DNA of 64,000 bases from Colwellia sp. (GTDB lineage: Bacteria > Pseudomonadota > Gammaproteobacteria > Enterobacterales > Alteromonadaceae), in contig JABSOZ010000018.1 in assembly GCA_013215295.1 (NCBI GenBank), positions 62,001 through 126,000 of the forward strand, written 5' to 3'. The position numbers were made by a program, and so were the translations under genes. The notes below the pieces were generated by a model. The model saw only the letters and a program-made list of their open reading frames with translations, was not told where the DNA came from and searched no databases. Numbering within the stretch: position 1 is the first letter of the stretch; every line of letters starts with the position of its first letter. Positions 1-64,000 of the stretch are shown here, piece after piece.

Positions 1-1167
1 ACCACTGATCTTACTTTTGAAATTGATAAAGTGATGGTTAAGATCACCTTCACTTGCTAATAAAAAAGTCGACGGGGTAAAAGTCTTATTAATATTATCA
101 GGCAGGGAAAGCTTAGTGACATTAGCGATTAACTTATAGGGTAAATTTGCATCAGTAACATTTACTGCCATTTCAGCGGTTAATGCTAATTCACCTTCAC
201 TTTTAATTGTTGTGACTAAATCTGATAAATTTCCATTTATTGTGACTTTTTGGTTTGAATCGTTAAGTTCCGGTAATAACTCGAAATTTTCAATTGAACT
301 AACTAAGGTTAAATCGACAATATAAGGCGTAACAAAATCTATCTTCCCTTTTAAAGACAATGTTCCCGACTTAGCAACTGTTGAGGTTAATTCTTCAATG
401 AACAGCTCTGTTTTAAACCATGATAAACGTGCAACGGTATCGTCAATCGTTATTACCTTTGTTTCAATGCCGGTAGTGTCTATTCTCTCAACATTGACCG
501 TTTTTATAGCTAAGGACTTGAATGTTAATTTTAAAGGTGAATATAGCTCAGGCATTGACGATAAAGGCCAAACTACTGGTATAGGTTTAGATGAAAAATT
601 TTGTGGTTCAGTTAAAATAATTTGTGCTTTAGCCAACAATGCACTTTGTATATTTATAGCTATATTATTGATTGAAGACTGTTTGACAGATAAAGCACTG
701 GAAAAATCTGTCAAATTGACCACTAATCCCTTACCTATTATTTGTGCGTTAGCTAAAATCAATTTTTTTAGGTCAACACTAAAAGGTAAAGTAAAACTTG
801 AGGAGTTAATCGCTTGTTCAACAAGCTCATCAGAGGATATATCTCTCGTTTCTTTCAGTTTCATTTGAAGTGAATTAATGCTAATTTCGTCAATACACAG
901 TTGGCTTTTCCAAAGGCATCGCAAATGCAGGGTTAAACGAATATTATCTGCATTTATAACCGTTACATCGTTTTCAATCGTCAATTGTTTTAACGTTAAA
1001 TTATTTAAAATCGAACCACTTTTATACTTTACTTGTATCGGTGAAAACTCATTGACAGCAAAAATTGATAACTGGGCGCCCCAAGGAGTCGAACAAAGAA
1101 TAGCGACTAAACAGAGTAATCCCGTTACGCCACTCAAAAAAAGGAAACTAGCACGTTTATAGGTCAT
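1..1167 (-). CDS. tamB: TamB, translocation and assembly module subunit (N-terminal part, cut by window edge)
   Basis: This is the N-terminal ~389 residues of TamB, the inner-membrane-anchored periplasmic partner of TamA. TamB-type proteins form a long beta-rich bridge across the periplasm and are implicated in outer-membrane protein assembly and lipid transport. The minus-strand frame is open from the ATG at 1165-1167 to the left edge. The protein begins MTYKRASFLFLSG, has one N-terminal membrane segment (about residues 6-25), and then the motif STPWGAQ followed by repetitive short beta-strand sequence, as in AsmA/TamB proteins. The ATG overlaps the tamA stop (ATGA), so the two genes are translationally coupled. 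The conserved C-terminal DUF490 domain lies outside the window. The identification rests on the tamA linkage and N-terminal architecture. Confidence 0.88.
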   Translation of the reverse strand, partial: MTYKRASFLFLSGVTGLLCLVAILCSTPWGAQLSIFAVNEFSPIQVKYKSGSILNNLTLKQLTIENDVTVINADNIRLTLHLRCLWKSQLCIDEISINSLQMKLKETRDISSDELVEQAINSSSFTLPFSVDLKKLILANAQIIGKGLVVNLTDFSSALSVKQSSINNIAINIQSALLAKAQIILTEPQNFSSKPIPVVWPLSSMPELYSPLKLTFKSLAIKTVNVERIDTTGIETKVITIDDTVARLSWFKTELFIEELTSTVAKSGTLSLKGKIDFVTPYIVDLTLVSSIENFELLPELNDSNQKVTINGNLSDLVTTIKSEGELALTAEMAVNVTDANLPYKLIANVTKLSLPDNINKTFTPSTFLLASEGDLNHHFINFKSKISG

Positions 1168-2915
1168 AGTTCAGCGCCAATACTAAAATGAATACGCCAT
1201 GAAGGGTGTTCGTCGCTTAATGAATACCCTAAAGCAAACCGGATAGGCCCAATCGGAGAAAGATAATGAATGCCTGGGCCGATTGAATAAACAGGGTCTA
1301 ATTTATCACTATCATTAACACTACCTGCATCAACAAATAATGCCCCTCGCCACTTATTTGAGAAATAATACTGATACTCCAAACTAGCGACAATCATATT
1401 TGTACCACCAATAACAATTTCATCCTCTTGGTTAATATCTTCAGAAAGAAATACGTTAGGGCCAATCGATTGATAATCAAAACCTCGAATACTTTGATCA
1501 CCACCAGCATAAAAGCGTAATGAAGGTGACAGCTCCTCTTCAGAATTATCACTAATAATCACATAACCAAGCTCTAAGCGTGAAACGATACGGTGTTTTG
1601 GAGCCAGTAATGTAATATATTTCCAACGGGCGTTGAAACGTAAAAAAGATGTTTCTGAGGATAAACCGTCATAACTACCTTCTACGTTATAATAATGTAG
1701 AAAGCCGTTACTTGGATCGAGTAACGGTCCATCGCGATCAATATCAGACCACGTAAATCCTGGAATAATATAATTTCCATCATCGTAAATACCATCAGTT
1801 TGCCACTCTTCACTCAGATATCTCAAATATGGTTGTCGTAAAATATCGTTTTTCAGATATACACGTCCCAATTTGAAAGTAAAAAACCGACTCGTCAAAT
1901 CGCCATAATCATTTTTTTCCAGCTCCGTTTGTAATTGTAAAACATCATTATTGGGGTGCGACAATGGGATACTATAAATAAAATATCCAGTCGGATTAAT
2001 GGTTGAATAAGATAATCTCGTTTCTTGACGATGTCCGTGGCGATTTATTAACGGTGTTTTCCACCCAAAAGAAAACCTTTCTTTTGTGTCTGTTGCGTAG
2101 CCTAGTCCTAAATTTAATTGATGACGCTTTGTTTTTTCCAATGAAACATCGATAGGCAAGATGTTACTCATGCTGTTTTCTATTTTAGGTCGTACAACAA
2201 CATGACTGAAATATTGTGTTTTATCGAGTTCATTTTGCAAATTTTGTATCAATTTTTGTTGATAGAAATCACCTTCTTCAAAAGGTAGCATAGGTGTTAA
2301 TACACTAGCGTTTATGGTGAACTCATTAAATTCTATTTCACCAAACTTATAACGAGGCCCGCTGTTAAAGTGAACAAGAACGTCTGCTGTACCCAAATCT
2401 TTATGTATAGCTATAGTAGAGTTAGTAAATTTCCCATCAAAATAACCTCTCTCTAACCCAAAGGAGACCAAGTCAGTTTTAAATTTTTCATAAACACCAT
2501 GATGCAATATATCACCTGTAACCATTGGAACATTTTTGATCATTTTCTTAAAATCGTCATCTCCTAAAGCTTCACCCGTAAGAGTGATACGTACTGATTT
2601 AATTTTAGTTGGCGGATTTAACAACACCTTAATTGAGAGTATCCAAACATCTTTATCTAACTTTTTGGTGATCGAATGTGTAACGACTGCACGATAATAA
2701 CCTAATGCCTTAAGGGCATTTTCAGTCTGTTTGTTGGCTGTAAAAATAAAAGACGACCTTTCAATTTCATTTGTCGGTAATGTGCCCAAATACGCATAAA
2801 TATTTTTCATTAAATGGCTGGGTAAACCTTCCGAAACTTTAACAACAAGTGTATTGGATAATGCAAAAGGAGAGATTAATACAAATAGAATTAACAAGAT
2901 AAAACGATTAAACAT
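1164..2915 (-). CDS. tamA: TamA, outer-membrane Omp85-family protein
   Basis: TamA is the outer-membrane member of the TamA-TamB complex: periplasmic POTRA domains followed by a 16-strand Omp85 barrel. From the ATG at 2913-2915 the protein is about 583 residues, the usual size. A signal peptide (MFNRFILLILFVLISPFALS) is followed by POTRA-like sequence to about residue 265 and then the barrel, with the family motifs GGDQSIRGFDYQSIG and, near the end, GPIRFALGYSL. The reading frame extends upstream to a TTG at 2972, but the ATG at 2915 directly precedes a clean signal peptide and is preferred. The gene overlaps tamB by four bases. The barrel end (WRIHFSIGAEL) fits an outer-membrane C-terminus. 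Confidence 0.93.
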   Translation of the reverse strand: MFNRFILLILFVLISPFALSNTLVVKVSEGLPSHLMKNIYAYLGTLPTNEIERSSFIFTANKQTENALKALGYYRAVVTHSITKKLDKDVWILSIKVLLNPPTKIKSVRITLTGEALGDDDFKKMIKNVPMVTGDILHHGVYEKFKTDLVSFGLERGYFDGKFTNSTIAIHKDLGTADVLVHFNSGPRYKFGEIEFNEFTINASVLTPMLPFEEGDFYQQKLIQNLQNELDKTQYFSHVVVRPKIENSMSNILPIDVSLEKTKRHQLNLGLGYATDTKERFSFGWKTPLINRHGHRQETRLSYSTINPTGYFIYSIPLSHPNNDVLQLQTELEKNDYGDLTSRFFTFKLGRVYLKNDILRQPYLRYLSEEWQTDGIYDDGNYIIPGFTWSDIDRDGPLLDPSNGFLHYYNVEGSYDGLSSETSFLRFNARWKYITLLAPKHRIVSRLELGYVIISDNSEEELSPSLRFYAGGDQSIRGFDYQSIGPNVFLSEDINQEDEIVIGGTNMIVASLEYQYYFSNKWRGALFVDAGSVNDSDKLDPVYSIGPGIHYLSPIGPIRFALGYSLSDEHPSWRIHFSIGAEL

Positions 2916-3177
2916 GATGATAAATGACCAATAAACTTTTGAAAAACAATTGAGAAAATAACAACCCCGCAAGTAGGTATTAACTTACTGAGTTTCAAGA
3001 TAATAAACGCTCACAATAACTGTTATAACCGTTAATATTCCCATTGTTGCATTTAATTGGTGTGAGGTAACCCAGATATAACCATTAATTAAATCACTAC
3101 AACTATAGCAATACATTTGAAATAAGTTTAATTAGCGTTCAAAACACTCTCGTATGTCATTTAATTTGTTATTTCGT

Positions 3178-3630
3178 CTATAAATACAGCCAATTTAAGA
3201 GAAAAGATAATGTCACCCACATCAGAATAATCAGCGAAATACCAACACGCATAAAATAAGAAAATTGATCCCCCCCGCATTCATGACCAATAAATTAGTT
3301 TTGTATGCCATCGGCGTTGCATAACTTAAGTTGGCACCAAATAGTACGGCTAAAATAAACGGCTCAGGGAAAATATTGAGTTGACTAGCAACAGAAATGG
3401 CAATAGGTGTTCCAATAACCACTGCAGCATTGTTAGAAACAATATTAGTGAGAATAGCCAATAACAACATTAATGCCGATAAAACGCCCCCCTGGTGGGA
3501 GACCATAGGATACTGCGACAAAAACCTGTGCTATATATTCAGCTCCACCTGTTGTCATCATAGCAGCCCCTAGTGCAAGAGAAGCTGCAACAATTAAAAT
3601 AACTTGCGTACTCAACGCTGACGAAGCCTC
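3178..3630 (-). pseudogene. C-terminal remnant of an SLC13/anion-permease family transporter, frameshifted
   Basis: Conceptual translation on the minus strand gives the last ~150 residues of an SLC13-type permease, including the signature regions TNIVSNNAAVVIGTP and NLSYATPMAYKTNLLVMNAGG. The upstream part (WQEASSALSTQVILIV, ending GLPPGG) is in a different frame from VLSALMLLLAILTNIV. The switch falls at a run of six G (minus strand, near 3487-3492), where one G fewer restores the frame. A second break falls at a run of seven G (3270-3276), where one more G restores the ending DQFSYFMRVGISLIILMWVT up to a TAG at 3178-3180. The N-terminal two thirds of the transporter is missing. It is a pseudogene unless both shifts are sequencing errors, and even then it is truncated. 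Confidence 0.8.
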
Positions 3631-3895
3631 CTGCCAGTCTAAACATTTTGCGCGCTAAAACCTAAACTATCGCGAATTCCCCAGATAAGAAGGCGAAAGC
3701 GGTGATGGGTACATTAATCAAATCGAGTATAGTGATCAGCAGTATGGTTATGGCAATCACACAAAAAATACGTTGTAATAAATGGATAATATTAGGATCG
3801 GTTATATTTGTTGCTAAACATTTAGTGATGAACTTTGCGGCAAGTTTCAATGAACAGTAATAACACGGGGAAAAATATAATTTTCTTTTTTAAGC
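3628..3895 (-). pseudogene. Remnant of an MscS-family mechanosensitive channel, frameshifted and truncated
   Basis: The minus-strand translation gives LLQRIFCVIAITILLITILD followed by LINVPITAFAFLSGEFAIV and, after a one-base shift, GFSAQNV. This matches the pore-lining TM3 region of MscS-like channels, where FLGGALAIGVGFGAQ-type sequence is diagnostic. An upstream piece in another frame (KKKIIFFPVLLLFIETCRKV) looks like the preceding membrane helix. The C-terminal cytoplasmic vestibule is absent: straight after the pore motif the sequence becomes the SLC13 remnant. The two fragments are therefore best explained by a deletion joining two former neighbours, followed by decay. No intact start or stop is expected. 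Confidence 0.7.
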
Positions 3896-3997
3896 TGCTT
3901 CATAGCTATATATTATCTTTGATAGGATTGTTAAAATAATGGGTATTCAATTTTAGTTTCATACTGAACTATTATGTTAATTTATTAAGCTTTATTA

Positions 3998-4903
3998 ATG
4001 ACAAATTTAAAAGAATTAAAACCAAAACTTAAACCAGATCCAGAACTTAAAAAATTAGAAAAAAAATTACGTAATCGTGTGGGCAAAGCAATCGCTGAAT
4101 ACAACATGATTGAAGAATCTGACGTCGTCATGGCCGCTCTTAGTGGCGGCAAGGATTCTTTTGTGATGTTAGATATTTTGCTCGCCTTGCAAAAAGCGGC
4201 ACCGATCAAGTTTGATATTATTGCCGTTAATTTGGATCAAAAACAACCTGGGTTTCCTGCACACATATTACCGAACTATTTTGAGTCATTAAACATCCCT
4301 TATTACATAGTTGATAAAGATACTTACTCAATTGTTAAACAAAAAGTTCCTGAAGGAAAAACTACCTGCGGATTATGTTCAAGATTAAGACGTGGAACCT
4401 TGTATTCTTTTGCAGAGTCAATTGGCGCAACAAAAATAGCACTTGGCCATCATATGGATGATATTGTTGAAACAATGTTTTTAAATATGTTCCATGGTGG
4501 AAAATTAAAGGCAATGCCGCCAAAGTTAAGATCAGATGACAAAAGAAATGTAGTCATTCGACCTCTATCTTTTTGTCGAGAAAAAGATCTAATTAAATTT
4601 TCAGAATATAAGCAGTATCCAATAATACCTTGTAATTTATGTGGCTCTCAAGAAAATTTACAGAGACAATCCATCAAAGCAATGTTTAGCGATTGGGAGA
4701 AAGTGAACCCTGATAGGATTGAAAATATATTTAATTCCATTAAAAACATTAGCCCGAGCCAATTAGCTGATACTAACCTATTTAATTTTATGAACTTACC
4801 TATTGATAGAAGTGAAGCTCGAAAAGAATACGAATTTTCTGAAGCGACTATTTCTTCAAGTAATATTGATGATTCAATGGTAATTAACGTCACCAACCTT
4901 TAA
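3998..4903 (+). CDS. ttcA: TtcA, tRNA 2-thiocytidine (C32) synthetase
   Basis: TtcA is a cytoplasmic iron-sulfur enzyme that thiolates cytidine 32 in certain tRNAs, adenylating the base through its PP-loop. The 301-residue protein has the PP-loop motif SGGKDS (residues 49-54), the two CxxC pairs that bind the cluster (CGLC at 124-127 and CNLC at 212-215) and the conserved [14 protein letters not shown] block. Length is normal for the family. The ATG at 3998 is the only sensible start, since an in-frame extension is not seen. The gene stands alone between the pseudogene area and a terminator at 4921-4959. Confidence 0.96.
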
Positions 4904-4920
4904 GTAACATATTAATTTAT

Positions 4921-4959
4921 AAAAAAACCACCAAAAATATAAATTTCATGGTGGTTTTT
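4921..4959. terminator. Bidirectional rho-independent terminator after ttcA
   Basis: An inverted repeat with arms AAAACCACCA and TGGTGGTTTT is flanked by A and T tracts. It sits between the convergent ttcA and bax-like genes and could stop transcription from both sides. Confidence 0.85.
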
Positions 4960-5024
4960 GTAATTTTATTAAATACGAATGTGAGCAAAAATTTATCCAA
5001 ATAACCGAGGTAAAATCATCTATT

Positions 5025-5909
5025 TTAAATAGCTATAGGTTTGACCACCAGTTCATCAAAATACACTTGGTTATGACGGATCATTTCAGTTATCTCTAAC
5101 ACGTAGTCAATACCCCTAATAGAATAACGTAATAAACCCGTTGCTAATATTTGTGGAGATAATGGTTGTTCTTGTGCACGTAACTGCCCACGGATAGTTC
5201 TAAAAACACTGTAGGCATTATTCGTATTTATGTTGTGTAAATAACGCTGTACGCCATGCTCAATACTCCTAAATGCAGCAACTTCATGTTTAGCACCAGT
5301 ATCTCTGCCTCCGGGTACCATGCCACAGCCCTTTTTATAGCACCACATGCCAAAAAAATTCAATCCAACTTTAGCAAAGCGAGAGGTTCCCCAAGCTGAT
5401 TCATTCGCTGCTTGTACCAATACTAACTCAATGGGAACTACATCAATACGTAACAATAATTCATTAAGTTGTTGTAACGGAGAGTATTTATTACTTACTT
5501 TATATTTTTTAATTAAACGACTAAGCAAAAGTTGCTGTTCATCTAAAAGGTTGTCTTCTAAAAAAACAGCTTCAATCATGACAGATACTTCAGCTCTTAG
5601 TTTAAGTAAGTTTCTGTTCTCTTCCTCAACCGATGGATAAATATATTTAAAAAATTCACGTTTTTTAGTTTTAACATCTCGAATGGACGCAAAGTCAGGT
5701 ATCTTGACATTATGTAGTGGTTGTTCAATTATTTTTACTTTCACCACGGGTGCAATTTTTACAACTTTTTCAATTTTTTCAATTTTTTCAACTTTTACAG
5801 CAACTGCTGGAACAATTGTATGCTCAGGTTTCATGAATGTAAAAGGGGCAATAAGCGCGATAACGAATGCGCTGAGTATAACCAGTTTAATAAAATATTG
5901 AATTTTCAT
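5025..5909 (-). CDS. Bax-like glucosaminidase-domain protein
   Basis: This is a membrane-anchored peptidoglycan hydrolase candidate related to E. coli Bax (glucosaminidase fold, GH73-like). One N-terminal membrane segment (about residues 8-27) is followed by a Lys/Glu/Val-rich low-complexity stretch (EKIEKIEKVVKIAPVVKVK) and a linker. The C-terminal domain carries QAANESAWGTSRFA (around 156-169, probable catalytic Glu160) and VGLNFFGMWCYKKGCGMVPG, which is highly typical of Bax. The 294-residue length fits the family. It is transcribed leftwards and may follow the membrane protein at 5949-6743, 39 bases upstream. Substrate and role are inferred from the family. Confidence 0.88.
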   Translation of the reverse strand: MKIQYFIKLVILSAFVIALIAPFTFMKPEHTIVPAVAVKVEKIEKIEKVVKIAPVVKVKIIEQPLHNVKIPDFASIRDVKTKKREFFKYIYPSVEEENRNLLKLRAEVSVMIEAVFLEDNLLDEQQLLLSRLIKKYKVSNKYSPLQQLNELLLRIDVVPIELVLVQAANESAWGTSRFAKVGLNFFGMWCYKKGCGMVPGGRDTGAKHEVAAFRSIEHGVQRYLHNINTNNAYSVFRTIRGQLRAQEQPLSPQILATGLLRYSIRGIDYVLEITEMIRHNQVYFDELVVKPIAI

Positions 5910-5948
5910 AATGTCCTTTTAATGACAACAATGTCTTTTTACCAAGAC

Positions 5949-6743
5949 TTAAGCTGAAAATGTATCATTCGTTTGGTTCGGTGTTGCATCAGTACTTGAA
6001 GCAGACAACTGCATGCCAAAAATTTCTCGATATAAAATACCTTTTACATTATAAAACAACGGCGCTATAAACGTTAATGCGACTAAAAAGATCATAACAC
6101 CAATGACAGATAACTGAGTTTGAGCAAGAATGACTAATGGTAGTAATGACACAAATAAAGCGATAAGAAGCAACGCATATATAGAAACCAACTTAAACCA
6201 TTGAAAACGTGTAACTTTCAAGCTTATAATTATGGCTTTCAAAGGGGATAGGTTCTTTTCAACTACTAAAGGTAAAGCCAGCGAGAAAGCCGCTGATAAG
6301 TAAATACCTGGCAAGATGAATAAACTCATTCCTATAGAGATAATTACTGATGTTAACAAAGCACAAACAGCAACCCAACTTCCTCTTTTTAGATAAGAAA
6401 AAATCATTTTACTGTTCGTTTTTAATCCTACAGCATGAAAAACACCCATCATTTCTACGCCCACTAAAAGTGGAGAAATAATCAACACTACGACAATATT
6501 CAATAGTGTGGATGATTGCGGGTCTTTAATCACCTCTTCAATTCCCCCCATATAACCACTGATTACAATGGAAACAATAACGGCAAAAACGAGGGTAAAA
6601 AGTAAGCCTAAATTAATCGCAATACGAGAGCCAAGTGTTAATTGCCATGCCTCTTTTAATACCGAGGAAACATCTATGGTATATTGACCTTGTAAAGATT
6701 GTTCTATGCTACCACCAACTTGTACTATTTTTTGTTCATCCAC
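5949..6743 (-). CDS. Multi-pass inner-membrane protein of unknown function
   Basis: The 264-residue protein has about six hydrophobic segments: 38-60, 80-103, 124-150, 152-168, 184-211 and 213-234. A polar N-terminus (MDEQKIVQVGGSIEQ) and a Ser/Thr-rich polar C-terminus flank them. The start is GTG (6741-6743). No catalytic motif is visible. The overall look resembles small YciC/DUF-type membrane proteins, but I do not recognise the family with certainty. It lies 39 bases upstream of the bax-like gene and probably shares its transcript. Confidence 0.75.
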   Translation of the reverse strand: MDEQKIVQVGGSIEQSLQGQYTIDVSSVLKEAWQLTLGSRIAINLGLLFTLVFAVIVSIVISGYMGGIEEVIKDPQSSTLLNIVVVLIISPLLVGVEMMGVFHAVGLKTNSKMIFSYLKRGSWVAVCALLTSVIISIGMSLFILPGIYLSAAFSLALPLVVEKNLSPLKAIIISLKVTRFQWFKLVSIYALLLIALFVSLLPLVILAQTQLSVIGVMIFLVALTFIAPLFYNVKGILYREIFGMQLSASSTDATPNQTNDTFSA

Positions 6744-6834
6744 GAAAATGACTACCCTTCAATAATTTTTAATATTATAGCAAGTTGCTCTCACATTGGA
6801 AAATAGCTTGAATTACAAACAGAATATAAATGTT

Positions 6835-7398
6835 CTATTGATGTAATTCATCGATCCTCTGCAGAACATTTCTGAAATAATTTGCACCTTTTTCTTCTGC
6901 TAAGGCGATATTATTTTCAGGAATTTGTTCTGGATTTTTATAAACAGACAGTACTTTTTCCATACTCGCTTCACGAATTAGATGAAGGGTTGGTAATGGA
7001 GAACGATTTGTATAGTTAGAAGCCGCTTCAAACGATTCACCTTCAAAGTAATAATCAGGATGAAAACTCGCGAGTTGAAATATGCCTTCATAGCCTTGTG
7101 TTATAAGTAAATCATTTGAATAATCAAGTAAATCTAAATAACTTTCGAAACTTTTAAAACCGTTATTGAAAATCAATAATGTCGTTTCAATATTAGGTTC
7201 TTCTACGAGTTTTTCACATTGTTTGGCCAATTTTTCTAGGGCAGGTACAATTTTTTTTTCATTACAAAGCTCATAATGAATAGTATTATTTACAAATTCT
7301 TTTTTGGCAAAAGGACAAAAATTTAGACCTATAATTATTTCTTCTACCCATTGCTGAGTTTTTAAAATATCAGGATCGAACACGTGTTTATCAGTCAT
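6835..7398 (-). CDS. DUF1415 family protein
   Basis: This 187-residue soluble protein has the DUF1415 hallmarks: TQQWVEEIIIGLNFCPFAKK near the N-terminus, then FQLASFHPDYYFEG and NRSPLPTLHLIREASMEK in the second half. The family is widespread in proteobacteria and has no established function. ATG at 7396-7398. Monocistronic as far as can be seen, with 91 bases separating it from the membrane-protein gene downstream. Confidence 0.88.
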   Translation of the reverse strand: MTDKHVFDPDILKTQQWVEEIIIGLNFCPFAKKEFVNNTIHYELCNEKKIVPALEKLAKQCEKLVEEPNIETTLLIFNNGFKSFESYLDLLDYSNDLLITQGYEGIFQLASFHPDYYFEGESFEAASNYTNRSPLPTLHLIREASMEKVLSVYKNPEQIPENNIALAEEKGANYFRNVLQRIDELHQ

Positions 7399-7624
7399 TT
7401 CAAGTTAAATACTTTTGGTTATTTTAAATTTTGTAATCATGTCGTTATCTTAACATAAGAATATTTTCAAAATCAGTAGGCATAACATCACCAACACTGA
7501 TATTGTCCACTCCTAAACGACAATAGATTTTGTACACATTTTTTTAATATCCGTATATATTTTAAAATTAATTAACGTTAACTTTCATCCGTACTTGTAA
7601 AATATAAACATGAGGGCTTAAGCG

Positions 7625-8068
7625 ATGACAACATATCATAAATCCGCCGCTGTAATTTCTACTCTAAACCAAGAACAATATCGTGTAACACAAGAGAATG
7701 GCACAGAACGACCAGGCAGTGGTGAACACCTCAATAATACTTTACCGGGCATTTATGTCGACATCGTTTCAGGTGAACCGCTATTTGCTTCATCAGATAA
7801 ATTTGACTCTGGCTGTGGTTGGCCAAGCTTCAGCAAACCAATAGAGTCGAAGAATGTACATGAAATTAAAGACAACACCCACGGAATGATCAGAACTGAA
7901 GTACGCTCAGGTCATGGTGACAGTCATTTAGGCCATGTATTTGACGATGGTCCAACAAATGAAGGCGGTTTACGATACTGTATTAATTCGGCGTCACTTC
8001 GTTTTATTCCTATTGATGAGATGGTAACCAATGGTTATGGTGATTTCGTTGCTCAAGTAGAGATTTGA
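7625..8068 (+). CDS. msrB: Methionine-R-sulfoxide reductase MsrB
   Basis: MsrB reduces the R epimer of methionine sulfoxide in oxidised proteins. The 147-residue protein has the family blocks [36 protein letters not shown] and the active-site motif RYCINSASL (catalytic Cys119). The two CxxC pairs that bind zinc in many MsrB proteins are absent, so this is the zinc-less type. Translation of msrA begins five bases after the stop, so the two are one operon. Confidence 0.95.
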
Positions 8069-8073
8069 TAAAA

Positions 8074-8574
8074 ATGACCGTAGAACGAGCTATTTTAGCA
8101 GGTGGTTGCTTTTGGGGGATGCAAGACCTAATACGTAAACTTCCAGGCATCTTGTCAACCCGTGTAGGTTATACCGGTGGTGAGATTATGAATGCTACAC
8201 ATTATAATTATGGCAACCATGCAGAAGGTATCGAAATATTATTCAATGCTGATGTAGTAAGTTTCCGAGATATTCTTGAATTTTTCTTTCAGATACATGA
8301 CCCAACAACTAAGTTTCAACAAGGAAACGACCGAGGTTCTTTATACCGTTCTGCAATATATTATTGTTCAGCAGAACAAAATTCTGTTGCGTTACAAACT
8401 ATCGTCGATGTTAATGCGTCTGGTTCATGGCCAGGACCTGTTGTTACAGAATTGGCTCCGGCAGGTGAGTTTTGGGAAGCTGAAATTGAACATCAAGATT
8501 ATCTACAAAGAATTCCGTATGGTTATACTTGCCACTTCCCTAGAAGTCATTGGGTTTTACAGGCTGTGAAATAA
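8074..8574 (+). CDS. msrA: Peptide methionine-S-sulfoxide reductase MsrA
   Basis: MsrA reduces the S epimer of methionine sulfoxide and complements MsrB encoded just upstream. The protein begins [15 protein letters not shown], which places the catalytic Cys at residue 12, and continues with [15 protein letters not shown] and FFQIHDPTT, all conserved in MsrA. The frame opens at a TTG at 8065 inside msrB, but the ATG at 8074 gives the standard N-terminus. Length (166 residues) is on the short side but normal for this subgroup. Confidence 0.95.
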
Positions 8575-8589
8575 ATGATTGAGAAAACG

Positions 8590-8626
8590 GAAATACTTAA
8601 CGTTATTGGCCTTAAGTATTTCTTCT
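8590..8626. terminator. Bidirectional terminator between msrA and GNAT gene
   Basis: An 11-bp perfect inverted repeat (GAAATACTTAA and TTAAGTATTTC, with an 11-base loop) is followed by a T-rich stretch. It separates two convergent genes. Confidence 0.7.
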
Positions 8627-8654
8627 GACAAATCCGGTTATGATTAACCGAGTC

Positions 8655-9086
8655 TTATAACTTCATGTGTAATATTGGGAATGGTTTGCCCATATCATCA
8701 AGTGGTGAACGTGAAATAACTTTGAAACCCATATATTCATAGAAACCTACGGCTAAAGGGTTTTGTTCATTAACATCGACACTATTGGCTTTTAAATGAT
8801 CAATTGCATACTGCAATAAAATTTTTCCTACCCCTTCCCCTCTAAACCTATCTAAGACAAATAACATTTCTACTTTAAGATCATGAGTACCCAGGAAACC
8901 TATAATAAAACCTGTTTTGTCTTTAATGCATTTTAGGGTGACAGCAGGAAAACCCTGCTCAATGATTATCGGTTTAAAAAACTCAATATCTTCTTCTGTT
9001 ATGAAGTCATGAGTAGCTCGGACTGAATTTTCCCAAACATCTAACATTTCTGCATAATATTCAGGAAGCACATTTTCTACAATCAT
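8655..9086 (-). CDS. GNAT-family N-acetyltransferase
   Basis: A 143-residue Gcn5-related acetyltransferase. The acetyl-CoA-binding motif A is visible as MLFVLDRFRGEGVGKILLQYA (R/Q-x-x-G-x-G/A form), followed by VDVNEQNPLAVGFYEYMGFKV, which is the typical motif B. The frame begins at a TTG (9101), but the ATG at 9084-9086, with AGAG upstream, is a better start. It resembles the YjaB/YiaC group of small acetyltransferases. Substrate unknown. Confidence 0.88.
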   Translation of the reverse strand: MIVENVLPEYYAEMLDVWENSVRATHDFITEEDIEFFKPIIIEQGFPAVTLKCIKDKTGFIIGFLGTHDLKVEMLFVLDRFRGEGVGKILLQYAIDHLKANSVDVNEQNPLAVGFYEYMGFKVISRSPLDDMGKPFPILHMKL

Positions 9087-9189
9087 AATATTCTCTTTCA
9101 ATAAATTAATTATGTTTCATTGCGCAGCCGCTTGTTATTATATTATTGAATAAAGTACTTTAAGTAAATTTATTATATGTGTGTATTTG

Positions 9190-10251
9190 TTACCATTGAG
9201 CAGTTTTCTTTAATATTTCTGTAATTGATTTAGCAATTTCCCATCGAGGAGTGTTACTTGAGTTGGTGAGTAATATGATTGCATCTTCACTTTCAGGATA
9301 AGTTATAATTAATGATTTATAACCTCTAATACTTCCTGGATGTCTAGCAACATTAACACCGTCCTTTTTGTATACTTGCCAACCTAACCCCATATATATT
9401 TCCCCCCATACCGTTTTAATTTGAGGTTTTAACATATCCTTGTATGTTTGCTTTTTTAGAATTGAACTGTCATTCGCAAGCGTTAATTTTAGCCACTGAC
9501 TTAAATCAGATACATTTGCAACTAATCCTTCACTTGGGTTAAAAGACAAATCATACGGACGCTGCTTTTTTTCATTGATTAATATTCCATGCTTCGTTGG
9601 CGGTGCTTCTGCAAAATGTTCATTAAAGCCATTGAAGTAATTACTTTTTATCATGCCTGCTGGTATCAAAATATTTTTAATTACATACTCTTCATATTTC
9701 ACACCAGAAACAGCACTAATCACCCCTCCCAGAATGTTAAATCCGGTGTCACTATATTCAAATGTCTTATTTACCAAATTATTGACCGTTGTTTGTTGCA
9801 CGGATTTCAAGTATGCCTGTTGAGATCTTTTTGCATCGAGTTTGACTGGTCTAATAGCATCACTTAATCCTGATGAATGGGTCAACAGCTGCTTAATCGT
9901 AATATCAGTATTTTCAAATGTTGATAAATATTGACTAACATTGTCATTGAGTTTTAACTTCTTATCTTCAACCAATTGCATAATTGCCTGGGCAGTAAAA
10001 AGTTTAGAGATAGAAGCAACTCGAAATAACGATGTTTTAGTTGCTGACTTGATTTTTTCATCATCAATAAACCCAAAACCTTTAATATATATTATTTCAC
10101 CTGAACTGATTATTGCCACAGCCATTGCCGGAATATCGTTTTGTATGCGTATTTTTTCTAAGGTAACCGTTAACTCATCATGAGGATTTTCGTTATTAGC
10201 AACGACATTGGAAGAAAGCGTTAAAAGCATTATTATTATTAATTTGTTCAT
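9190..10251 (-). CDS. Serine beta-lactamase-like hydrolase (class C / penicillin-binding-protein fold)
   Basis: A 353-residue secreted serine hydrolase with a signal peptide (MNKLIIIMLLTLSSNVVA). The three active-site elements of the class C beta-lactamase/DD-peptidase fold are present: SxxK as SISK (residues 80-83), YxN-type as YSD (166-168), and the HxG element in ARHPGSIRGY near the C-terminus. Members include esterases, peptidases and AmpC-like enzymes, so the substrate cannot be told. The second motif is YSD rather than YSN or YAN, which is common in the non-lactamase members. Stands alone. Confidence 0.88.
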   Translation of the reverse strand: MNKLIIIMLLTLSSNVVANNENPHDELTVTLEKIRIQNDIPAMAVAIISSGEIIYIKGFGFIDDEKIKSATKTSLFRVASISKLFTAQAIMQLVEDKKLKLNDNVSQYLSTFENTDITIKQLLTHSSGLSDAIRPVKLDAKRSQQAYLKSVQQTTVNNLVNKTFEYSDTGFNILGGVISAVSGVKYEEYVIKNILIPAGMIKSNYFNGFNEHFAEAPPTKHGILINEKKQRPYDLSFNPSEGLVANVSDLSQWLKLTLANDSSILKKQTYKDMLKPQIKTVWGEIYMGLGWQVYKKDGVNVARHPGSIRGYKSLIITYPESEDAIILLTNSSNTPRWEIAKSITEILKKTAQW

Positions 10252-10689
10252 ATACTACCTTGGGAATAAATGCCTGATGTAGAGACAATAAAGTTATCTG
10301 CTAACAACATAGAATTAAAAACACGTTATTTATTAAATATTTACACTCTAATTACGGATTATAAAGAAGCTCCGCAGCAGTCTGACTCATGTTAGTAGAC
10401 GAATAGCCCACCTTTGATATAAAAGTCACCCGCTCCAGCTTTCAACACAGGTATCTCTGCAAAAGCTATATTGCTCACAATATGGCCGAAACTTTATAGT
10501 TAATGTCTTTCATATTTGATGATAACTGCCAATAGTTGATTACCAAATCAGATCCCTCTATTTGAAAGACTTTTATAATCATTCGCCACTATAACAGTAG
10601 TTATAAGGTTATCTACTTACTATTATTGCATTTTTAGTTGTTGATAATGGGCTGGAGTTTTAATGATGAAATTTGAATGCTGTGTTTAA

Positions 10690-10974
10690 TAAAGTCAGCT
10701 GATGCTGACTCTATTCAATACTAAGGAAACTCTTAACTACGAGCTCCATTAGTGATTTGACCTGCTCAAGCACCAAAGTAAAATAGTTTGATTTTATGGT
10801 AAAAACATATAATTAATTTCTAAAAGTGTTCGCTATAAATTAATAAAAAATAATTGATAAACAAATTGAACTTAAACAATAATAAGTACTCCTACTATGT
10901 GAGAGTACTTATTTCCCTTAGTGTTTCATGTTTTTATAATACGTTTACTTGATTTCAGGTAAACGTTTTTTTTT
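10690..10974 (+). ncRNA. Candidate small RNA ending at a rho-independent terminator
   Basis: A strong plus-strand terminator at 10941-10974 has no gene upstream of it on that strand; both flanking genes are on the minus strand. Two further hairpins precede it (10693-10710 and 10884-10910). A TTGATA at 10854-10859 could be a -35 element for a short transcript, but the -10 is weak. The 5' end is undefined. This is an inference from an orphan terminator, not a family match. Confidence 0.3.
10941..10974 (+). terminator. Orphan plus-strand terminator
   Basis: Arms ACGTTTAC and GTAAACGT with a 10-base loop are followed by nine T. The T run is on the plus strand only; the minus-strand side continues ATTATAAAAA, so it is a poor terminator for the ABC operon. 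Confidence 0.8.
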
Positions 10975-11051
10975 GCTCTTTTTTTAACAATCCTTCACCA
11001 TAATAACTAAAACGTCGTTATTTATTAATGAGTCATTTAACTGTAAATTGA

Positions 11052-13463
11052 TTATTCATATCTCAAGCTAGATGAAGGTTTAGCACTCGCTATTTTTAGC
11101 GCTATTGTTGCAACCGTTACCCAAGTAACGAAGGCAACTAACAACGCGGCAATGGCGTAAATAACAATCGACTGAGAAATTCGGTCATTAAAACTAAGAA
11201 GCCATTCATCAATAAAATAATATGAAACAGGAAAAGCAATCAGTAAACTTAAACCTATCAAAACAATTGACTCACTGGTAAGTAAAGTTACTAAACTGAA
11301 CCGTGAAGCACCTATTACTTTACGAATTGCGACTTCTCGACTGCGTTGTTGGGCACTGAATGCTGCAAGCCCAAACATCCCTATACAAGTTAAGAATATT
11401 GCTAAACCAGAGAATATAGCAACCATTTGAACCAATTGGTTCTCTGCTTTATAAAGAGAAAGATAGTTATTTTTTACCAGTTGAATTTCTACCGCATTTA
11501 CTTTCAGACGCTGTTCAACAAATGTTGTCACGTCTTGCTTCATTTCAATAGAGTATTGGTCTTCAACCTCTAACACTAATGAATAATTGCCGCCGACAGG
11601 TAAACCACAAACAAATAATACCGGACCAGAACTATCTCGTGATGAACCTATTTTGATATCTTTTATAACGCCAACTATTTTACCTTTTACGTTTTGTTGA
11701 CCACCCGCACCAAATCGCCAAACTTGACCAATCGCCTGTTCAGCGTTTTTATAGCCTGCAATATGTAATACAGATTCGGGAATAATAATAGCCACTGTAG
11801 CTTGCGCTTCGTTAAACCAGTCTGATTGATATTGTGTTGAAAAATCACGCCCAGCCACCAGTTGTAAACCCAAGGTCTTTACCGCATTAAAACCAACACC
11901 CGCAAAGCCCATGGGTTGATCAAACTCAGCAACGCCTGGTACAGAAGTCACAAAAGCCCCTGCATTAGTTGACTTCGTCAAGTCAAAGTCAGTAACGGTT
12001 GCAGATATTACACCTTCGATGTTAACTAAGTCCTGATAAAGTGATTGGCTATCGTCTGAGTAAACACTATGTCCGGGCATACCTAAAACCCGAATGCGCT
12101 GTTCTTTCTCATAGTTGACCGCCAAGTTTTGTAAATAATTCAACTGTAGATAAAGGCTAATCGCGGCAATAATCAAGCTTACTGATAATGCCGACTGGGC
12201 TACCATCAAAGACTTTCTTACTAATGTAGCTGTTTTACCTCGGCCAAAGTCACCACTTAATACCCGATGAACACTAAAGGAAGAGATAAATAGTGCTGGA
12301 TATAAACCCGATGCAATGCCAATTAATACAGTAATCCCGACAATACCACTAATATATTGTGACCAACTGTCTATAACTAGATCACGCCCAATCAATTGAT
12401 TAAAAGCCGGTAATAACAATTCAACAAGACCACAAGCTAACAGTGCAGAAATAAGGGCAATAACCACAGATTCAGTTAAAAATTGTAGTACTAGTTGCGA
12501 CTTGGTTGCCCCTAACACCTTACGTACGCCAACTTCTTTAGCCCTTAAACCCGCTTGAGCAATACTCATGTTAATGTAGTTAAAACTTGAAATAAGCAAT
12601 AACAATACACTCAAGGCAATACTAATAAACACAGTTTTAGCTGAGCCGCCAATTTTCATATCTGTATTGAAGTTCGGCGCCAAATGAATATCCAACAGGG
12701 GCTGTAAGTAATAAGCAATCTCATTAGTTTCGTCCCGCCAAAATCTATTGAGTATCTCAGTTATTTCCATTTCGACTGCATTTATGTTGGCACCTTTATC
12801 TAACTTGATATAGGTATGTGCCACTTTACCAATCACGCCCATGAAGCGTTTAGCTGAAACTATCGACTGCATCGCGTAATGGCTATTAGCAGGAAAATCT
12901 ACAAATATTGCGCTAACCTCCATGGTTTTCTTGCCATCAACTAATAATAATGTTTTACCTACAGCATTTTCACTGCCAAATAAACGCATCGCTTCAGCTG
13001 CAGACAACGCAATTTTATCGGGCTGAGTTAATGCCATCGTTAAGTCACCATGCAAGACATTAATTGAAATAAACTCAGTTAGCTGCTCTGGTGCCGCAAT
13101 AAAGTTGTTAAGCTTTAAGTACTCTGAGCCAATTTGCACTTTTTCCCCGAGCATCCAGTCCGCTTTTATTAAAGTCATGACATCAAAAACACCAGCCACT
13201 TTTTTGAATTGCGGCCCTCCCCTAGGTGTAGTCATGGGGTATTCACTACCACTAGGAATATGTTGCATGACCACCCGATAAGTTCGCTCTGCATCGGGCT
13301 GAAATTCATCATAAGAATTTTCATTTAGGGTAAATAACCCAATCAATAACGCAGCCGCTAAACCAGTAGATAAACCTATAATGGTTAAGATTAAATTCAT
13401 TTTATGACGTGCTAGCGACCTAAAAGCACTAATGAAATAATTAGCGAATAAATACTTAAACAT
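11052..13463 (-). CDS. ABC transporter permease, MacB/FtsX family, two permease units
   Basis: An 803-residue permease. From the ATG at 13461-13463 it begins MFKYLFANYFISAFRSLARHKMN, followed by a first membrane helix and a MacB-type periplasmic core domain (about 45-270). A three-helix FtsX unit (about 280-420) comes next, then a second helix, a second periplasmic domain and a second FtsX unit (about 670-795). The conserved cytoplasmic loops are LRAKEVGVRKVLGATKSQL and QQRSREVAIRKVIGASRFSL. MacB-like pumps convert cytoplasmic ATP hydrolysis into movement of periplasmic substrates rather than transporting across the inner membrane. The start overlaps the ATPase gene by eight bases, and the MFP gene precedes both. 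The longer frame to 13487 is not preferred. Confidence 0.92.
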   Translation of the reverse strand: MFKYLFANYFISAFRSLARHKMNLILTIIGLSTGLAAALLIGLFTLNENSYDEFQPDAERTYRVVMQHIPSGSEYPMTTPRGGPQFKKVAGVFDVMTLIKADWMLGEKVQIGSEYLKLNNFIAAPEQLTEFISINVLHGDLTMALTQPDKIALSAAEAMRLFGSENAVGKTLLLVDGKKTMEVSAIFVDFPANSHYAMQSIVSAKRFMGVIGKVAHTYIKLDKGANINAVEMEITEILNRFWRDETNEIAYYLQPLLDIHLAPNFNTDMKIGGSAKTVFISIALSVLLLLISSFNYINMSIAQAGLRAKEVGVRKVLGATKSQLVLQFLTESVVIALISALLACGLVELLLPAFNQLIGRDLVIDSWSQYISGIVGITVLIGIASGLYPALFISSFSVHRVLSGDFGRGKTATLVRKSLMVAQSALSVSLIIAAISLYLQLNYLQNLAVNYEKEQRIRVLGMPGHSVYSDDSQSLYQDLVNIEGVISATVTDFDLTKSTNAGAFVTSVPGVAEFDQPMGFAGVGFNAVKTLGLQLVAGRDFSTQYQSDWFNEAQATVAIIIPESVLHIAGYKNAEQAIGQVWRFGAGGQQNVKGKIVGVIKDIKIGSSRDSSGPVLFVCGLPVGGNYSLVLEVEDQYSIEMKQDVTTFVEQRLKVNAVEIQLVKNNYLSLYKAENQLVQMVAIFSGLAIFLTCIGMFGLAAFSAQQRSREVAIRKVIGASRFSLVTLLTSESIVLIGLSLLIAFPVSYYFIDEWLLSFNDRISQSIVIYAIAALLVAFVTWVTVATIALKIASAKPSSSLRYE

Positions 13464-14157
13464 ATTGCACCTCTTTTTCAGCTTCACTGGCTCTGTCTAG
13501 TATAATTTGCCCATCAAAAAGTCGTATTATCCGGTTAGCATATTTCGCGTCATGCTCAGAGTGACTTACCATGATGACCGTAGTACCTGCGTCATTTAAT
13601 GCACGTAACATCGCCATAACTTCCTCACCATTTTTTGAGTCTAAGTTACCTGTTGGTTCATCAGCTAGGATAAGCTTGGGATTAATCACCAATGCCCGAG
13701 CGACTGCTACTCTTTGCTGTTGACCACCCGATAATTGTTGAGGTAAATGATCAGCACGGTGGTCAATACCCACTTTTGATAAAATAGCATCTACTTTTAG
13801 TTTACGCTCAGCCCGAGATATTTTTAGATATTGTAGCGGCAGTTCGACATTTTCAAATACTGTTAAACTATCAATCAAATTAAAACTTTGAAATACAAAA
13901 CCAATTGAACTACTTCTTAGTTTTGCCAATTTACGTTCACCGTAACTTGAAATATTCTGCTCTCCAAAAACATAATCACCACTGTCTGGGGAGTCCAACA
14001 TGCCTAGCAAAGATAACAGTGTGGACTTACCACAACCAGACGGCCCCATAATGGCTAAAAAGTCACCTTGCTCAACAGTCAGGTTTATCTTATTCAACGC
14101 GGTAGTTTCCACGTCATGAGTCCGAAATACACGTGATATGTTAGTTAATTTGATCAT
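13456..14157 (-). CDS. ABC transporter ATPase, MacB/LolD type
   Basis: A 233-residue nucleotide-binding subunit with Walker A GPSGCGKST (38-46), Q-loop FVFQSFNLI, signature LSGGQQQR (142-149) and Walker B LILADEP (162-168), followed by TGNLDS and the switch histidine in VSHSEHDAKYA. This is the LolD/MacB subtype. Its ATG overlaps the stop of the upstream membrane-fusion gene (ATGA at 14154-14157), and its own stop overlaps the permease start, so the three subunits are tightly coupled in one operon. Confidence 0.95.
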   Translation of the reverse strand: MIKLTNISRVFRTHDVETTALNKINLTVEQGDFLAIMGPSGCGKSTLLSLLGMLDSPDSGDYVFGEQNISSYGERKLAKLRSSSIGFVFQSFNLIDSLTVFENVELPLQYLKISRAERKLKVDAILSKVGIDHRADHLPQQLSGGQQQRVAVARALVINPKLILADEPTGNLDSKNGEEVMAMLRALNDAGTTVIMVSHSEHDAKYANRIIRLFDGQIILDRASEAEKEVQYV

Positions 14158-15416
14158 GACTTTTTTCCTGTAATTTGAATGTTATCTGCCTTATCAAAGG
14201 CACTATAATTTGAAGTAATTACGCTTTCCCCGACCTGAAGTCCGTCAAGTACTTGGTAATAGTTTTTATTTTTTTTACCTAATTTAATTAAACGACGTTC
14301 GGCACTCGTGTTGTCTTTATTTAAAACAAAAGCCCAATTACCGCCTGTACTATTAATAAAAGACCCTCGTTTAAGTAATAAAGAATTATCCACACCTTGC
14401 GTTAACATAAGATCTAATTCCAAGCTTTGTCCCGGTTTAATATTTTCAAGTTCGTTGGGCAATCTCAATTCAATCCTGAATTGAGACTGCCTGACTCGAC
14501 TATCAATTTTGGCAACGGTTAAGCTGACCTCTTCTCCATTAAATTTTATCTCGGCAGGCATGCCAATGGTGATCTGGTTTAAATAATACTCATCTAAATT
14601 GGCAATCAATTTGAAGCGATTAGGAATATCAACTTGTCCAAGTCGAGCCCCTCGACTTTTTGACTCGCCAAGCTCAACATTCAGTTCACTCAAATAACCC
14701 GATACCGGTGCTTTTATGAGTAAGTTATCTAGATTTTTACGAGCAAAAACTAAATTTTCACGTAACATCTTTGCACTTTCTTCTAACTGCATTACCTGTA
14801 CTTGTCGAATTTTGTTTTCTTCTTGTTGGCGTTGTGTTGTCAGTGCTTTTCGTTGTATAAAATATTGTAGATCCAGCTCAAAACTTTGTAACTTGTCTTG
14901 AGCCAGTACACCTTGTTTAACTAATGGCTTTGCTTGTTTAATTTTACGGTTCAGATGGCCAATTTTCAGGTCGATTTCTAAAAGATCTCTTCGTAAGTTC
15001 AATCGATTAGTGGTCATCGTCATTTGGGTATTACGTAAGAAGTTTAGCTGTTCGGTTACTTGTGCTTCACGGCTCATTACATCTAATTGCAGGGAGACAT
15101 TAGATAAACGCAACAATGGCTGACCTTTTTCAACATACTCTCCTTGTTCCACAAGCTTTTCTTCAACACGACCGCCAGCGATGGCATCTAAATAAACAGT
15201 GGTTTGGGGAGTGATAATACCTCTTAAACTAAGCTTATCCTCGAAGTGCCCAGAGACTACCTTCGAAGAGGTAAGTGTACTAGCGGCTACATACTGACTT
15301 TTTCCATTACTCGTTGTAACAGCAAAAGATGTCGTTACGATAATGCCAGCGGTCAGCAAAACTAATAATACTTTAAAATATTTTTTGAACTTGGGCTGTT
15401 GTATTTTTTTGTCCAT
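14154..15416 (-). CDS. Periplasmic adaptor (membrane-fusion) protein, HlyD/MacA type
   Basis: A 420-residue adaptor with one N-terminal membrane anchor (about 14-33). The first half of the lipoyl domain is at about 80-105 (GGRVEEKLVEQGEYVEKGQP), followed by a long coiled-coil hairpin (about 110-225), the second lipoyl half (APVSGYLSELNVELGE) and beta-barrel/MP domains. It should link the MacB-like permease to an outer-membrane channel, which is not encoded here. It is the first gene of the three-gene operon. A sigma-54-type promoter lies at 15501-15515, about 85 bases upstream of its ATG. Confidence 0.9.
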   Translation of the reverse strand: MDKKIQQPKFKKYFKVLLVLLTAGIIVTTSFAVTTSNGKSQYVAASTLTSSKVVSGHFEDKLSLRGIITPQTTVYLDAIAGGRVEEKLVEQGEYVEKGQPLLRLSNVSLQLDVMSREAQVTEQLNFLRNTQMTMTTNRLNLRRDLLEIDLKIGHLNRKIKQAKPLVKQGVLAQDKLQSFELDLQYFIQRKALTTQRQQEENKIRQVQVMQLEESAKMLRENLVFARKNLDNLLIKAPVSGYLSELNVELGESKSRGARLGQVDIPNRFKLIANLDEYYLNQITIGMPAEIKFNGEEVSLTVAKIDSRVRQSQFRIELRLPNELENIKPGQSLELDLMLTQGVDNSLLLKRGSFINSTGGNWAFVLNKDNTSAERRLIKLGKKNKNYYQVLDGLQVGESVITSNYSAFDKADNIQITGKKS

Positions 15417-15500
15417 CTTAGCAACCTATCATTTTCATTAATTTAATCATTAATTGCATTACTTGTAGGAAAAGTTATCGCAATAGTTACCAAGTCTATT

Positions 15501-15515
15501 ACAAGTCTTGTGCCA
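15501..15515 (-). promoter_or_regulatory. Sigma-54 promoter for the ABC exporter operon
   Basis: Read on the minus strand the site is TGGCAC-AAGAC-TTGT. It has a perfect -24 element (TGGCAC), the correct five-base spacing, and TTGT against the TTGC consensus for the -12 element. It points at the adaptor gene, and the divergent neighbour encodes a sigma-54-dependent activator, which makes the match functionally sensible. Confidence 0.75.
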
Positions 15516-15570
15516 CAAATTACTTGCATCAATATCAACAAGTTACAGCAATACGTAAAGGTGGCTCACT

Positions 15571-15620
15571 TAAAAGTGTCCACCAGTAGAACAGTGTTAT
15601 GTCCAATTATGGACACTTTA
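15571..15620. promoter_or_regulatory. Probable activator binding sites (TGTCCA palindrome)
   Basis: A dyad TGTCCA-ATTA-TGGACA lies at 15600-15615. A further AAAGTGTCCA half sits at 15573-15582 and pairs with TGGACACTTT at 15610-15619. The sites lie 55-120 bases upstream of the sigma-54 promoter at 15501-15515, the usual range for NtrC-type enhancers, and also just upstream of the regulator gene, so autoregulation is possible. The assignment is inference from position and symmetry. Confidence 0.55.
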
Positions 15621-15690
15621 TCTTTTAATTATCCTTAGACTCACGTAGTATTTAAATCAGTATAATTTTAGTAAATGGACAAAGAACGCA

Positions 15691-17067
15691 ATGAAGCAAT
15701 TTGGACGCATCTTAGTGGTTGATGACAATGTTGATATTTTAACCTCTGCCCGGCTGCTACTTAAGAAACACTACAGCCTGATAAAAACCACCGATGATCC
15801 CCACCAAATTGAAGAGCTGATAGCCCAATTTGAATTCGATGTCATTTTGCTCGATATGAACTTTACGCAAGATGCTATCAGTGGTCAGGAAGGATTTAGT
15901 TGGTTGAAAACCATCTTAACAATTGACCCAAGCATTGTTGTGATCATGATGACCGCTTATGCAGATATAAAACTCGCCGTTGATGCAATAAAAGCAGGTG
16001 CATCAGATTTTATAACCAAGCCTTGGCAAAATGATGAAATTTTAGCTTCAATGGCTGCTGCGTTTCAACATTCAAAATCTAAAAAAACGGTTGATGTACT
16101 TACCCGGAAAACCCAGGGATTAAGCCAAGCTATGCTCGGTAACAATCAACCTTTTATTGGTCAAAGCGATGTGATGACTCAAGTTTTTAACACAATAGAA
16201 AAAGCGGCAAAAACAGATGCAAATATTCTGATCACAGGAGAAAGTGGTACAGGTAAAGAATTAGTAGCAAGAGCGATTCATCAGGCTAGCTTAAGGGCAG
16301 ATAAAACATTAATTAATGTAGATATGGGTGCTATTTCTGAGTCACTTTTTGAAAGTGAATTATTCGGCCATAAAAAAGGCGCATTTACCGATGCTAAATC
16401 AGATCGTATTGGTCGATTTGAATTAGCCAAAGGCGGCAGTTTATTCCTTGATGAATTAGCCAACCTACCCATCAGTCAGCAAGCAAAATTGTTAACGGCT
16501 TTGCAAAATAGAGAAATTACCCCCGTAGGCAGTATGAAGTCGATAAGTATCGATATCAGACTGATCAGCGCAACCAATGACAATTTAAATGAAGCGGTTA
16601 AGAACGGACGTTTCAGGCAAGATTTATTGTACCGAATCAATACCATTGAGATCAGGCTGCCACCGTTACGAGAACGAAAAGAAGATATTCCTTTACTGAT
16701 CAATCATTATCTAAAACACTTCTGTCAGAAGTACAATCGGAAATTGATTATCAATGCGTCTGATAGACAAAGATTAAGTCGTTATCAATGGCCTGGTAAT
16801 GTTAGAGAATTGTGTCATACCATTGAACGAGCCGTCATTTTAACGGATGGTGATATCCTCGATATAAGTTCGATTATCACGCTACCTTTAAAATCCGATT
16901 CTCCTCAGCAAGAGTCTGCACAAACAACATTTAATTTAGACAAAGTAGAACAACTCACCATTGCCAATGCGTTGGATCATTTCAAAGGTAATGTGAGTAA
17001 AGCAGCTAAGGCGCTAGGACTTACACGTGGTGCACTATATCGACGGTTGGAAAAATATGACCTTTAA
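15691..17067 (+). CDS. Sigma-54-dependent response regulator (NtrC family)
   Basis: A 458-residue three-domain regulator. The receiver domain occupies residues 5-125 (phosphoacceptor Asp55 in VILLDMNF, Lys110). The AAA+ domain covers about 155-390, with Walker A GESGTGKE (183-190), the sigma-54 contact loop GAFTDA (230-235; consensus GAFTGA) and Walker B LFLDEL (251-256). The C-terminal Fis-type helix-turn-helix is [20 protein letters not shown]. It should activate sigma-54 promoters when phosphorylated by the kinase encoded immediately downstream, with which it overlaps by 11 bases. Divergence from the exporter operon makes that operon the likely target. The GAFTDA variant replaces the last conserved Gly by Asp, which is seen in some working members. 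Confidence 0.94.
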
Positions 17068-18373
17068 TATTGAAGTATTGAAACAAACGGCATGGTTGGT
17101 CCTCTTTTCAATGGTGTTACTTACCAGTAGTTATCTTTATCAACAACAAGGAAAATCTGCTGTTGTGCTTATTTTACTCTTGTCGCTTTTACTCATCACG
17201 GTAAAGTTGCTAAGTATTCATACGCGTAGTAAAAAACAAATAGAACAGGTGATCAAAGCACTGGCCAATAACGACCCTATGTTAGGACTTCCTCACTCAG
17301 ACCCGTTAGCGGATAAAATCACCCAAGTACGCGATAAAATATATAGCAATCGCTTGGAAGCAGAAGTTCAAGCTCAATATTTTCAAACCTTATTGGTTCA
17401 TATAGATATCGCTATTTTAGTCGTTAATACTGACAATATTATTGTTCACAAAAACCCTGCAAGTGATAAGTTGCTAGGTACTCTTGGAGAAGATATAAAT
17501 TCATTGGGTCAATTGAAGGACTTAATAACAAAAACGACTAACAACCTTCGCGCAACAATTGCGTGGCAAAAAGGAGAACAACTTGACACCCTTTCTGTTC
17601 ACATCAGTAACTGTAAGATCCAAGGTAAATCATTAAAACTTGTCAGTATTCAATCTATCTATCAAGCCTTGTTGGCCAAAGAACAGCAAGCCTATAAAAG
17701 ATTAACAAAAGTGTTAACCCATGAAGTCGCTAATTCAATCACTCCCTTAGCCTCTTTAGCACATACTGCCATCGACCTTTTACCTGAACAGTTAACGTTT
17801 GATGATGCTGAAGACAAAGTAGACCTGAATGAAGCGTTAGTAACTTTAGCGAGTAGAACATCTCAGTTAAGTACTTTTATTAAGAGTTTCCATCAAATAA
17901 CAGCCTTGCCGAAACCTAATTTACAGGAGCTCGAGTTACCAGCGTTGATAGAAGGTATTTTAACCTTATTTAAAGAACAAACTAGAAAGGCAAACATAAA
18001 ACTGTCGTTTAATCATCAATCCAGTTGCTTAGTAGTCGCCGATGGCGCCCAACTAGAACAAGCTCTGATTAATATTATCAAAAATGCTTTGGAAGCCGTT
18101 AGTCTATGTGAATATAAAGAAATTACCCTAACCCTTTTTCAGCCATATAATAAAAATAGTGCGCAACAATTGTTACTCGACATAGAAGACACAGGTTCGG
18201 GTATTGCTCCTCATGTTATCGAGCAAATATTCGTCCCTTTTTTTACCACTAAAAAACAAGGTTCTGGAATAGGCCTAAGTTTGTCTCGTCAAATTATGAT
18301 ACAACACGGTGGTGATTTGAAGTACGTCGACAAACCTGATTGCGGCGCTTGTTTTCGGCTGATATTTGGATAG
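17057..18373 (+). CDS. Membrane sensor histidine kinase
   Basis: A 438-residue kinase from the ATG at 17057-17059, which lies inside the last codons of the response-regulator gene. Two closely spaced N-terminal membrane helices (about 10-27 and 34-52) with a very short periplasmic loop suggest sensing in or near the membrane. A PAS-like region follows (about 95-190). The HisKA H-box is KVLTHEVANSITPL, and the ATPase boxes are N (IINIIKNALEAV), G1 (DIEDTGSGI) and G2 (GSGIGLSLSRQI). It is the cognate kinase of the NtrC-type regulator by overlap. Envelope stress or antimicrobial peptides are plausible signals, given the MacAB-like target, but this is not shown by the sequence. Confidence 0.92.
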   Translation: MTFNIEVLKQTAWLVLFSMVLLTSSYLYQQQGKSAVVLILLLSLLLITVKLLSIHTRSKKQIEQVIKALANNDPMLGLPHSDPLADKITQVRDKIYSNRLEAEVQAQYFQTLLVHIDIAILVVNTDNIIVHKNPASDKLLGTLGEDINSLGQLKDLITKTTNNLRATIAWQKGEQLDTLSVHISNCKIQGKSLKLVSIQSIYQALLAKEQQAYKRLTKVLTHEVANSITPLASLAHTAIDLLPEQLTFDDAEDKVDLNEALVTLASRTSQLSTFIKSFHQITALPKPNLQELELPALIEGILTLFKEQTRKANIKLSFNHQSSCLVVADGAQLEQALINIIKNALEAVSLCEYKEITLTLFQPYNKNSAQQLLLDIEDTGSGIAPHVIEQIFVPFFTTKKQGSGIGLSLSRQIMIQHGGDLKYVDKPDCGACFRLIFG

Positions 18374-18447
18374 ATAGAGAGATTAAAAATCATTAAGCGA
18401 TAATTTATACTTTAGACATTAATTTAGACATGACTTTAGATGAAAAC

Positions 18448-18975
18448 TTAGCTATCACTTTTAAAGGCTAAATAAGGTGTTAACGTACTTAATACTTCAT
18501 CATGGTTATTACAAAAAACGATCTTATCTTTATGCTCTAGCGTAAAGTCTAAAATTCGATACATATTGTCGTTATCAAATTTCTGATTCCACCAAAACAT
18601 CTCTAAGAAGGATGATAGGCTTTCTTTACGAAAATGGCCCAGTATGAATTTTCGTATAAGAAAACGTTTGAATATGCGCCACTGCCTGATTAAAACAGAT
18701 GGATTAAGGATAATGATAAGGTCTGCATCATGAAAAGCGTCTAATAACCATTTGTAATAAACACCTTCAACAATCCAATTTTCTTGGGATAATATTTGAT
18801 TTAACTTTTCAGTTCGCGATTCTTCGTTAGCACGAACATAGGAATTTATATTTTGATCCCAAAATACTTTATCGAGATCGTAAGCCTTTAAATCCGTTAT
18901 TTGCTGAAGCTTAGTGGCAATATAAGTTTTACCACTTCCTGGAGCTCCAATGATATGAATTTTTCTATACTGCAA
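18448..18975 (-). CDS. P-loop NTPase, adenylate-kinase/topology-modulation-like (FlaR type)
   Basis: A 175-residue P-loop protein starting at TTG (18975) with IIGAPGSGKTYIA; the Walker A GAPGSGKT is at residues 10-17. The arrangement YDLDKVFWD, then WIVEGVY and LIIILNPSVLIRQWRIFKR, matches the adenylate-kinase-like P-loop proteins often labelled DNA topology modulation protein. The biological substrate is unknown. It converges with the histidine kinase. Confidence 0.8.
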   Translation of the reverse strand: MQYRKIHIIGAPGSGKTYIATKLQQITDLKAYDLDKVFWDQNINSYVRANEESRTEKLNQILSQENWIVEGVYYKWLLDAFHDADLIIILNPSVLIRQWRIFKRFLIRKFILGHFRKESLSSFLEMFWWNQKFDNDNMYRILDFTLEHKDKIVFCNNHDEVLSTLTPYLAFKSDS

Positions 18976-19054
18976 AAATCTACTCCGCTGATCACTAATT
19001 TATGGTTCTAGATGGAAGTCTTATTTATGATAACTTATACATAAATTAAAACGC

Positions 19055-19537
19055 TTAAAATGACTTTTGCCAAAATAAAGCTTTGCCCATTTCGGGATCT
19101 AATTCATAACCGTCAAAGCCAAACTTGAGATAAGAATTACGGGCGACTTCATTTCCTTCTAAAACTTCTAAAGTGATTTTACAACAGCCTTTTTCTTTTG
19201 CTATTTCTTCAACTTTTGAAAGCATTAATTGACTGATGCCAAGTCCTCTAAATTCGTTTATCACCACGATATCGTGAATATTAATAAGTGGCTGACATTT
19301 AAACGTTGAAAAGGCCTCAAAACAATTAATGAGGCCAGCAGGTTTATCATTTACATAAGAAATAACACTTAAAGCATGAGGTAATTTTGATAATTCCTTG
19401 GCAAGATTATTTTTAACATGACAGGATAAAGGAGCGCCTCCTCCCATGGGGTCTTCTGCATAATTATTTAATAAATAGCCAATATCTTCTGCATGTTGAG
19501 CATTTAAATAGTCTACTCTTAATACTTCAATTTTCAT
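19055..19537 (-). CDS. GNAT-family N-acetyltransferase
   Basis: A 160-residue Gcn5-type acetyltransferase. Motif A is INEFRGLGISQLMLSKVEEIA, followed by CCKITLEVLEGNEVARNSYLKFGF (split here as motif B). A clear GGAG ribosome-binding site precedes the ATG at 19535-19537. The N-terminal sequence NNYAEDPMGGGAPL is typical of a marine-bacterial GNAT subgroup. Substrate unknown. Confidence 0.88.
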   Translation of the reverse strand: MKIEVLRVDYLNAQHAEDIGYLLNNYAEDPMGGGAPLSCHVKNNLAKELSKLPHALSVISYVNDKPAGLINCFEAFSTFKCQPLINIHDIVVINEFRGLGISQLMLSKVEEIAKEKGCCKITLEVLEGNEVARNSYLKFGFDGYELDPEMGKALFWQKSF

Positions 19538-19649
19538 TGTTTCTCCAAGTGGGAATAACTTTATATCCCGAAATTATTCGGCCCAACATTATTTTATAGA
19601 TAACCAAAGGTTAGTGATGAAAGTTTAATTTTCTGATATGAGCAAAATC

Positions 19650-19940
19650 TTAGAGTTTCTCTGTTCTTTCATCGATACATTCGTATGAGCCCATTTCAAA
19701 CTCTCGACAAACCCATGGTCTATTTTCATAGATGGAACAAAGTAAAGTATCGCGGTTTAAAGCAGAACACAGTCCATCATCTAAACGTAACATTGATTCA
19801 TGCCCAAGAGCATCAATATATATATGCTGATAAGGAACGCCCGTATCTGAAATAATTCTAACTTCTAAGCTGCAACAACAAGCCTGACAGTTTGAACAGA
19901 GAACTTCGGAAACGGGGATATTTTTTACTTCAATATTCAT
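19650..19940 (-). CDS. YkgJ-family cysteine-cluster protein
   Basis: A 96-residue protein with the YkgJ pattern: CSNCQACCCSLEV near the N-terminus, then CSALNRDTLLCSIYENRPWVCREF and a final Cys. These Cys residues are thought to bind zinc or an iron-sulfur centre. The frame can start at 19964 (MSLLLLLF), but the ATG at 19938-19940 (MNIEVKN) gives the usual N-terminus. Function unknown. Confidence 0.85.
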   Translation of the reverse strand: MNIEVKNIPVSEVLCSNCQACCCSLEVRIISDTGVPYQHIYIDALGHESMLRLDDGLCSALNRDTLLCSIYENRPWVCREFEMGSYECIDERTEKL

Positions 19941-20124
19941 AAACAGCAATAATAATAAACTCAATAACTAATAGGATACGCTAAAGTGATCGGCTTCTCG
20001 AGAAAATAGCAGGGTAAAGCTAATTTAAGCGATTAATAATTGTTGGCTTAGAAGTGTAACCAAGGTAAATAGAGTGAGCGTTTAACACAATAATAATTGA
20101 TATTAGTGTTATTTAGGTGTGTAT

Positions 20125-20529
20125 TTATGATCCGAGTAAAACTAAGTGTTTTATTTTCTTGTATCTTAATGACATAGAAATACAATGAGACAGTTCGATT
20201 AACGGTAATTTTTGCCCTGTATTAAAAATAATCGCTCGACTTCCTTCATAAGAGAAAGTATCGCCATATACTTCTTTAAAGGTCTCAATTAACGATGTCT
20301 TACAATTGAAATACATGCAGTATTGATCGGGGTATTTAGCTTTCCAATCAATTCTAATCGCACTCCCTATTTTTGAAATGTAGCTAGGCTCACCCCATTT
20401 TAAGGTTTCGGTTATATCAGCAATACCATCTTGCTCGGCGACACTAAAAATCAGGGCACGTAAATTAATGAGCAAAATAGAGATGTGCTCAGGATATGTT
20501 TCAAATTTGTCTTTTACTTTCATGTCCAT
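20125..20529 (-). CDS. DUF1801 (YdhG-like) domain protein
   Basis: A 134-residue protein with the DUF1801 pattern: an N-terminal helix pair (LRALIFSVAEQ), ITETLKWGEPSYISKIGSAI, and a beta-rich middle ending FSYEGSRAIIFNTGQKLP. Such proteins are common in accessory gene pools and have no established role. It is a single gene, 111 bases downstream of the DUF805 gene at 20640-20978. Confidence 0.85.
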   Translation of the reverse strand: MDMKVKDKFETYPEHISILLINLRALIFSVAEQDGIADITETLKWGEPSYISKIGSAIRIDWKAKYPDQYCMYFNCKTSLIETFKEVYGDTFSYEGSRAIIFNTGQKLPLIELSHCISMSLRYKKIKHLVLLGS

Positions 20530-20639
20530 TTAATAACTCCACGTAGAAAAAGATTTTAGGCTTTTTAAAGGAGAACGAACAGTTGGCTATAAAAGATCAA
20601 TAATTGCCAACTGCTATTATTTGAATGCTTTACTCGTTT

Positions 20640-20978
20640 TTAAGCAAAAGCGTCTGATTTAGGATTAACACCGTAATCATTTGCATCATGACTATCTTGA
20701 GCTAAGAAAACGATTAAAATAATGAAACCAATAAGAGGAATCAATAAGATTAACTGCCACCAACCACTGCGGCCAGTATCGTGTAACCTTCTTGCAGCAA
20801 TACTAATACTTGGTACAAACAGTGCTAAACCAAATATTATTGATATGATATCTAAACCAAGTACCGCTAGAACAATATTGATAACGGTATAAATAAGTAC
20901 AAACATCCAATATTCTTTTCTTCGTGCTCTACCCGTAAAATCAGCATACTTTTTTAACGCGCCTATAAAATATTCCAT
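20640..20978 (-). CDS. DUF805 small membrane protein (YhaH/YhaI type)
   Basis: A 112-residue membrane protein with the DUF805 signatures FTGRARRKEYWMFVL and ARRLHDTGRSGWWQL, followed by LIPLIGFIILIVFLAQDS. Three membrane helices are visible. A good AAGGA ribosome-binding site precedes the ATG. Function of the family is unknown. Confidence 0.92.
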   Translation of the reverse strand: MEYFIGALKKYADFTGRARRKEYWMFVLIYTVINIVLAVLGLDIISIIFGLALFVPSISIAARRLHDTGRSGWWQLILLIPLIGFIILIVFLAQDSHDANDYGVNPKSDAFA

Positions 20979-21140
20979 TTTGGATTTTCCTTGTTGTTAT
21001 TGTTGTTAAAAATTTTAAAACTAACCTACCATTAGGGTGGTTGTGGGGTGTTGGCTAAACTGTTGAACAAAGTAAAAACAGCCAACGGTTAATTTTTACT
21101 CTTTATTTTCTTTAATAAGCTATAACGCATTGCTTAGCAA

Positions 21141-21734
21141 TTATTCATTTCTCAGCCAGCCTTTCTGCACCGCTATGTCAATCTGCTCGCAAACATACAA
21201 CCACAATTGTGGTGCTAAACCTTTGAGGTATTTGTTACGGCTAATAACCTGTGATTTTGCAATATCGTGTCTAGCCCAGCTACCACCTTCATTTCTCATA
21301 TTCTGCAATAAAGGTAAAATACGATCCATCGCTTTAGCAAATCTAGCATCATTGGTTTCTGCATTTTCAAACTCAAGCCATAATTGCTTATAATGCTGAA
21401 ACTGCTTTTCAGGTAATAAGCCAAAGATGCGCGTTGCTGCGGCTATTTCTTTTTCTGCTTGTTCGGTAAGGTCTTTCTGATCAGAAAAAGCGAACATATC
21501 ACCCGCATCAATCTCAACAATATCATGAATGAGTAACATACTCATCACACGTGTAATATCAACTTTTTCTACCGCATACTGCTGAAATATCTGTGCGGTT
21601 AATGATATATGCCAACTATGCTCTGCACTATTCTCAAATCTATTGTCATCTGATTTCACCAGTGCTTGTCTGTAGACGCTTTTAAGCCTATCTAGCTCGA
21701 TGATGAAATCTAATTGTTTATTTAACTCTTCCAT
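21141..21734 (-). CDS. HD-domain phosphohydrolase, HDDC2/YfbR-like 5'-nucleotidase
   Basis: A 197-residue HD-domain protein. The metal-binding residues are His39 (AEHSWH), His70-Asp71 (LLIHDIVEIDAGD) and Asp137 (KAMDRILPLLQN). The order and the AEHSW motif match the HDDC2/YfbR group, which removes the 5' phosphate from deoxynucleoside monophosphates. The substrate is inferred from the group. Confidence 0.88.
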   Translation of the reverse strand: MEELNKQLDFIIELDRLKSVYRQALVKSDDNRFENSAEHSWHISLTAQIFQQYAVEKVDITRVMSMLLIHDIVEIDAGDMFAFSDQKDLTEQAEKEIAAATRIFGLLPEKQFQHYKQLWLEFENAETNDARFAKAMDRILPLLQNMRNEGGSWARHDIAKSQVISRNKYLKGLAPQLWLYVCEQIDIAVQKGWLRNE

Positions 21735-21872
21735 AATTATCCAAAATAAGCATTAAACGAAAATATTAATTTAGCGGCATAAACAAACTTAAAGAGGTTT
21801 ATTTTGTATGCTAAAACGTGAAGTGAATCTAACTCGATAAAATATTACCCGTCTATATTTATTGAGTTTTCA

Positions 21873-22628
21873 TCATGATTTTTTGTTTAAAGTACGTAAC
21901 CTTTTACGCGTATTCGCATCCATTTTCTCGATTGCGTATCTAATAGTCGACTGGGGCATTTCTCCAAAGTTGTGCTGAATATAGTCAATAACTCTGTACT
22001 CATGCTGAACAGATGTTACTTTGAGCAACCAGCCAATACTTTTTTGAACAAATTCATTTTCATCGTCTATTAGAACATCGCAATTTTTAAAGACAAGTTC
22101 TGTATCTAAACAGTATATAGACTTGCCCATTTTTCTTTTAATAAATTTCACCCATACAACATTACTCGCTCGCCGACACCATGACACTTTTGAATATGCC
22201 CAGTGCTGCGTTTTTGCAATCAAATGAGGCCGAGACATTAAAAACAGGTAAATTGTTTTTATACATAAATCGTCAACATGCGACCAATTTGTTGCATGAT
22301 TTTCAAGCCAAAATTCAAAACGCAAAAGAAGAACATCTTCGTAATTGTTTTTTACAAACTTATTGATTAACCCGAACGCTAACAATATTTCTTCACTAAA
22401 TTCAGCTTCTTGTAGAAGATACTCCGTTATGGAAAGCATTTCAATAGCTGTTAGTTCAGCGTTGTTTGATTGAAAATTATCGATGATTAACTTTATATCT
22501 GAGGCTGTGGCACCAATACAGTTAATGCCTTGTGGAAAGTAACGACGACTCGCTTCGGCTTTATCCGTTGTACTTACATTTTTGAGATCTTTTTTTAATC
22601 GTGTTACATAAATTTCAAGATTTTTCAT
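21873..22628 (-). CDS. AlkD-like DNA alkylation repair protein (HEAT-repeat)
   Basis: A 251-residue all-helical protein with the AlkC/AlkD HEAT-like pattern: RFEFWLENHATNWSHVDDLC, then YSKVSWCRRASNVVWVKFIK and a helix pair near FVQKSIGWLLKV. AlkD enzymes are DNA glycosylases that excise bulky or cationic alkylated bases without base flipping. The W-x-x-S/R-R-A pattern is retained. Twelve bases separate it from the DUF3667 gene upstream, so they are likely co-transcribed. Confidence 0.82.
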   Translation of the reverse strand: MKNLEIYVTRLKKDLKNVSTTDKAEASRRYFPQGINCIGATASDIKLIIDNFQSNNAELTAIEMLSITEYLLQEAEFSEEILLAFGLINKFVKNNYEDVLLLRFEFWLENHATNWSHVDDLCIKTIYLFLMSRPHLIAKTQHWAYSKVSWCRRASNVVWVKFIKRKMGKSIYCLDTELVFKNCDVLIDDENEFVQKSIGWLLKVTSVQHEYRVIDYIQHNFGEMPQSTIRYAIEKMDANTRKRLRTLNKKS

Positions 22629-22640
22629 AAATTGAAGCTG

Positions 22641-23351
22641 CTAATTCAAAAAAGTTTGGATAAATTGCAATCCTAGCCCAATGCTCGACACGTACAATGT
22701 TAAAGTAAAAATATAGACGAAAATGGTAAATAACCAAGATTTACCGTACATAGTTTTTAGTGCAAAAAGGAGATAATAAGCGAGATAACCGATCAAAATA
22801 TATTGCAGCCAAAAAAGTGCTACGTGCATGTCTACGTAATGGTTGATAGGTAAAATAATCATTAAGACCAAGTAAATTAACGCATGTATGTGCAATGCAA
22901 ATATTAAATTAAAAACGTAAAAGCTCTTTCGGTTAAATAGTTGAATTAATAGCGCATAAATTGGCAGCATCACAATCATCAATTTGGGCACTTGCTCCAG
23001 CATACCAACAGGAAATAACATAAACGCAATTCTAAGATTATTCTCACTTGTCATTGTTTGTGTCATAGAAGCAATGACAAAAAAGAGTAAACTGATCACC
23101 AAATACATACGTAAAGGAGGCGTATAACGTGCTCGTCGTCCCGCGGTATACTCTTTGGATAAACGCCCTGGTGAAAATAAAAGTATTTTCAAGGTATTGA
23201 ATAATCTACCGTCGATATCTAGTAGTTCATGTAATGCCTGAAAAGCAATGGTCATAAACGATTGATGTAAGTTTAGAGTCGGTTGGCCACATATAGAACA
23301 GTAGGTACTTTTCAGATTCAAAGATGTTTTACAATTAAGGCACTTGCTCAT
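22641..23351 (-). CDS. DUF3667 membrane protein with N-terminal zinc ribbon
   Basis: A 236-residue protein. A zinc-ribbon start (CLNCKTSLNLKSTYCSICGQ) is followed by the DUF3667 core (DIDGRLFNTLKILLFSPG and KEYTAGRRARYTPPLRMYL) and four to five membrane helices. Function of the family is unknown. It is the first gene of a pair with the AlkD-like gene. Confidence 0.88.
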   Translation of the reverse strand: MSKCLNCKTSLNLKSTYCSICGQPTLNLHQSFMTIAFQALHELLDIDGRLFNTLKILLFSPGRLSKEYTAGRRARYTPPLRMYLVISLLFFVIASMTQTMTSENNLRIAFMLFPVGMLEQVPKLMIVMLPIYALLIQLFNRKSFYVFNLIFALHIHALIYLVLMIILPINHYVDMHVALFWLQYILIGYLAYYLLFALKTMYGKSWLFTIFVYIFTLTLYVSSIGLGLQFIQTFLN

Positions 23352-23643
23352 TATGCTTCTAAATTAAAGTGATTTTTTGCTACTTTATAGCGATTTTTAT
23401 CCTTTAGCAAATGAATCGCTCAGGTTATTTACTCCGTAAAAATAATAGTATTGGCAGGTCAAATTTCACTAACTATTGATATCAAATACTATGTTATAAA
23501 TCACACGTATTACTTTGATGAAAATTTTGGGCACTCACAATCGATGTTCGTCATCCGTATACCCTTGTTCGTCATATCCTGCTTATATTTTTAAAACGGC
23601 TTTGCTTAACTAGCGTTATTCTAATTTAAGGATTTGTATACGC

Positions 23644-24561
23644 ATGTTAACTATTCGAAATTTATGTAAATCGTATTCCAGTGAAAGTAAGAATGATGTT
23701 ATAGCATTAAACAACATCAATTTAGAAATTGGTGCCGGGATGTTTGGTTTATTAGGTCCAAACGGTGCAGGGAAATCAACGCTCATGCGTACTATCGCGA
23801 CTTTACAACAACCAGATTCTGGTGAAATAAGTTTTGATGGTACTGATATTTTAGCTAAGCCTGAATCACTACGCCCGATATTGGGTTATTTGCCACAAGA
23901 GTTTGGTGTTTACCCTGGTATGTCTGCGTTTTCATTATTAGAGCATTTTGCTTTATTAAAAGGCTTGAGTAATAAAATAACACGTCGAACACAAATTCAA
24001 GAGCTATTGCATTTAACCAATTTAACGCATGTTCAAAATAAAGCCGTTAGTGGATTTTCAGGCGGAATGAAACAAAGGTTTGGTATTGCTCAAGCCTTGT
24101 TAGGCGCTCCAAAATTACTTATCGTTGATGAGCCAACCGCTGGCTTAGATCCAGAGGAAAGAAATCGTTTTCATAACTTATTAAGTGACATTAGTGAAAA
24201 TACGGTGGTGATTTTATCAACCCATATCGTTGAAGACGTCAGTAATTTATGTCCAAAAATGGCAATACAGGCAGAAGGACAAATTATTGCTACTGGCGCC
24301 CCCGCAGATTTAACCTCATCGTTAGAAGGCAAGTTATGGCAAACCACAATTAAGAAAATACAATTAGCGCAATATCAAGCCCAACATAATGTTATTAGCC
24401 ATCGGTTAGTCGCCGGAAAAGTTCAAGTTCATGTAGTAAATAAGACCTGCCCTACTCCAGAATTTTATGCGGTTATGCCCGACTTAGAAGATGTTTATTT
24501 TTCACTATTAACAGATCATAACAAGGGAAGTTCTCCGGCAAAATTGAGGGGAGCGGCTTAA
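23644..24561 (+). CDS. ABC transporter ATPase partnering the permease/aminopeptidase fusion
   Basis: A 305-residue ABC ATPase: Walker A GPNGAGKST (38-46), signature FSGGMKQR (138-145), Walker B LLIVDEPT (158-165) and switch region STHIVEDVSNLC. The C-terminal ~70 residues form an accessory domain typical of ABC-2 type (CcmA/NatA-like) subunits. A clear AAGGA ribosome-binding site precedes the ATG. Its stop overlaps the next ATG (TAATG), so it is coupled to the fusion protein downstream. Confidence 0.95.
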   Translation: MLTIRNLCKSYSSESKNDVIALNNINLEIGAGMFGLLGPNGAGKSTLMRTIATLQQPDSGEISFDGTDILAKPESLRPILGYLPQEFGVYPGMSAFSLLEHFALLKGLSNKITRRTQIQELLHLTNLTHVQNKAVSGFSGGMKQRFGIAQALLGAPKLLIVDEPTAGLDPEERNRFHNLLSDISENTVVILSTHIVEDVSNLCPKMAIQAEGQIIATGAPADLTSSLEGKLWQTTIKKIQLAQYQAQHNVISHRLVAGKVQVHVVNKTCPTPEFYAVMPDLEDVYFSLLTDHNKGSSPAKLRGAA

Positions 24562-27500
24562 TGAAAAACGCATTGATGATGTTTGACCTTATTCGCTCGG
24601 AGTTAAAATTACAGATTCACAACCTCATGTTTTGCATATTACTTGTAGTAAGTGGATTTGTTGGCCTGATGGCTGTAAAGGGTTTGCAAAGTGACCATGG
24701 TATACTCGCATGGGGACCTTATTATTTAACGCGTTTGTTACTTACTGTCGGTTTTTTGATCCCCATTATACAATCTATTTTTGTCGTAAAAGCGACCGTA
24801 AGAGACTCGCAAAACCAAATGGAAGAGTTGGTTTTTACTACGTCTATTTCGAAATTTAAATTTTTACTCTATCGATGGCTGGGTGTAATGATACCGAGTT
24901 TATTGGCATATTTTGTATTTATAATCGGGATCAGCATCGGCTTAATATCGGTTTCATTAAAAGTGAAAACCTCTATCGACTATAGTTTGTTGTTATCGAC
25001 ATTAACATGGGTGAGTACGGTATTTATGATACCTGCCATGTTACTTTCAAGTGTCTTATTATTTGCGGTAGGGTTATTCAGTCGCTCCGCATTAAAAGTA
25101 TATATCGCTGCTGGATTATCATTTTTTTTATATCAAATATTAAGTATGATCACGGGCTCACCCATGATGGTACAACCATTTGTTTTAAACGAAACGTTAA
25201 AACTCGTCTTTGACTTTTTTAATCCCATGGCTACCGCCGAATTTTACCAACAAGTGAAACATTGGAGTATTGAAGAACGTAATACCCAACAAATCATGTT
25301 GAATGGTTCATTAATACTAAACAGATTACTGGTGACATTAGTCACTCTTGTCAGTGCTGTATTGGTTTATAACACTTATTCACTTACGTTACGTTCAAGT
25401 AAACAGCGAAAACAATCTAAACAAAAAAATAGAAAAACAAACAATAATGAAAATTCAAATGTAACCTTGAACCCGATATTTCCTGAACAAAAAAATTATT
25501 CATCCGCTTTATTTAGTTTAATAAAAAATGAATACCTCGCTAGCGTAAAAACAAAAACTTTTATGTTTATCTCGGCAATTTGTGCATTTATGATCGGATC
25601 ACATGTCTTATCTACTTTTACTTATCAGGAAACGTTGGGGGTTACTTCGTTAGCTACAACAACAATTGCGATTAATGAATATATCTCAAACATTCTTCCT
25701 AAGTTGTCTTCATTATTTTTAATATTGTTTGCAGCAGAAATTATGTGGCGAGATAAAGAATTACATATTGCAGATTTGCTTGATGTTACCCCTATTACAA
25801 ATGTACAACGTTTTATGGCGAAATGGTTGGCCTTGGTGTTCATCCCTTTTACTTTTATTACCTTAGCCATCGTTATTTCTGTATTTTTACAGCTATTATT
25901 TGGTGGCGTAATCGAGCCTTTGCTTTATCTTAGTTTATATCTCTACGTTGGCTTACCTCTCATCTGTGTTGCTACATTACTTTTATTTATTAATGCATTA
26001 TCTCCTCATAAAATCACTGCAATAGGTATTTCTTTGGTCTTTGTTATTTTATCGCAGTCCAAACTAGGTCAACTTATTGGCTTAGAGCATGGGTTATTTA
26101 AGTTCGGTACGGCTCCAGCACTAATGCATTCTGAATTAGTTGGGTTTAGCGCAACGTCTGACGCGTTTTGGGGATATATGATGTTATGGAGCTCTATCTC
26201 GATTTTGTTGGCTTTAACAAGTTTCAAATTAATGAATCGCGGACACGCTACAATTTCAATAAAATCATTGAGTAAAATAAATTTTCAACAAGCAAACCGT
26301 TCGTTGGTTAGCGTATTCATTATTTTCTCGCTATCAGCCTTACTTTCTACAGCAAATATTTATTATCAAACAAACATTGTTGGAAACTATATTTCCAAAG
26401 ATGATCATAATCAATGGAAAGCTAACTATGAAAAAACCTATGGAAAATATCGAGATCTGAAACAACCAACGGTTATTGATGTTACAACTGAAATTGACTT
26501 ATTTCCAAGTGAACGTCGCTATGTTTTAAACGGCAAGTTCATTTTACAAAATAAAACAAAACAGCCTATTTCAAAAGTGTTAATTTATACACATAGAGAC
26601 GTGACTTACACAAATGTTGAACTAACAAATGCGACATTAAAGGCATTCGAACCAAACTTTAACCAGTATATATACACCCTAAACAAACCTTTAAAACCTT
26701 TAGAAACTATTGAATTAACGTTTAGCGCAAGCCGTACGCATAATGGCTATAATGGCACTGTGTCTGATAGTTTTATTACGAAAGACTTTGCTTACTTTCT
26801 TAATGTTCGTTACGTGCCAAGGGTTGGTTTCTCTCAACATTCAACGATTAAAAATGATGTATTACGAGCTGATTATGGACTCGCTTCGTTACCGCCTGAA
26901 ACAACCATTGAACAAGACATTGCCAAATATAATGGCGATTTTAGCTTTCAGTATCAATGGGCGACTATTGAAACAACAGTTTCTACCCATATCGACCATA
27001 TTGCAGTAGCGCCCGGTGAATTATTGCGTCATGTTGTTTTAAATAATCGTAATGTGTATCACTATAAAACCGTAAAGGCTGTACGCCATATTCAACCTAT
27101 TATGTCTGGAAAACTGTCACTTTCACAACGAATGGTGGATGGAACAAACCTTGAAGTGTATCACGTAGCAAAACACACCAAAATTGCGCAAGACCACCTT
27201 GATGCAATGGCAGACACGTTAACTTACGGCAATAAACACTTTGGCCCATATCAAGCAAAACATTTACGTATTTTTGAAATGCCGAATGTCTTAAAAACGC
27301 CAGGTTATGCAATGCCACAAACGATTCTATTAGATGAACGTTATGGCTTTTCTGTAGATAGAACTAATACAGCAGCATTTGACCATTTATACCGTCGTAC
27401 CTCGCATGAAACAGCTCATCAGTGGTGGGGACTTATCCTTGACAGTGCCATAACGGAAGGGTCATCTGTATTGTCTGAAACAGTAACCAATTACACACAG

Positions 27501-28178
27501 GCGCAATTACTTCACCAGAAATATGGGCCAGAATACCATAATAGATTAATGGAATGGTCCAACGACCGTTACTTCTTTGACACAGGTCAAACGACGACAA
27601 TTGAAAAGCCACTTTATCGTACGGATGAGCATCACATACTTTATTCAAAGGGCACCATAGCTATGAATGCCTTAGGAAACAAATTAGGTACTGACAAGAT
27701 AAATGAAGCATTAAAGAATTTACTTAACAATCATCAATACCCCGAAAAACCAGCAACGTCGTTAGACTTTATTGATGAGTTAAATATTGTTACAGATTTT
27801 AAATATGAAGCGCTTATCCACTACTGGTTAAAAGAAGTTGCCGTGAATGATTGGAGTATCGAAACCGCAGAATTAACACTGCGAGACAATGGCGAATATC
27901 AAGTGTCTGTTTGTTTATCAAATAAACTTGGCGCGTCTTACCCCGAATTAGAAGTTGAATTAGGACTGTTTAGCGAGGATCCCGTATTTTTTTACGATAA
28001 ACCAAAAGACCAACGCACATTAATGAACAGCACAATAAAACTCGATGGCACACAAAATTGCTTTGAATACCAAGTTCCAGAAAAACCTAACTTTGTTTCT
28101 ATTGACCCTTACTTCCAAACACTTGATCAAAAAAGAGAAAACAATTTAATGGCATTAACAATAACCAATAACCAATAA
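24561..28178 (+). CDS. ABC-2 type permease fused to an M1-family aminopeptidase domain
   Basis: A 1205-residue fusion. The first ~600 residues contain about twelve membrane helices in two ABC-2 permease-like blocks, separated by a Lys/Asn-rich cytoplasmic linker (about 280-310). The rest is extracytoplasmic and has the gluzincin M1 motif HETAHQWWG (His949, Glu950, His953), with the second zinc-ligand region ITEGSSVLSETVTNY about 20 residues later. This architecture is known in Bacteroidetes and some Gammaproteobacteria as ABC transporter permease/M1 aminopeptidase; substrates are not established. The last codons and stop lie within a heptamer tandem repeat (28159-28190). Confidence 0.93.
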   Translation: MKNALMMFDLIRSELKLQIHNLMFCILLVVSGFVGLMAVKGLQSDHGILAWGPYYLTRLLLTVGFLIPIIQSIFVVKATVRDSQNQMEELVFTTSISKFKFLLYRWLGVMIPSLLAYFVFIIGISIGLISVSLKVKTSIDYSLLLSTLTWVSTVFMIPAMLLSSVLLFAVGLFSRSALKVYIAAGLSFFLYQILSMITGSPMMVQPFVLNETLKLVFDFFNPMATAEFYQQVKHWSIEERNTQQIMLNGSLILNRLLVTLVTLVSAVLVYNTYSLTLRSSKQRKQSKQKNRKTNNNENSNVTLNPIFPEQKNYSSALFSLIKNEYLASVKTKTFMFISAICAFMIGSHVLSTFTYQETLGVTSLATTTIAINEYISNILPKLSSLFLILFAAEIMWRDKELHIADLLDVTPITNVQRFMAKWLALVFIPFTFITLAIVISVFLQLLFGGVIEPLLYLSLYLYVGLPLICVATLLLFINALSPHKITAIGISLVFVILSQSKLGQLIGLEHGLFKFGTAPALMHSELVGFSATSDAFWGYMMLWSSISILLALTSFKLMNRGHATISIKSLSKINFQQANRSLVSVFIIFSLSALLSTANIYYQTNIVGNYISKDDHNQWKANYEKTYGKYRDLKQPTVIDVTTEIDLFPSERRYVLNGKFILQNKTKQPISKVLIYTHRDVTYTNVELTNATLKAFEPNFNQYIYTLNKPLKPLETIELTFSASRTHNGYNGTVSDSFITKDFAYFLNVRYVPRVGFSQHSTIKNDVLRADYGLASLPPETTIEQDIAKYNGDFSFQYQWATIETTVSTHIDHIAVAPGELLRHVVLNNRNVYHYKTVKAVRHIQPIMSGKLSLSQRMVDGTNLEVYHVAKHTKIAQDHLDAMADTLTYGNKHFGPYQAKHLRIFEMPNVLKTPGYAMPQTILLDERYGFSVDRTNTAAFDHLYRRTSHETAHQWWGLILDSAITEGSSVLSETVTNYTQAQLLHQKYGPEYHNRLMEWSNDRYFFDTGQTTTIEKPLYRTDEHHILYSKGTIAMNALGNKLGTDKINEALKNLLNNHQYPEKPATSLDFIDELNIVTDFKYEALIHYWLKEVAVNDWSIETAELTLRDNGEYQVSVCLSNKLGASYPELEVELGLFSEDPVFFYDKPKDQRTLMNSTIKLDGTQNCFEYQVPEKPNFVSIDPYFQTLDQKRENNLMALTITNNQ

Positions 28179-28190
28179 CCAATAACCAAT
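28159..28190. repeat. Tandem heptamer repeat spanning a stop codon
   Basis: About 4.6 copies of CAATAAC. The stop codon of the permease/peptidase fusion (TAA at 28176-28178) is inside it. A change of one unit would alter the reading frame of the final residues. Confidence 0.9.
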
Positions 28191-28209
28191 ATAGTGATGG
28201 AAATAAACA

Positions 28210-29178
28210 ATGATTAAATGTATATCTCACCAAAATACGGCAAATTATTTTAGTACGCTACTCTTAGTTTCAAGTTTTAGTTTAACAGGCAGTTCATTTG
28301 CATTTGAGCCATTAATCTTAGAATCAGCAAGTAGAAATCCGCACTCAATCACACCATACCAACACATTTTCAATGCTGCGATTCAAGGTGATGCTAAAAC
28401 CATCAAAATAGGTTTGGCGAAAACAGCTGAACAATATAATTTTTCAGACAATGAACGTGCAAAGCTATCCATCATGTTGGCGCTCATCAATGAAAATGAA
28501 GATAAAACAGAACAGTTACTCACGCAGTTTACCACTGATAATAACGACAATGCCCAAGCGTTAATATTCGCAGCAATTATGTGGCAACGACTTTCAAAAA
28601 AGATGGGGATTTTTTCATATTATAAAACCTATAAAAAAGGATTAAATGCATATATTCGAGCATTTGAAAATGAAGCAGACAACGACCTATATCGCTCTTT
28701 AGCAGGTAGTGCTTATACCATGTTAGATAGTGACAACAAAGAAAAGCAAAGGGAATTATTAACGGGGTATAGAGATAAAGACAAGGGGTTTCATTTAGTT
28801 GCTTCAATGGATATGGCTCAAAATGATAGAGATGAACAATTGCTGTTAACCTTTGCTGAAAAAGCAATGAACGCCCATAACAATAACATGCTAGTAATAG
28901 AACAAGCTGGTCAAGCCTTTTGGACTGCAGGTAGTGTAAATAAGGCACAACAGGCATTTCAAAAAGCCTGTTTACTACCTGCTCCCACCAATATATTTCG
29001 CTATACATGGCAAGACAGTTGTTACTTAGCTGGACAATTAGCATTAAATGACACGAATGAATATAAAAAAGGAAATGAAGCGCTAGCCCATTTGTTGACA
29101 ATAAATGGGCTAGATACTTCATTTAATCAAGAAATAAGAGAGATGAAAAGTGAGTTAGATAAAAAGTTAACTGAGTAA
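28210..29178 (+). CDS. Secreted repeat (TPR-like) protein of unknown function
   Basis: A 322-residue protein with a signal peptide (about residues 1-30, ending TGSSFAFE). The rest is helical with regularly spaced Ala, Leu and Tyr residues, as in tetratricopeptide-like folds (for example NNNMLVIEQAGQAFWTAGS and NKAQQAFQKACL). I do not recognise a named family. It lies 31 bases after the ABC/peptidase fusion and before a strong terminator, so it is probably the third gene of that operon and a periplasmic partner. Confidence 0.75.
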   Translation: MIKCISHQNTANYFSTLLLVSSFSLTGSSFAFEPLILESASRNPHSITPYQHIFNAAIQGDAKTIKIGLAKTAEQYNFSDNERAKLSIMLALINENEDKTEQLLTQFTTDNNDNAQALIFAAIMWQRLSKKMGIFSYYKTYKKGLNAYIRAFENEADNDLYRSLAGSAYTMLDSDNKEKQRELLTGYRDKDKGFHLVASMDMAQNDRDEQLLLTFAEKAMNAHNNNMLVIEQAGQAFWTAGSVNKAQQAFQKACLLPAPTNIFRYTWQDSCYLAGQLALNDTNEYKKGNEALAHLLTINGLDTSFNQEIREMKSELDKKLTE

Positions 29179-29203
29179 ACTCCTTGAGTAACTTCAATCA
29201 AAG

Positions 29204-29248
29204 ACATTGTCATTAGGCTAATTGATTTAGCCTAATGACAATGTTTAT
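29204..29248 (+). terminator. Strong hairpin terminator of the ABC/peptidase operon
   Basis: A perfect 17-bp stem (29204-29220 with 29228-29244, 7-base loop) is followed by TTATT. It marks the end of the operon begun at 23644. Confidence 0.8.
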
Positions 29249-29279
29249 TACCAGACAATTATAACAATAGAAATTCATC

Positions 29280-29630
29280 ATGTTTCGTGACTATATCATT
29301 AAAGTTTTAACGACCTCTTTGCTAGTCTCTATTTTTTTCTTTTTAATGGAGTTTACATATGAAGTTTTAGTATTATCACTTGATAACTTTTTATCTTTTT
29401 TCTTCCTTGCATCCCTTGGAGGCAGCGTTGGCCAAGTGTATGCCAATTATACCCACGGCCAACTTTTTAAAAACTCGCATCTAAATAGTTTACTTCCGAC
29501 TACGGCTTTATTTATTGTTGCTGTTTATATCGGCTTAGATGACTTATTTGTGTTTGGCAGTCTTTGTTTGGGTATATCCTGCTGGGTAATAGCTTCAGGA
29601 CTTGGAGTAAATACAACAACCAACGTTTAG
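29280..29630 (+). CDS. Small membrane protein of unknown function
   Basis: A 116-residue protein with about four hydrophobic segments (10-30, 34-54, 72-86, 92-112) and a short soluble loop (YANYTHGQLFKNSHLNS). It begins MFRDYIIKVLTTSLLVS. No family is recognised. It lies between the terminator at 29204-29248 and the hairpin at 29644-29664, so it is probably its own transcription unit. Confidence 0.6.
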   Translation: MFRDYIIKVLTTSLLVSIFFFLMEFTYEVLVLSLDNFLSFFFLASLGGSVGQVYANYTHGQLFKNSHLNSLLPTTALFIVAVYIGLDDLFVFGSLCLGISCWVIASGLGVNTTTNV

Positions 29631-29643
29631 AATAATTTGACGT

Positions 29644-29664
29644 CGGAGACCAGTAAGGTCTCCG
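29644..29664. terminator. Hairpin between convergent genes
   Basis: An 8-bp GC-rich stem (CGGAGACC/GGTCTCCG, loop AGTAA) lies between the small membrane protein and the convergent FlgO/TPR gene. The T tract is weak, so termination strength is uncertain. Confidence 0.55.
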
Positions 29665-29676
29665 GTTTAGAAGAGG

Positions 29677-31905
29677 TTAAAAACTATCACTATCAGCAAG
29701 TAAGAATGTATTATCATCATCATTACGAGATCTCATGGTAGCAAGTCTAGCTTTTATGCCTCCTATCATTTGACCAAACTGTTGCTCTTTATTCATTTCA
29801 GCTAAAATAGGCTCCATATCAGCTTGCCACGCTTTAATCCAACCCGCATCTATAGCTGCCTGAAAATACTGGTATGCCTCACGATTTTTGTCTTGAAGCA
29901 CGTTAACTAAAGCCATATTATAATAGTAAGAAGGGTTGTTAGACTTTTTGGCTTTGCCTTTATCCAAAGATAGCGCAAAGCGGTTAATAATAATTGACGC
30001 CTGCGAGAAATTTTCAATTTGCAAATATGCATAAGCTAAATGAACTGCAGGTTGCCCATGATGCAAGTAATAAAAATAGTCATCATTTATCGAATCGTCG
30101 TTACGAAGTTTTTCAAACGCGCTGATTGCCTTTGAATACTCACCTTGGTAAAAAGCAATTTCACCTTCAATATAGTTTTTCATTCCCATTTTTTCATCGG
30201 TGAATTCAATACTTTTTAAGTGTATAAGTGCTTCCTTCATATTTCCTTGAGAGATAAAAAAACGTGCTGTCATAAAACTCATATCTTGGGATGAAAAATG
30301 AGATTCTTGTTTATTTGCATAATCAAACCATTGTTGTGTCTGCTCAACTTCCCCCATATCCATATTGGAAATCAATAAACCTTTAATAGCGCTTTTATTT
30401 ACAGGATCAACATCAAGCGCTCTTTCGTACATGTTAATGGATTCATCAAGTCTACCCCGTGTCGCTAAAATATCACCCACCAAATTATAAGCACCAGGGT
30501 AATAGGGATCATTACTAATAATTTTAGAAAATATATCCATCGCTTTAACTTCAGAGCCTGATTGGTAATAACTCCACGCTACATTATATGCTGCAACAGG
30601 AGATTTAGGGTCTAAGACATATGCCTTCTCAAATAATGTATGAGCACCAATAAAGTCACCTCGACCTTGTAACAACGAACCATACCACATATAAGTTATT
30701 GCATAATTCGGGTTAATATCTATCGCTTTTTTAAATGACAACTCAGCTTTATCAGTATCACTTTGAGATAATAATAACCCTTGAGTTGCAAATGCTGCAC
30801 CCAAATTAGGGTTTAATGAAAAAGCGGATTCAAGGGCCTCTTTTGCCGCTTTATTTGCTTCTTTTTTAGGTAAGTTACCGTAGAGAGCAAGCAGAATATT
30901 AGCATCAGCAATGCCGACAAATGCTCGAGCGTATTTTTCATCAAACTTTGCTGCATCCTTATAATGTGCTAACGCACTATTAATTGTTGATGCAGTTCTG
31001 TGAGCTAATTCTTTTTGCCCTTTACCAAAAGCAACCATTGCATCAACATTATTGGTTTCGGCAACGAATTTAAAAGAAGCTGTTGTGCCAAGAAGCGTGA
31101 CTTTCATTTTGTCTACTACCGCTCTAGCAATATCGTCTTGTATTTTAAATATGTCACGGTATTCTCGATCATAGGTTTCTGACCAAAGATGCTCACCCGT
31201 ACTCACTTTTATTAACTGAGCTGTAACACGAATTTTATTCGTAGTGTCATTCTTTCTAATACTACCTTCAAGAATGGTATCAACCCCTAGCTCTTTGCCT
31301 ATTTCTACAATAGTTTTGTGTGAAACCCCTTTGTAAGCAAAAGAAGATGTTCTAGCCGCAACTTGTAAGTCGGGAATTTTAGCTAATAGATTCAATAACT
31401 CTTCTACCATACCGTCGGCAAAAAACTCGTCTTCTTCATCATTACTAAAAGAAATAAAAGGTAAAATCGCGATAGATTCTTTTTTCCCCTTCGATAAAGG
31501 TTGTTGAGTAATAATTGGTTGTCTAACATCAAGCGCATTGGTTCTTTGTGGTGTCTGCCCTTCTAACCAAAGTTGGAAAGCTAAAGTAACAACAACGACC
31601 AATGCAAGCGTGCCAGCAACAAACAGTGTTGTTTTAATATTGACTTCGGGAGTACTGTCTTCAGCCCCTTCACTGTTAACTCTTACAATACCTTTAGAGG
31701 TAAAATTATATAACCAAGCAAAAATCAAAGAAACTGGAAAGCCAACCAAAAAGACCTGCAATAATGTCGTCATCACAGAATCGGGTAGCCCTAAAGCTGG
31801 TACAGCTAAATCAGCTATTTGAATTAATGGCCAAGCAGATACCGCATATATCGTGGCAACCTTAAAAACTTGTCGCTGTCTTAACTGAGCTAAGAAGCTA
31901 TCCAA
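29677..31905 (-). CDS. Membrane-anchored FlgO-domain and TPR-repeat protein
   Basis: A 742-residue protein starting at TTG (GGAGAG ribosome-binding site). The N-terminus (FLAQLRQRQVFKVATIYAVS) and three membrane helices within the first ~115 residues match the proteins that often carry CadC-type or adenylate-cyclase domains in this order. Here no DNA-binding or cyclase domain precedes the helices. A FlgO/TolB-N-like domain follows (about 140-270: SIAILPFISFSNDEEDEFFA, VDTILEGSIRK, HLWSETYDREYRDIF). After it come about nine TPR units to residue 720. Probably a periplasmic protein-interaction scaffold. It lies 32 bases after the DUF4097 gene and likely shares its transcript. Confidence 0.82.
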   Translation of the reverse strand: MDSFLAQLRQRQVFKVATIYAVSAWPLIQIADLAVPALGLPDSVMTTLLQVFLVGFPVSLIFAWLYNFTSKGIVRVNSEGAEDSTPEVNIKTTLFVAGTLALVVVVTLAFQLWLEGQTPQRTNALDVRQPIITQQPLSKGKKESIAILPFISFSNDEEDEFFADGMVEELLNLLAKIPDLQVAARTSSFAYKGVSHKTIVEIGKELGVDTILEGSIRKNDTTNKIRVTAQLIKVSTGEHLWSETYDREYRDIFKIQDDIARAVVDKMKVTLLGTTASFKFVAETNNVDAMVAFGKGQKELAHRTASTINSALAHYKDAAKFDEKYARAFVGIADANILLALYGNLPKKEANKAAKEALESAFSLNPNLGAAFATQGLLLSQSDTDKAELSFKKAIDINPNYAITYMWYGSLLQGRGDFIGAHTLFEKAYVLDPKSPVAAYNVAWSYYQSGSEVKAMDIFSKIISNDPYYPGAYNLVGDILATRGRLDESINMYERALDVDPVNKSAIKGLLISNMDMGEVEQTQQWFDYANKQESHFSSQDMSFMTARFFISQGNMKEALIHLKSIEFTDEKMGMKNYIEGEIAFYQGEYSKAISAFEKLRNDDSINDDYFYYLHHGQPAVHLAYAYLQIENFSQASIIINRFALSLDKGKAKKSNNPSYYYNMALVNVLQDKNREAYQYFQAAIDAGWIKAWQADMEPILAEMNKEQQFGQMIGGIKARLATMRSRNDDDNTFLLADSDSF

Positions 31906-31937
31906 ATGCTCTCTCCAAGATCTCGTAAAATGCTAAC

Positions 31938-32834
31938 TTATTCATCATCTTCACTATTATATATAGTAACTGAGCCCGTAACAGTATTCATACTTAACGT
32001 TCCTGAACCATCACCAGAAATGAAGTTCAGTGTTTTCTTATGTAAATTGCCATCAACGGGTAAATCATCGGTAAGTAAGTTAGTAATTTCTCCACCAAAT
32101 TGACTAACCATCTCGCACACTGCATTTAACTTACTGGTTGCCATATACACTATTTCGCCACTAACACTGGTCAGTTTTAATTCCGCGTCTTTTTTAACTT
32201 CACCACTGATTATAGTATCACCGGATGTATTTTTAATGGTTAATTTATCTAAACCACTAATGTCAGCTGTGATATCTCCGGCCATCGTTTTAAGGTATGC
32301 CTCATCGAAATCACCAGTAAAGTCAACATCACCACTCACTGACTCAATTTTTATGAAGCCTGAAGAATCAACTACGTTGATATTACCACTGACAACAGAG
32401 AGTTTAATTTTTCCATGAGATTCGCTCACCTTAAGGTCTCCGTTAATGGATTTCCCTTCAATTTGTTTATTTAAATTGGTAATAACAAAAGAAGTATCAA
32501 TACCCTTAAAGAATAAGGAAGTTTGCTGTGGTATAAATATTTTGAGTACACTAGCATCCCCCCAACTTTGTTGTCTATCTGTATGAATTTTGATTAAAGT
32601 TTTGTCTTTTTTCGTTTTGAACGTTAGGCTTTTAGCTGTATCTTCTAGTTCGCCTTGAACCATGATTTCTTGCTTGTCCCATCCTTGTATTTTGACAAGT
32701 CCGCGTGGTATATCTACAAATACCTTACCGTCAGCATTAACAGATAATGACCGGCTAATTATTTCCCCAGCCAAGCAATTACTTGTAAAAGTAACAATCA
32801 ATATTAAGCTAAATTTACTAAAAATATTATTCAA
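31938..32834 (-). CDS. DUF4097 beta-repeat secreted protein
   Basis: A 298-residue secreted protein. A signal peptide (ending TSNCLAGE) is followed by a right-handed beta-repeat region with the DUF4097/DUF4098 phrases SVSGDVDFTGDF, TMAGDITADIS, NTSGDTIISGEV and SVSGEIVY. Function of the family is unclear; members often accompany membrane regulators. The start is TTG at 32832-32834. It is the upstream partner of the FlgO/TPR gene. Confidence 0.85.
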   Translation of the reverse strand: MNNIFSKFSLILIVTFTSNCLAGEIISRSLSVNADGKVFVDIPRGLVKIQGWDKQEIMVQGELEDTAKSLTFKTKKDKTLIKIHTDRQQSWGDASVLKIFIPQQTSLFFKGIDTSFVITNLNKQIEGKSINGDLKVSESHGKIKLSVVSGNINVVDSSGFIKIESVSGDVDFTGDFDEAYLKTMAGDITADISGLDKLTIKNTSGDTIISGEVKKDAELKLTSVSGEIVYMATSKLNAVCEMVSQFGGEITNLLTDDLPVDGNLHKKTLNFISGDGSGTLSMNTVTGSVTIYNSEDDE

Positions 32835-33049
32835 AAAAAGAGACCTCGTTTACACACAAAAATTTACTACTTTGATACTATAAAAGTAGTATACATAATT
32901 TTTAAAAAATGATTAATACTAAATCGTTAGACGATGTTACAAAGAAACTTTATCAGTAGAAAATAAGTCAGTAATGATCATTAAATGTATAACGACATAA
33001 CTGCAGCTTATTTTTACTTTATTTCCAAATATAAAATCCCCTAGCCGCT

Positions 33050-36000
33050 CTATTGCGACACTTTAACTTTACTCGCTTTCGTTAATCCATATACATCACT
33101 ACGGTACATAGCTTCGATCTTTGCGGGAGCGATATTAAATGTTCCAACATGACGCACACGGCTGTAATACGATATTTTACGTTCACCTTTCGCTAGGTGT
33201 CTTAAATACCAAAAGGCTTTACCCTCTCGAATTTCAATACGTGTATGCGAAGGCCAATCACGTCCCAAATCGTCCAAATAAAGTTGATTGCCCAATGCAG
33301 GGTTTATAACTTCAAAGCCGCCAGGTATCGAATCTGTTATTGCGATATGCTCACGGTCTAAAGCGCCATTTATGGTAATCGTTGTTTTAACAACATCACC
33401 TATATTGAGCATTGTTTTGTTGTTAACTGGTTGCCATTTATTATTATTTTGCACATACAATACTCTGCTTATAGTAATTCCTGATGAAACTGGTTGTACA
33501 TCTTGCAGGTTTTGTTGGTAGTTCATTCTAAGCCAATGGCTTTTTCTATTTTTGGTCTCATAACTCAGTGTTGAGTCGCTTCTATTAAATTTTATCGGTG
33601 TGAAAGAGGCGTCGCCGCTATCGCTATTTTTTAGTGCATAGCTACACACGGCATTGGCAAACGTAGAGCCAAACCGTCCATTTTTTTGTTGTTGTAAAAT
33701 AACTTCAGAGAGTAAACTTTCTCGCTCTACTGAATTTTCACTAAAAGCTAAAGCAGCTAAACATTTTTCACTGTTTTGGTTGAAAATGTTGTTATTAGTG
33801 TCTACATATTGGTCGCTGCTTAGGCTTAATAAATCGCTAAGGTATAAGCTTTTGTCTGCATTTAAGGCTTTAAGAGCGAGGGCTTGTAAGACAGTTGCTT
33901 GAGCATTACTTTTGCCAAGCTTTTGCCTGATCGTTAATGCTTGCTCTAAATTGATATCTTTATTTTGAGCTAAGGCAAATAATGCCATGCTTTTAGCTTG
34001 AGCATCTATTTGGAAATAATGAACGTATTCACCACCATCAATGATTTTTTCCATGACTTCTTTCATTATTTTTGTGTCTAACGTTATTGGCGTAGAGCTA
34101 TTTTCTAACCAACTATGTGCTAAATAGGTATAGGCGGTAAGGAATGGATCTGCATTCATATCAGGGAAGTAAGCAAACATATCAAAATAACTTTGATGTT
34201 TATGCTTTTGCCCAATTAATTGCTTGAGCTTGGCTTGACCTTCAGTCCAGACTTTATTTGCAACAGGATTAAATTGATAACTTAACGCTCTTGAAACCGT
34301 TTGTTCCCAGCATTGATGTGGGTAGTTTCGGTTATAATTAGATAAGGCATGCCAGTCTGGAAATAGTTGGCCTGTTTGCAGTTTGCTCAGCTTAACACTA
34401 CCAGAAATAACATTATTTGGCGCGGCCACTTTACCGAGTTTATCTCCTTCAATTAACCATGTTTGTTGCTGGTTGTTCACACCATTTAGCACATTAATTT
34501 CATGGTATGTAGTAAAGTCTGGCTGTGTTTCACTGGTTAGCATAAGAATATGCTTGCCCGTAGTTAACTCAGGTAATATAAAGGTGGTTCTCTTGTATTC
34601 CTCACTCTTTAGCTGGATATCAATGGTGGTTATCTTTTTCCCATCTACCGAAAGGTTGAGCTGGTCAGAAATCTGAGTTTTGCCTTTATTTATTTGAGTA
34701 ACAGCAAAACTGGCCTTGTCGATGTTAAATAAAGATCTAGGGGCATCAAAAAAGTATTCAACCTCTTGCACTGTAGAAATAGACGTTGAGTCAATTGACA
34801 TGGTTTGCGCAGTAGCCGTTAAAGCGAATAGCTTCCAACGACCTATTAATTGCGGGAGTTTTATTGTTACTTTTTTTGTTGCATTAGCTTTTAGGGTGAT
34901 AGTGTCTAACCAAACCGATTGTGCAAAATCTACTTTACTTTCTATATTTTCATCTCTAGCAACGCCAGGTGAAAGTAAGGCAAAAAATTCATCTGATTCC
35001 GTTATTTGTCTAAGACTAGTTGTAGCAAATTTCAACTTGGAACTCTTATCTCCACCAAATATTGAATCAAGCACCAAATGATTAGTTAACGAGTCAAAAC
35101 TTAACTCACCTTCAAAAGCAATATCTGAGGTAAGTTTGTCATGATAGTCGTAATCACCTTCTTCGATGTTCATTAAAGGTAATAATGCTTCGTTAACTAA
35201 CCATATTTGGCTTTGGGCATCGACATTTGCGCTAACCGATAATATAACCTCTGAACCAGCTTTAACTACTTTGCTAACTAACGCCAACTTAACTTTAGGT
35301 CGGGTATTTTTAGATTCAACCTTAATTAATTCACTCGTGGTTAGCAGATGACGAGCGTCTGATAACCTATTAATTTCACGGCGACGCATTGAGCTTTTTG
35401 AAAAGTTAGTCTTTGCATTTAAAAGTTTATCTTTAATTCGTTTATTCGTTACTTCTCTGTCTACAGATAAAGAGGCATAAACTCGCGCATAAGGCAGCCA
35501 ACTCGTATCAACGTTAAGTTTAATGGTATTTTTGCCCTTTTTAATATCTTGCTGCCATACCTTTTTAATATCACCCGCTTGAAGTATAAAACTTGCCTTT
35601 CCAGCTAATGACGACATTAGTTCAAATTCAGCTTTGTCCCCCACTAGAACGGAATTTAGTTCAGGGTTTAGCGTAGACTTTAATTCGAACGTTTCTTTGA
35701 GTTCAACTGTTTTTTTAGAGTCTTTTCTTCCGCTGTAATAGCTGCGATACCAAGCATACTGCTGCTCTCCGCTCTTAATCATTAGACTAATAGTTTTATC
35801 TTCAACATCAAACTTACAGGTATTTGGTAGAGTGTTAAGCTTACATTTTGCAAGTGATTCTTTAGGTTTCTGTCTATCATTACTCTGAACAAATGCTTCA
35901 ATTTCTACAGCTACGTTTGAAAGCGCTTGTCCATTCTCATCAATGGCTACAACATGTATCTCTTTTGTTTTTTTATCAAATTTTGTGCCAATATAATGGT

Positions 36001-38467
36001 TACGAGAAAAATACGAAAGTTCATAATCTTCGTATTGTACTTCTCCATCATCAGATAAAATTTCACTAGAAAAGATCACTGTGCCATACGGTACTGTTGA
36101 TTCTAAAGACTCACTAATAAAAGTATAGTTTCCTTGGTCATCAAGCTGAGCATCAACAGACTCAAATGACTCTTTACCGTTTTTATTCTTATCAAAATCA
36201 GCCCATGTATTAAACTCGTAATCTTGAGGCCAGTTTTCAGGCGTCTGGTATTCTCTGTTTATGCTTACATGAAAATTTACCTTACCCTTTTTAAGTACAA
36301 CGCCATTCATTCTTCTAGCTGACACTTTAGCTTCAAAAGAGTTATGAATATTCACTTTAGTGGGCAACTGCACAAATTGTTCAAATTCTGGTGGTGTAAA
36401 TTCAGCCACGTTAAAGCGACCAATAGTTTCTTTTGCCCCGGTATGTTTATTGGTTAAATGAATGCGGTAAGTCCCCATTGACGCATCTATGGCTAAGTTA
36501 TGTGTCGCTTTAGCAAACCCTTGAGAAGTACTTTTAGCAATATTAAGCATACTTTTATTATTCTTATCTGGCGGTAACAATTCAATTTTATAGTCATCTA
36601 GATTAGTAACCGGGAGTAGTCCATTTTCACTTCGTTTACGCGCGATCAGTCCTATATTTACACGATCACCGGGTTGGTAAATGGGCTGTGCAGACCAAGC
36701 AAAAATATTAAGGGAGTCTCTTATTGAGTGTTGAACGAACGGTAATTTTATCGCTGCAACTTTATGGGTGAGTTGTGTCCATATCCAACATTCTTTCTTA
36801 CTGTGTTCTTGGTAAATTCTTTGCCATTGTTTTGATTTAAGCCACAAGGTTCCATCTGCTTTGGTATTTCCTATAACAATTGGTTTTAATTGACCTTCAC
36901 ACACGAGTAGCGCTTGTGCGTTATTAATAGGCTTTGATTGCCAGTCAATAATTTGCAATAACAAGTCTTGTTGGTGCCAAATCGCAACATTGTAATCAGC
37001 AGATTGAGCCATAAAGCTTTTTGTTTTCTGTGATGGTTTTTGCTGGCTATAATCACTCGCACTAATACCACTTAATTTTACATGCACTAAACCTCTCTTC
37101 GAGGATAAGTGTCTACGAAAATCAATACTTTGTTCATTCAGTTTATTTAAAGTTGCCGATGTAGGTTCAAGTAAAGAGGTAATGCTATTTGTTGCTTCAC
37201 CATTAAGAAAGTCGAGTAGTTCTTGAGGTGTGTTTGCTGGGGTAATTTTTTGATGAATATTATCAACATTACGGCGTGTAATTGACGGTAGACCTTTTCT
37301 GTCAGTCTCTACAACAGTGCCATATGAATTTTCAAAATTCCACTGCGGCGTCGATGCTTGTGTTTTAAACCTGATTTTTTTAGGTGTGTCTATCGATTTA
37401 CCCGTTTTCGATTTAATTTTAGTTAAATCTAATTCATATGAAGTATCGCCGTTTAAATACACACTTTGATAGTACATGCGCATTTCTCTATGTGCATACT
37501 TTATTTGATAATCTCCACCCGTTAACCAATCTACGTGCTTGTATGCGCTTATGTTGGGATTTAGAGAAGCGTTTATGTCACTTTTTTTATCATCAGGACG
37601 CTTTGAGAATTTAAAGGCTATTTTTTCTGGCGCACAAGGGGCTATTCCATCTGTGAGCAATTCAATACTTTTGAATCCTTCTGGGTAGTCACCCGTTTCA
37701 CAAGCGAAGCCATAAAAGGTAAAATCGGTATTAAACCAAAATCCACTTAAGGCTGCTTCTTCTTGCAGGATAATTTGTGATTTACTCGCTTGAAAACCCT
37801 TAGGTAAAACAATTTCGTAATAACCTTCAGGTAATAACTTTGTATCCGTTTCCACAGATATTTCTAACTGACCTTTGGGATACTTGTTGGTTGAAGTAAC
37901 AACGTTTAAAGCTTTATATTTACCATTTGGGAGTTTTAACCGTAAAGCTTCATCTAAAGCTTTTTTGCTGATAGTTGTTTTTGCATTATTAAATAGTGTT
38001 ATTGAACTGGGGAATTCGTCATCGCTGCCCTCATATTGAATTCTTATAGCGGGTAAAGGAGTCGATAATGTAATGTTTCGTCCTTGTGATAATGAGTTAC
38101 CAAGCGCGCTAAAAGATTCATCAATACTTATCTCATATTTACTCAAATACTTTAAGGGTTTGTTAAGTTCACAAGCCAGTTTGTTTAAAGTTACAAAACG
38201 CCATGTACAGTTTGTTTTGATGCCATTTGAAATGGATATTGCTTTAATTTGACCTGCGTTTGGTACCGCCCCCGTTATGGCAACTTTCTTATTAAAAATG
38301 AAAACTATTTGTTTAATTGCTACATTTTCAGAGGTATCGAAACTAATTTTTTCGACTAAAAGAGCTTCGTTGAAAGCGCTATCAACGTTACTTTCGTTAG
38401 AGCAGCTTGATATCATAAAACTTAATATCGTAAAACTTAACAACAGGGTTAGTACATGGTTTCGCAT
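33050..38467 (-). CDS. Bacterial alpha-2-macroglobulin family lipoprotein (thioester type)
   Basis: A 1805-residue periplasmic lipoprotein. The signal peptide ends in the lipobox MISSC (Cys22). The order of regions fits the bacterial alpha-2-macroglobulin (YfhM-type) family: MG domains, the MG2-like stretch SAQPIYQPGDRVNIGL, the bait region, an ANATKKVTIKLPQLIGRWKL block, the thioester region CWEQTVSRALSY (Cys1386-Gln1389) and an alpha-helical TED domain. These proteins are thought to trap invading proteases. The E. coli protein has CLEQ; here the second residue is Trp, while the Cys and Gln that form the thioester are kept. The usual partner PbpC (PBP1C) is not encoded next to it. Confidence 0.93.
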   Translation of the reverse strand: MRNHVLTLLLSFTILSFMISSCSNESNVDSAFNEALLVEKISFDTSENVAIKQIVFIFNKKVAITGAVPNAGQIKAISISNGIKTNCTWRFVTLNKLACELNKPLKYLSKYEISIDESFSALGNSLSQGRNITLSTPLPAIRIQYEGSDDEFPSSITLFNNAKTTISKKALDEALRLKLPNGKYKALNVVTSTNKYPKGQLEISVETDTKLLPEGYYEIVLPKGFQASKSQIILQEEAALSGFWFNTDFTFYGFACETGDYPEGFKSIELLTDGIAPCAPEKIAFKFSKRPDDKKSDINASLNPNISAYKHVDWLTGGDYQIKYAHREMRMYYQSVYLNGDTSYELDLTKIKSKTGKSIDTPKKIRFKTQASTPQWNFENSYGTVVETDRKGLPSITRRNVDNIHQKITPANTPQELLDFLNGEATNSITSLLEPTSATLNKLNEQSIDFRRHLSSKRGLVHVKLSGISASDYSQQKPSQKTKSFMAQSADYNVAIWHQQDLLLQIIDWQSKPINNAQALLVCEGQLKPIVIGNTKADGTLWLKSKQWQRIYQEHSKKECWIWTQLTHKVAAIKLPFVQHSIRDSLNIFAWSAQPIYQPGDRVNIGLIARKRSENGLLPVTNLDDYKIELLPPDKNNKSMLNIAKSTSQGFAKATHNLAIDASMGTYRIHLTNKHTGAKETIGRFNVAEFTPPEFEQFVQLPTKVNIHNSFEAKVSARRMNGVVLKKGKVNFHVSINREYQTPENWPQDYEFNTWADFDKNKNGKESFESVDAQLDDQGNYTFISESLESTVPYGTVIFSSEILSDDGEVQYEDYELSYFSRNHYIGTKFDKKTKEIHVVAIDENGQALSNVAVEIEAFVQSNDRQKPKESLAKCKLNTLPNTCKFDVEDKTISLMIKSGEQQYAWYRSYYSGRKDSKKTVELKETFELKSTLNPELNSVLVGDKAEFELMSSLAGKASFILQAGDIKKVWQQDIKKGKNTIKLNVDTSWLPYARVYASLSVDREVTNKRIKDKLLNAKTNFSKSSMRRREINRLSDARHLLTTSELIKVESKNTRPKVKLALVSKVVKAGSEVILSVSANVDAQSQIWLVNEALLPLMNIEEGDYDYHDKLTSDIAFEGELSFDSLTNHLVLDSIFGGDKSSKLKFATTSLRQITESDEFFALLSPGVARDENIESKVDFAQSVWLDTITLKANATKKVTIKLPQLIGRWKLFALTATAQTMSIDSTSISTVQEVEYFFDAPRSLFNIDKASFAVTQINKGKTQISDQLNLSVDGKKITTIDIQLKSEEYKRTTFILPELTTGKHILMLTSETQPDFTTYHEINVLNGVNNQQQTWLIEGDKLGKVAAPNNVISGSVKLSKLQTGQLFPDWHALSNYNRNYPHQCWEQTVSRALSYQFNPVANKVWTEGQAKLKQLIGQKHKHQSYFDMFAYFPDMNADPFLTAYTYLAHSWLENSSTPITLDTKIMKEVMEKIIDGGEYVHYFQIDAQAKSMALFALAQNKDINLEQALTIRQKLGKSNAQATVLQALALKALNADKSLYLSDLLSLSSDQYVDTNNNIFNQNSEKCLAALAFSENSVERESLLSEVILQQQKNGRFGSTFANAVCSYALKNSDSGDASFTPIKFNRSDSTLSYETKNRKSHWLRMNYQQNLQDVQPVSSGITISRVLYVQNNNKWQPVNNKTMLNIGDVVKTTITINGALDREHIAITDSIPGGFEVINPALGNQLYLDDLGRDWPSHTRIEIREGKAFWYLRHLAKGERKISYYSRVRHVGTFNIAPAKIEAMYRSDVYGLTKASKVKVSQ

Positions 38468-38544
38468 TAGAATCCTTTCTTATTTTTATTGAGCAATATT
38501 ATCTAAACGATTGTAATAATGAAATGGGGTTAATGTATTTCATT

Positions 38545-39372
38545 TTATGTAATCTTTACGTTAGGGAGTATTACTAACTTTACACTTTTAAGCTCTTCAA
38601 TGATGGCAGATTTAATCAGCTCTTTATGAGCTTTCTTTAATAGTTTCCTTAAGTGTGGCTTTAAATGAACGAGTGATGACTCTATCGGTAGTCCCTTTAA
38701 TTCATGGAATATCGCTAAAGCATAGATATGCTCACTTTCTGATAAATAGCCGCTTCTACTTGATTTCCAACCTTGAGAGTCACTATTGCTAAACTGAGAG
38801 AAACTAAAAGCTGAATTAGACATAAATATACCAAAGCCTAAAAATGTTGCAGTAATGTCGGTAGCAAACTCCCAATTCTCCCAGCCTCCGGGTGGCTCTT
38901 CTTTTGAGGTAGCCGTAAGGTAATGAGCAAGCTCATGCGCAAAGGTAGCGACGAGTTGAATAGGCTGTAGGGACAAAGCGGGGTTATAAGTGATTATCAC
39001 CTCATTTTTATCAGTTGCCTGAAAAGTTCCTTGCGGACTCGTCGGGACATTTTGAATGGCGAGGGTTGGTGCAACTAGAGGGTTAACATCATCATCCTGA
39101 ACTTCTAACTTGCACCTCCAGTTTTCTAGACCTGCATATTTTTTTACCGCTTCAAAAGTTTCAGTGGCTGCACCTTCGGGGCTGTCGACTTTTGTGGGAA
39201 AGAATTCTTTTGTCGGTAAAACCAATGGAGTTGTTTTATAAAAATCATCGCCACCAAAATTCTTTAATAACCATTTAAACGTTGCTAGCTGGAATTCTCT
39301 ATCAGCATCGGATAATACTGAATTAGCTTTAAAAAAACTGAACATAAATCCATAATTTATTAGACTAAACAT
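38545..39372 (-). CDS. Putative zinc metallopeptidase (HELAH motif)
   Basis: A 275-residue protein without a clear signal peptide. It carries the zincin motif FAHELAHYLTA (about residues 147-157), followed 20-30 residues later by WENWEFATDITATFLGFGIF, whose acidic residue could be the third ligand. Two ATG codons (39370-39372 and 39343-39345) are possible starts. I do not recognise a named family. The proteins around it give no functional hint. Peptidase activity is inferred only from the motif. Confidence 0.62.
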   Translation of the reverse strand: MFSLINYGFMFSFFKANSVLSDADREFQLATFKWLLKNFGGDDFYKTTPLVLPTKEFFPTKVDSPEGAATETFEAVKKYAGLENWRCKLEVQDDDVNPLVAPTLAIQNVPTSPQGTFQATDKNEVIITYNPALSLQPIQLVATFAHELAHYLTATSKEEPPGGWENWEFATDITATFLGFGIFMSNSAFSFSQFSNSDSQGWKSSRSGYLSESEHIYALAIFHELKGLPIESSLVHLKPHLRKLLKKAHKELIKSAIIEELKSVKLVILPNVKIT

Positions 39373-39903
39373 TTGATATTAGCTTACTTTATTTGTTAAC
39401 ACTTATCAATTTATCGCATAGCCTAACGGATGCACTTACTTGTTGATAATTAATATCTTAATAGAAGTTACCAAGAAGTCTACGATGCAAGATTTCCTAC
39501 CTACCATCATAATTCTGGTGTTTTCCAAAGACACTCCCTCTTAGAATAAGAACTGATTAAACGACTAAAAAAAGAGCTGTATAGATAAGAAATCAAACAG
39601 AACAATAGTCCGTTTGATTTTTATGAAAATTTTCCTAATTATTGAGAGTAGACTGTAAAAAATATTGTGTAACTGCCTATCACTACGACTTTGTATTAAC
39701 TTTTTGCAGAAAAATTTTATTAAGGCTCAATTGCCTTTGTGATATTCCCCGTTGTGCGCAGCATATTATTATCTTTTCAATCCCTACTCTCTAGATTAGC
39801 CTGCGCAAACTAATGAAGACTTAAAGTTTGTTTTAAATTTTGGACTTATCCGCTATTTTGCTATTATGGCTGCTTTTCATTCCCTATAAGGCAGCAGCAC
39901 TGC
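39373..39903. other. Gene-free region upstream of radD
   Basis: No coding frame is apparent in these 531 bases. One hairpin (39591-39598 with 39612-39619, AATCAAAC/GTTTGATT) is followed by TTTTA on the plus strand and could be a terminator with no visible gene before it. The last ~100 bases should contain the radD promoter. Confidence 0.5.
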
Positions 39904-41826
39904 GTGGAAGTTTTTCAACTTAGAGATTATCAACAAGAAGCTGTTTCTGCGGTGCTCAAACACTTTCGAAAAACCAGCGAATCTGCGGTGATTGTTTTAC
40001 CTACAGGCTCAGGTAAAAGTCTGGTAATTGCCGAGCTTGCTCGTTTGGCAAAGCGAAAAATACTCGTACTCACCCATGTAAAAGAATTGGTCGAACAAAA
40101 TCATCAAAAATATGAAAGCTATGGTGTTACTGCCGGTATTTATTCTGCCGGATTAAATCTCAAAGAAACCCAGCACCAAGTTACGTTCGCCAGCATACAA
40201 TCGGCAGCCCGTAATCTAGATGACTTTAATGAACCCTACTCTTTAATTATTATTGACGAATGTCATCGAGTTAACTTAGCTAACCCTGACTTGTCTAATG
40301 AACAGCCTAATGAACAGTCTAAAGAACTGTTTAAAGATAAAGCTAAGGGCAAAGCTAAAGAGGAGCCCAAAGAGCAATCACAAGAAAGTGCAAGCAAGCC
40401 GTCCAATAGTAATCAGTATCAGCAAATCATTGAAAAATTGATGCAAGTTAATCCCGAGGTAAAATTATTGGGTTTAACCGCAACCCCTTATCGTTTAGGC
40501 ATGGGCTGGATTTATAAAAAGCATTATCGTGGTTTCATGCGAAGTGAAGAAAAGCGACCTTTTGAGCACTGTATTTATGAACTCCCCATTCGTTACTTAA
40601 TTAAACGCCAGTATTTAACCGAACCCAATTTAGTCGATGCCACCATAGAGCACTATGACTTTAGTGGCCTGCGAGCAAACGTCTCTGGCGAATATAGTCC
40701 TACGGATATGAATCATCTATTAAACAAAAATCCCCGGGTGACTCAAAGCATTATTGAACAGGTCATTGAGTTAGGCCATAAACGTCAAGGTATTATGATA
40801 TTTGCAGCGACAGTTGAGCATGCAAAGGAAGTCTTTAGTTATTTACCTTCCAAATTGAGTGCGTTAATTACCGGCGCTACCGACAACACTGAACGCGATA
40901 AGTTAATTAAGGCATTCAAGCGTAAAGAAATTAAATACCTGGTTAATGTTTCAGTATTAACCACAGGCTTTGATGCACCCCATGTCGATATGATTGCAAT
41001 ATTACGTCCAACACAATCAGTGAGTCTCTATCAGCAAATTATCGGTCGTGGTCTGCGTTTGAGTGATAACAAAAAAGATTGCTTGGTAATTGACTATACC
41101 GGCAATGATTTTGACCTCTATCATCCCGAAGTCGGTGAGAAAAAGCCGAATAGTAAAAGTCAGCCGGTGCAAGTTATTTGCCCAAGTTGTGAATTTCCAA
41201 ATTTATTTTGGGGCATTTGTGATGATGACGGTTATCTAGTGGAACACTACGGCCGACGATGCCAAGGTTTAGTCCATATTCCCACTGAAGAGCAAGCTAC
41301 GCAGAGTCAATGTGACTATCGTTTTGTATTTAAAGAGTGCCCTCACTGCGGTGGTGAAAATGACATAGCTGCTCGTAACTGTTTACAGTGCCATGAGGTC
41401 TTGGTTGACCCCGATGATATGTTAAAAAAAGCACTAAAACTTAAAGATTCAAAAATTATTCGCTGCGCAGGTCTTAATTTAACCAGAGTTAATGGCAAGG
41501 TAAGTGATAAGGGTTCTGATAAGTTAAAAATCACTTACCATGATGAGGAAGGCGCTGAACTCAATGAATCTTTTGACTTCGCTAAGCCAAATCAAGTTAA
41601 AGCGTTCAATGATATCTTTTCTAAACGCCTTAGCGCTAAAATCAGTGTGCAACTGGGCGCTACTGAGTCGTTTGAAGTGACTAACCTTGAACAAGCATTA
41701 AAGTTAGCTAACATATTACCGTGTCCTGACTTTGTCATTGCTAGAAAACAAAAGTATTACTGGCGTATTACAAACAGACTTTTTGACTATCAAGGTAAAT
41801 ACCGAAAAGCCAATGAGCTTAAATAA
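39904..41826 (+). CDS. radD: RadD (YejH)-like superfamily 2 helicase
   Basis: A 640-residue SF2 helicase starting at GTG. Motif I is VLPTGSGKSLV (31-41), motif II is DECH (118-121), motif III is LTATPYR, and motif VI is QQIIGRGLRLS. The C-terminal zinc-finger region has CPSCEFPNLFWGIC and CPHCGG with CLQC, as in RadD, an accessory protein in double-strand break repair that interacts with SSB. Between motifs II and III there is a ~44-residue low-complexity Glu/Lys/Gln/Ser insertion (127-170, for example NEQPNEQSKELFKDKAKGKA) that is unusual for the family. Confidence 0.92.
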   Translation: MEVFQLRDYQQEAVSAVLKHFRKTSESAVIVLPTGSGKSLVIAELARLAKRKILVLTHVKELVEQNHQKYESYGVTAGIYSAGLNLKETQHQVTFASIQSAARNLDDFNEPYSLIIIDECHRVNLANPDLSNEQPNEQSKELFKDKAKGKAKEEPKEQSQESASKPSNSNQYQQIIEKLMQVNPEVKLLGLTATPYRLGMGWIYKKHYRGFMRSEEKRPFEHCIYELPIRYLIKRQYLTEPNLVDATIEHYDFSGLRANVSGEYSPTDMNHLLNKNPRVTQSIIEQVIELGHKRQGIMIFAATVEHAKEVFSYLPSKLSALITGATDNTERDKLIKAFKRKEIKYLVNVSVLTTGFDAPHVDMIAILRPTQSVSLYQQIIGRGLRLSDNKKDCLVIDYTGNDFDLYHPEVGEKKPNSKSQPVQVICPSCEFPNLFWGICDDDGYLVEHYGRRCQGLVHIPTEEQATQSQCDYRFVFKECPHCGGENDIAARNCLQCHEVLVDPDDMLKKALKLKDSKIIRCAGLNLTRVNGKVSDKGSDKLKITYHDEEGAELNESFDFAKPNQVKAFNDIFSKRLSAKISVQLGATESFEVTNLEQALKLANILPCPDFVIARKQKYYWRITNRLFDYQGKYRKANELK

Positions 41827-42682
41827 ACTCAAAAACTAAATAACTCATTAAAAATAATGCTTAGCTTAATATTTAATCTTGTTAAGGAACAAAGATCAAC
41901 GCACAAACTTACCTAGACACTTTAATAGCATTTCAACAATATGTGCCCTAATGAGGTTGTTGAAAATTCAGTCAAAAAAGAGGAAGTTAGTGAGGCTAAC
42001 TAGAAGTTACTTAATACGGTTTCAGAAGTAAAATGGGCAGCTCCCTTTAATTATCAATGTAGCGGTGGGTTGGAGATTTGGACTCTATAAACAGGAACTG
42101 TGCAAAAATCCCTTTTTTGTTATGTGAATGCCAAATAGCAAAAAATCGTTAATCTTTCGATGAATGGATTTTTCTATATGTGGCGGGAATAATGTGGCTC
42201 GTATGGGCTCTGGTTTTATTCAATAAAATTGTCATTAGAGTAGGTATTATAGAAAACTAAAGCGTATACACTAAACAGTCGATAAAATAATTTGAGAATA
42301 TTTACTAAGTTTAATAGTAGGTTTTAATAAGTATGTGACTACGCATAATGTTTGAGATTTCCAAGCAAAATATGGATTGACCTTTTATATTCACTTTTGC
42401 CACTTTACTGACCTTAGCATTTTGGAATTTATACTGAAATCTTTTGTATGTTTTGAGCTAAAGCGGACAAGACTGAACAACCTCATTACGTTAGCCGTTT
42501 CCTGATAGCAGACATTCGATACAGATCAGAATATCTGTATCTTGATGATAATTTGTCCCCAATAGCCCGTTAAGTCTGATTGAGAACAAAACCACCCAAG
42601 CGGTCATTGAAGGCTATATTATTAAATAATATCTGTAAGCCAATAACAATTGCTCAGAAAAGCCAATTACGCCATATTGTTT
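41827..42682. other. Gene-free region with one diverged repeat copy
   Basis: No protein gene is seen in 856 bases. It holds one copy of a repeat shared with 49787-49855 (see repeat at 42419-42486) and a perfect 9-bp hairpin at 42518-42541 (GATACAGAT/ATCTGTATC) without a T tract. The remainder shows nothing recognisable. Confidence 0.55.
42419..42486 (+). repeat. Diverged intergenic repeat, family 2 copy 1
   Basis: Matches 49787-49855 by eye over about 68 bases with few gaps; a shared core is TTTGTATGTTTTGA followed by CTA-AGCG. Function unknown. Confidence 0.6.
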
Positions 42683-43648
42683 TTATTGTTGTCTGGCGTT
42701 CTCTAACCTTCCCAAATAGTTTTTATCAATATGATAGATAGTTGCTGTTTGAGAAGCATTAATTAGAACTCTCTCAGTGGATGAGCCATCTTTGTTGACC
42801 TTGTAAATATCATAAATTCCAAATACGTTCTGCGATGTAAAAAAGACTTTAGATCCGTCAGGAGACCAGGCAGGATCCCCATCTCTAATTCGGTTTCTAG
42901 TAAGTCGTGTTTGGTTGGAGCCATCGACGTTCATCACATAGACCTCTTGATTACCATCTTTATTTGAAAGGTAAGCGATTTGCGTACCATCAGGCGAAAT
43001 CTTTGGATTGAAGTTATTTGTATCATCATTGGTAAGTTGAATCACATTACTACCATCGATGTTGGCAATGCTTATTTGAGTTGCAACAGTTTTAGAAAAG
43101 CGGCCATTAGTGTGAAAGAGTAGTCGTCCATCTGACATAAATTCTGGAGCGCCTCCCTCTAGTCCTTTTATTTGCCGTTGCCCAGTGCCGTCTGCGTTCA
43201 TCTGCCAAATTTCTTCTTGTATGTCGCCGTTCTTATTCCTGTACTCTCTGCCAAATACAATGGTCCTCCCATCAGGAGAAAAAGCAGGGCCGTAATCCCA
43301 AACATTTTTCAAATTGGTCAAACGGCGCATGTTGGTACCATCGATATCTGCGATGTGAATAGACCAAGTTTTTCGTTTGTCGTATTTACCATAAAAAGCA
43401 ATTTGCTTACCTGTAGGCGAAACCGCAGGGTAACCGCCAGCGTTATTAGGAACATCAATAACTTTTATGCGTCTCTTCCCTTGTTCATCGCTCAAATAAA
43501 TTGATTTATTATCACCTTCTTTGAACCCATAAATAATGGAAAAAGGCTGGGAAGTAGCTGTTTTATTGGTTTGACAGCCAGTCGTTAAACCAATAAAACA
43601 GATAGAAATCAGTAGACATTTTATTCCTGAAAGTTTTTTAGGTGGCAT
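42683..43648 (-). CDS. TolB-like WD40/PD40 beta-propeller lipoprotein
   Basis: A 321-residue lipoprotein (lipobox LTTGC, Cys25) made of about six PD40 beta-propeller units, each with a phrase such as PAFSPDGRTIVFGREY, PKISPDGTQIAYLSN or PAWSPDGSKVFFTSQ, and connecting strands like ADIDGTNMRRLTN. Proteins of this type bind partners at the cell envelope. It is not TolB itself: there is no tol-pal context and no TolB N-terminal domain. Confidence 0.88.
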   Translation of the reverse strand: MPPKKLSGIKCLLISICFIGLTTGCQTNKTATSQPFSIIYGFKEGDNKSIYLSDEQGKRRIKVIDVPNNAGGYPAVSPTGKQIAFYGKYDKRKTWSIHIADIDGTNMRRLTNLKNVWDYGPAFSPDGRTIVFGREYRNKNGDIQEEIWQMNADGTGQRQIKGLEGGAPEFMSDGRLLFHTNGRFSKTVATQISIANIDGSNVIQLTNDDTNNFNPKISPDGTQIAYLSNKDGNQEVYVMNVDGSNQTRLTRNRIRDGDPAWSPDGSKVFFTSQNVFGIYDIYKVNKDGSSTERVLINASQTATIYHIDKNYLGRLENARQQ

Positions 43649-43843
43649 AGAGCACAGTCCTTATTGTAAGTAAAAGTTTAGGGGAATTATAAAAACATTA
43701 AAGTGGAAAACATGACGTTTCGCTGATTTTTAATCTCCTCCTATTTATCAGGTGTATTGGGCAACTGAACGGCTGTAGAATAGTCTTACCCCATTTTCGT
43801 GGACACACTATAATTGTTGTAGAGATACAACAGGAGGTGTTTC

Positions 43844-44140
43844 ATGACAAAAGCCAAAAGTTATCAACGATACCCTGCTGAGTTTAAACGAATGGCGTTA
43901 CTCAAAGCGTCTGAAGACGGTGTGACTGCCAATAGTGTTTGCGAAGAACTCGGGATCAGCTTTAGGCAATTAAGCCGTTGGCGTGATGAGTTTCGCTTGA
44001 AAGGTGATGATGCTTTTAAAGGGAATAAACAAACCAGCAATAATGAATTAACTAAGCTGAAACAAGAGTTGGCTAAAGTAAAAAAAGAGCGTGATTTTTT
44101 AAAAGATGCGGTGGTGTTCTTCGCCAAGGAGTCCGGTTAA
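43844..44140 (+). CDS. IS3-family transposase OrfA
   Basis: A 98-residue OrfA with an N-terminal helix-turn-helix (YPAEFKRMALLKASEDGVTA, then ELGISFRQLSRWRDEF) and a C-terminal leucine-zipper-like helix (ELTKLKQELAKVKKERDFLK), the usual DNA-binding and multimerisation subunit. A strong GGAGG precedes the ATG. OrfB is broken, so no active transposase is made from this copy. Confidence 0.93.
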   Translation: MTKAKSYQRYPAEFKRMALLKASEDGVTANSVCEELGISFRQLSRWRDEFRLKGDDAFKGNKQTSNNELTKLKQELAKVKKERDFLKDAVVFFAKESG

Positions 44141-44247
44141 AGTTTTGTTGTATTAAGCGGCACCTCAACAGTTATCCCGTAAAAATGATGTGTGCTCTAT
44201 TGGATATTTCACGTAGTGGTTATTACGCCTGGTTAAGCCTGAAGTAA
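44136..44247 (+). pseudogene. Truncated orfB of the IS3 remnant
   Basis: In the -1 frame relative to orfA the sequence reads KFCCIKRHLNSYPVKMMCA and then LLDISRSGYYAWLS, the classical start of IS3 OrfB, then a stop at 44245-44247. Everything beyond, including the DDE catalytic core, is absent. Confidence 0.82.
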
Positions 44248-44637
44248 ACTAAACCTTAAAACGGCGGTCGTTCACATAATTGTATTGGCTTGACTTCAAA
44301 GTACCAAAAGCGGTTATTCAGCCACAAGGTTTTTATTGGAGCTTTACCACATTGAAGACCAAACGTCCTATTCGAAGTAATCTGCATTCCCTTTCTCCCC
44401 GCCTAATAATATTAATAACTCTTACTCCGGTTTAAAGGTTTCTAGACAAATTAACATGCTAATCAATTCTTACTTTGCAAAACCAGCTAAGCAAAACGCA
44501 AATAACCTGAGGGAAACGTCTCTAACGATATGATCTTTATGTGTAATAAATATGGTGTGTAATATGCATTTAAGTTAATTGAATGAATTAAATCAAGATC
44601 AATTATAAGTATTCTCAACTGCGTATGAGGAATAAAA
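44248..44637. other. Region without recognised gene
   Basis: This stretch of 390 bases may include scrambled IS material just after orfB, but no translated frame matched the end of an IS3 OrfB convincingly. The final ~60 bases carry the leader of the lipoprotein gene at 44638. Confidence 0.4.
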
Positions 44638-45054
44638 ATGAATAAATTAAAGCTGTTCATACTTCCGTTTGCATTGCCATTACTAATTAATTGCGGCGGA
44701 GGCGAAAATGCAAGTGATGATGTTGTTGTTACTCCCATAGAAGTTCCCATTGAGGATATAGGTAACCACACTACATTATTTAAAGACAATCCAATCTCTC
44801 AGGCAACATTAGTAAAAGTATTCGACAATTATTCAATAGATATTGATATGACAGAAATAAAGATGCAGGGCGAGTACCTTTTTTTAAAAATTATCGATAA
44901 AGATAAAAAAGCACTGTTTTTAGGTCAAGTCGTTCATCATGCTCATCTTAAGTTACCACTCACTATTGTCGCTGATTCTTTTCCGCTACTGGTTGAGCTG
45001 TATTCAGAATCAAAAGAAGATAAAACAATAAGTTACGAGGTTTACTATGATTAA
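44638..45054 (+). CDS. Small lipoprotein, partner of LruC protein
   Basis: A 138-residue lipoprotein (MNKLKLFILPFALPLLINC, lipobox LINC with Cys19, followed by GGG). The mature part is mostly beta-strand. I recognise no family. A good GAGGAATAAA ribosome-binding site precedes the ATG. It overlaps the LruC-domain gene by eight bases, so the two are translated together and probably act together at the cell surface. Confidence 0.75.
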   Translation: MNKLKLFILPFALPLLINCGGGENASDDVVVTPIEVPIEDIGNHTTLFKDNPISQATLVKVFDNYSIDIDMTEIKMQGEYLFLKIIDKDKKALFLGQVVHHAHLKLPLTIVADSFPLLVELYSESKEDKTISYEVYYD

Positions 45055-46540
45055 TTCATTAATGAAGTATCTATTCGTTTTTACCAGTTTAGTCAACATT
45101 TCCTTATTTTCTTTTACGACCAATGCAGAAGAAGAAACTACAAAATTAAAGCATGCTATTTCACAAGGTAGTGGTGATATCAATTTATTATTAGCACAAG
45201 GAAATAAAGCAATTAGCCCTGCTGTTTTAGAAGCACTACGGCTTCAAAATAATGGCTTATTGATGCTCGGTGTAGATATTAATGAGGCATCATCTGGAAG
45301 CGAAAAATCATCTAGTCAGGGGGTTGCTGTTGAGCATCTAACCCTCACCGTTATCACAGCTCAAGATACTTACATATTCACAGAATTTTCAACAAAAACA
45401 AAATGCTCTTTAGCAAAAATTGACAGTGACAATCGTCAGTTTTATTACACATTACTCGGGCGTACTGGCTCTAACAGCATTACCGGCAGTAACTTAGACG
45501 GTACGTCTTTTGATGATACCCTGAAAATACCGGTGAATATTGATTTATCCACCGCGCTTTCAATTCAGCTCGAAATTCAATTGCTGGAAACTAATGAGGA
45601 CTTAGGTGATCCCGAAGAATTCTACGATTATAGTGCTGGGTTTGAAGATTTAGCTTTGTTAACTTCTGCAGACGTTGACTTCCTAGATACACAAGCTGCT
45701 GGACGAGAAGAGGCGCCGTTAGTGGTACTTACTGACAATCCTACATCCGTTGCTAGCACAGTATATTATCCATCTTCTACATCATACTATTTAGTCGGGT
45801 ATGAAGATCAATATCCTCAGTTAGGAGATTACGACTTTAATGATTTAGTTGTCGCATACCGAGTAAACTTTGGTTTAAATGAAGAATTTGAGGTGATAAC
45901 AATTAGTGCAGAGGGTTATCTTATCGCGCGGGGAGGAAGTTATGATCATAGTTGGCACCTTAGAATCGCATTGCCTGAAGGATCGCAAGCTGACGGTAGT
46001 TATCAACTTTATATCCCACCGGGGGGAACGTCGGGTAGTGAGCTTATTCAATATATTGATACCAGTTCTGGTGTAGATATTACCCTGTTCAACAATACAA
46101 CATCATTATTTTACGACCCTGCTTCGTCTTTTACTAACACGCTTTGGGATAGCGAACATATATTAGGGCACAAGTTTTCTTTTGAAATATCATTAAGTAA
46201 CCCCGTTACTTTGGAAAATATGCCTCAAGCCCCTTTTGACCCCTACTTGTATGTGCATAACACTAATTTAGAAATTCATCTAGAAGGTAAGTCACCAGTT
46301 ATGCCTGAGTCCGATAACATAAATAAAGGTTTAACATCATTTAGTGATGAAAATGGATACCCATTCGCGCTAGTATTCCCTGAAGATTGGCAATACCCTA
46401 ATGAATATGTTGATATCGGCGCAGCTTATCCGAAATTAATTGAATATATACAATCAAATCGTCAAAACCAAGTTGATTGGTATAAAAATGGTGTTGCTTC
46501 GGGTATTACCAAACATAAGAAAGTAGATTGGGCATGGTAA
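45047..46540 (+). CDS. LruC-domain secreted protein
   Basis: A 497-residue exported protein (signal peptide ending FSFTTNAEE). The central region holds the LruC/DUF4114-type motif GYEDQYPQLGDYDFNDLVVAY, whose Asp-rich D-Y-D-F-N-D core is a likely calcium site. The C-terminal half, with HSWHLRIALPEGSQAD, NTTSLFYDPASSFTNT and NPFDPYLYV-like phrases, is typical of LruC-domain proteins. Such proteins are surface or matrix associated in marine and Bacteroidetes bacteria; their role is not established. It follows the small lipoprotein. Confidence 0.85.
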   Translation: MINSLMKYLFVFTSLVNISLFSFTTNAEEETTKLKHAISQGSGDINLLLAQGNKAISPAVLEALRLQNNGLLMLGVDINEASSGSEKSSSQGVAVEHLTLTVITAQDTYIFTEFSTKTKCSLAKIDSDNRQFYYTLLGRTGSNSITGSNLDGTSFDDTLKIPVNIDLSTALSIQLEIQLLETNEDLGDPEEFYDYSAGFEDLALLTSADVDFLDTQAAGREEAPLVVLTDNPTSVASTVYYPSSTSYYLVGYEDQYPQLGDYDFNDLVVAYRVNFGLNEEFEVITISAEGYLIARGGSYDHSWHLRIALPEGSQADGSYQLYIPPGGTSGSELIQYIDTSSGVDITLFNNTTSLFYDPASSFTNTLWDSEHILGHKFSFEISLSNPVTLENMPQAPFDPYLYVHNTNLEIHLEGKSPVMPESDNINKGLTSFSDENGYPFALVFPEDWQYPNEYVDIGAAYPKLIEYIQSNRQNQVDWYKNGVASGITKHKKVDWAW

Positions 46541-47300
46541 TTTGAACGAAAATACAAATAAATGGCTCTATTAGCATTGGCTGTTGGTAACTTAGTTTTT
46601 AGTCACCTCAATGAAAAAATGAGCTTGCAGCGGTCATAGCTATTGTTCATGTTCTATAACTGTATTTTTTTTATAATGAAAATAGTATCAACACTGACTT
46701 TGTGAACGTCCGATATGCCAATGATTTTCAATTCAGCTGTCGACTTGCTTAGGTCAACTAACGGGCAATACAGCTGACCTAGATAAACATTCATAAATTC
46801 AAAATATTCCTTCTCCTCTGCACAAGGAGGAGTCTTTACTCTTGAATTCATAATGTCAGCTCGTATCAGAGAAGACCCTTTTGATGCTGATTTAGGGTGT
46901 TAGGAAAGGTCTCGAATGTGGCCAGCCTGTGTGAAAACTATTTTGAACTAACGTAATTGGATAATATCAACGAAAAAAAACTCTGTAGAGTAAATTCTGT
47001 AGTAAGTATGGTGTAAAATCACCTGATAATTTACGTAGCTCGCAAATAAAATTGAAGCTGAGAGTTTTCACACAGCCTGTGGCATGAGTGATCATTAGCA
47101 GTGGGCAATATAGGAAACATCATAAAAAATTAACTAAGATCTTTATAAGCATTTCAAATTATTGCCCAGAAGGTGATTATGTCTTCATATAAGTTCTGGT
47201 CAACATAAAAAGGAAATTATTGTCTTGCCATCTGGAATTAACATGCGGGGAGGAGATACTTACCTTGTTAAAAAATATTTTATGGCTATAGTTCATGCTT
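46541..47300. other. Gene-free region containing repeat family 1 copy 1
   Basis: No convincing gene in 760 bases. The left half holds the repeat at 46624-46800. A 65-codon minus-strand frame (46654-46851) lies inside the repeat and is probably not a gene. The right half shows nothing recognisable. Confidence 0.55.
46624..46800 (+). repeat. Diverged intergenic repeat, family 1 copy 1
   Basis: Aligns by eye with 49494-49672 over ~175 bases. Shared blocks include GTTCTATAACTGTATTTT, then GAACGTCCG-TATGCCAAT, then ACAGCTGTC or TCAGCTGTC followed by TTAGGTCAACTAAC in one copy and TTAAGTCAACTAAC in the other. No open frame is conserved between the two copies. Confidence 0.75.
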
Positions 47301-48098
47301 TTAAAGCTGCCATTTTTGTAATATTTTTTGATAAGTACCATTTTTTTTGATGGTCTTTATCGCCGCTTTGAGGGTGTTCATAGTTTTGATTGGGGTATTG
47401 AGACTACAAGCGAAATTTAAATTAACAGGACTTTTATTCAGTTTAAAATAGCTTTTAAATAGCTTTGGGTCAATATTGTTAAATTTTGCACGATATTTTA
47501 ACATAATCTTATCGGTCACTATGAAGTCAATATATTTTCTTGTTATCAACAGTTTGAGCATCGAATATGGATTATTGATGACATAAAGGTTTTTGTTTTC
47601 TTCGAAACCAAGCCTTAACAGCAGATGATGAGTTCTATCATCTTTTAATACCGCAATTTTATAGTTTTTAATGTCTTCAATATTACTGACTTGGATGTCA
47701 GTTCGGTTGCTAAGGGCGATAAAATAGTCATTTGTGGATACAATTGGAGCTACCCATTGAAAGTGCTTTGCTCTTTCTGCACTGTTTGAAATAAGATAAA
47801 TACAGGTATTGACATTTTCTGACCCCATCACAAAAGCACGTGACCAAGGATAGATATCTATTTGGTATTTATATGGCGTCAACTCTAAAGCGGCGCGAAT
47901 GATTTCAGTAGCTAAGCCTTCAACTTGATTGTCGTTATTCAAGATTTGATAAGGTGGTAGGTGCTCGGTAACAATATTTAACTCTTGGGCACAAGATTGC
48001 CAAGCAAACAGCCACACAAAAGAGCCACTAAAATAGAATACGCAATACTTCAATAGCTTTAAAATGCCCTTTGGGTTCATTTTATGTAAAATTAGCAT
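47301..48098 (-). CDS. Periplasmic substrate-binding protein, SBP_bac_3 type
   Basis: A 265-residue exported binding protein. The signal sequence is long (about 38 residues, ending WQSCAQ; a start at the ATG 48078-48080 gives 32). The mature protein begins ELNIVTEHLPPYQILNNDNQ with EGLATEIIRAAL, YKYQIDIYPWSRAF and a type-II periplasmic-binding-protein C-terminus (AAIKTIKKNGTYQKILQKW). In Alteromonadales such stand-alone proteins act in uptake or sensing of amino-acid-like ligands. No permease genes accompany it. Confidence 0.85.
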   Translation of the reverse strand: MLILHKMNPKGILKLLKYCVFYFSGSFVWLFAWQSCAQELNIVTEHLPPYQILNNDNQVEGLATEIIRAALELTPYKYQIDIYPWSRAFVMGSENVNTCIYLISNSAERAKHFQWVAPIVSTNDYFIALSNRTDIQVSNIEDIKNYKIAVLKDDRTHHLLLRLGFEENKNLYVINNPYSMLKLLITRKYIDFIVTDKIMLKYRAKFNNIDPKLFKSYFKLNKSPVNLNFACSLNTPIKTMNTLKAAIKTIKKNGTYQKILQKWQL

Positions 48099-48473
48099 AA
48101 TAATTACTATAGTTAATTTTACTTTTTATTCCAGCTGAACATGAAATTACCGAGCGCCTTGCAATACGTCGCCCTTTTAGGACTGCTTTTTATACACAAA
48201 GTTGACGTACCTTTTGAAAATATTAATGTCAGTTAAGAGCTAATCAACAGCCTTTCAAGCTTTGAAGAATAAGGCTCACTTAGTGCTAAGCGGAAATTAC
48301 AAGCAATAAAATATAACGTCCCCAGTTTCATAAAATGAACAGGTTTCTAAAGCTCAGTTATTATGTTTCGCAACTCGAAAATCGAATCACTGGAAATAAC
48401 CTCTTTTATGTTCAAATGAATAATTACCGAAAAGTTTCATAACAAACCCTTTTGTAACTATAAGTGGTGAAGA
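48099..48473. other. Gene-free spacer
   Basis: The 375 bases between the two binding-protein genes show no gene, repeat or hairpin that I can support. Confidence 0.5.
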
Positions 48474-49331
48474 TCACTGAAATTCTAGCCAAAGGTTTTT
48501 ATCATCGACAAGTGCTTGAGTTTCTTTTGATATTAACGGATTAGCTAATTCGAAAATTGTTCTTGATTTCAAATTAACCTTATCGAGAATATCTGAAGTC
48601 ATTGGGTGGTGAGTAAAGAATACATTAAACTCACCACTTTTTATTAATTTAATTAAACCTAAGTTTAACCGGTCATTCAAACGAGTATTGGCTTTATTGA
48701 CAAAGAAAAAAATTGGAGAGTTGTATTTCAAAGCTATATTCTTTTCTACAATAAATAAGTGATTATCTTGAATTTCAGACCAAGGTTCATGTAGACCCCT
48801 AGGAAAATAATCAAACCGATTTTTAGAGAGCATTTTCAATAAGTTGTTGTAGTAGCCTTGGATGACCGTAAAATGATTACTTTTTAAAATATCGGTGTCT
48901 GGCCAATTAATCCCTTGCCCAACAGGAATTACTTTTAACTCTGACAATAGAGTGTTTTTTGTAAATCTATCTTGATCATCGGCACGAATAATAAAAATAC
49001 GATACCCCATCATGCCCTTTAATAACGGAATATATATAGCTTGGAGTCTAGATTCCAATTCTTTACTGGTCATTCGCCAAGTTAGGTCAATAAGTTCATT
49101 ACGCTCAAGCATCTTTGATGTGCGTTCTTGGCCCATTTCAAAGACAACTGGTTGAAGATTATAATCACCATATTCTTTCTTAGTATTTTCTAACGCTAAT
49201 GTGAGTAGTTCTACGAAGTATGAATTTTTTGGATCTGGATACTTTTCTGATACCACATAACGAACCACATCAGTAGCCAAACATGAATTCACAACCGTTA
49301 AGAAAATAAAGAAAGTAATAGTTTTAAACAA
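48474..49331 (-). CDS. Periplasmic solute-binding-like protein
   Basis: A binding-protein-like product of about 285 residues. The frame extends to an ATG at 49373 (299 codons), but the TTG at 49329-49331, two bases after a run of eight G that can serve as ribosome-binding site, starts an excellent signal peptide (FKTITFFIFLTVVNSCLA). The mature part (VVRYVVSEKYPDPKNSYFVE, DLTWRMTSKEL, IPLLKGMMGYRIFII and PVGQGINWPDTDIL) resembles the diverged SBP_bac_3-like proteins of Alteromonadales. It is not close to the binding protein at 47301-48098. No transport genes are near. Confidence 0.78.
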   Translation of the reverse strand: MFKTITFFIFLTVVNSCLATDVVRYVVSEKYPDPKNSYFVELLTLALENTKKEYGDYNLQPVVFEMGQERTSKMLERNELIDLTWRMTSKELESRLQAIYIPLLKGMMGYRIFIIRADDQDRFTKNTLLSELKVIPVGQGINWPDTDILKSNHFTVIQGYYNNLLKMLSKNRFDYFPRGLHEPWSEIQDNHLFIVEKNIALKYNSPIFFFVNKANTRLNDRLNLGLIKLIKSGEFNVFFTHHPMTSDILDKVNLKSRTIFELANPLISKETQALVDDKNLWLEFQ

Positions 49332-49493
49332 ATCCCCCCCCAAAAAAATAAGAAATAAAGCTAAATATCTCATATAAACTATAGTAGAAATAATGACTAT
49401 AGTTTGTACTTATTAGAAAACTCAAAACAGAGTGTGTAATGGTTAAGTGATTTTGGCCACTAAAGTGTCTTCTTTTATTAGCGAAGTGAACAT

Positions 49494-49672
49494 GCAGCAG
49501 TCATTTATATTGTTCTCGTTCTATAACTGTATTTTGCTTTTTTGAACATTAAATTAGTCTTAAATCAGATTTTATGAACGTCCGCTATGCCAATAATTTT
49601 GAATACAGCTGTCAACTTTCTTAAGTCAACTAACTGGTGTTCAGTTGGCCTCGACAAACACGCAACATTTCA
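49494..49672 (+). repeat. Diverged intergenic repeat, family 1 copy 2
   Basis: See 46624-46800. Carries the same blocks in the same order (GTTCTATAACTGTATTTT, GAACGTCCGCTATGCCAAT, ACAGCTGTCAACTT, AAGTCAACTAAC). Confidence 0.75.
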
Positions 49673-49786
49673 AAATCTTACTTCTTCTATATTGCGCACA
49701 AAGTGATCCTTTCATCTAGGCAAATAATTATAGATTAAATATATCTGTTCAAAGGGTCACTAGTCCTACAAAGGAGAAGTTAGGTT

Positions 49787-49855
49787 TTTTGAATTTACAT
49801 TGAAATAATTTGTATGTTTTGATCTACAGCGTACCTGGCTTAACAATCATATTCC
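49787..49855 (+). repeat. Diverged intergenic repeat, family 2 copy 2
   Basis: See 42419-42486. The two copies share TTTGTATGTTTTGA and flanking bases over ~68 positions. Confidence 0.6.
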
Positions 49856-49961
49856 TCTTGTAATTTCTGGGTTAACACAAAGAGCGTATTTTGCACATTG
49901 TTGTGATTTTTTATTGCCAATTACAAATTAAAATAAAAACAAACAGTTGGATGACTCAAAA

Positions 49962-50135
49962 ATGAAGCATTTTGTTTTGTATCAGTTTAGTTCATCACTA
50001 TATCAATTAAATTATAAGGTCCACAAATCGTATTTAATTACTGGCTATACAGCCGTACGGGGCATAAAATCTGTAGCTTGTTTCCTATTGTTAAGCATGT
50101 GCTGTGCTTGCATAATATTTTTAAGGCGAAGATGA
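49962..50135 (+). CDS. Possible leader peptide of the hybrid regulator gene
   Basis: A 57-codon frame from an ATG at 49962 whose TGA (50133-50135) overlaps the ATG of the regulator gene (ATGA). It has one hydrophobic segment near the end (CFLLLSMCCACIIFL). The overlap hints at translational coupling, but codon use and composition are not convincing and no ribosome-binding site is seen. Could equally be chance. Confidence 0.25.
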   Translation: MKHFVLYQFSSSLYQLNYKVHKSYLITGYTAVRGIKSVACFLLLSMCCACIIFLRRR

Positions 50136-53100
50136 GATCTAAACAGCTTTTATTTAATTTGATGATTTTATTTGTTCTAGTTTTAAGTGTCTTTAACTCT
50201 AGCAGCTTTGCGTCAGCACCTCTCAACAACAATAAGCAGTCTATTAATTCTCAGCATACGCCTAGCTCATTAATATCCATGCCTACTGCGATTGTTGAAA
50301 TATCATCTATTAAAAGTAATCAAACTGACTGGAAAAAAGTTGTTTATGCTAAGGCTAACAGTTTAAAAGTTAAAGCGGGCCGTCCGATCGTTACCGCTTA
50401 TAGCCAAGCCCCGGTTTTGGCAGGGAAACCTAAGGTTACGGTCTTATCGCTTAAAAAACAAATAATCACGGCATCAAATGTACCGCTAGAGCTACCGTTA
50501 CGTCAAACCATTGATTATGCTCAAATCACTAAACAGATATACGTTGCTGAATCAATCGAAGTATTAGGGTTAAAACAAAAGGACGACTCCACTGACGACA
50601 TCCGCTACCTTAGTGTCGCTCAAGGCTTGCCCTCTGGATCAATTTATTCCATTTATTACGACAATGACAATAAACTCTGGTTAGGGACTAATGGTGCTGG
50701 TGTTTGTCAGTACGACGGTGTGCGATTACGTTGTTTTAATGAATCCAATGGTTTGAGTAACAATCGGGTGTGGCAAACGGTACAAGATTCAGTGGGTAAT
50801 TTTTGGTTTGCAACCGATCGTGGTGCAACTCGGTTTGATGGTGTCACCTTTGCTATATTCACAAAAGAACAAGGATTAGCCGATAATAAAGTGAATAAAA
50901 TTTTGGTTGCGAGCGATGGCACTATCTGGTTTGCAACTGATAACGGCTTAAGCCGTTTTGATGGCAAGGTCATGACTACTTACGGGAAGGATTCTGGTTT
51001 GCCAGATAGTAAAATTCTTTCTTTGTATGAAGACAATAAACAAATAATTTGGATTGGTACTGAAAAAGCGGGAGTCTCTCGATTTGATGGCAATCGTTTT
51101 ACTCACTTAAATCAGGAAATGGGTTTGTGTCGTGGTGCAATCTCAGCTATTGAACAAGACACGCTAAATCGTATGTGGTTTGCTTCTCACAGCGATGGCG
51201 TTTGTTACTATGATGGTGAAAAAATTGTCCACTTCACCACTAAACAGGGATTAATTGATAATAAAATAACAGCAATACATGTGAATAAAAATAATGGTGA
51301 TATTTGGTTTGGCACCGATGGCTCAGGTATTGTTCGCTTTGACGGTAAATATTTCACCACGACCAATAAGAGCAACGGTTTAAGTTCTCTTTATATAAGA
51401 GATATTATTCAAGATGATTTCGGCAACCTTTGGGTTGCCACTTATACCAACGGCATTAATAAGGTACCACTTTCATCGTTTAAAATTCACAATATTAATA
51501 CTGGCCTTGCCAATTTGCGTATCAGCGCACTAATGGCGGATGAAAAGGATAACGTTTGGCTTGGTACGTTTGGCGATGGGGTAGCACAATTTGACGGGGA
51601 CTTTTACCGGCAATTTACTACGAAGCAAGGACTAGTAAATGATATCGTCCATGCAATCATAGAAGATTCAAAGGGAAATATTTGGTTTGCGACTAGAGGT
51701 GGGGTCAGTAAATTCGACGGCGAATATTTCACCAATTACACTACGGATGATGGGCTTGCTGGGAATATGGTTCATGCACTTTTAGAAGATAGTGCTGGAC
51801 GGATCTGGTTTGCTACTCGCAGCGGAATAAGTCAGTTTGACGGCGAGAAATTTACCAGTTATTTCAATCAAAAGGAGTCATCAAACAATTGGTTTTTTAG
51901 TATTGCTCAAGATGATAGCAATAATCTTTGGTTTGCCAGTAATAGAGAGGGTGTTTATAAATTTGACGGCAAATACTTTTATCATATTGATGAGACCGAC
52001 GGCTTGGCTAATAATTGGGTTTACGCTATACAAATGGTTGGTACAGACCAAGTATGGTTCGGCACACGAAAAGGTATTTCTATTTTAAATAACCGTAATA
52101 AGCTCGCCAAACCAGAACACTTCCAAAATATATCAACAGCACAAGGCTTGTCTAGCAATATCGTTTTATCCTTTGTTGAAGCGGTGAATAAAGATCTTTG
52201 GGTGGGGACAGAAAATGGTATCAATAAAATTTCATTAGCCAATGTCACTGCGAAAAAGTCAACGAGGATAGAGCCTGAGGAATTTAAAATCAGGAGTTTT
52301 CTTCAATCAAAAGGCGATAAAATTCTTGATGTTAGTTTAAATACCGCTATTCGAACTAAGAATAATAAATTGTTATGGGGCTCCTCTGTCGGACTAGTTG
52401 AACTCGATTTGAACTCATATCATCATCGTCAAACCAAGCCGAAAATCGAGATTAGCGGGATTAGCTTGGCCGGCCAAGATATCAACTATTTGATTAGTGA
52501 AAAATCAAAGGGAAAACAAATTGAACCGATAAAATATAATGGATTATTTAAGACGAACCATTTTCCAATAGATTTGGAGCTGAGTCATAGTCTCAATGAT
52601 ATCGCATTCGATTATGTTGCCATCGATTGGCAGGCACCAGAACGACTTAGATACCAAATTAGATTATTAGGTTGGAACGATGATTGGAAGCGTTTTAATG
52701 AGCATAATAGCGTTGAATATCAAAACCTACCTCCAGGACAGTACGAGTTTAATGTCCGAGCCGTTAATGTGAACGGTATTATCAGTAAGGTAAATAAATA
52801 TGCGTTTACTATCCATCCACCTTGGTGGGAAACGTGGTGGGCATATTTCATCTTTGCCTCAAGTTTTATTGTGGCTGTTTTTTTAGGTTTTCAGATGCGT
52901 TTTAAACGTATTAATCAGCGCCAGCGAGCTTTTCAAAAAGCGAAAATGAATGCAGAGCTGATTATTCGGAAAAATGAAATGTTCGCCCACGTATCTCATG
53001 AGTTTCGTACGCCGCTAACTTTAGTGCTTGGACCAATCAATAATTTACTCAAAAAAGTAAAAAGCAAGGAGGAGAAACGCTCACTGTCCATGGCATCCTT

Positions 53101-54628
53101 GAATGCAAAACGGTTACTTCGTATGGTGGACCAACTGTTAGACTTGGCAAAACTCGATAATTTAGCAGCCAATGTTGATCACAATACCAACGTTAGTTTG
53201 GTGGTAGGTCAGCTCTACATGAGTTTATTGACATTATTTGAAGAGAAAAAAATTACCACCAATATAAAAATAGCAGATCACCTGTTTGCCAATATTCAAC
53301 ACGATGCGGCCGAAAAAATAATTATCAACTTAATAACTAACGCAATAAAATATACTAAACAAGGTGGTATGGTCGAGATTAACTGCTACCGAGAAAATCA
53401 AATGCTGCATTTATCTATTACAGATAATGGTATCGGCATCGCCGAGCAAGATTTAGAGAGAATATTTGAGCGATTTGTTAGAGTCCACGATATTGAGAAA
53501 GAGCGAGTACCGGGCGCTGGAATAGGGCTTGCTTTAGTTAAAGAATTAGTGGAGAGGTACAATGGTACTATGCAGGTTGAAAGTGAGTTGGGTAAGGGCA
53601 CTTGCTTCACTGTGTGTTTTCCACTGCTTAGTGCAATACCACATTTAGAAGAAATATCAGTAATCAATGAAGACTATGTTGAGCAGGAAAAAACCATATT
53701 AGAGCAGGAAAAAACCATATTAGAGCAGGGTTATCTTAACATCAATGAAAATGCTAAGACTGTTGCAGAATTTGAAGCGGAAATACCCAGCAAACTTGAA
53801 GCGAGCAACTCATCCATCACCTCGCTTACTAACAAGCCGATCGTGTTAATCGTCGAAGATCATCCCGAAATGCAAGCTTATATTGCCGAAGGACTCTCAC
53901 TCGATTTTAACTGCCTGTTGGCAAATGATGGCAATGAAGGCATTAAACTGGCAATGGAAGTCATTCCCGATCTTATTATAACTGACCTGATGATGCCCAA
54001 CCGAAATGGTTATGAATTAGCCAGATTGCTTAGGCAGGAGATGAAAACTGCTCATATTCCCATTGTCATGTTAACCGCAAAGGGCGATGACGAAAGCCGG
54101 ATGGAAGCATGGAAAACGGATATTGATGAATATATCTGTAAACCTTTTGATCAGGACGAATTGAGCTTAAGGGTGCGAAATTTACTTAATATTCGGTTAC
54201 TAATAAGCCAAAGGATCGGTCAGCGGCTGAACAGCCTGAGTAACTTTACCGATAGTATGTCTGAAGAGGCGGTATCTAGTCGTTTGGTCGGAGTGTCCGA
54301 TAAAGACAAGCGCTTTATGAATCAATTGGACGAGTTGCTAGCATTACACTTTCACGATCCAGAGCTAAAGGCAGAGTTGATTTATCCTGAGCTTGCCATG
54401 AGCGAACGTCAATTTCATCGTAAAATGAAGGCCTTGTTGGCGCAAACATTTTCTGATTATTTAAGGACCTTTCGTCTAGGTAAAGGAGCGCTATTATTAA
54501 AACAAAATCTACCGGTCACGCAAGTGGCCATGGACTGCGGATTTTCGACGCAAAGTTATTTTAGCCGTTGTTTTAAAGCGCAGTACTGTCTCTCACCCAA
54601 ACAATATGCCCAGCAGGGCAAAGCGTAA
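50132..54628 (+). CDS. Hybrid two-component regulator (HTCS): periplasmic propeller, kinase, receiver and AraC HTH in one chain
   Basis: A 1498-residue one-chain signalling protein from the ATG at 50132, which follows AAGGCGAAG. The signal peptide ends about residue 29. A periplasmic part has ~12 two-component-propeller (reg_prop) units with phrases such as NKLWLGTNGAGVCQYDG, TIWFATDNGLSRFDG and NIWFATRGGVSKFDG (about 150-720), then a Y_Y_Y domain (about 820-890). The membrane helix is at about 905-925. The HisKA has His956 (VSHEFRTPL), the HATPase is at about 1055-1165, the receiver has Asp1285 (ITDLMMP) and the AraC HTH ends the chain (AMDCGFSTQSYFSRCFK). Such regulators usually control polysaccharide-use loci in Bacteroidetes and occur in Alteromonadales. 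No such locus is adjacent here. Confidence 0.95.
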   Translation: MRSKQLLFNLMILFVLVLSVFNSSSFASAPLNNNKQSINSQHTPSSLISMPTAIVEISSIKSNQTDWKKVVYAKANSLKVKAGRPIVTAYSQAPVLAGKPKVTVLSLKKQIITASNVPLELPLRQTIDYAQITKQIYVAESIEVLGLKQKDDSTDDIRYLSVAQGLPSGSIYSIYYDNDNKLWLGTNGAGVCQYDGVRLRCFNESNGLSNNRVWQTVQDSVGNFWFATDRGATRFDGVTFAIFTKEQGLADNKVNKILVASDGTIWFATDNGLSRFDGKVMTTYGKDSGLPDSKILSLYEDNKQIIWIGTEKAGVSRFDGNRFTHLNQEMGLCRGAISAIEQDTLNRMWFASHSDGVCYYDGEKIVHFTTKQGLIDNKITAIHVNKNNGDIWFGTDGSGIVRFDGKYFTTTNKSNGLSSLYIRDIIQDDFGNLWVATYTNGINKVPLSSFKIHNINTGLANLRISALMADEKDNVWLGTFGDGVAQFDGDFYRQFTTKQGLVNDIVHAIIEDSKGNIWFATRGGVSKFDGEYFTNYTTDDGLAGNMVHALLEDSAGRIWFATRSGISQFDGEKFTSYFNQKESSNNWFFSIAQDDSNNLWFASNREGVYKFDGKYFYHIDETDGLANNWVYAIQMVGTDQVWFGTRKGISILNNRNKLAKPEHFQNISTAQGLSSNIVLSFVEAVNKDLWVGTENGINKISLANVTAKKSTRIEPEEFKIRSFLQSKGDKILDVSLNTAIRTKNNKLLWGSSVGLVELDLNSYHHRQTKPKIEISGISLAGQDINYLISEKSKGKQIEPIKYNGLFKTNHFPIDLELSHSLNDIAFDYVAIDWQAPERLRYQIRLLGWNDDWKRFNEHNSVEYQNLPPGQYEFNVRAVNVNGIISKVNKYAFTIHPPWWETWWAYFIFASSFIVAVFLGFQMRFKRINQRQRAFQKAKMNAELIIRKNEMFAHVSHEFRTPLTLVLGPINNLLKKVKSKEEKRSLSMASLNAKRLLRMVDQLLDLAKLDNLAANVDHNTNVSLVVGQLYMSLLTLFEEKKITTNIKIADHLFANIQHDAAEKIIINLITNAIKYTKQGGMVEINCYRENQMLHLSITDNGIGIAEQDLERIFERFVRVHDIEKERVPGAGIGLALVKELVERYNGTMQVESELGKGTCFTVCFPLLSAIPHLEEISVINEDYVEQEKTILEQEKTILEQGYLNINENAKTVAEFEAEIPSKLEASNSSITSLTNKPIVLIVEDHPEMQAYIAEGLSLDFNCLLANDGNEGIKLAMEVIPDLIITDLMMPNRNGYELARLLRQEMKTAHIPIVMLTAKGDDESRMEAWKTDIDEYICKPFDQDELSLRVRNLLNIRLLISQRIGQRLNSLSNFTDSMSEEAVSSRLVGVSDKDKRFMNQLDELLALHFHDPELKAELIYPELAMSERQFHRKMKALLAQTFSDYLRTFRLGKGALLLKQNLPVTQVAMDCGFSTQSYFSRCFKAQYCLSPKQYAQQGKA
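53681..53729 (+). repeat. 21-bp tandem duplication in a linker
   Basis: The unit GAGCAGGAAAAAACCATATT plus A occurs twice (53681-53701, 53702-53722), then GAGCAGG. It encodes EQEKTIL twice in the linker between the ATPase and receiver domains and keeps the frame. Confidence 0.9.
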
Positions 54629-55051
54629 TTATTAGTTCGATTTTTGTTGTCTAAAACGTTCAACTATTGGCATTCAAGGGGTGAACTTTAAAACTCTGTA
54701 CCTTTAGAATACACAGTGAACAGTCATGTTCACTTTCTTATCTACCCATTTCCTACTTTAGTCATTATTTCTAACGTTTAAAATCACTTTTAATGTTAAT
54801 TGATTAAATTCAACTGGTTAAGTTTTATTTATACCCTTACCTCTTTCTCTGTACGTTCAAAAAGGCCGGTTAATACATGTTTTTGGCAGACGGGTAAATG
54901 TTTTTAGACTGGTTATTCGTCATAATTTATGTCGAAAAAAACACTTTCACTGGGAAAATAGAATTTGTGAATTTATACCGATTAACGATTTTCCCCGTTA
55001 ATTATGGCGGAGGGTTTAATAGCTACCTAAAGCCTTTTTGGGAGGTTTAGA
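54629..55051 (+). promoter_or_regulatory. Control region copy 1, upstream of small-ORF operon
   Basis: This 423-base region has the same layout as 56872-57336. It contains a perfect dyad GTGAACA-GTCA-TGTTCAC (54716-54733). About 165 bases later come two ATGTTTTT boxes about 22 bases apart, in ACATGTTTTTGGCAG and AAATGTTTTTAGA (within about 54874-54912). A GGAGG ribosome-binding site then lies at 55041-55045. It probably carries the promoter for the tiny-ORF cluster. No sigma-54 -12 box is present (TAAA replaces TTGC after TGGCAG). Confidence 0.6.
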
Positions 55052-55228
55052 GTGAATAAGATATTATCTTTGAATTTCAAAAATCATCCTAAATATGAGT
55101 CGGTAATTGCTGAAGTGTTGCGAGGCGAATTTGCCCCAGTATTAATGAATAAAGCACTGCAAAATACGCAAGATGCATCAAAAGCACAAGCACATTATGT
55201 GCTGTTAAAACTGCAAAGTAAAACATGA
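55052..55228 (+). CDS. Small protein of unknown function (58 aa)
   Basis: A 58-codon gene starting at GTG with an excellent GGGAGG ribosome-binding site seven bases upstream. It begins MNKILSLNFKNHPKYESVIA and ends YVLLKLQSKT. It is polar and helical, without a signal or membrane segment. Its stop overlaps the next ATG (ATGA, 55225-55228), a strong sign of a real operon. No family recognised. Confidence 0.65.
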   Translation: MNKILSLNFKNHPKYESVIAEVLRGEFAPVLMNKALQNTQDASKAQAHYVLLKLQSKT

Positions 55229-55413
55229 GAAAAAAATTGCCTTATTGTCAAACACCACCACCCATTTATATCGTTCAGAACTGGCTGTCGTTTATAAATG
55301 AATCTGACGAGGAAGATAAATATGCTAATAAAAAGGCGTTCAACTTATTAGTGTTGTTTTTTGGCAGTCTAGAAAATGCAAACAAGTATGTTGAGCACAA
55401 TAAATCGATTTAA
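55225..55413 (+). CDS. Small protein of unknown function (62 aa)
   Basis: A 62-residue protein, MRKKLPYCQTPPPIYIVQNW onward, with an acidic middle (NESDEEDKYANKK) and an amphipathic C-terminal half (LLVLFFGSLENANKYVEH). The ATG overlaps the stop of the preceding 58-residue gene, and its own stop directly abuts the next ATG. No family recognised. Confidence 0.6.
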   Translation: MRKKLPYCQTPPPIYIVQNWLSFINESDEEDKYANKKAFNLLVLFFGSLENANKYVEHNKSI

Positions 55414-55683
55414 ATGGAATATATCGTGAATACCAAAATAACAATAATTATCCTTCTCTTATTTTTAACCCTTACTGTCATATTAGACATAATTACTTCG
55501 ATTACTTTTACCACCTACGCTGTTGTTGGCAGCAGTTTAACTTATATTGCTTGGTTAGCAGATAAGAAGGAAAAAGTACGCATAAAAAAGCTAAAACAGC
55601 GCCAATTAGAACGAATGGCAAGGTGGGAAGAACTGTATATGTACACACCGCGAAGTAAACGTAATAAGGCCACTAAGAATTAA
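55414..55683 (+). CDS. Small membrane protein with basic tail (89 aa)
   Basis: An 89-residue protein with two membrane helices (about 8-26 and 30-47), followed by a very basic cytoplasmic tail (KKEKVRIKKLKQRQLERMAR, and RSKRNKATKN at the end). ATG immediately follows the stop of the preceding gene. No family recognised. The basic tail could contact nucleic acid or anionic lipid; that is speculation. Confidence 0.6.
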   Translation: MEYIVNTKITIIILLLFLTLTVILDIITSITFTTYAVVGSSLTYIAWLADKKEKVRIKKLKQRQLERMARWEELYMYTPRSKRNKATKN

Positions 55684-55802
55684 TATGAGATCATGCTCTG
55701 TTTTTTATTAAAACATTAAACTTCAAGTGTTTGGGAAGAATTAGCTAATAGAATAGGTTGAAATTATATGGTTAAAACAATTAAATTGACAATAACAAAA
55801 AA

Positions 55803-55961
55803 ATGGCTAACACCGTATTTTTATTGTTGATCATTATATTAACTTTGCTGGTTCATTATGTTGTTACCTTAAACAAAATTAACGACGAATTAGCAGAAAG
55901 CGCTTTGATTGAAGTACCTTTATCTGAATACACCAACCAAATTAGCAATTGCTCAGTTTAA
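55803..55961 (+). CDS. Small single-helix membrane protein (52 aa)
   Basis: MANTVFLLLIIILTLLVHYV begins a 52-codon frame with one membrane helix and a short acidic external part (NDELAESALIEVPLSEYT). Ribosome-binding site weak. Its position in line with the other tiny genes supports it more than the sequence does. Confidence 0.45.
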   Translation: MANTVFLLLIIILTLLVHYVVTLNKINDELAESALIEVPLSEYTNQISNCSV

Positions 55962-56023
55962 ACAAAGGTTATCGATGGAGAAGTTTATTGATAAAAGTCT
56001 TTTTACGGTTGAGCATACTTTAT

Positions 56024-56131
56024 ATGAGTAAAAAGAGAGTGGCAGGAATAAAATCACGATACTCACTTAGCCTCATATTAACGCGCCACTACTATTTACT
56101 GGTGCAAATAGTATTGGTATTAAAAAGATAA
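56024..56131 (+). CDS. Possible micro-protein (35 aa)
   Basis: MSKKRVAGIKSRYSLSLILT begins a 35-codon basic frame with a hydrophobic end. The frame is open upstream to 55949. Low confidence. Confidence 0.25.
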   Translation: MSKKRVAGIKSRYSLSLILTRHYYLLVQIVLVLKR

Positions 56132-56135
56132 TTTC

Positions 56136-56213
56136 ATGTTTTTAACGGTCAAAAAACAGCTTTACCAGTGGTTGTTGGCGGTGGTGCAAACTGTGATCTT
56201 TGTTTGGCGCTAA
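56136..56213 (+). CDS. Possible micro-protein (25 aa)
   Basis: A 25-codon frame, MFLTVKKQLYQWLLAVVQTV onward, just before the first PEP-CTERM gene. At the equivalent place before the second PEP-CTERM gene a similar hydrophobic frame exists but has no usual start codon. Low confidence. Confidence 0.2.
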   Translation: MFLTVKKQLYQWLLAVVQTVIFVWR

Positions 56214-56253
56214 TCCAAGATAAATGAAAGATAAAATAACTAGGACAAATAAA

Positions 56254-56871
56254 ATGAAATGTAAATTGTTAAACGCGACTCTGGCCGGATTATTATTGTC
56301 AGCCACTTGTTTAGCTAATCTAGCTAATGCAGGATTGATCGTTGGGTCAACTATGGATACTAGTATAGATACCATTAGCGGATATGAATGGCTGGATTTT
56401 AGTTTTACCGTAGGCATGACCTATGACGAAGTTTTAGCCAGTAGTTACGTAGTATCCGATGGTTACGAAATAGCCACCAGTGAACAAATTAAAGCGTTGT
56501 GGGTAAGTGCAGGAAGGTTTACCGATGTTACCGTCGCAGCGAATGCTGTCTTGGATAAATTAGGCTGTATGTCGTATTTGCACGGTGGTTACAATTGCGA
56601 CCAAGTAGGGCAAGAGTGGACGGGAGCATTTTATCAAAGCGCTACTGCACAGTACGACATTTACCTGGTAAATACACTGGAGGGGATATCGGGTTCTTTT
56701 CTAGAGTATTGGGTCGGTAACATTGATAAAAATAGCTCATTTCGCGCCGATATCGCCGCGTATTTAGTACGCACCCCTGATGTTCCATCAGAAGTACCAG
56801 AGCCTTCAACCCTTGCTATTTTTGCCTTAGGTCTGATGGGTTTAGCGGTACGTAGATTCAAAAAGCAATAA
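56254..56871 (+). CDS. PEP-CTERM sorted protein 1
   Basis: A 205-residue exported protein from the ATG at 56254. Signal peptide MKCKLLNATLAGLLLSATCL is followed by a cleavage site near LANAGLI. The C-terminus is a PEP-CTERM sorting signal: VPEPSTLAIFALGLMG, then RRFKKQ. Exosortase processes such tails and the proteins are linked to the cell surface or exopolysaccharide matrix. The body has the ISGYEWLDFSFTVGMTYDEV motif frequent in Alteromonadales PEP-CTERM proteins. Its leader and start region closely resemble the second PEP-CTERM gene (57337), so the two arose by duplication. No exosortase gene is in the window. Confidence 0.93.
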   Translation: MKCKLLNATLAGLLLSATCLANLANAGLIVGSTMDTSIDTISGYEWLDFSFTVGMTYDEVLASSYVVSDGYEIATSEQIKALWVSAGRFTDVTVAANAVLDKLGCMSYLHGGYNCDQVGQEWTGAFYQSATAQYDIYLVNTLEGISGSFLEYWVGNIDKNSSFRADIAAYLVRTPDVPSEVPEPSTLAIFALGLMGLAVRRFKKQ

Positions 56872-56900
56872 AAAAAATCATTTCATCAAACTGATATTAG

Positions 56901-56921
56901 GCATCTGTCGAGGTGCTTTTT
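56901..56921 (+). terminator. Terminator after PEP-CTERM gene 1
   Basis: Stem GCATCT/AGGTGC (one G-U pair) followed by TTTTTG. The same stem occurs after PEP-CTERM gene 2. Confidence 0.65.
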
Positions 56922-57336
56922 GTTTTGAGCTTATCGTCATAACAATAGCCAGTGAACAGTCATGGTCATTTTCCTAACGGGCCATTTAGTGCGCTAGTCA
57001 TCATTGCTAATACTTAAGGGTATTATCTATATTAATTGTTTTATTTCAGTTTGTTAGTATTTTTACATGGAGTTGAATTCTATTCTAAAACTTTAATTTG
57101 GCCGGTTTTTACATGTTTTTGGCAGGTGGTTAAATGTTTTTAGATTATATCTTCGGCATAATATATTTCGAATAAAAGTCGTGTCGAATGCTCTTTTTTA
57201 TAAGCGTTTATCGCAGTATTTAGGTATCTATAAAGGAAGTTTAAATCATTATTTTTGCGCTATTTGCCATTATTTTTTCAGTACTGGTTTCACTCAAATC
57301 TAGCCAAAATTAAAGATAAAAACTAGGATAAATAAA
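56922..57336 (+). promoter_or_regulatory. Control region copy 2, upstream of PEP-CTERM gene 2
   Basis: Counterpart of 54629-55051: GTGAACA-GTCA-TGGTCAT at 56952-56969 (imperfect dyad) and the two ATGTTTTT boxes near 57110-57142. Before the second PEP-CTERM gene the tiny-ORF operon is missing, and only a decayed hydrophobic frame without a start codon (57248-57313) stands there. Confidence 0.6.
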
Positions 57337-57951
57337 ATGAAATTTAAATTTTTAAACACGGCTCTAGCCGGATTAATATTGTCGGCAAGCTGTCTCGTTA
57401 CTGAGGCAAACGCAGGACTAATCGAAGTTAAATGGGATACCACAGTAGAAACGTCAATTAATTGGGCTCCCACCACTACGATTGGCGAGGCGATTAGTTT
57501 TGTAATCACCTTAGATAATGGACAATCGTCGGCATTAAACCAAACGTGGGACAAAACTAATTTTGTCCAATTTAGAATAGAATCCGCAAGTGGATGGCAA
57601 TTCAGCTCAGATTCGATATATTTACGTTCTAGTAGCGGTGTATTCGCAACTGATAGTAGTGGGAATGTTACATCGGCTGGTAGTTGGAAAGGTTTTTCGA
57701 GCAGTATAGCATCGTGGGACGCGGGATTAGACGCGGGTAAGTGGTACAACAACGGGGTTAATGGCGTTGCATACAATTATGATTATTCCATGGGGTTGTC
57801 TGTAACAAACGTGGAGGACAATCTTGAAGGCGCCAACTGGTACGTATCGAGTGTGCAACCAAGCTCCAATGTCCCTGAGCCTTCAACCTTAGCTATTCTT
57901 GCATTAGGTATGATGGGGTTAGCATCACGTCGATTTAAGAAGCAAGCTTAA
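57337..57951 (+). CDS. PEP-CTERM sorted protein 2
   Basis: A 204-residue exported protein. Signal peptide MKFKFLNTALAGLILSASCL ends near TEANAGLI. The body (DTTVETSINWAPTTTIGEAI and SAGSWKGFSSSIASWDAGLD) is beta-rich. The C-terminal tail is a PEP-CTERM signal (VPEPSTLAILALGMMG, RRFKKQA). The leader and the AGGATAAATAAA pre-start sequence match PEP-CTERM gene 1, but the bodies differ, so they are paralogues in the export/sorting ends only. Confidence 0.93.
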   Translation: MKFKFLNTALAGLILSASCLVTEANAGLIEVKWDTTVETSINWAPTTTIGEAISFVITLDNGQSSALNQTWDKTNFVQFRIESASGWQFSSDSIYLRSSSGVFATDSSGNVTSAGSWKGFSSSIASWDAGLDAGKWYNNGVNGVAYNYDYSMGLSVTNVEDNLEGANWYVSSVQPSSNVPEPSTLAILALGMMGLASRRFKKQA

Positions 57952-58291
57952 GTTAGTCTCACAATCTACCCCACGGTTATAAAACATGAAGCATCTGTCT
58001 GTTGGTAGGTGCTCTTTTTGATCCTTATTACCTCAACCAACAACACCCGAACGTCCGTTGTGAGCTTAAACCTGCCTCACAAGCGAGCAGAGAATCTCGG
58101 CTAATATTGGCCAAAAATGTATCACGCCTTCACACAATCTTAATGGCAGCAATGTGGTATTGTTGCCTGTGGAGTTTCATATCAAAACTCTAACTTATGT
58201 CACATACACGACATAAACGCTAGGACTTACTTGTTGCGTTTGAATTGCTAATACCCTCGATAATAGATAGCAATGAATTATCAGGCTTAAT
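57952..58291. other. Gene-free region after PEP-CTERM gene 2
   Basis: Contains the terminator at 57991-58019 and the hairpin at 58280-58300. A 63-codon frame (58002-58193) begins inside the terminator stem and is not considered a gene. Confidence 0.6.
57991..58019 (+). terminator. Terminator after PEP-CTERM gene 2
   Basis: GCATCT/AGGTGC stem with a 10-base loop, then CTTTTT. Same stem as at 56901-56916. Confidence 0.65.
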
Positions 58292-58305
58292 TCACCTGAT
58301 TTTTC
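58280..58305 (+). terminator. Hairpin with T tract between convergent units
   Basis: ATCAGG/CCTGAT stem (58280-58285 and 58295-58300) followed by TTTTCT. It overlaps the stop codon of the GGDEF gene and acts on plus-strand transcripts. Confidence 0.5.
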
Positions 58306-59254
58306 TAGCAGTATTTTGAACAAAAAGTAAATCGTCTCTTTTTTCAAATAATTCTGTAGAATAAGGAATCACGCATGAACGTCCATTTTGTTTAGCGTAA
58401 TATAGCGCTTTATCTGCATTATTAAGTAATACATCAAGTGTCGTTCCATCTGGTCCATATTCAGAAACTCCTGCACTAAATGATATGTTAGCGGTTCTTT
58501 CAGTGGGTGTTTCTAATTGCATTTTCTTGATGGACTCCAAAATTTGTTGAATATTTTCAGTGCTTTCTCCGATGTCACTTTTGTCTTGAATAAGACAAAA
58601 CTCTTCTCCACCAATCCGAGAAAAAAATGATATGGGAGTTATCATGTTTTTTATATGGTTACAAAAGCACTCTAAAACATAATCACCAAATTCATGTCCA
58701 TAGGTATCGTTAAATTTTTTAAAGTGATCAATATCAATAATACTTATTGTACATTTTAGGTTAGTGTTAGCCTTTTTTAATTCATCAAACTTGGTAAATA
58801 ATGCTCGTCGATTTGCTGTTTTTGTTAGTTGATCTGTGTGCGCTAACATAAACATTTCATTGCTATATTTTTCGAGCATTGTACTTGAGCTATTTAGTAA
58901 ATATTGAGCTTTTTTCAATTTCGTAATATCTTGTACATGCACTACAATATATTCGCTGTTTTTATAAGCCTTATATTCATAGATGTTTTTTTTGCGTGCA
59001 TTGTCAATTTCGATATTGAATGTATGATATTCTGCATCGCCTTGATATATGCAATTCAACTCATCTATCAGTCTTTTTTCCAGTTCTTTGTATGCGTCTT
59101 TTTTATTTAAAGATCTTTTAAAAGTATAAAGCTCATCAAAACTCTTATTACAGAAAATCAAACGTTTATCAATTTTTGAGAATAAAGCTACTGGAAGTTG
59201 TAGTAAATTAAATGGCTCAAATTTTGTTTTAATATCCACTGTTATTGACGGCAT
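58292..59254 (-). CDS. PAS-GGDEF diguanylate cyclase
   Basis: A 320-residue cytoplasmic diguanylate cyclase. PAS-like domain at about 15-112 (LFSKIDKRLIFCNKSFDEL and EYIVVHVQDITKLKKAQ), a short coiled linker, then GGDEF domain with SIIDIDHFKKFNDTYGHEFG and the active-site GGEEF (215-219). It therefore makes cyclic di-GMP. No RxxD inhibitory site precedes GGEEF (the sequence is PISFFSRIG), so feedback inhibition is unlikely. The ATG overlaps the end of the truncated-haemoglobin gene, which probably supplies the sensor input. Confidence 0.92.
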   Translation of the reverse strand: MPSITVDIKTKFEPFNLLQLPVALFSKIDKRLIFCNKSFDELYTFKRSLNKKDAYKELEKRLIDELNCIYQGDAEYHTFNIEIDNARKKNIYEYKAYKNSEYIVVHVQDITKLKKAQYLLNSSSTMLEKYSNEMFMLAHTDQLTKTANRRALFTKFDELKKANTNLKCTISIIDIDHFKKFNDTYGHEFGDYVLECFCNHIKNMITPISFFSRIGGEEFCLIQDKSDIGESTENIQQILESIKKMQLETPTERTANISFSAGVSEYGPDGTTLDVLLNNADKALYYAKQNGRSCVIPYSTELFEKRDDLLFVQNTARKIR

Positions 59255-59604
59255 AAAAATAATCCCTTTTTACCAGAAAGTGTACTTATCAGCATATTTG
59301 AGTCAACTGTTTCCATACCGAATTCAACTAAAGCAAGACTTAACAAATTAATAACCTCATCCCACACCTCTGAATTAAGGTTTAAATGGCTATGCACAGA
59401 TTTTAAATGTTGGTCGGTATAGGATGCTGGTCCGCCTAATAATGAGGAAATAAAGCTGGTTTGGTGATTAATCAGTGCTTCCATATTACTGCTTTCAAAA
59501 TAAGAACCAACGAGCTCCGAATCTAGCAGTTTTTCATAGAAACTATCAATCAAGTCATGGATAGCGTGAAAGCCACCATACTTTACAAAGAGAGAAGATT
59601 GCAA
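59242..59604 (-). CDS. Truncated haemoglobin (group I/II-like)
   Basis: A 120-residue globin starting at TTG (59602-59604). The 2-on-2 globin pattern is visible: VKYGGFHAIHDLIDSFYEKL with Tyr23 at the B10 position, YF (residues 35-36) at CD1, HQTSFISSLLGGPASY, and LKSVHSHL with His71 as likely proximal F8 ligand. The C-terminus overlaps the PAS-GGDEF gene by 13 bases in another frame, so the proteins are co-translated. An oxygen or NO-responsive partner for the cyclase is a plausible role. Confidence 0.85.
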   Translation of the reverse strand: MQSSLFVKYGGFHAIHDLIDSFYEKLLDSELVGSYFESSNMEALINHQTSFISSLLGGPASYTDQHLKSVHSHLNLNSEVWDEVINLLSLALVEFGMETVDSNMLISTLSGKKGLFLCRQ

Positions 59605-60066
59605 TTGTATATCCTTATATTATTATTGGAAAGTTAACGATAAACTTACATTCCTTTTCATTTAAAATAATTAAACAACTTTAATAATAGAGTAAAAATT
59701 AAAAATGAGGGTTTAATTAATATTGTATGGATACATATAGCGTATTAACTTGTCGCTGAGTATTGGTTTACCCTGTATCTACTAAGCTCTAGTCTTTATC
59801 TGATAAATAATTCCTGAGAATATATATATCAAATGTTTTGAAGCTAATATTTCCAATGTGCACAGAGTTCGCATTGTCAATTGAACGCTGAATTACTACT
59901 TTAATATTTCGATAGCTTGTCCAAAATATTTGTCATTAGTAACCTAAATCACTGTAGATTAAAACAACATTTTGTTACATCTTATACTTAGTTTTATCTA
60001 TTATTTTTGTCATGATTTTTGCTAGGATTCAATATCTTATCAATATTAATCATCGATGGGAAAATT
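59605..60066. other. Gene-free intergenic region
   Basis: 462 AT-rich bases between divergent genes; promoters for both the globin operon and the esterase gene should lie here. No further feature was recognised. The frame upstream of 60067 (from 60019) is not preferred. Confidence 0.5.
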
Positions 60067-61347
60067 ATGTACAATATTTCTAGATACTTGCTTCTTGTCG
60101 CTTTATTACACCAAGGTTCTGCCTGGGCTCAGGAAAACGTCAGCTTAGAGAGTGTTGAGCCGAAGCAAAGCACTGCGTTTCAACAGATCAAACAGTTAAG
60201 CATGAAATCTAACATCCTTAATCGTCAACTCAAATTGCAAGTATACTTGCCTAACGATTATGCAAAGTCGCAACAAGATTACTCTGTGTTGTATCTACTT
60301 GACGGGCAATACTATTTTCATTATGGCATCGCCTATCAGCAAACTTCCCGTTGGAGACACAAGTCACCAGAATTTATTGTGGTGGCCATTGACAGCAGCG
60401 ATAAGTTACAACGTAACCTCGACTTTGGCACTGACTCAGGCCTAGCTAATTATCGAGAGTTTATCGAAAAGGAATTACTCGATTTTGTCGATAACAAATA
60501 TCGCACCTCTGGGGATCGAATTTTATTTGGCTGGCAATCTCCAGGTTACTTGGTGACTCAGCTGTTGTTACAACGTCCTGAGCTATTTAATGGTTATATC
60601 GTTGCCAGTGGTGCATCGAGTGACCCCGAGACGATCAAATCGTTTGCTGCACTATCCTTAGTTGATGAAAAATTTCTATACTTTGCCCACAGTCCAAGCG
60701 AAACATGGTCAGCTAAGAGGTTTGGTGACTTCATTGATGGCCTTAAGTCTGCGGCGCCAAAGCATTTACGCTGGAAAAGTGAATTGTTTGACGATGAGGA
60801 CCATTGGTCGACACCGCACCTCACCATTAACAAGGGTTTAACCGAATATTTCAAGGGCTACAAGCCAATTAGGTTCAATAATTTAGCTGAATTCAATGAC
60901 TTTGGCGGTTACCAGGCTGTGGCTAATCATTATCGCCTGCGCGCTAAAAAGTACTCGGTAGCCAGCGGTGTTCATTACATAACTATTTTTAATTTGTTGT
61001 CGAAATCGATGAGTGAAGGCAACTACCAGAAGTTTGATTTTTTTATGCAGCAATTTACCGGTGAAGTCTCCGGTTTATATCCCGCTGTCTGGCAAAATAA
61101 GTACGGTCAGTTTTATTTACAACATAAAAAGTTGGTCAAAGCCAAAGACGTTTATGACAAAGCAATAGTCTTACTGCCTAACAGCCCTTTGATGCATATG
61201 GGGTTGGGTGATGTATATCGCGCTCAAAAACAGAACTCTCAGGCTCAAAAATCCTATGAGCGAGCCATTAAATTGGCAAAGACAATGGGGGATCCGGCAA
61301 TTTCTGAATTCTCAGAAACGTTAAAAAAGTTCAAAGAGACGCTATAA
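60067..61347 (+). CDS. Secreted esterase-D-fold protein with TPR tail, catalytic serine apparently replaced
   Basis: A 426-residue exported protein: signal peptide MYNISRYLLLVALLHQGSAW, cleavage after AWA. The N-terminal 270 residues follow the putative-esterase (IroE/Fes-like) pattern, with LQVYLPNDYAKSQQDYSVLY, LDGQYYFHYG, EFIVVAIDS and the expected nucleophile elbow at 153-161. Here the elbow reads FGWQSPGYL instead of FGHSxGGL, so Gln157 stands where the serine is expected. The late catalytic His region (DEDHWSTPH) is kept. About 150 C-terminal residues contain TPR units (LVKAKDVYDKAIVLLPNSPL, SQAQKSYERAIKLAK). The longer start at 60019 is not preferred. Confidence 0.82.
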   Translation: MYNISRYLLLVALLHQGSAWAQENVSLESVEPKQSTAFQQIKQLSMKSNILNRQLKLQVYLPNDYAKSQQDYSVLYLLDGQYYFHYGIAYQQTSRWRHKSPEFIVVAIDSSDKLQRNLDFGTDSGLANYREFIEKELLDFVDNKYRTSGDRILFGWQSPGYLVTQLLLQRPELFNGYIVASGASSDPETIKSFAALSLVDEKFLYFAHSPSETWSAKRFGDFIDGLKSAAPKHLRWKSELFDDEDHWSTPHLTINKGLTEYFKGYKPIRFNNLAEFNDFGGYQAVANHYRLRAKKYSVASGVHYITIFNLLSKSMSEGNYQKFDFFMQQFTGEVSGLYPAVWQNKYGQFYLQHKKLVKAKDVYDKAIVLLPNSPLMHMGLGDVYRAQKQNSQAQKSYERAIKLAKTMGDPAISEFSETLKKFKETL

Positions 61348-61664
61348 CTCAAATATACGGCAGCGAATAAACCTAGCCGCTGTAGAGCAACACATCTTTA
61401 AAATATAGTTTTAATTAGGAATGAAATAAAGAGTAGAATTAAAAGCAGACAATTTGTTGAAAGTAGTTGAGTCGTATTGTAGAAGAGTCTGTCCTTCGTT
61501 CTTTCTTTTTATCAAAAAAATTTAAATACGAAATATATGTGATAATGTGAATGTTAGAAATACGTAAGATAATGTTTATTTCACTTAGATTCGGCTACCA
61601 ATCAACAGCGGCTCTTTTTCACTAATACCGAGATTATCAATTTTATATACTAATTAACTCAATT
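61348..61664. other. Gene-free region at the edge of the biosynthetic cluster
   Basis: 317 bases without a recognised gene. It marks the left boundary of the P450/NRPS region; no tRNA, att site or transposase was found in it. Confidence 0.5.
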
Positions 61665-62990
61665 ATGAGAATAGAACTAGAAAGCATAATAAAAAAATGG
61701 ATTCCACGCTGGACTGTTTATCATGCATACACAAAAGTGCTGTTTTCACGCCACAAACTGCCCCCTAGTGAACCCGGAGATCTGGACCAGCTTGAAAAGG
61801 CAGATCGTCGATATTTGATCCAACTTGCTACACGACACGGTCCCATTTTTAAATCCGTTGCCTGGGATGATTTCTGGGTCTGCATTATCGGTATTCCTTT
61901 GTGTACTAGATTTTTGCATGAACACAAGGATGCGTTGCTCCCTGTAACACTTGACCTTGCTCATATGTTTCCAAAAGGATTTATGCGCCAAATGCAAGGT
62001 GAGACACATGTAATCTATAGGACAGCGCTCAATAAGGCGCTGCGCGAGGATACCCCATCGCAACTCACAGCAAAATTCGAGTTACTTGTCGTTGATGGGT
62101 TGGCAACCTACGTAAAAGATCAGCATGTCGAAATAGGGTCTACACCCGAGGCCTATATTTCGGCATTAAACAAAGTTTCCACCGGAATGCTCCTGCAAGT
62201 ATTCTTCGGTGCAGCTCTGGACACGGACTACTATGAAGAACTAACGGCGGGTTACAAAGAGTTGGGCCCTTATGGCCTAGTTTGGAATCCAGGTCTTAGG
62301 CAAGAGAAGGCTTTTAAGTCGCTGTGTTTAAGCATACGAAGTGAATTGTCGAAATACCCTGATAAACTGGATGGTGTCGCCGCCCGCGTGAACCAACAAG
62401 GATTGTTAGATGAAACGATGCTCGGCAACTTGATCTACATGGTAGAAATGGGCAGGTATGACACTCACGGTTTGTTTCGCTGGCTATCTAAATATGCCAG
62501 CGAGCATCCAGTTTACCTACAACGCATAGCACAGGCTGATACAACGACCGAAAAAAAACGCCTTGCGAGATCATTTGTTCTAGAAACTTTACGAATGGAT
62601 CAGAGTGAGAGACTTGTACGTCGCGTAAAGCGCGATATTATTTTCGATGGTTTTCTCATTCCAAAATACTCTACTGTTCGACTTTGCTTGTGGGAGTCAC
62701 ATAAATCCGAGGAGAATTTTCCAGACCCCTTCCAGTTTGACCCCGAACGTTTTCTCGCCGACGATATTTCGAAAGTTCAATTCTCGCCCTTTGGTCTGGA
62801 TCAGCATCATTGCCCTATGTCAGGCTCGGCAATTTTAATGAGCGAAATTTTTATCCGTGTACTCGCATGTAAATACAAAATCACAACCATTGGTGACGGT
62901 ACTTCGGTTCGTGGAGCTTACCATTGGGAGCCTGCTGCAGCCTTTGGTGTGCGACTTTCAGCCAAGAGGGATAATACAAATGAAATATGA
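61665..62990 (+). CDS. Cytochrome P450
   Basis: A 441-residue cytochrome P450. Landmarks: helix-I acid-alcohol pair in MVEMGRYDTHGL (Asp266-Thr267), ExxR as ETLR (307-310), the PERF-type motif FDPERF (358-363) and the haem-ligand loop FSPFGLDQHHCPM (Cys383). In that loop the second conserved Gly is Asp and the Gly after Cys is Met, an atypical variant. The product is soluble. It overlaps the following NRPS gene by 11 bases, so it likely acts on a peptide precursor or product. Overall the DNA looks less AT-rich than the rest of the window. Confidence 0.92.
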   Translation: MRIELESIIKKWIPRWTVYHAYTKVLFSRHKLPPSEPGDLDQLEKADRRYLIQLATRHGPIFKSVAWDDFWVCIIGIPLCTRFLHEHKDALLPVTLDLAHMFPKGFMRQMQGETHVIYRTALNKALREDTPSQLTAKFELLVVDGLATYVKDQHVEIGSTPEAYISALNKVSTGMLLQVFFGAALDTDYYEELTAGYKELGPYGLVWNPGLRQEKAFKSLCLSIRSELSKYPDKLDGVAARVNQQGLLDETMLGNLIYMVEMGRYDTHGLFRWLSKYASEHPVYLQRIAQADTTTEKKRLARSFVLETLRMDQSERLVRRVKRDIIFDGFLIPKYSTVRLCLWESHKSEENFPDPFQFDPERFLADDISKVQFSPFGLDQHHCPMSGSAILMSEIFIRVLACKYKITTIGDGTSVRGAYHWEPAAAFGVRLSAKRDNTNEI

Positions 62991-64000
62991 CGAAAACCTA
63001 TATGCGCTGTTCTCTGCACAGGCAAATGCAACCCCCGATGCTATTGCCATTGTTGAGGGTATTACCACTAGTACCAGCTATGCAGAGCTAGATCGTCAAG
63101 CTACCCAGATAGCGGCATATTTATATACGCGTCATTTATCAACAGAACAACCGGTCGGAGTGATGCTGCCACGCACAGCGACAATGATTGCGGCATTACT
63201 CGGGATATTGAAAAGTGGCAGTGCCTATGTGCCCATCGATCCGGACGATCCAATTGCTCGCCGGCTGAAGATTATGACAGCTTCCGGATGTAAACTCGTT
63301 TTGACTAACGACTCATCAATTGATGAGTCGCGAACTTCCTCGCTTAATTTTTCGTCGTCAGTGGCATCGATTGAGCTATTGGATATAAACAAAATTCACG
63401 TCGATTCCGAGGAGGCTGCTCTCACAGCAATAGCATCTGGTGGGGACCGTCTTGCCTACATCATTTTTACTTCTGGTAGCTTGGGAGAACCAAAGGGGGT
63501 CGAGATTGAACATCGAAGTGTAGTGAACCTTTTAACCACGACCCGAAACCTCATCGGCTTTACATCCGCCGATTGTTTTCTGGCAGCATCCACTGTTGGA
63601 TTCGATATCTCTGTGGTGGAACTGTTTCTACCCCTTATCACTGGCGGCCGCTTATTGCTCCGCGATCGTAACTGCCTGATGCAACCCCGACAGCTTGCAG
63701 AGGATATCCGCCAGTATGGGGTGAGTGTCATGCAGACTGGTCCTTCCGTCTGGGCAGTTATACTTGCTGGTGTTACAAATTTCCCTCACCTGCGTGTTGT
63801 GATCAGCACTGCGGAGTCCCTACCTCACGATCTTGGACGTAAGTTGATCGATATTGGCGACCAGGTATGGAATCTATACGGGCCAACAGAAACGACCATC
63901 TGGTCCACTGGTCTTCGTATTACTACTGAAACGAAAGAGGACCCGGCGTTTCCTTGTTCGTCTATATCGATTGGTCATCCACTAGCCAATACATACTTGC
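62980..64000 (+). CDS. Nonribosomal peptide synthetase, adenylation domain (start of gene, cut by window edge)
   Basis: The first 340 residues of an NRPS, starting MKYDENLYALFSAQANATPD. An adenylation domain begins at the N-terminus without a preceding condensation domain. Motifs: A2 LKSGSAYVPIDPDDP; A3 FTSGSLGEPKG (163-173; Leu in place of the usual Thr); A4 FDISVVE, with Asp209 that would bind the amino group of the substrate; A5 NLYGPTETTIW (298-308). The frame is open to the window end. An adenylation domain first means this is a loading module. The substrate cannot be predicted safely without the full binding pocket. Confidence 0.94.
   Translation, partial: MKYDENLYALFSAQANATPDAIAIVEGITTSTSYAELDRQATQIAAYLYTRHLSTEQPVGVMLPRTATMIAALLGILKSGSAYVPIDPDDPIARRLKIMTASGCKLVLTNDSSIDESRTSSLNFSSSVASIELLDINKIHVDSEEAALTAIASGGDRLAYIIFTSGSLGEPKGVEIEHRSVVNLLTTTRNLIGFTSADCFLAASTVGFDISVVELFLPLITGGRLLLRDRNCLMQPRQLAEDIRQYGVSVMQTGPSVWAVILAGVTNFPHLRVVISTAESLPHDLGRKLIDIGDQVWNLYGPTETTIWSTGLRITTETKEDPAFPCSSISIGHPLANTYL

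Follow-up and report, generated by a model that had tools for sequence, protein, structure and literature searches.

The window (the whole 64,000-nt stretch of DNA that was analysed) contains two genes for PEP-CTERM proteins in tandem, the first preceded by three small genes. This arrangement raises the question of what controls the pair, and of whether the small proteins serve the sorted protein whose gene they precede, as an earlier sequence-only reading had suggested when it assigned them a possible role in export, sorting or matrix assembly. The features of the locus are compiled in Table 1.

Table 1. Features of the PEP-CTERM locus (positions refer to the window)
Feature	Position	Strand	Basis
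Hybrid two-component regulator, 1516 aa from first start codon	50078..54628	+	Pfam above cut-off
Palindrome AGTGAACA-gtca-TGTTCACT, unit 1	54715..54734	+	stem-loop
Proposed HTCS operator, unit 1: ATGTTTTT at 54877 and 54898, 21 bp apart	54877..54905	+	sequence
Candidate -10 element CATAAT, unit 1	54921..54926	+	inferred; not among the promoter-like sites of the scan
sORF1, 58 aa, GTG start, predicted two-helix protein	55052..55228	+	family matches, single-sequence model
sORF2, 62 aa, ATG start, predicted two-helix protein	55225..55413	+	family matches, model
sORF3, 89 aa, ATG start, hydrophobic N-terminal half and basic C-terminal tail	55414..55683	+	family matches, hydropathy
sORF4, 52 aa, hydrophobic, doubtful gene	55803..55961	+	codon score 0.12
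25-aa micro-ORF before PEP-CTERM gene 1, doubtful	56137..56214	+	translation only
PEP-CTERM protein 1	56254..56871	+	PF07589, 32.4 bits (cut-off 20.7), scanned from 56224
Terminator-like hairpin, unit 1	56899..56918	+	hairpin scan
Imperfect palindrome copy, unit 2	56951..56970	+	18/20 positions as in unit 1
Proposed HTCS operator, unit 2: ATGTTTTT at 57113 and 57134, 21 bp apart	57113..57141	+	sequence
Candidate -10 element CATAAT, unit 2	57157..57162	+	inferred
PEP-CTERM protein 2	57337..57951	+	PF07589, 30.8 bits (cut-off 20.7)
Terminator-like hairpin, unit 2	57990..58013	+	hairpin scan

A duplicated PEP-CTERM transcription unit

Both PEP-CTERM proteins carry the complete sorting tail, that is, a PEP motif, a hydrophobic helix and a basic end, and both are also above the cut-off of TIGR02595. 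An exosortase is encoded in the same genome (PF09721, G000:C34:123901-124650, 209.6 bits, above cut-off). For PEP-CTERM gene 1 the most likely start is 56254, which is preferred because its start context is common to PEP-CTERM gene 2. In a pairwise comparison the two proteins are clearly similar at both ends and weakly similar in the body, and the DNA agrees at 79% over 107 nt in the region of the signal peptide and at 81% over 75 nt in the sorting tail. The similarity includes the control regions: positions 54708-54941 (unit 1) and 56944-57177 (unit 2) are identical at 161 of 234 nt (69%) and align without a gap, which bears out the earlier claim that the same control region precedes a second PEP-CTERM gene lacking the small ORFs. 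The sequence thus shows a PEP-CTERM transcription unit that has been duplicated in tandem.

Downstream of sORF3, as far as PEP-CTERM gene 1, the scan found no terminator-like site on the same strand; a single weak match was located within sORF3. It is therefore plausible that sORF1-3 and PEP-CTERM gene 1 are on one transcript, although the gap of 0.57 kb between sORF3 and PEP-CTERM gene 1 leaves room for an additional promoter. Possible micro-ORFs had been noted up to the PEP-CTERM gene; a 52-aa and a 25-aa ORF are possible in this gap, but neither is supported, and none of the loci examined contained a relative of the 52-aa one.

The control region and the upstream regulator

According to a 2006 survey (PMC1569441), proteobacterial PEP-CTERM genes largely form one sigma-54 regulon. 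The corresponding PrsR/sigma-54 arrangement, defined here as motif 1 (ending in TTTACA), a spacer of about 62 nt and a -24/-12 site before the gene, precedes 11 of the 13 PEP-CTERM genes that were examined elsewhere in the genus (of 33 outside places, 19 were taken up, of which 13 gave a gene by the tail expression and the other six were dropped). No intact arrangement of this kind was found before either PEP-CTERM gene of the window. Both copies appear to have moved away from the usual control, perhaps to that of the sensor encoded upstream.

This upstream gene encodes a hybrid two-component regulator (HTCS) with the full architecture of its class according to Pfam: a Reg_prop propeller, Y_Y_Y, HisKA/HATPase, a receiver and an AraC-type HTH. 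No close relative was found among 40 genomes, the best match reaching 44% over receiver and HTH and the genome's own paralogues 38-39%. A genome-contig search, which possibly omitted the window's own record and did not score every candidate, yielded no orthologue and 30 loci with best-segment identities of 20-35%. By title, these 30 loci are mostly from Bacteroidota. Because the regulator lacks an orthologue in the searched genomes, the pair of regulator and site is inaccessible to co-variation. None of nine scanned window proteins matched a glycan-degrading family (three of the nine matched nothing).

The motifs predicted for HTCS regulators in PMC3878776 are direct repeats whose sites are 21 bp apart on average. 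Both units of the window contain an 8-bp direct repeat with a period of 21, so that the spacing and the proximity to a target gene are, on sequence only, those of an HTCS operator. A search of 295 genomes with a 32-base operator pattern, allowing up to three mismatches, matched the two units of this locus and nothing else; being paralogous copies, these two operators are not independent sites. Within the 34-nt site the two units agree at 31 positions, compared with 79 of 136 when the palindrome and the 78-nt core are set aside, and the best 34-nt conserved block was matched by shuffled conservation in 478 of 10,000 trials. When the unit 1 region was shuffled 10,000 times, a run of such length at period 21 occurred in 100 cases, and a longer one is present in unit 2 itself (CATTATTTTT at 57247), so that period-21 repeats do arise by chance in the T-rich DNA of this locus.

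The second half-site of the unit 1 operator occupies the would-be -35 position. Class II AraC-type activators act from a site on the -35 position. The palindrome of unit 1 would be either a regulatory site or the terminator of the regulator gene, and it may belong to another regulator. A search of Rfam at E values up to 0.5, covering this region of the window and four loci of the genus, returned only a cobalamin riboswitch, in one of the genus loci (L016).

Three families of small proteins

The three small ORFs are arranged as the sequence-only reading had described: sORF1 and sORF2 overlap by 4 nt, sORF2 and sORF3 abut, and a strong ribosome-binding site (GGGAGG) is located six nt upstream of the GTG of sORF1. 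The codon scores per codon are 0.16, 0.06 and 0.08 for sORF1, sORF2 and sORF3, respectively, to be read against 131 shadow ORFs (95th percentile 0.054, 99th percentile 0.112) and 18 long training genes (0.03-0.25). A conservation check had been proposed for the 58-, 62- and 89-residue proteins, and for each of them relatives with intact frames were found in other genera; in all three families, dN is below dS when the relatives are compared with each other. Because of these relatives and of dN below dS, we conclude from the comparison that sORF1, sORF2 and sORF3 are real genes. The earlier assignment of two of the three proteins to the membrane was not upheld by hydropathy, which indicates only the 89-aa protein, plus the doubtful 52-aa ORF.

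The small proteins belong to three different families. The sORF1 family was found in five of 162 genomes, at eight places, three of which are rows of the profile. The sORF2 family was found in 24 of 295 genomes with the single protein, including a probable chance match inside a 616-aa frame (G492), and in 70 of 295 with profile A2; the alignment of this family has no stretch of sufficient conservation for a scan of genome contigs. Strong matches to sORF3 were obtained in G076, G270 and G008, the last being itself a profile row. In these searches, for which the genome samples differ, no genome other than that of the window was seen to have all three genes. Neither the window proteins nor the relatives scanned reached a curated Pfam or NCBIfam cut-off or a significant PHROGs match (best PHROGs E value 0.01, from a relative). 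The single-sequence model of sORF1 has a mean pLDDT of 66 and the model of sORF2 one of 78; PDB sequence profiles gave nothing below E 0.1 for either protein, and Foldseek with the sORF2 model gave no E below 0.001. Several matches were rejected: one to sORF1 inside a protein that is phosphoesterase-like by eye (G456), and, for sORF3, an ORF that shares DNA with a protease-like gene but is read in a different frame (G032), a different, longer protein (G042) and ten weak matches with E values from 1.9e-4 to 0.008.

Proposed mechanism and alternatives

The sequence itself shows the duplication, the direct repeats, the families of small proteins and the exosortase in the genome, and it shows that the usual PrsR/sigma-54 arrangement is missing. 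The explanation we prefer, at about even chances, is that the tandem PEP-CTERM units, together with the three small genes, have been privately rewired to the adjacent upstream HTCS. The regulator would sense a glycan-like ligand outside the cytoplasm and phosphorylate its own receiver domain, its AraC-type end would bind the two ATGTTTTT half-sites, and the nearer half-site, on the -35 position, would allow activation of the CATAAT promoter of each unit. Unit 2 would then yield PEP-CTERM protein 2, and unit 1 a common message for sORF1-sORF2-sORF3 and PEP-CTERM protein 1. After export, both PEP-CTERM proteins would be trimmed by the exosortase, whose gene is at another place in the genome. For the small proteins, which come from three separate and dispersed families, the likeliest role is that of accessory factors, small and helical or in the inner membrane, produced in response to the same signal, and not that of dedicated parts of the sorting machinery.

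A real possibility, though we lean against it, is that the small genes are unrelated passengers that ended up in the long leader of one of the duplicates; they would be transcribed along with the PEP-CTERM gene because of their position, with no functional tie to its product, which would be compatible with HTCS control. Indeed, unit 2 manages without them, and the three families are dispersed, in contexts that differ but are stable within genera (the genus labelled g35 is presumably Shewanella). Furthermore, ad hoc regular expressions found no PEP-CTERM or GlyGly-CTERM tail at 25 outside loci of the sORF2 family and three of the sORF3 family (0 of 28), with flanks of about 2-6 kb a side; of the 25 sORF2 loci, 23 come from the profile search, which listed 93 outside places, and two from the single-protein search. 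At the sORF2 loci with shorter flanks, no VPEP tail was found apart from the window's own. However, the tight overlaps and the strong first ribosome-binding site resemble an operon that has been kept, and the sORF1 relatives described below also argue against mere passengers. We do not claim that the small families are linked to Reg_prop sensor genes: one of the 25 sORF2 loci had such a gene by an ad hoc expression that missed L049, and L049 and L168 had one by eye.

It is unlikely that the control region common to the two units is a PrsR/sigma-54 promoter, decayed or non-canonical, and not an HTCS target. Both units do contain TTGGCAG, with TTTACA (unit 2) or TTTATA (unit 1) about 50 nt upstream, inside the spacer range of 32-92 nt given in PMC1569441, and the unit 2 site scores 9/13 against the sigma-54 consensus, equal to three accepted sites of the genus. 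However, the spacers in the genus are 61-62 nt, and the window pair lacks the GTGTC with which motif 1 begins (one genus site has ATGTC and another GTGTT). In addition, both window sites have TAAA at -12, whereas the 11 genus sites have TTGC, TTGT or ATGC, although four of these 11 likewise lack the C at -12.

We consider it quite unlikely that the small proteins are dedicated helpers of PEP-CTERM protein 1, whether in its export, its sorting or its matrix assembly. Their genes are upstream of the PEP-CTERM gene with no obvious terminator between, and two of the seven non-window members of the sORF1 family lie directly 3' of giant proteins with a GlyGly-CTERM-like tail, a tail found in one of 186 sampled ORFs of that genome (G160). 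These two loci are probably one duplicated unit, and the tail call relies on NF038111, matched in its C-terminal part at a score far under the full-length cut-off, and on a motif. A third sORF1 relative is 3.3 kb from a gene with a PEP-like tail (by regular expression only, with no NCBIfam family). The expected co-occurrence with sorted-protein genes has a hint in its favour for sORF1, in one genome, but fails for the sORF2 and sORF3 families in the loci examined. The proposed role is opposed, too, by the second PEP-CTERM gene without small genes, by the joint occurrence of all three in the window's genome only (in samples that differ) and by sister species in which PEP-CTERM genes are present while the small genes have no match at the DNA level. 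Just as improbable, in our view, is a broader scenario in which a glycan-sensing HTCS captured two PEP-CTERM genes from the PrsR/sigma-54 regulon and drives them along with the small-protein cassette, with sORF1 founding a family of small helical partners for surface proteins sorted by their C-terminus, clients of both exosortase (PEP-CTERM) and rhombosortase (GlyGly-CTERM). Finally, an origin of the small genes in a phage, a toxin-antitoxin system or some other mobile element, of which they would be the remains, suggested by their small size and overlaps and by a weak match of sORF1 to a Pfam antitoxin family below cut-off, is very improbable given the lack of significant PHROGs matches, of viral contigs for sORF1-3 and of plasmid or phage records for sORF2 (the one searched), and given the stable contexts of the relatives within genera.

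Relation to known systems

Under the preferred reading, rewiring to the HTCS, the proposed new point is the control of PEP-CTERM units through HTCS-type repeats. As in the PEP-CTERM/exosortase (EpsH) system, both window products carry the tail and the genome encodes an exosortase; in contrast to that system as presented in PMC1569441, the pair lacks the PrsR/sigma-54 arrangement and adjoins an HTCS, and unit 1 starts with three small genes, whereas the operons described there are mostly of a single gene with long upstream non-coding DNA. The locus shares with the HTCS regulons of Bacteroides (PMC3878776) the architecture of the regulator and a proposed operator of direct repeats spaced 21 bp apart, adjoining the regulator gene. 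There, however, the targets are SusC/SusD and glycan-degrading loci, whereas the proposed targets here are PEP-CTERM and small genes in a proteobacterium-like genome. The RpoN-dependent pepA of Aquincola (PMC9850573) is likewise a PEP-CTERM gene with a dedicated promoter, but it has a mapped start and -24/-12 motifs, which are not intact in the window pair. The GlyGly-CTERM/rhombosortase system (PMC3237569 and others) corresponds to the tails of the proteins before the sORF1 relatives in G160, whereas the window proteins have PEP-CTERM tails.

The three small-protein families, which are unnamed and show signs of purifying selection, are now testable, and one of them (sORF2) occurs in 70 of the 295 genomes sampled in this family. 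If the pair has indeed moved to a local HTCS, the output of surface proteins would be tied to a specific outside signal, and sorted surface proteins would be able to switch control while retaining their signal peptide and tail.

A duplicated PEP-CTERM unit with three small genes in one leader

Three small ORFs of 58, 62 and 89 aa (sORF1 to sORF3) stand in the leader of PEP-CTERM gene 1, and their positions, overlap and abutment, as well as the ribosome-binding site of the first, all described in the sequence-only reading, were confirmed in the sequence. All three have codon scores that exceed the 95th percentile for 131 shadow ORFs and fall inside the range of 18 training genes, with sORF2 and sORF3 below the 99th percentile of the shadow ORFs. 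The same reading had described a copy of the control region before a second PEP-CTERM gene that lacks the small ORFs. Indeed, the control DNAs of the two units are identical, without gaps, at 161 of 234 positions, and the leader of unit 2 contains no small-ORF trace. Similarity between the units extends to the region of the signal peptide and to the sorting tail, and a terminator-like hairpin closes each unit. Between the shared control block and the shared gene block lie about 1.28 kb in unit 1 and about 0.13 kb in unit 2. A DNA search of five sister species gave no match across the small genes.

Features of the two PEP-CTERM units and the upstream regulator (window positions)
Feature	Position	Strand	Remarks
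HTCS gene	50078-54628	+	propeller, Y_Y_Y, kinase, receiver and AraC HTH domains
Control DNA, unit 1	54708-54941		
Palindrome AGTGAACAgtcaTGTTCACT, unit 1	54715-54734		18/20 positions common to both units
Repeat ATGTTTTT, unit 1	54877/54898		starts 21 bp apart
sORF1	55052-55228	+	GTG start, GGGAGG six nt upstream
sORF2	55225-55413	+	four-base overlap with sORF1
sORF3	55414-55683	+	abuts sORF2
Sorting-tail DNA	56794-56868, 57871-57945		
Control DNA, unit 2	56944-57177		
Palindrome copy (imperfect), unit 2	56951-56970		
Repeat ATGTTTTT, unit 2	57113/57134		starts 21 bp apart

Like the window pair, PEP-CTERM genes of sister species combine a constant control region, signal and tail with differing bodies. 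Of the 15 pairs that six such genes form (L008, L009, L010, L016, L021 and L022, two of them from the single genome G004), 14 share about 380-656 nt of upstream DNA at 67-78%, and the protein starts inspected differ past the signal peptide. The sorting-tail DNA recurs at about 71-87% over 54-105 nt in all six genus genomes (L008-L026). In G002, a PEP-CTERM gene is apparently split into two reading frames (L012, 1501-1827 plus an upstream piece), and L016 contains a cobalamin riboswitch (2801-2944, minus strand) above the gathering score.

Three unrelated families of small proteins

The small ORFs are real genes, from three unrelated families. The conservation check favored them: relatives are present in other genomes, with dN below dS in all seven pairs of relatives (dN/dS 0.08-0.44 for six, the seventh having a saturated dS). 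In four comparisons of relatives with the window copies, substitutions were near or at saturation. For sORF2, the single-protein search matched 24 of the 295 genomes of the order, including that of the window and one match that is probably due to chance; profile A2, searched in 295 genomes of the family, matched 70 (25 of 52 genera) at 94 places, at most four per genome and three in the window's own genome. For sORF3, 14 of 295 genomes matched with E values of 0.01 or less. Apart from the window itself, strong matches came from G076, G270 and G008, the last being a row of the search profile; ten weak ones were not accepted. For sORF1, profile A4 matched 5 of 162 genomes at eight places, three of these being profile rows, and single-protein searches matched 2 of 295 genomes (one judged a chance match) and 3 of 246. 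All three families were seen together in the window's genome only, in samples that differ between the family searches. Neither the window proteins nor the relatives scanned had a Pfam or NCBIfam match over the cut-off or a significant PHROGs match. Single-sequence models suggest two helices each for sORF1 (mean pLDDT 66) and sORF2 (mean pLDDT 78). Two of the small proteins had been taken for membrane proteins; of sORF1 to sORF3, hydropathy identifies only sORF3 as such.

Genomic neighborhoods of the small genes

The proposal that the small proteins help to sort the neighboring PEP-CTERM protein finds little support. Within flanks of up to 6 kb, PEP-CTERM or GlyGly-CTERM tails were found at none of 25 sORF2-family loci (23 of the 93 outside places from the profile A2 search plus two from the single-protein search) and at none of three sORF3-family loci. 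The sORF2-family context varies by genus, the adjacent genes being, as named by eye, DAHP-synthase-like in g35, metallo-hydrolase-like in g5 and parAB-like in g62. The sORF3 relatives in G076 and G270 follow a gene with a weak, below-cut-off SpoIIAA/DUF7793-like match. At L046 (1171-4524) and L049 (84-4037; by eye only), large propeller-type sensor genes stand tail to tail with sORF2-family genes.

The sORF1 family is the exception to this missing link with sorted surface proteins. In G160, each of the two copies closely follows a same-strand gene for a giant protein, one of 2499 aa at 72 nt and one of 2013 aa at 20 nt (or 70 nt with the nearer ATG as start codon), with a hairpin-like sequence in between in each case. 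Both giants have C-terminal GGSM-hydrophobic-basic tails. The model of a rhombosortase-dependent family matches these tails with its C-terminal part, at scores far under the cut-off for the full length; the background in G160 is one such tail in 186 ORFs of at least 150 aa (280 kb from three contigs). The giants look like paralogues, so that the pairing with sORF1 may be a single event. In genus g14, four of five copies (L167, L180, L181 at 12961, and L182) precede a same-strand histidine kinase and response regulator; domains were tested for the L180 kinase, which also has TPR, and the rest were assigned by eye. The L180 copy has a weak PEP-like tail (E 5.8e-4, below the cut-off) at a distance of about 5.3 kb. 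In G150, of the same genus, an sORF1-family gene neighbors a gene for a type 2 lanthipeptide synthetase, LanM (L181, 5324-5497 and 5876-9208; L179, 962-1150), together with a short Cys-containing, precursor-like ORF seen by eye; a PEP-like tail, detected by regular expression only, is 3.3 kb from this copy.

Control of the two units

For 99 of 167 PEP-CTERM genes of proteobacteria, the survey by Haft and colleagues (PMC1569441) describes an upstream arrangement of a TTTACA-ending motif, a spacer (mean 62.8 nt, range 32-92) and a -24/-12 site. For comparison we took 13 further PEP-CTERM genes, spread over six genomes of the genus; the window's genome contributed two. The signal peptide served to set the starts at L012, L014 and L019. 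In ten of the 13, a GTGTC-like motif with TTTACA is followed after 61-62 nt by a sigma-54-like site, and an eleventh (L022) has TATACA instead; the arrangement was not seen at L014 and L015. The -24/-12 sites of L010, L013, L019 and L020 are weak alone, with 40 to 220 in 500 shuffles scoring as well, and the arrangement is convincing because of its fixed spacing. The GTGTC-type motif is absent before both window genes. Both are preceded by TTGGCAG, but their bases at the -12 place are TAAA, in contrast to TTGC, TTGT or ATGC in the 11 genus sites. The usual control thus appears to be missing from the window pair, though its control region is possibly a decayed sigma-54 promoter, given that TTGGCAG is preceded at a distance of about 50 nt by TTTACA or TTTATA, depending on the unit.

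Control of both units by the HTCS, a hybrid two-component regulator encoded directly upstream of unit 1, has fair support from the DNA sequence. With up to 63 candidates scored per genome, 40 relatives yielded no HTCS orthologue, the best match reaching 44% across the receiver-HTH part; nor did 30 loci from a search of genome contigs. Each control region carries the repeat ATGTTTTT twice, and the surrounding 32-base pattern, with up to three mismatches, occurs only at these two places in 295 genomes. PMC3878776 describes the HTCS motifs predicted for Bacteroides as direct repeats with a mean of 21 bp between sites. CATAAT, kept in both units, comes after the repeats, a position that would put the second ATGTTTTT half-site on the -35 position. 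The statistical support for this putative operator is moderate: shuffling produces a repeat run of that length at period 21 in 1% of trials and a 34-nt block as well conserved as the best one in 4.8%, and the unit 2 leader has another, longer run at period 21 elsewhere. Among open-licence PMC papers, none combined 'PEP-CTERM' with 'hybrid two-component'. Most likely, a PEP-CTERM unit was duplicated privately and placed under the local HTCS, with the three-small-gene cassette sitting in the leader of the first copy.
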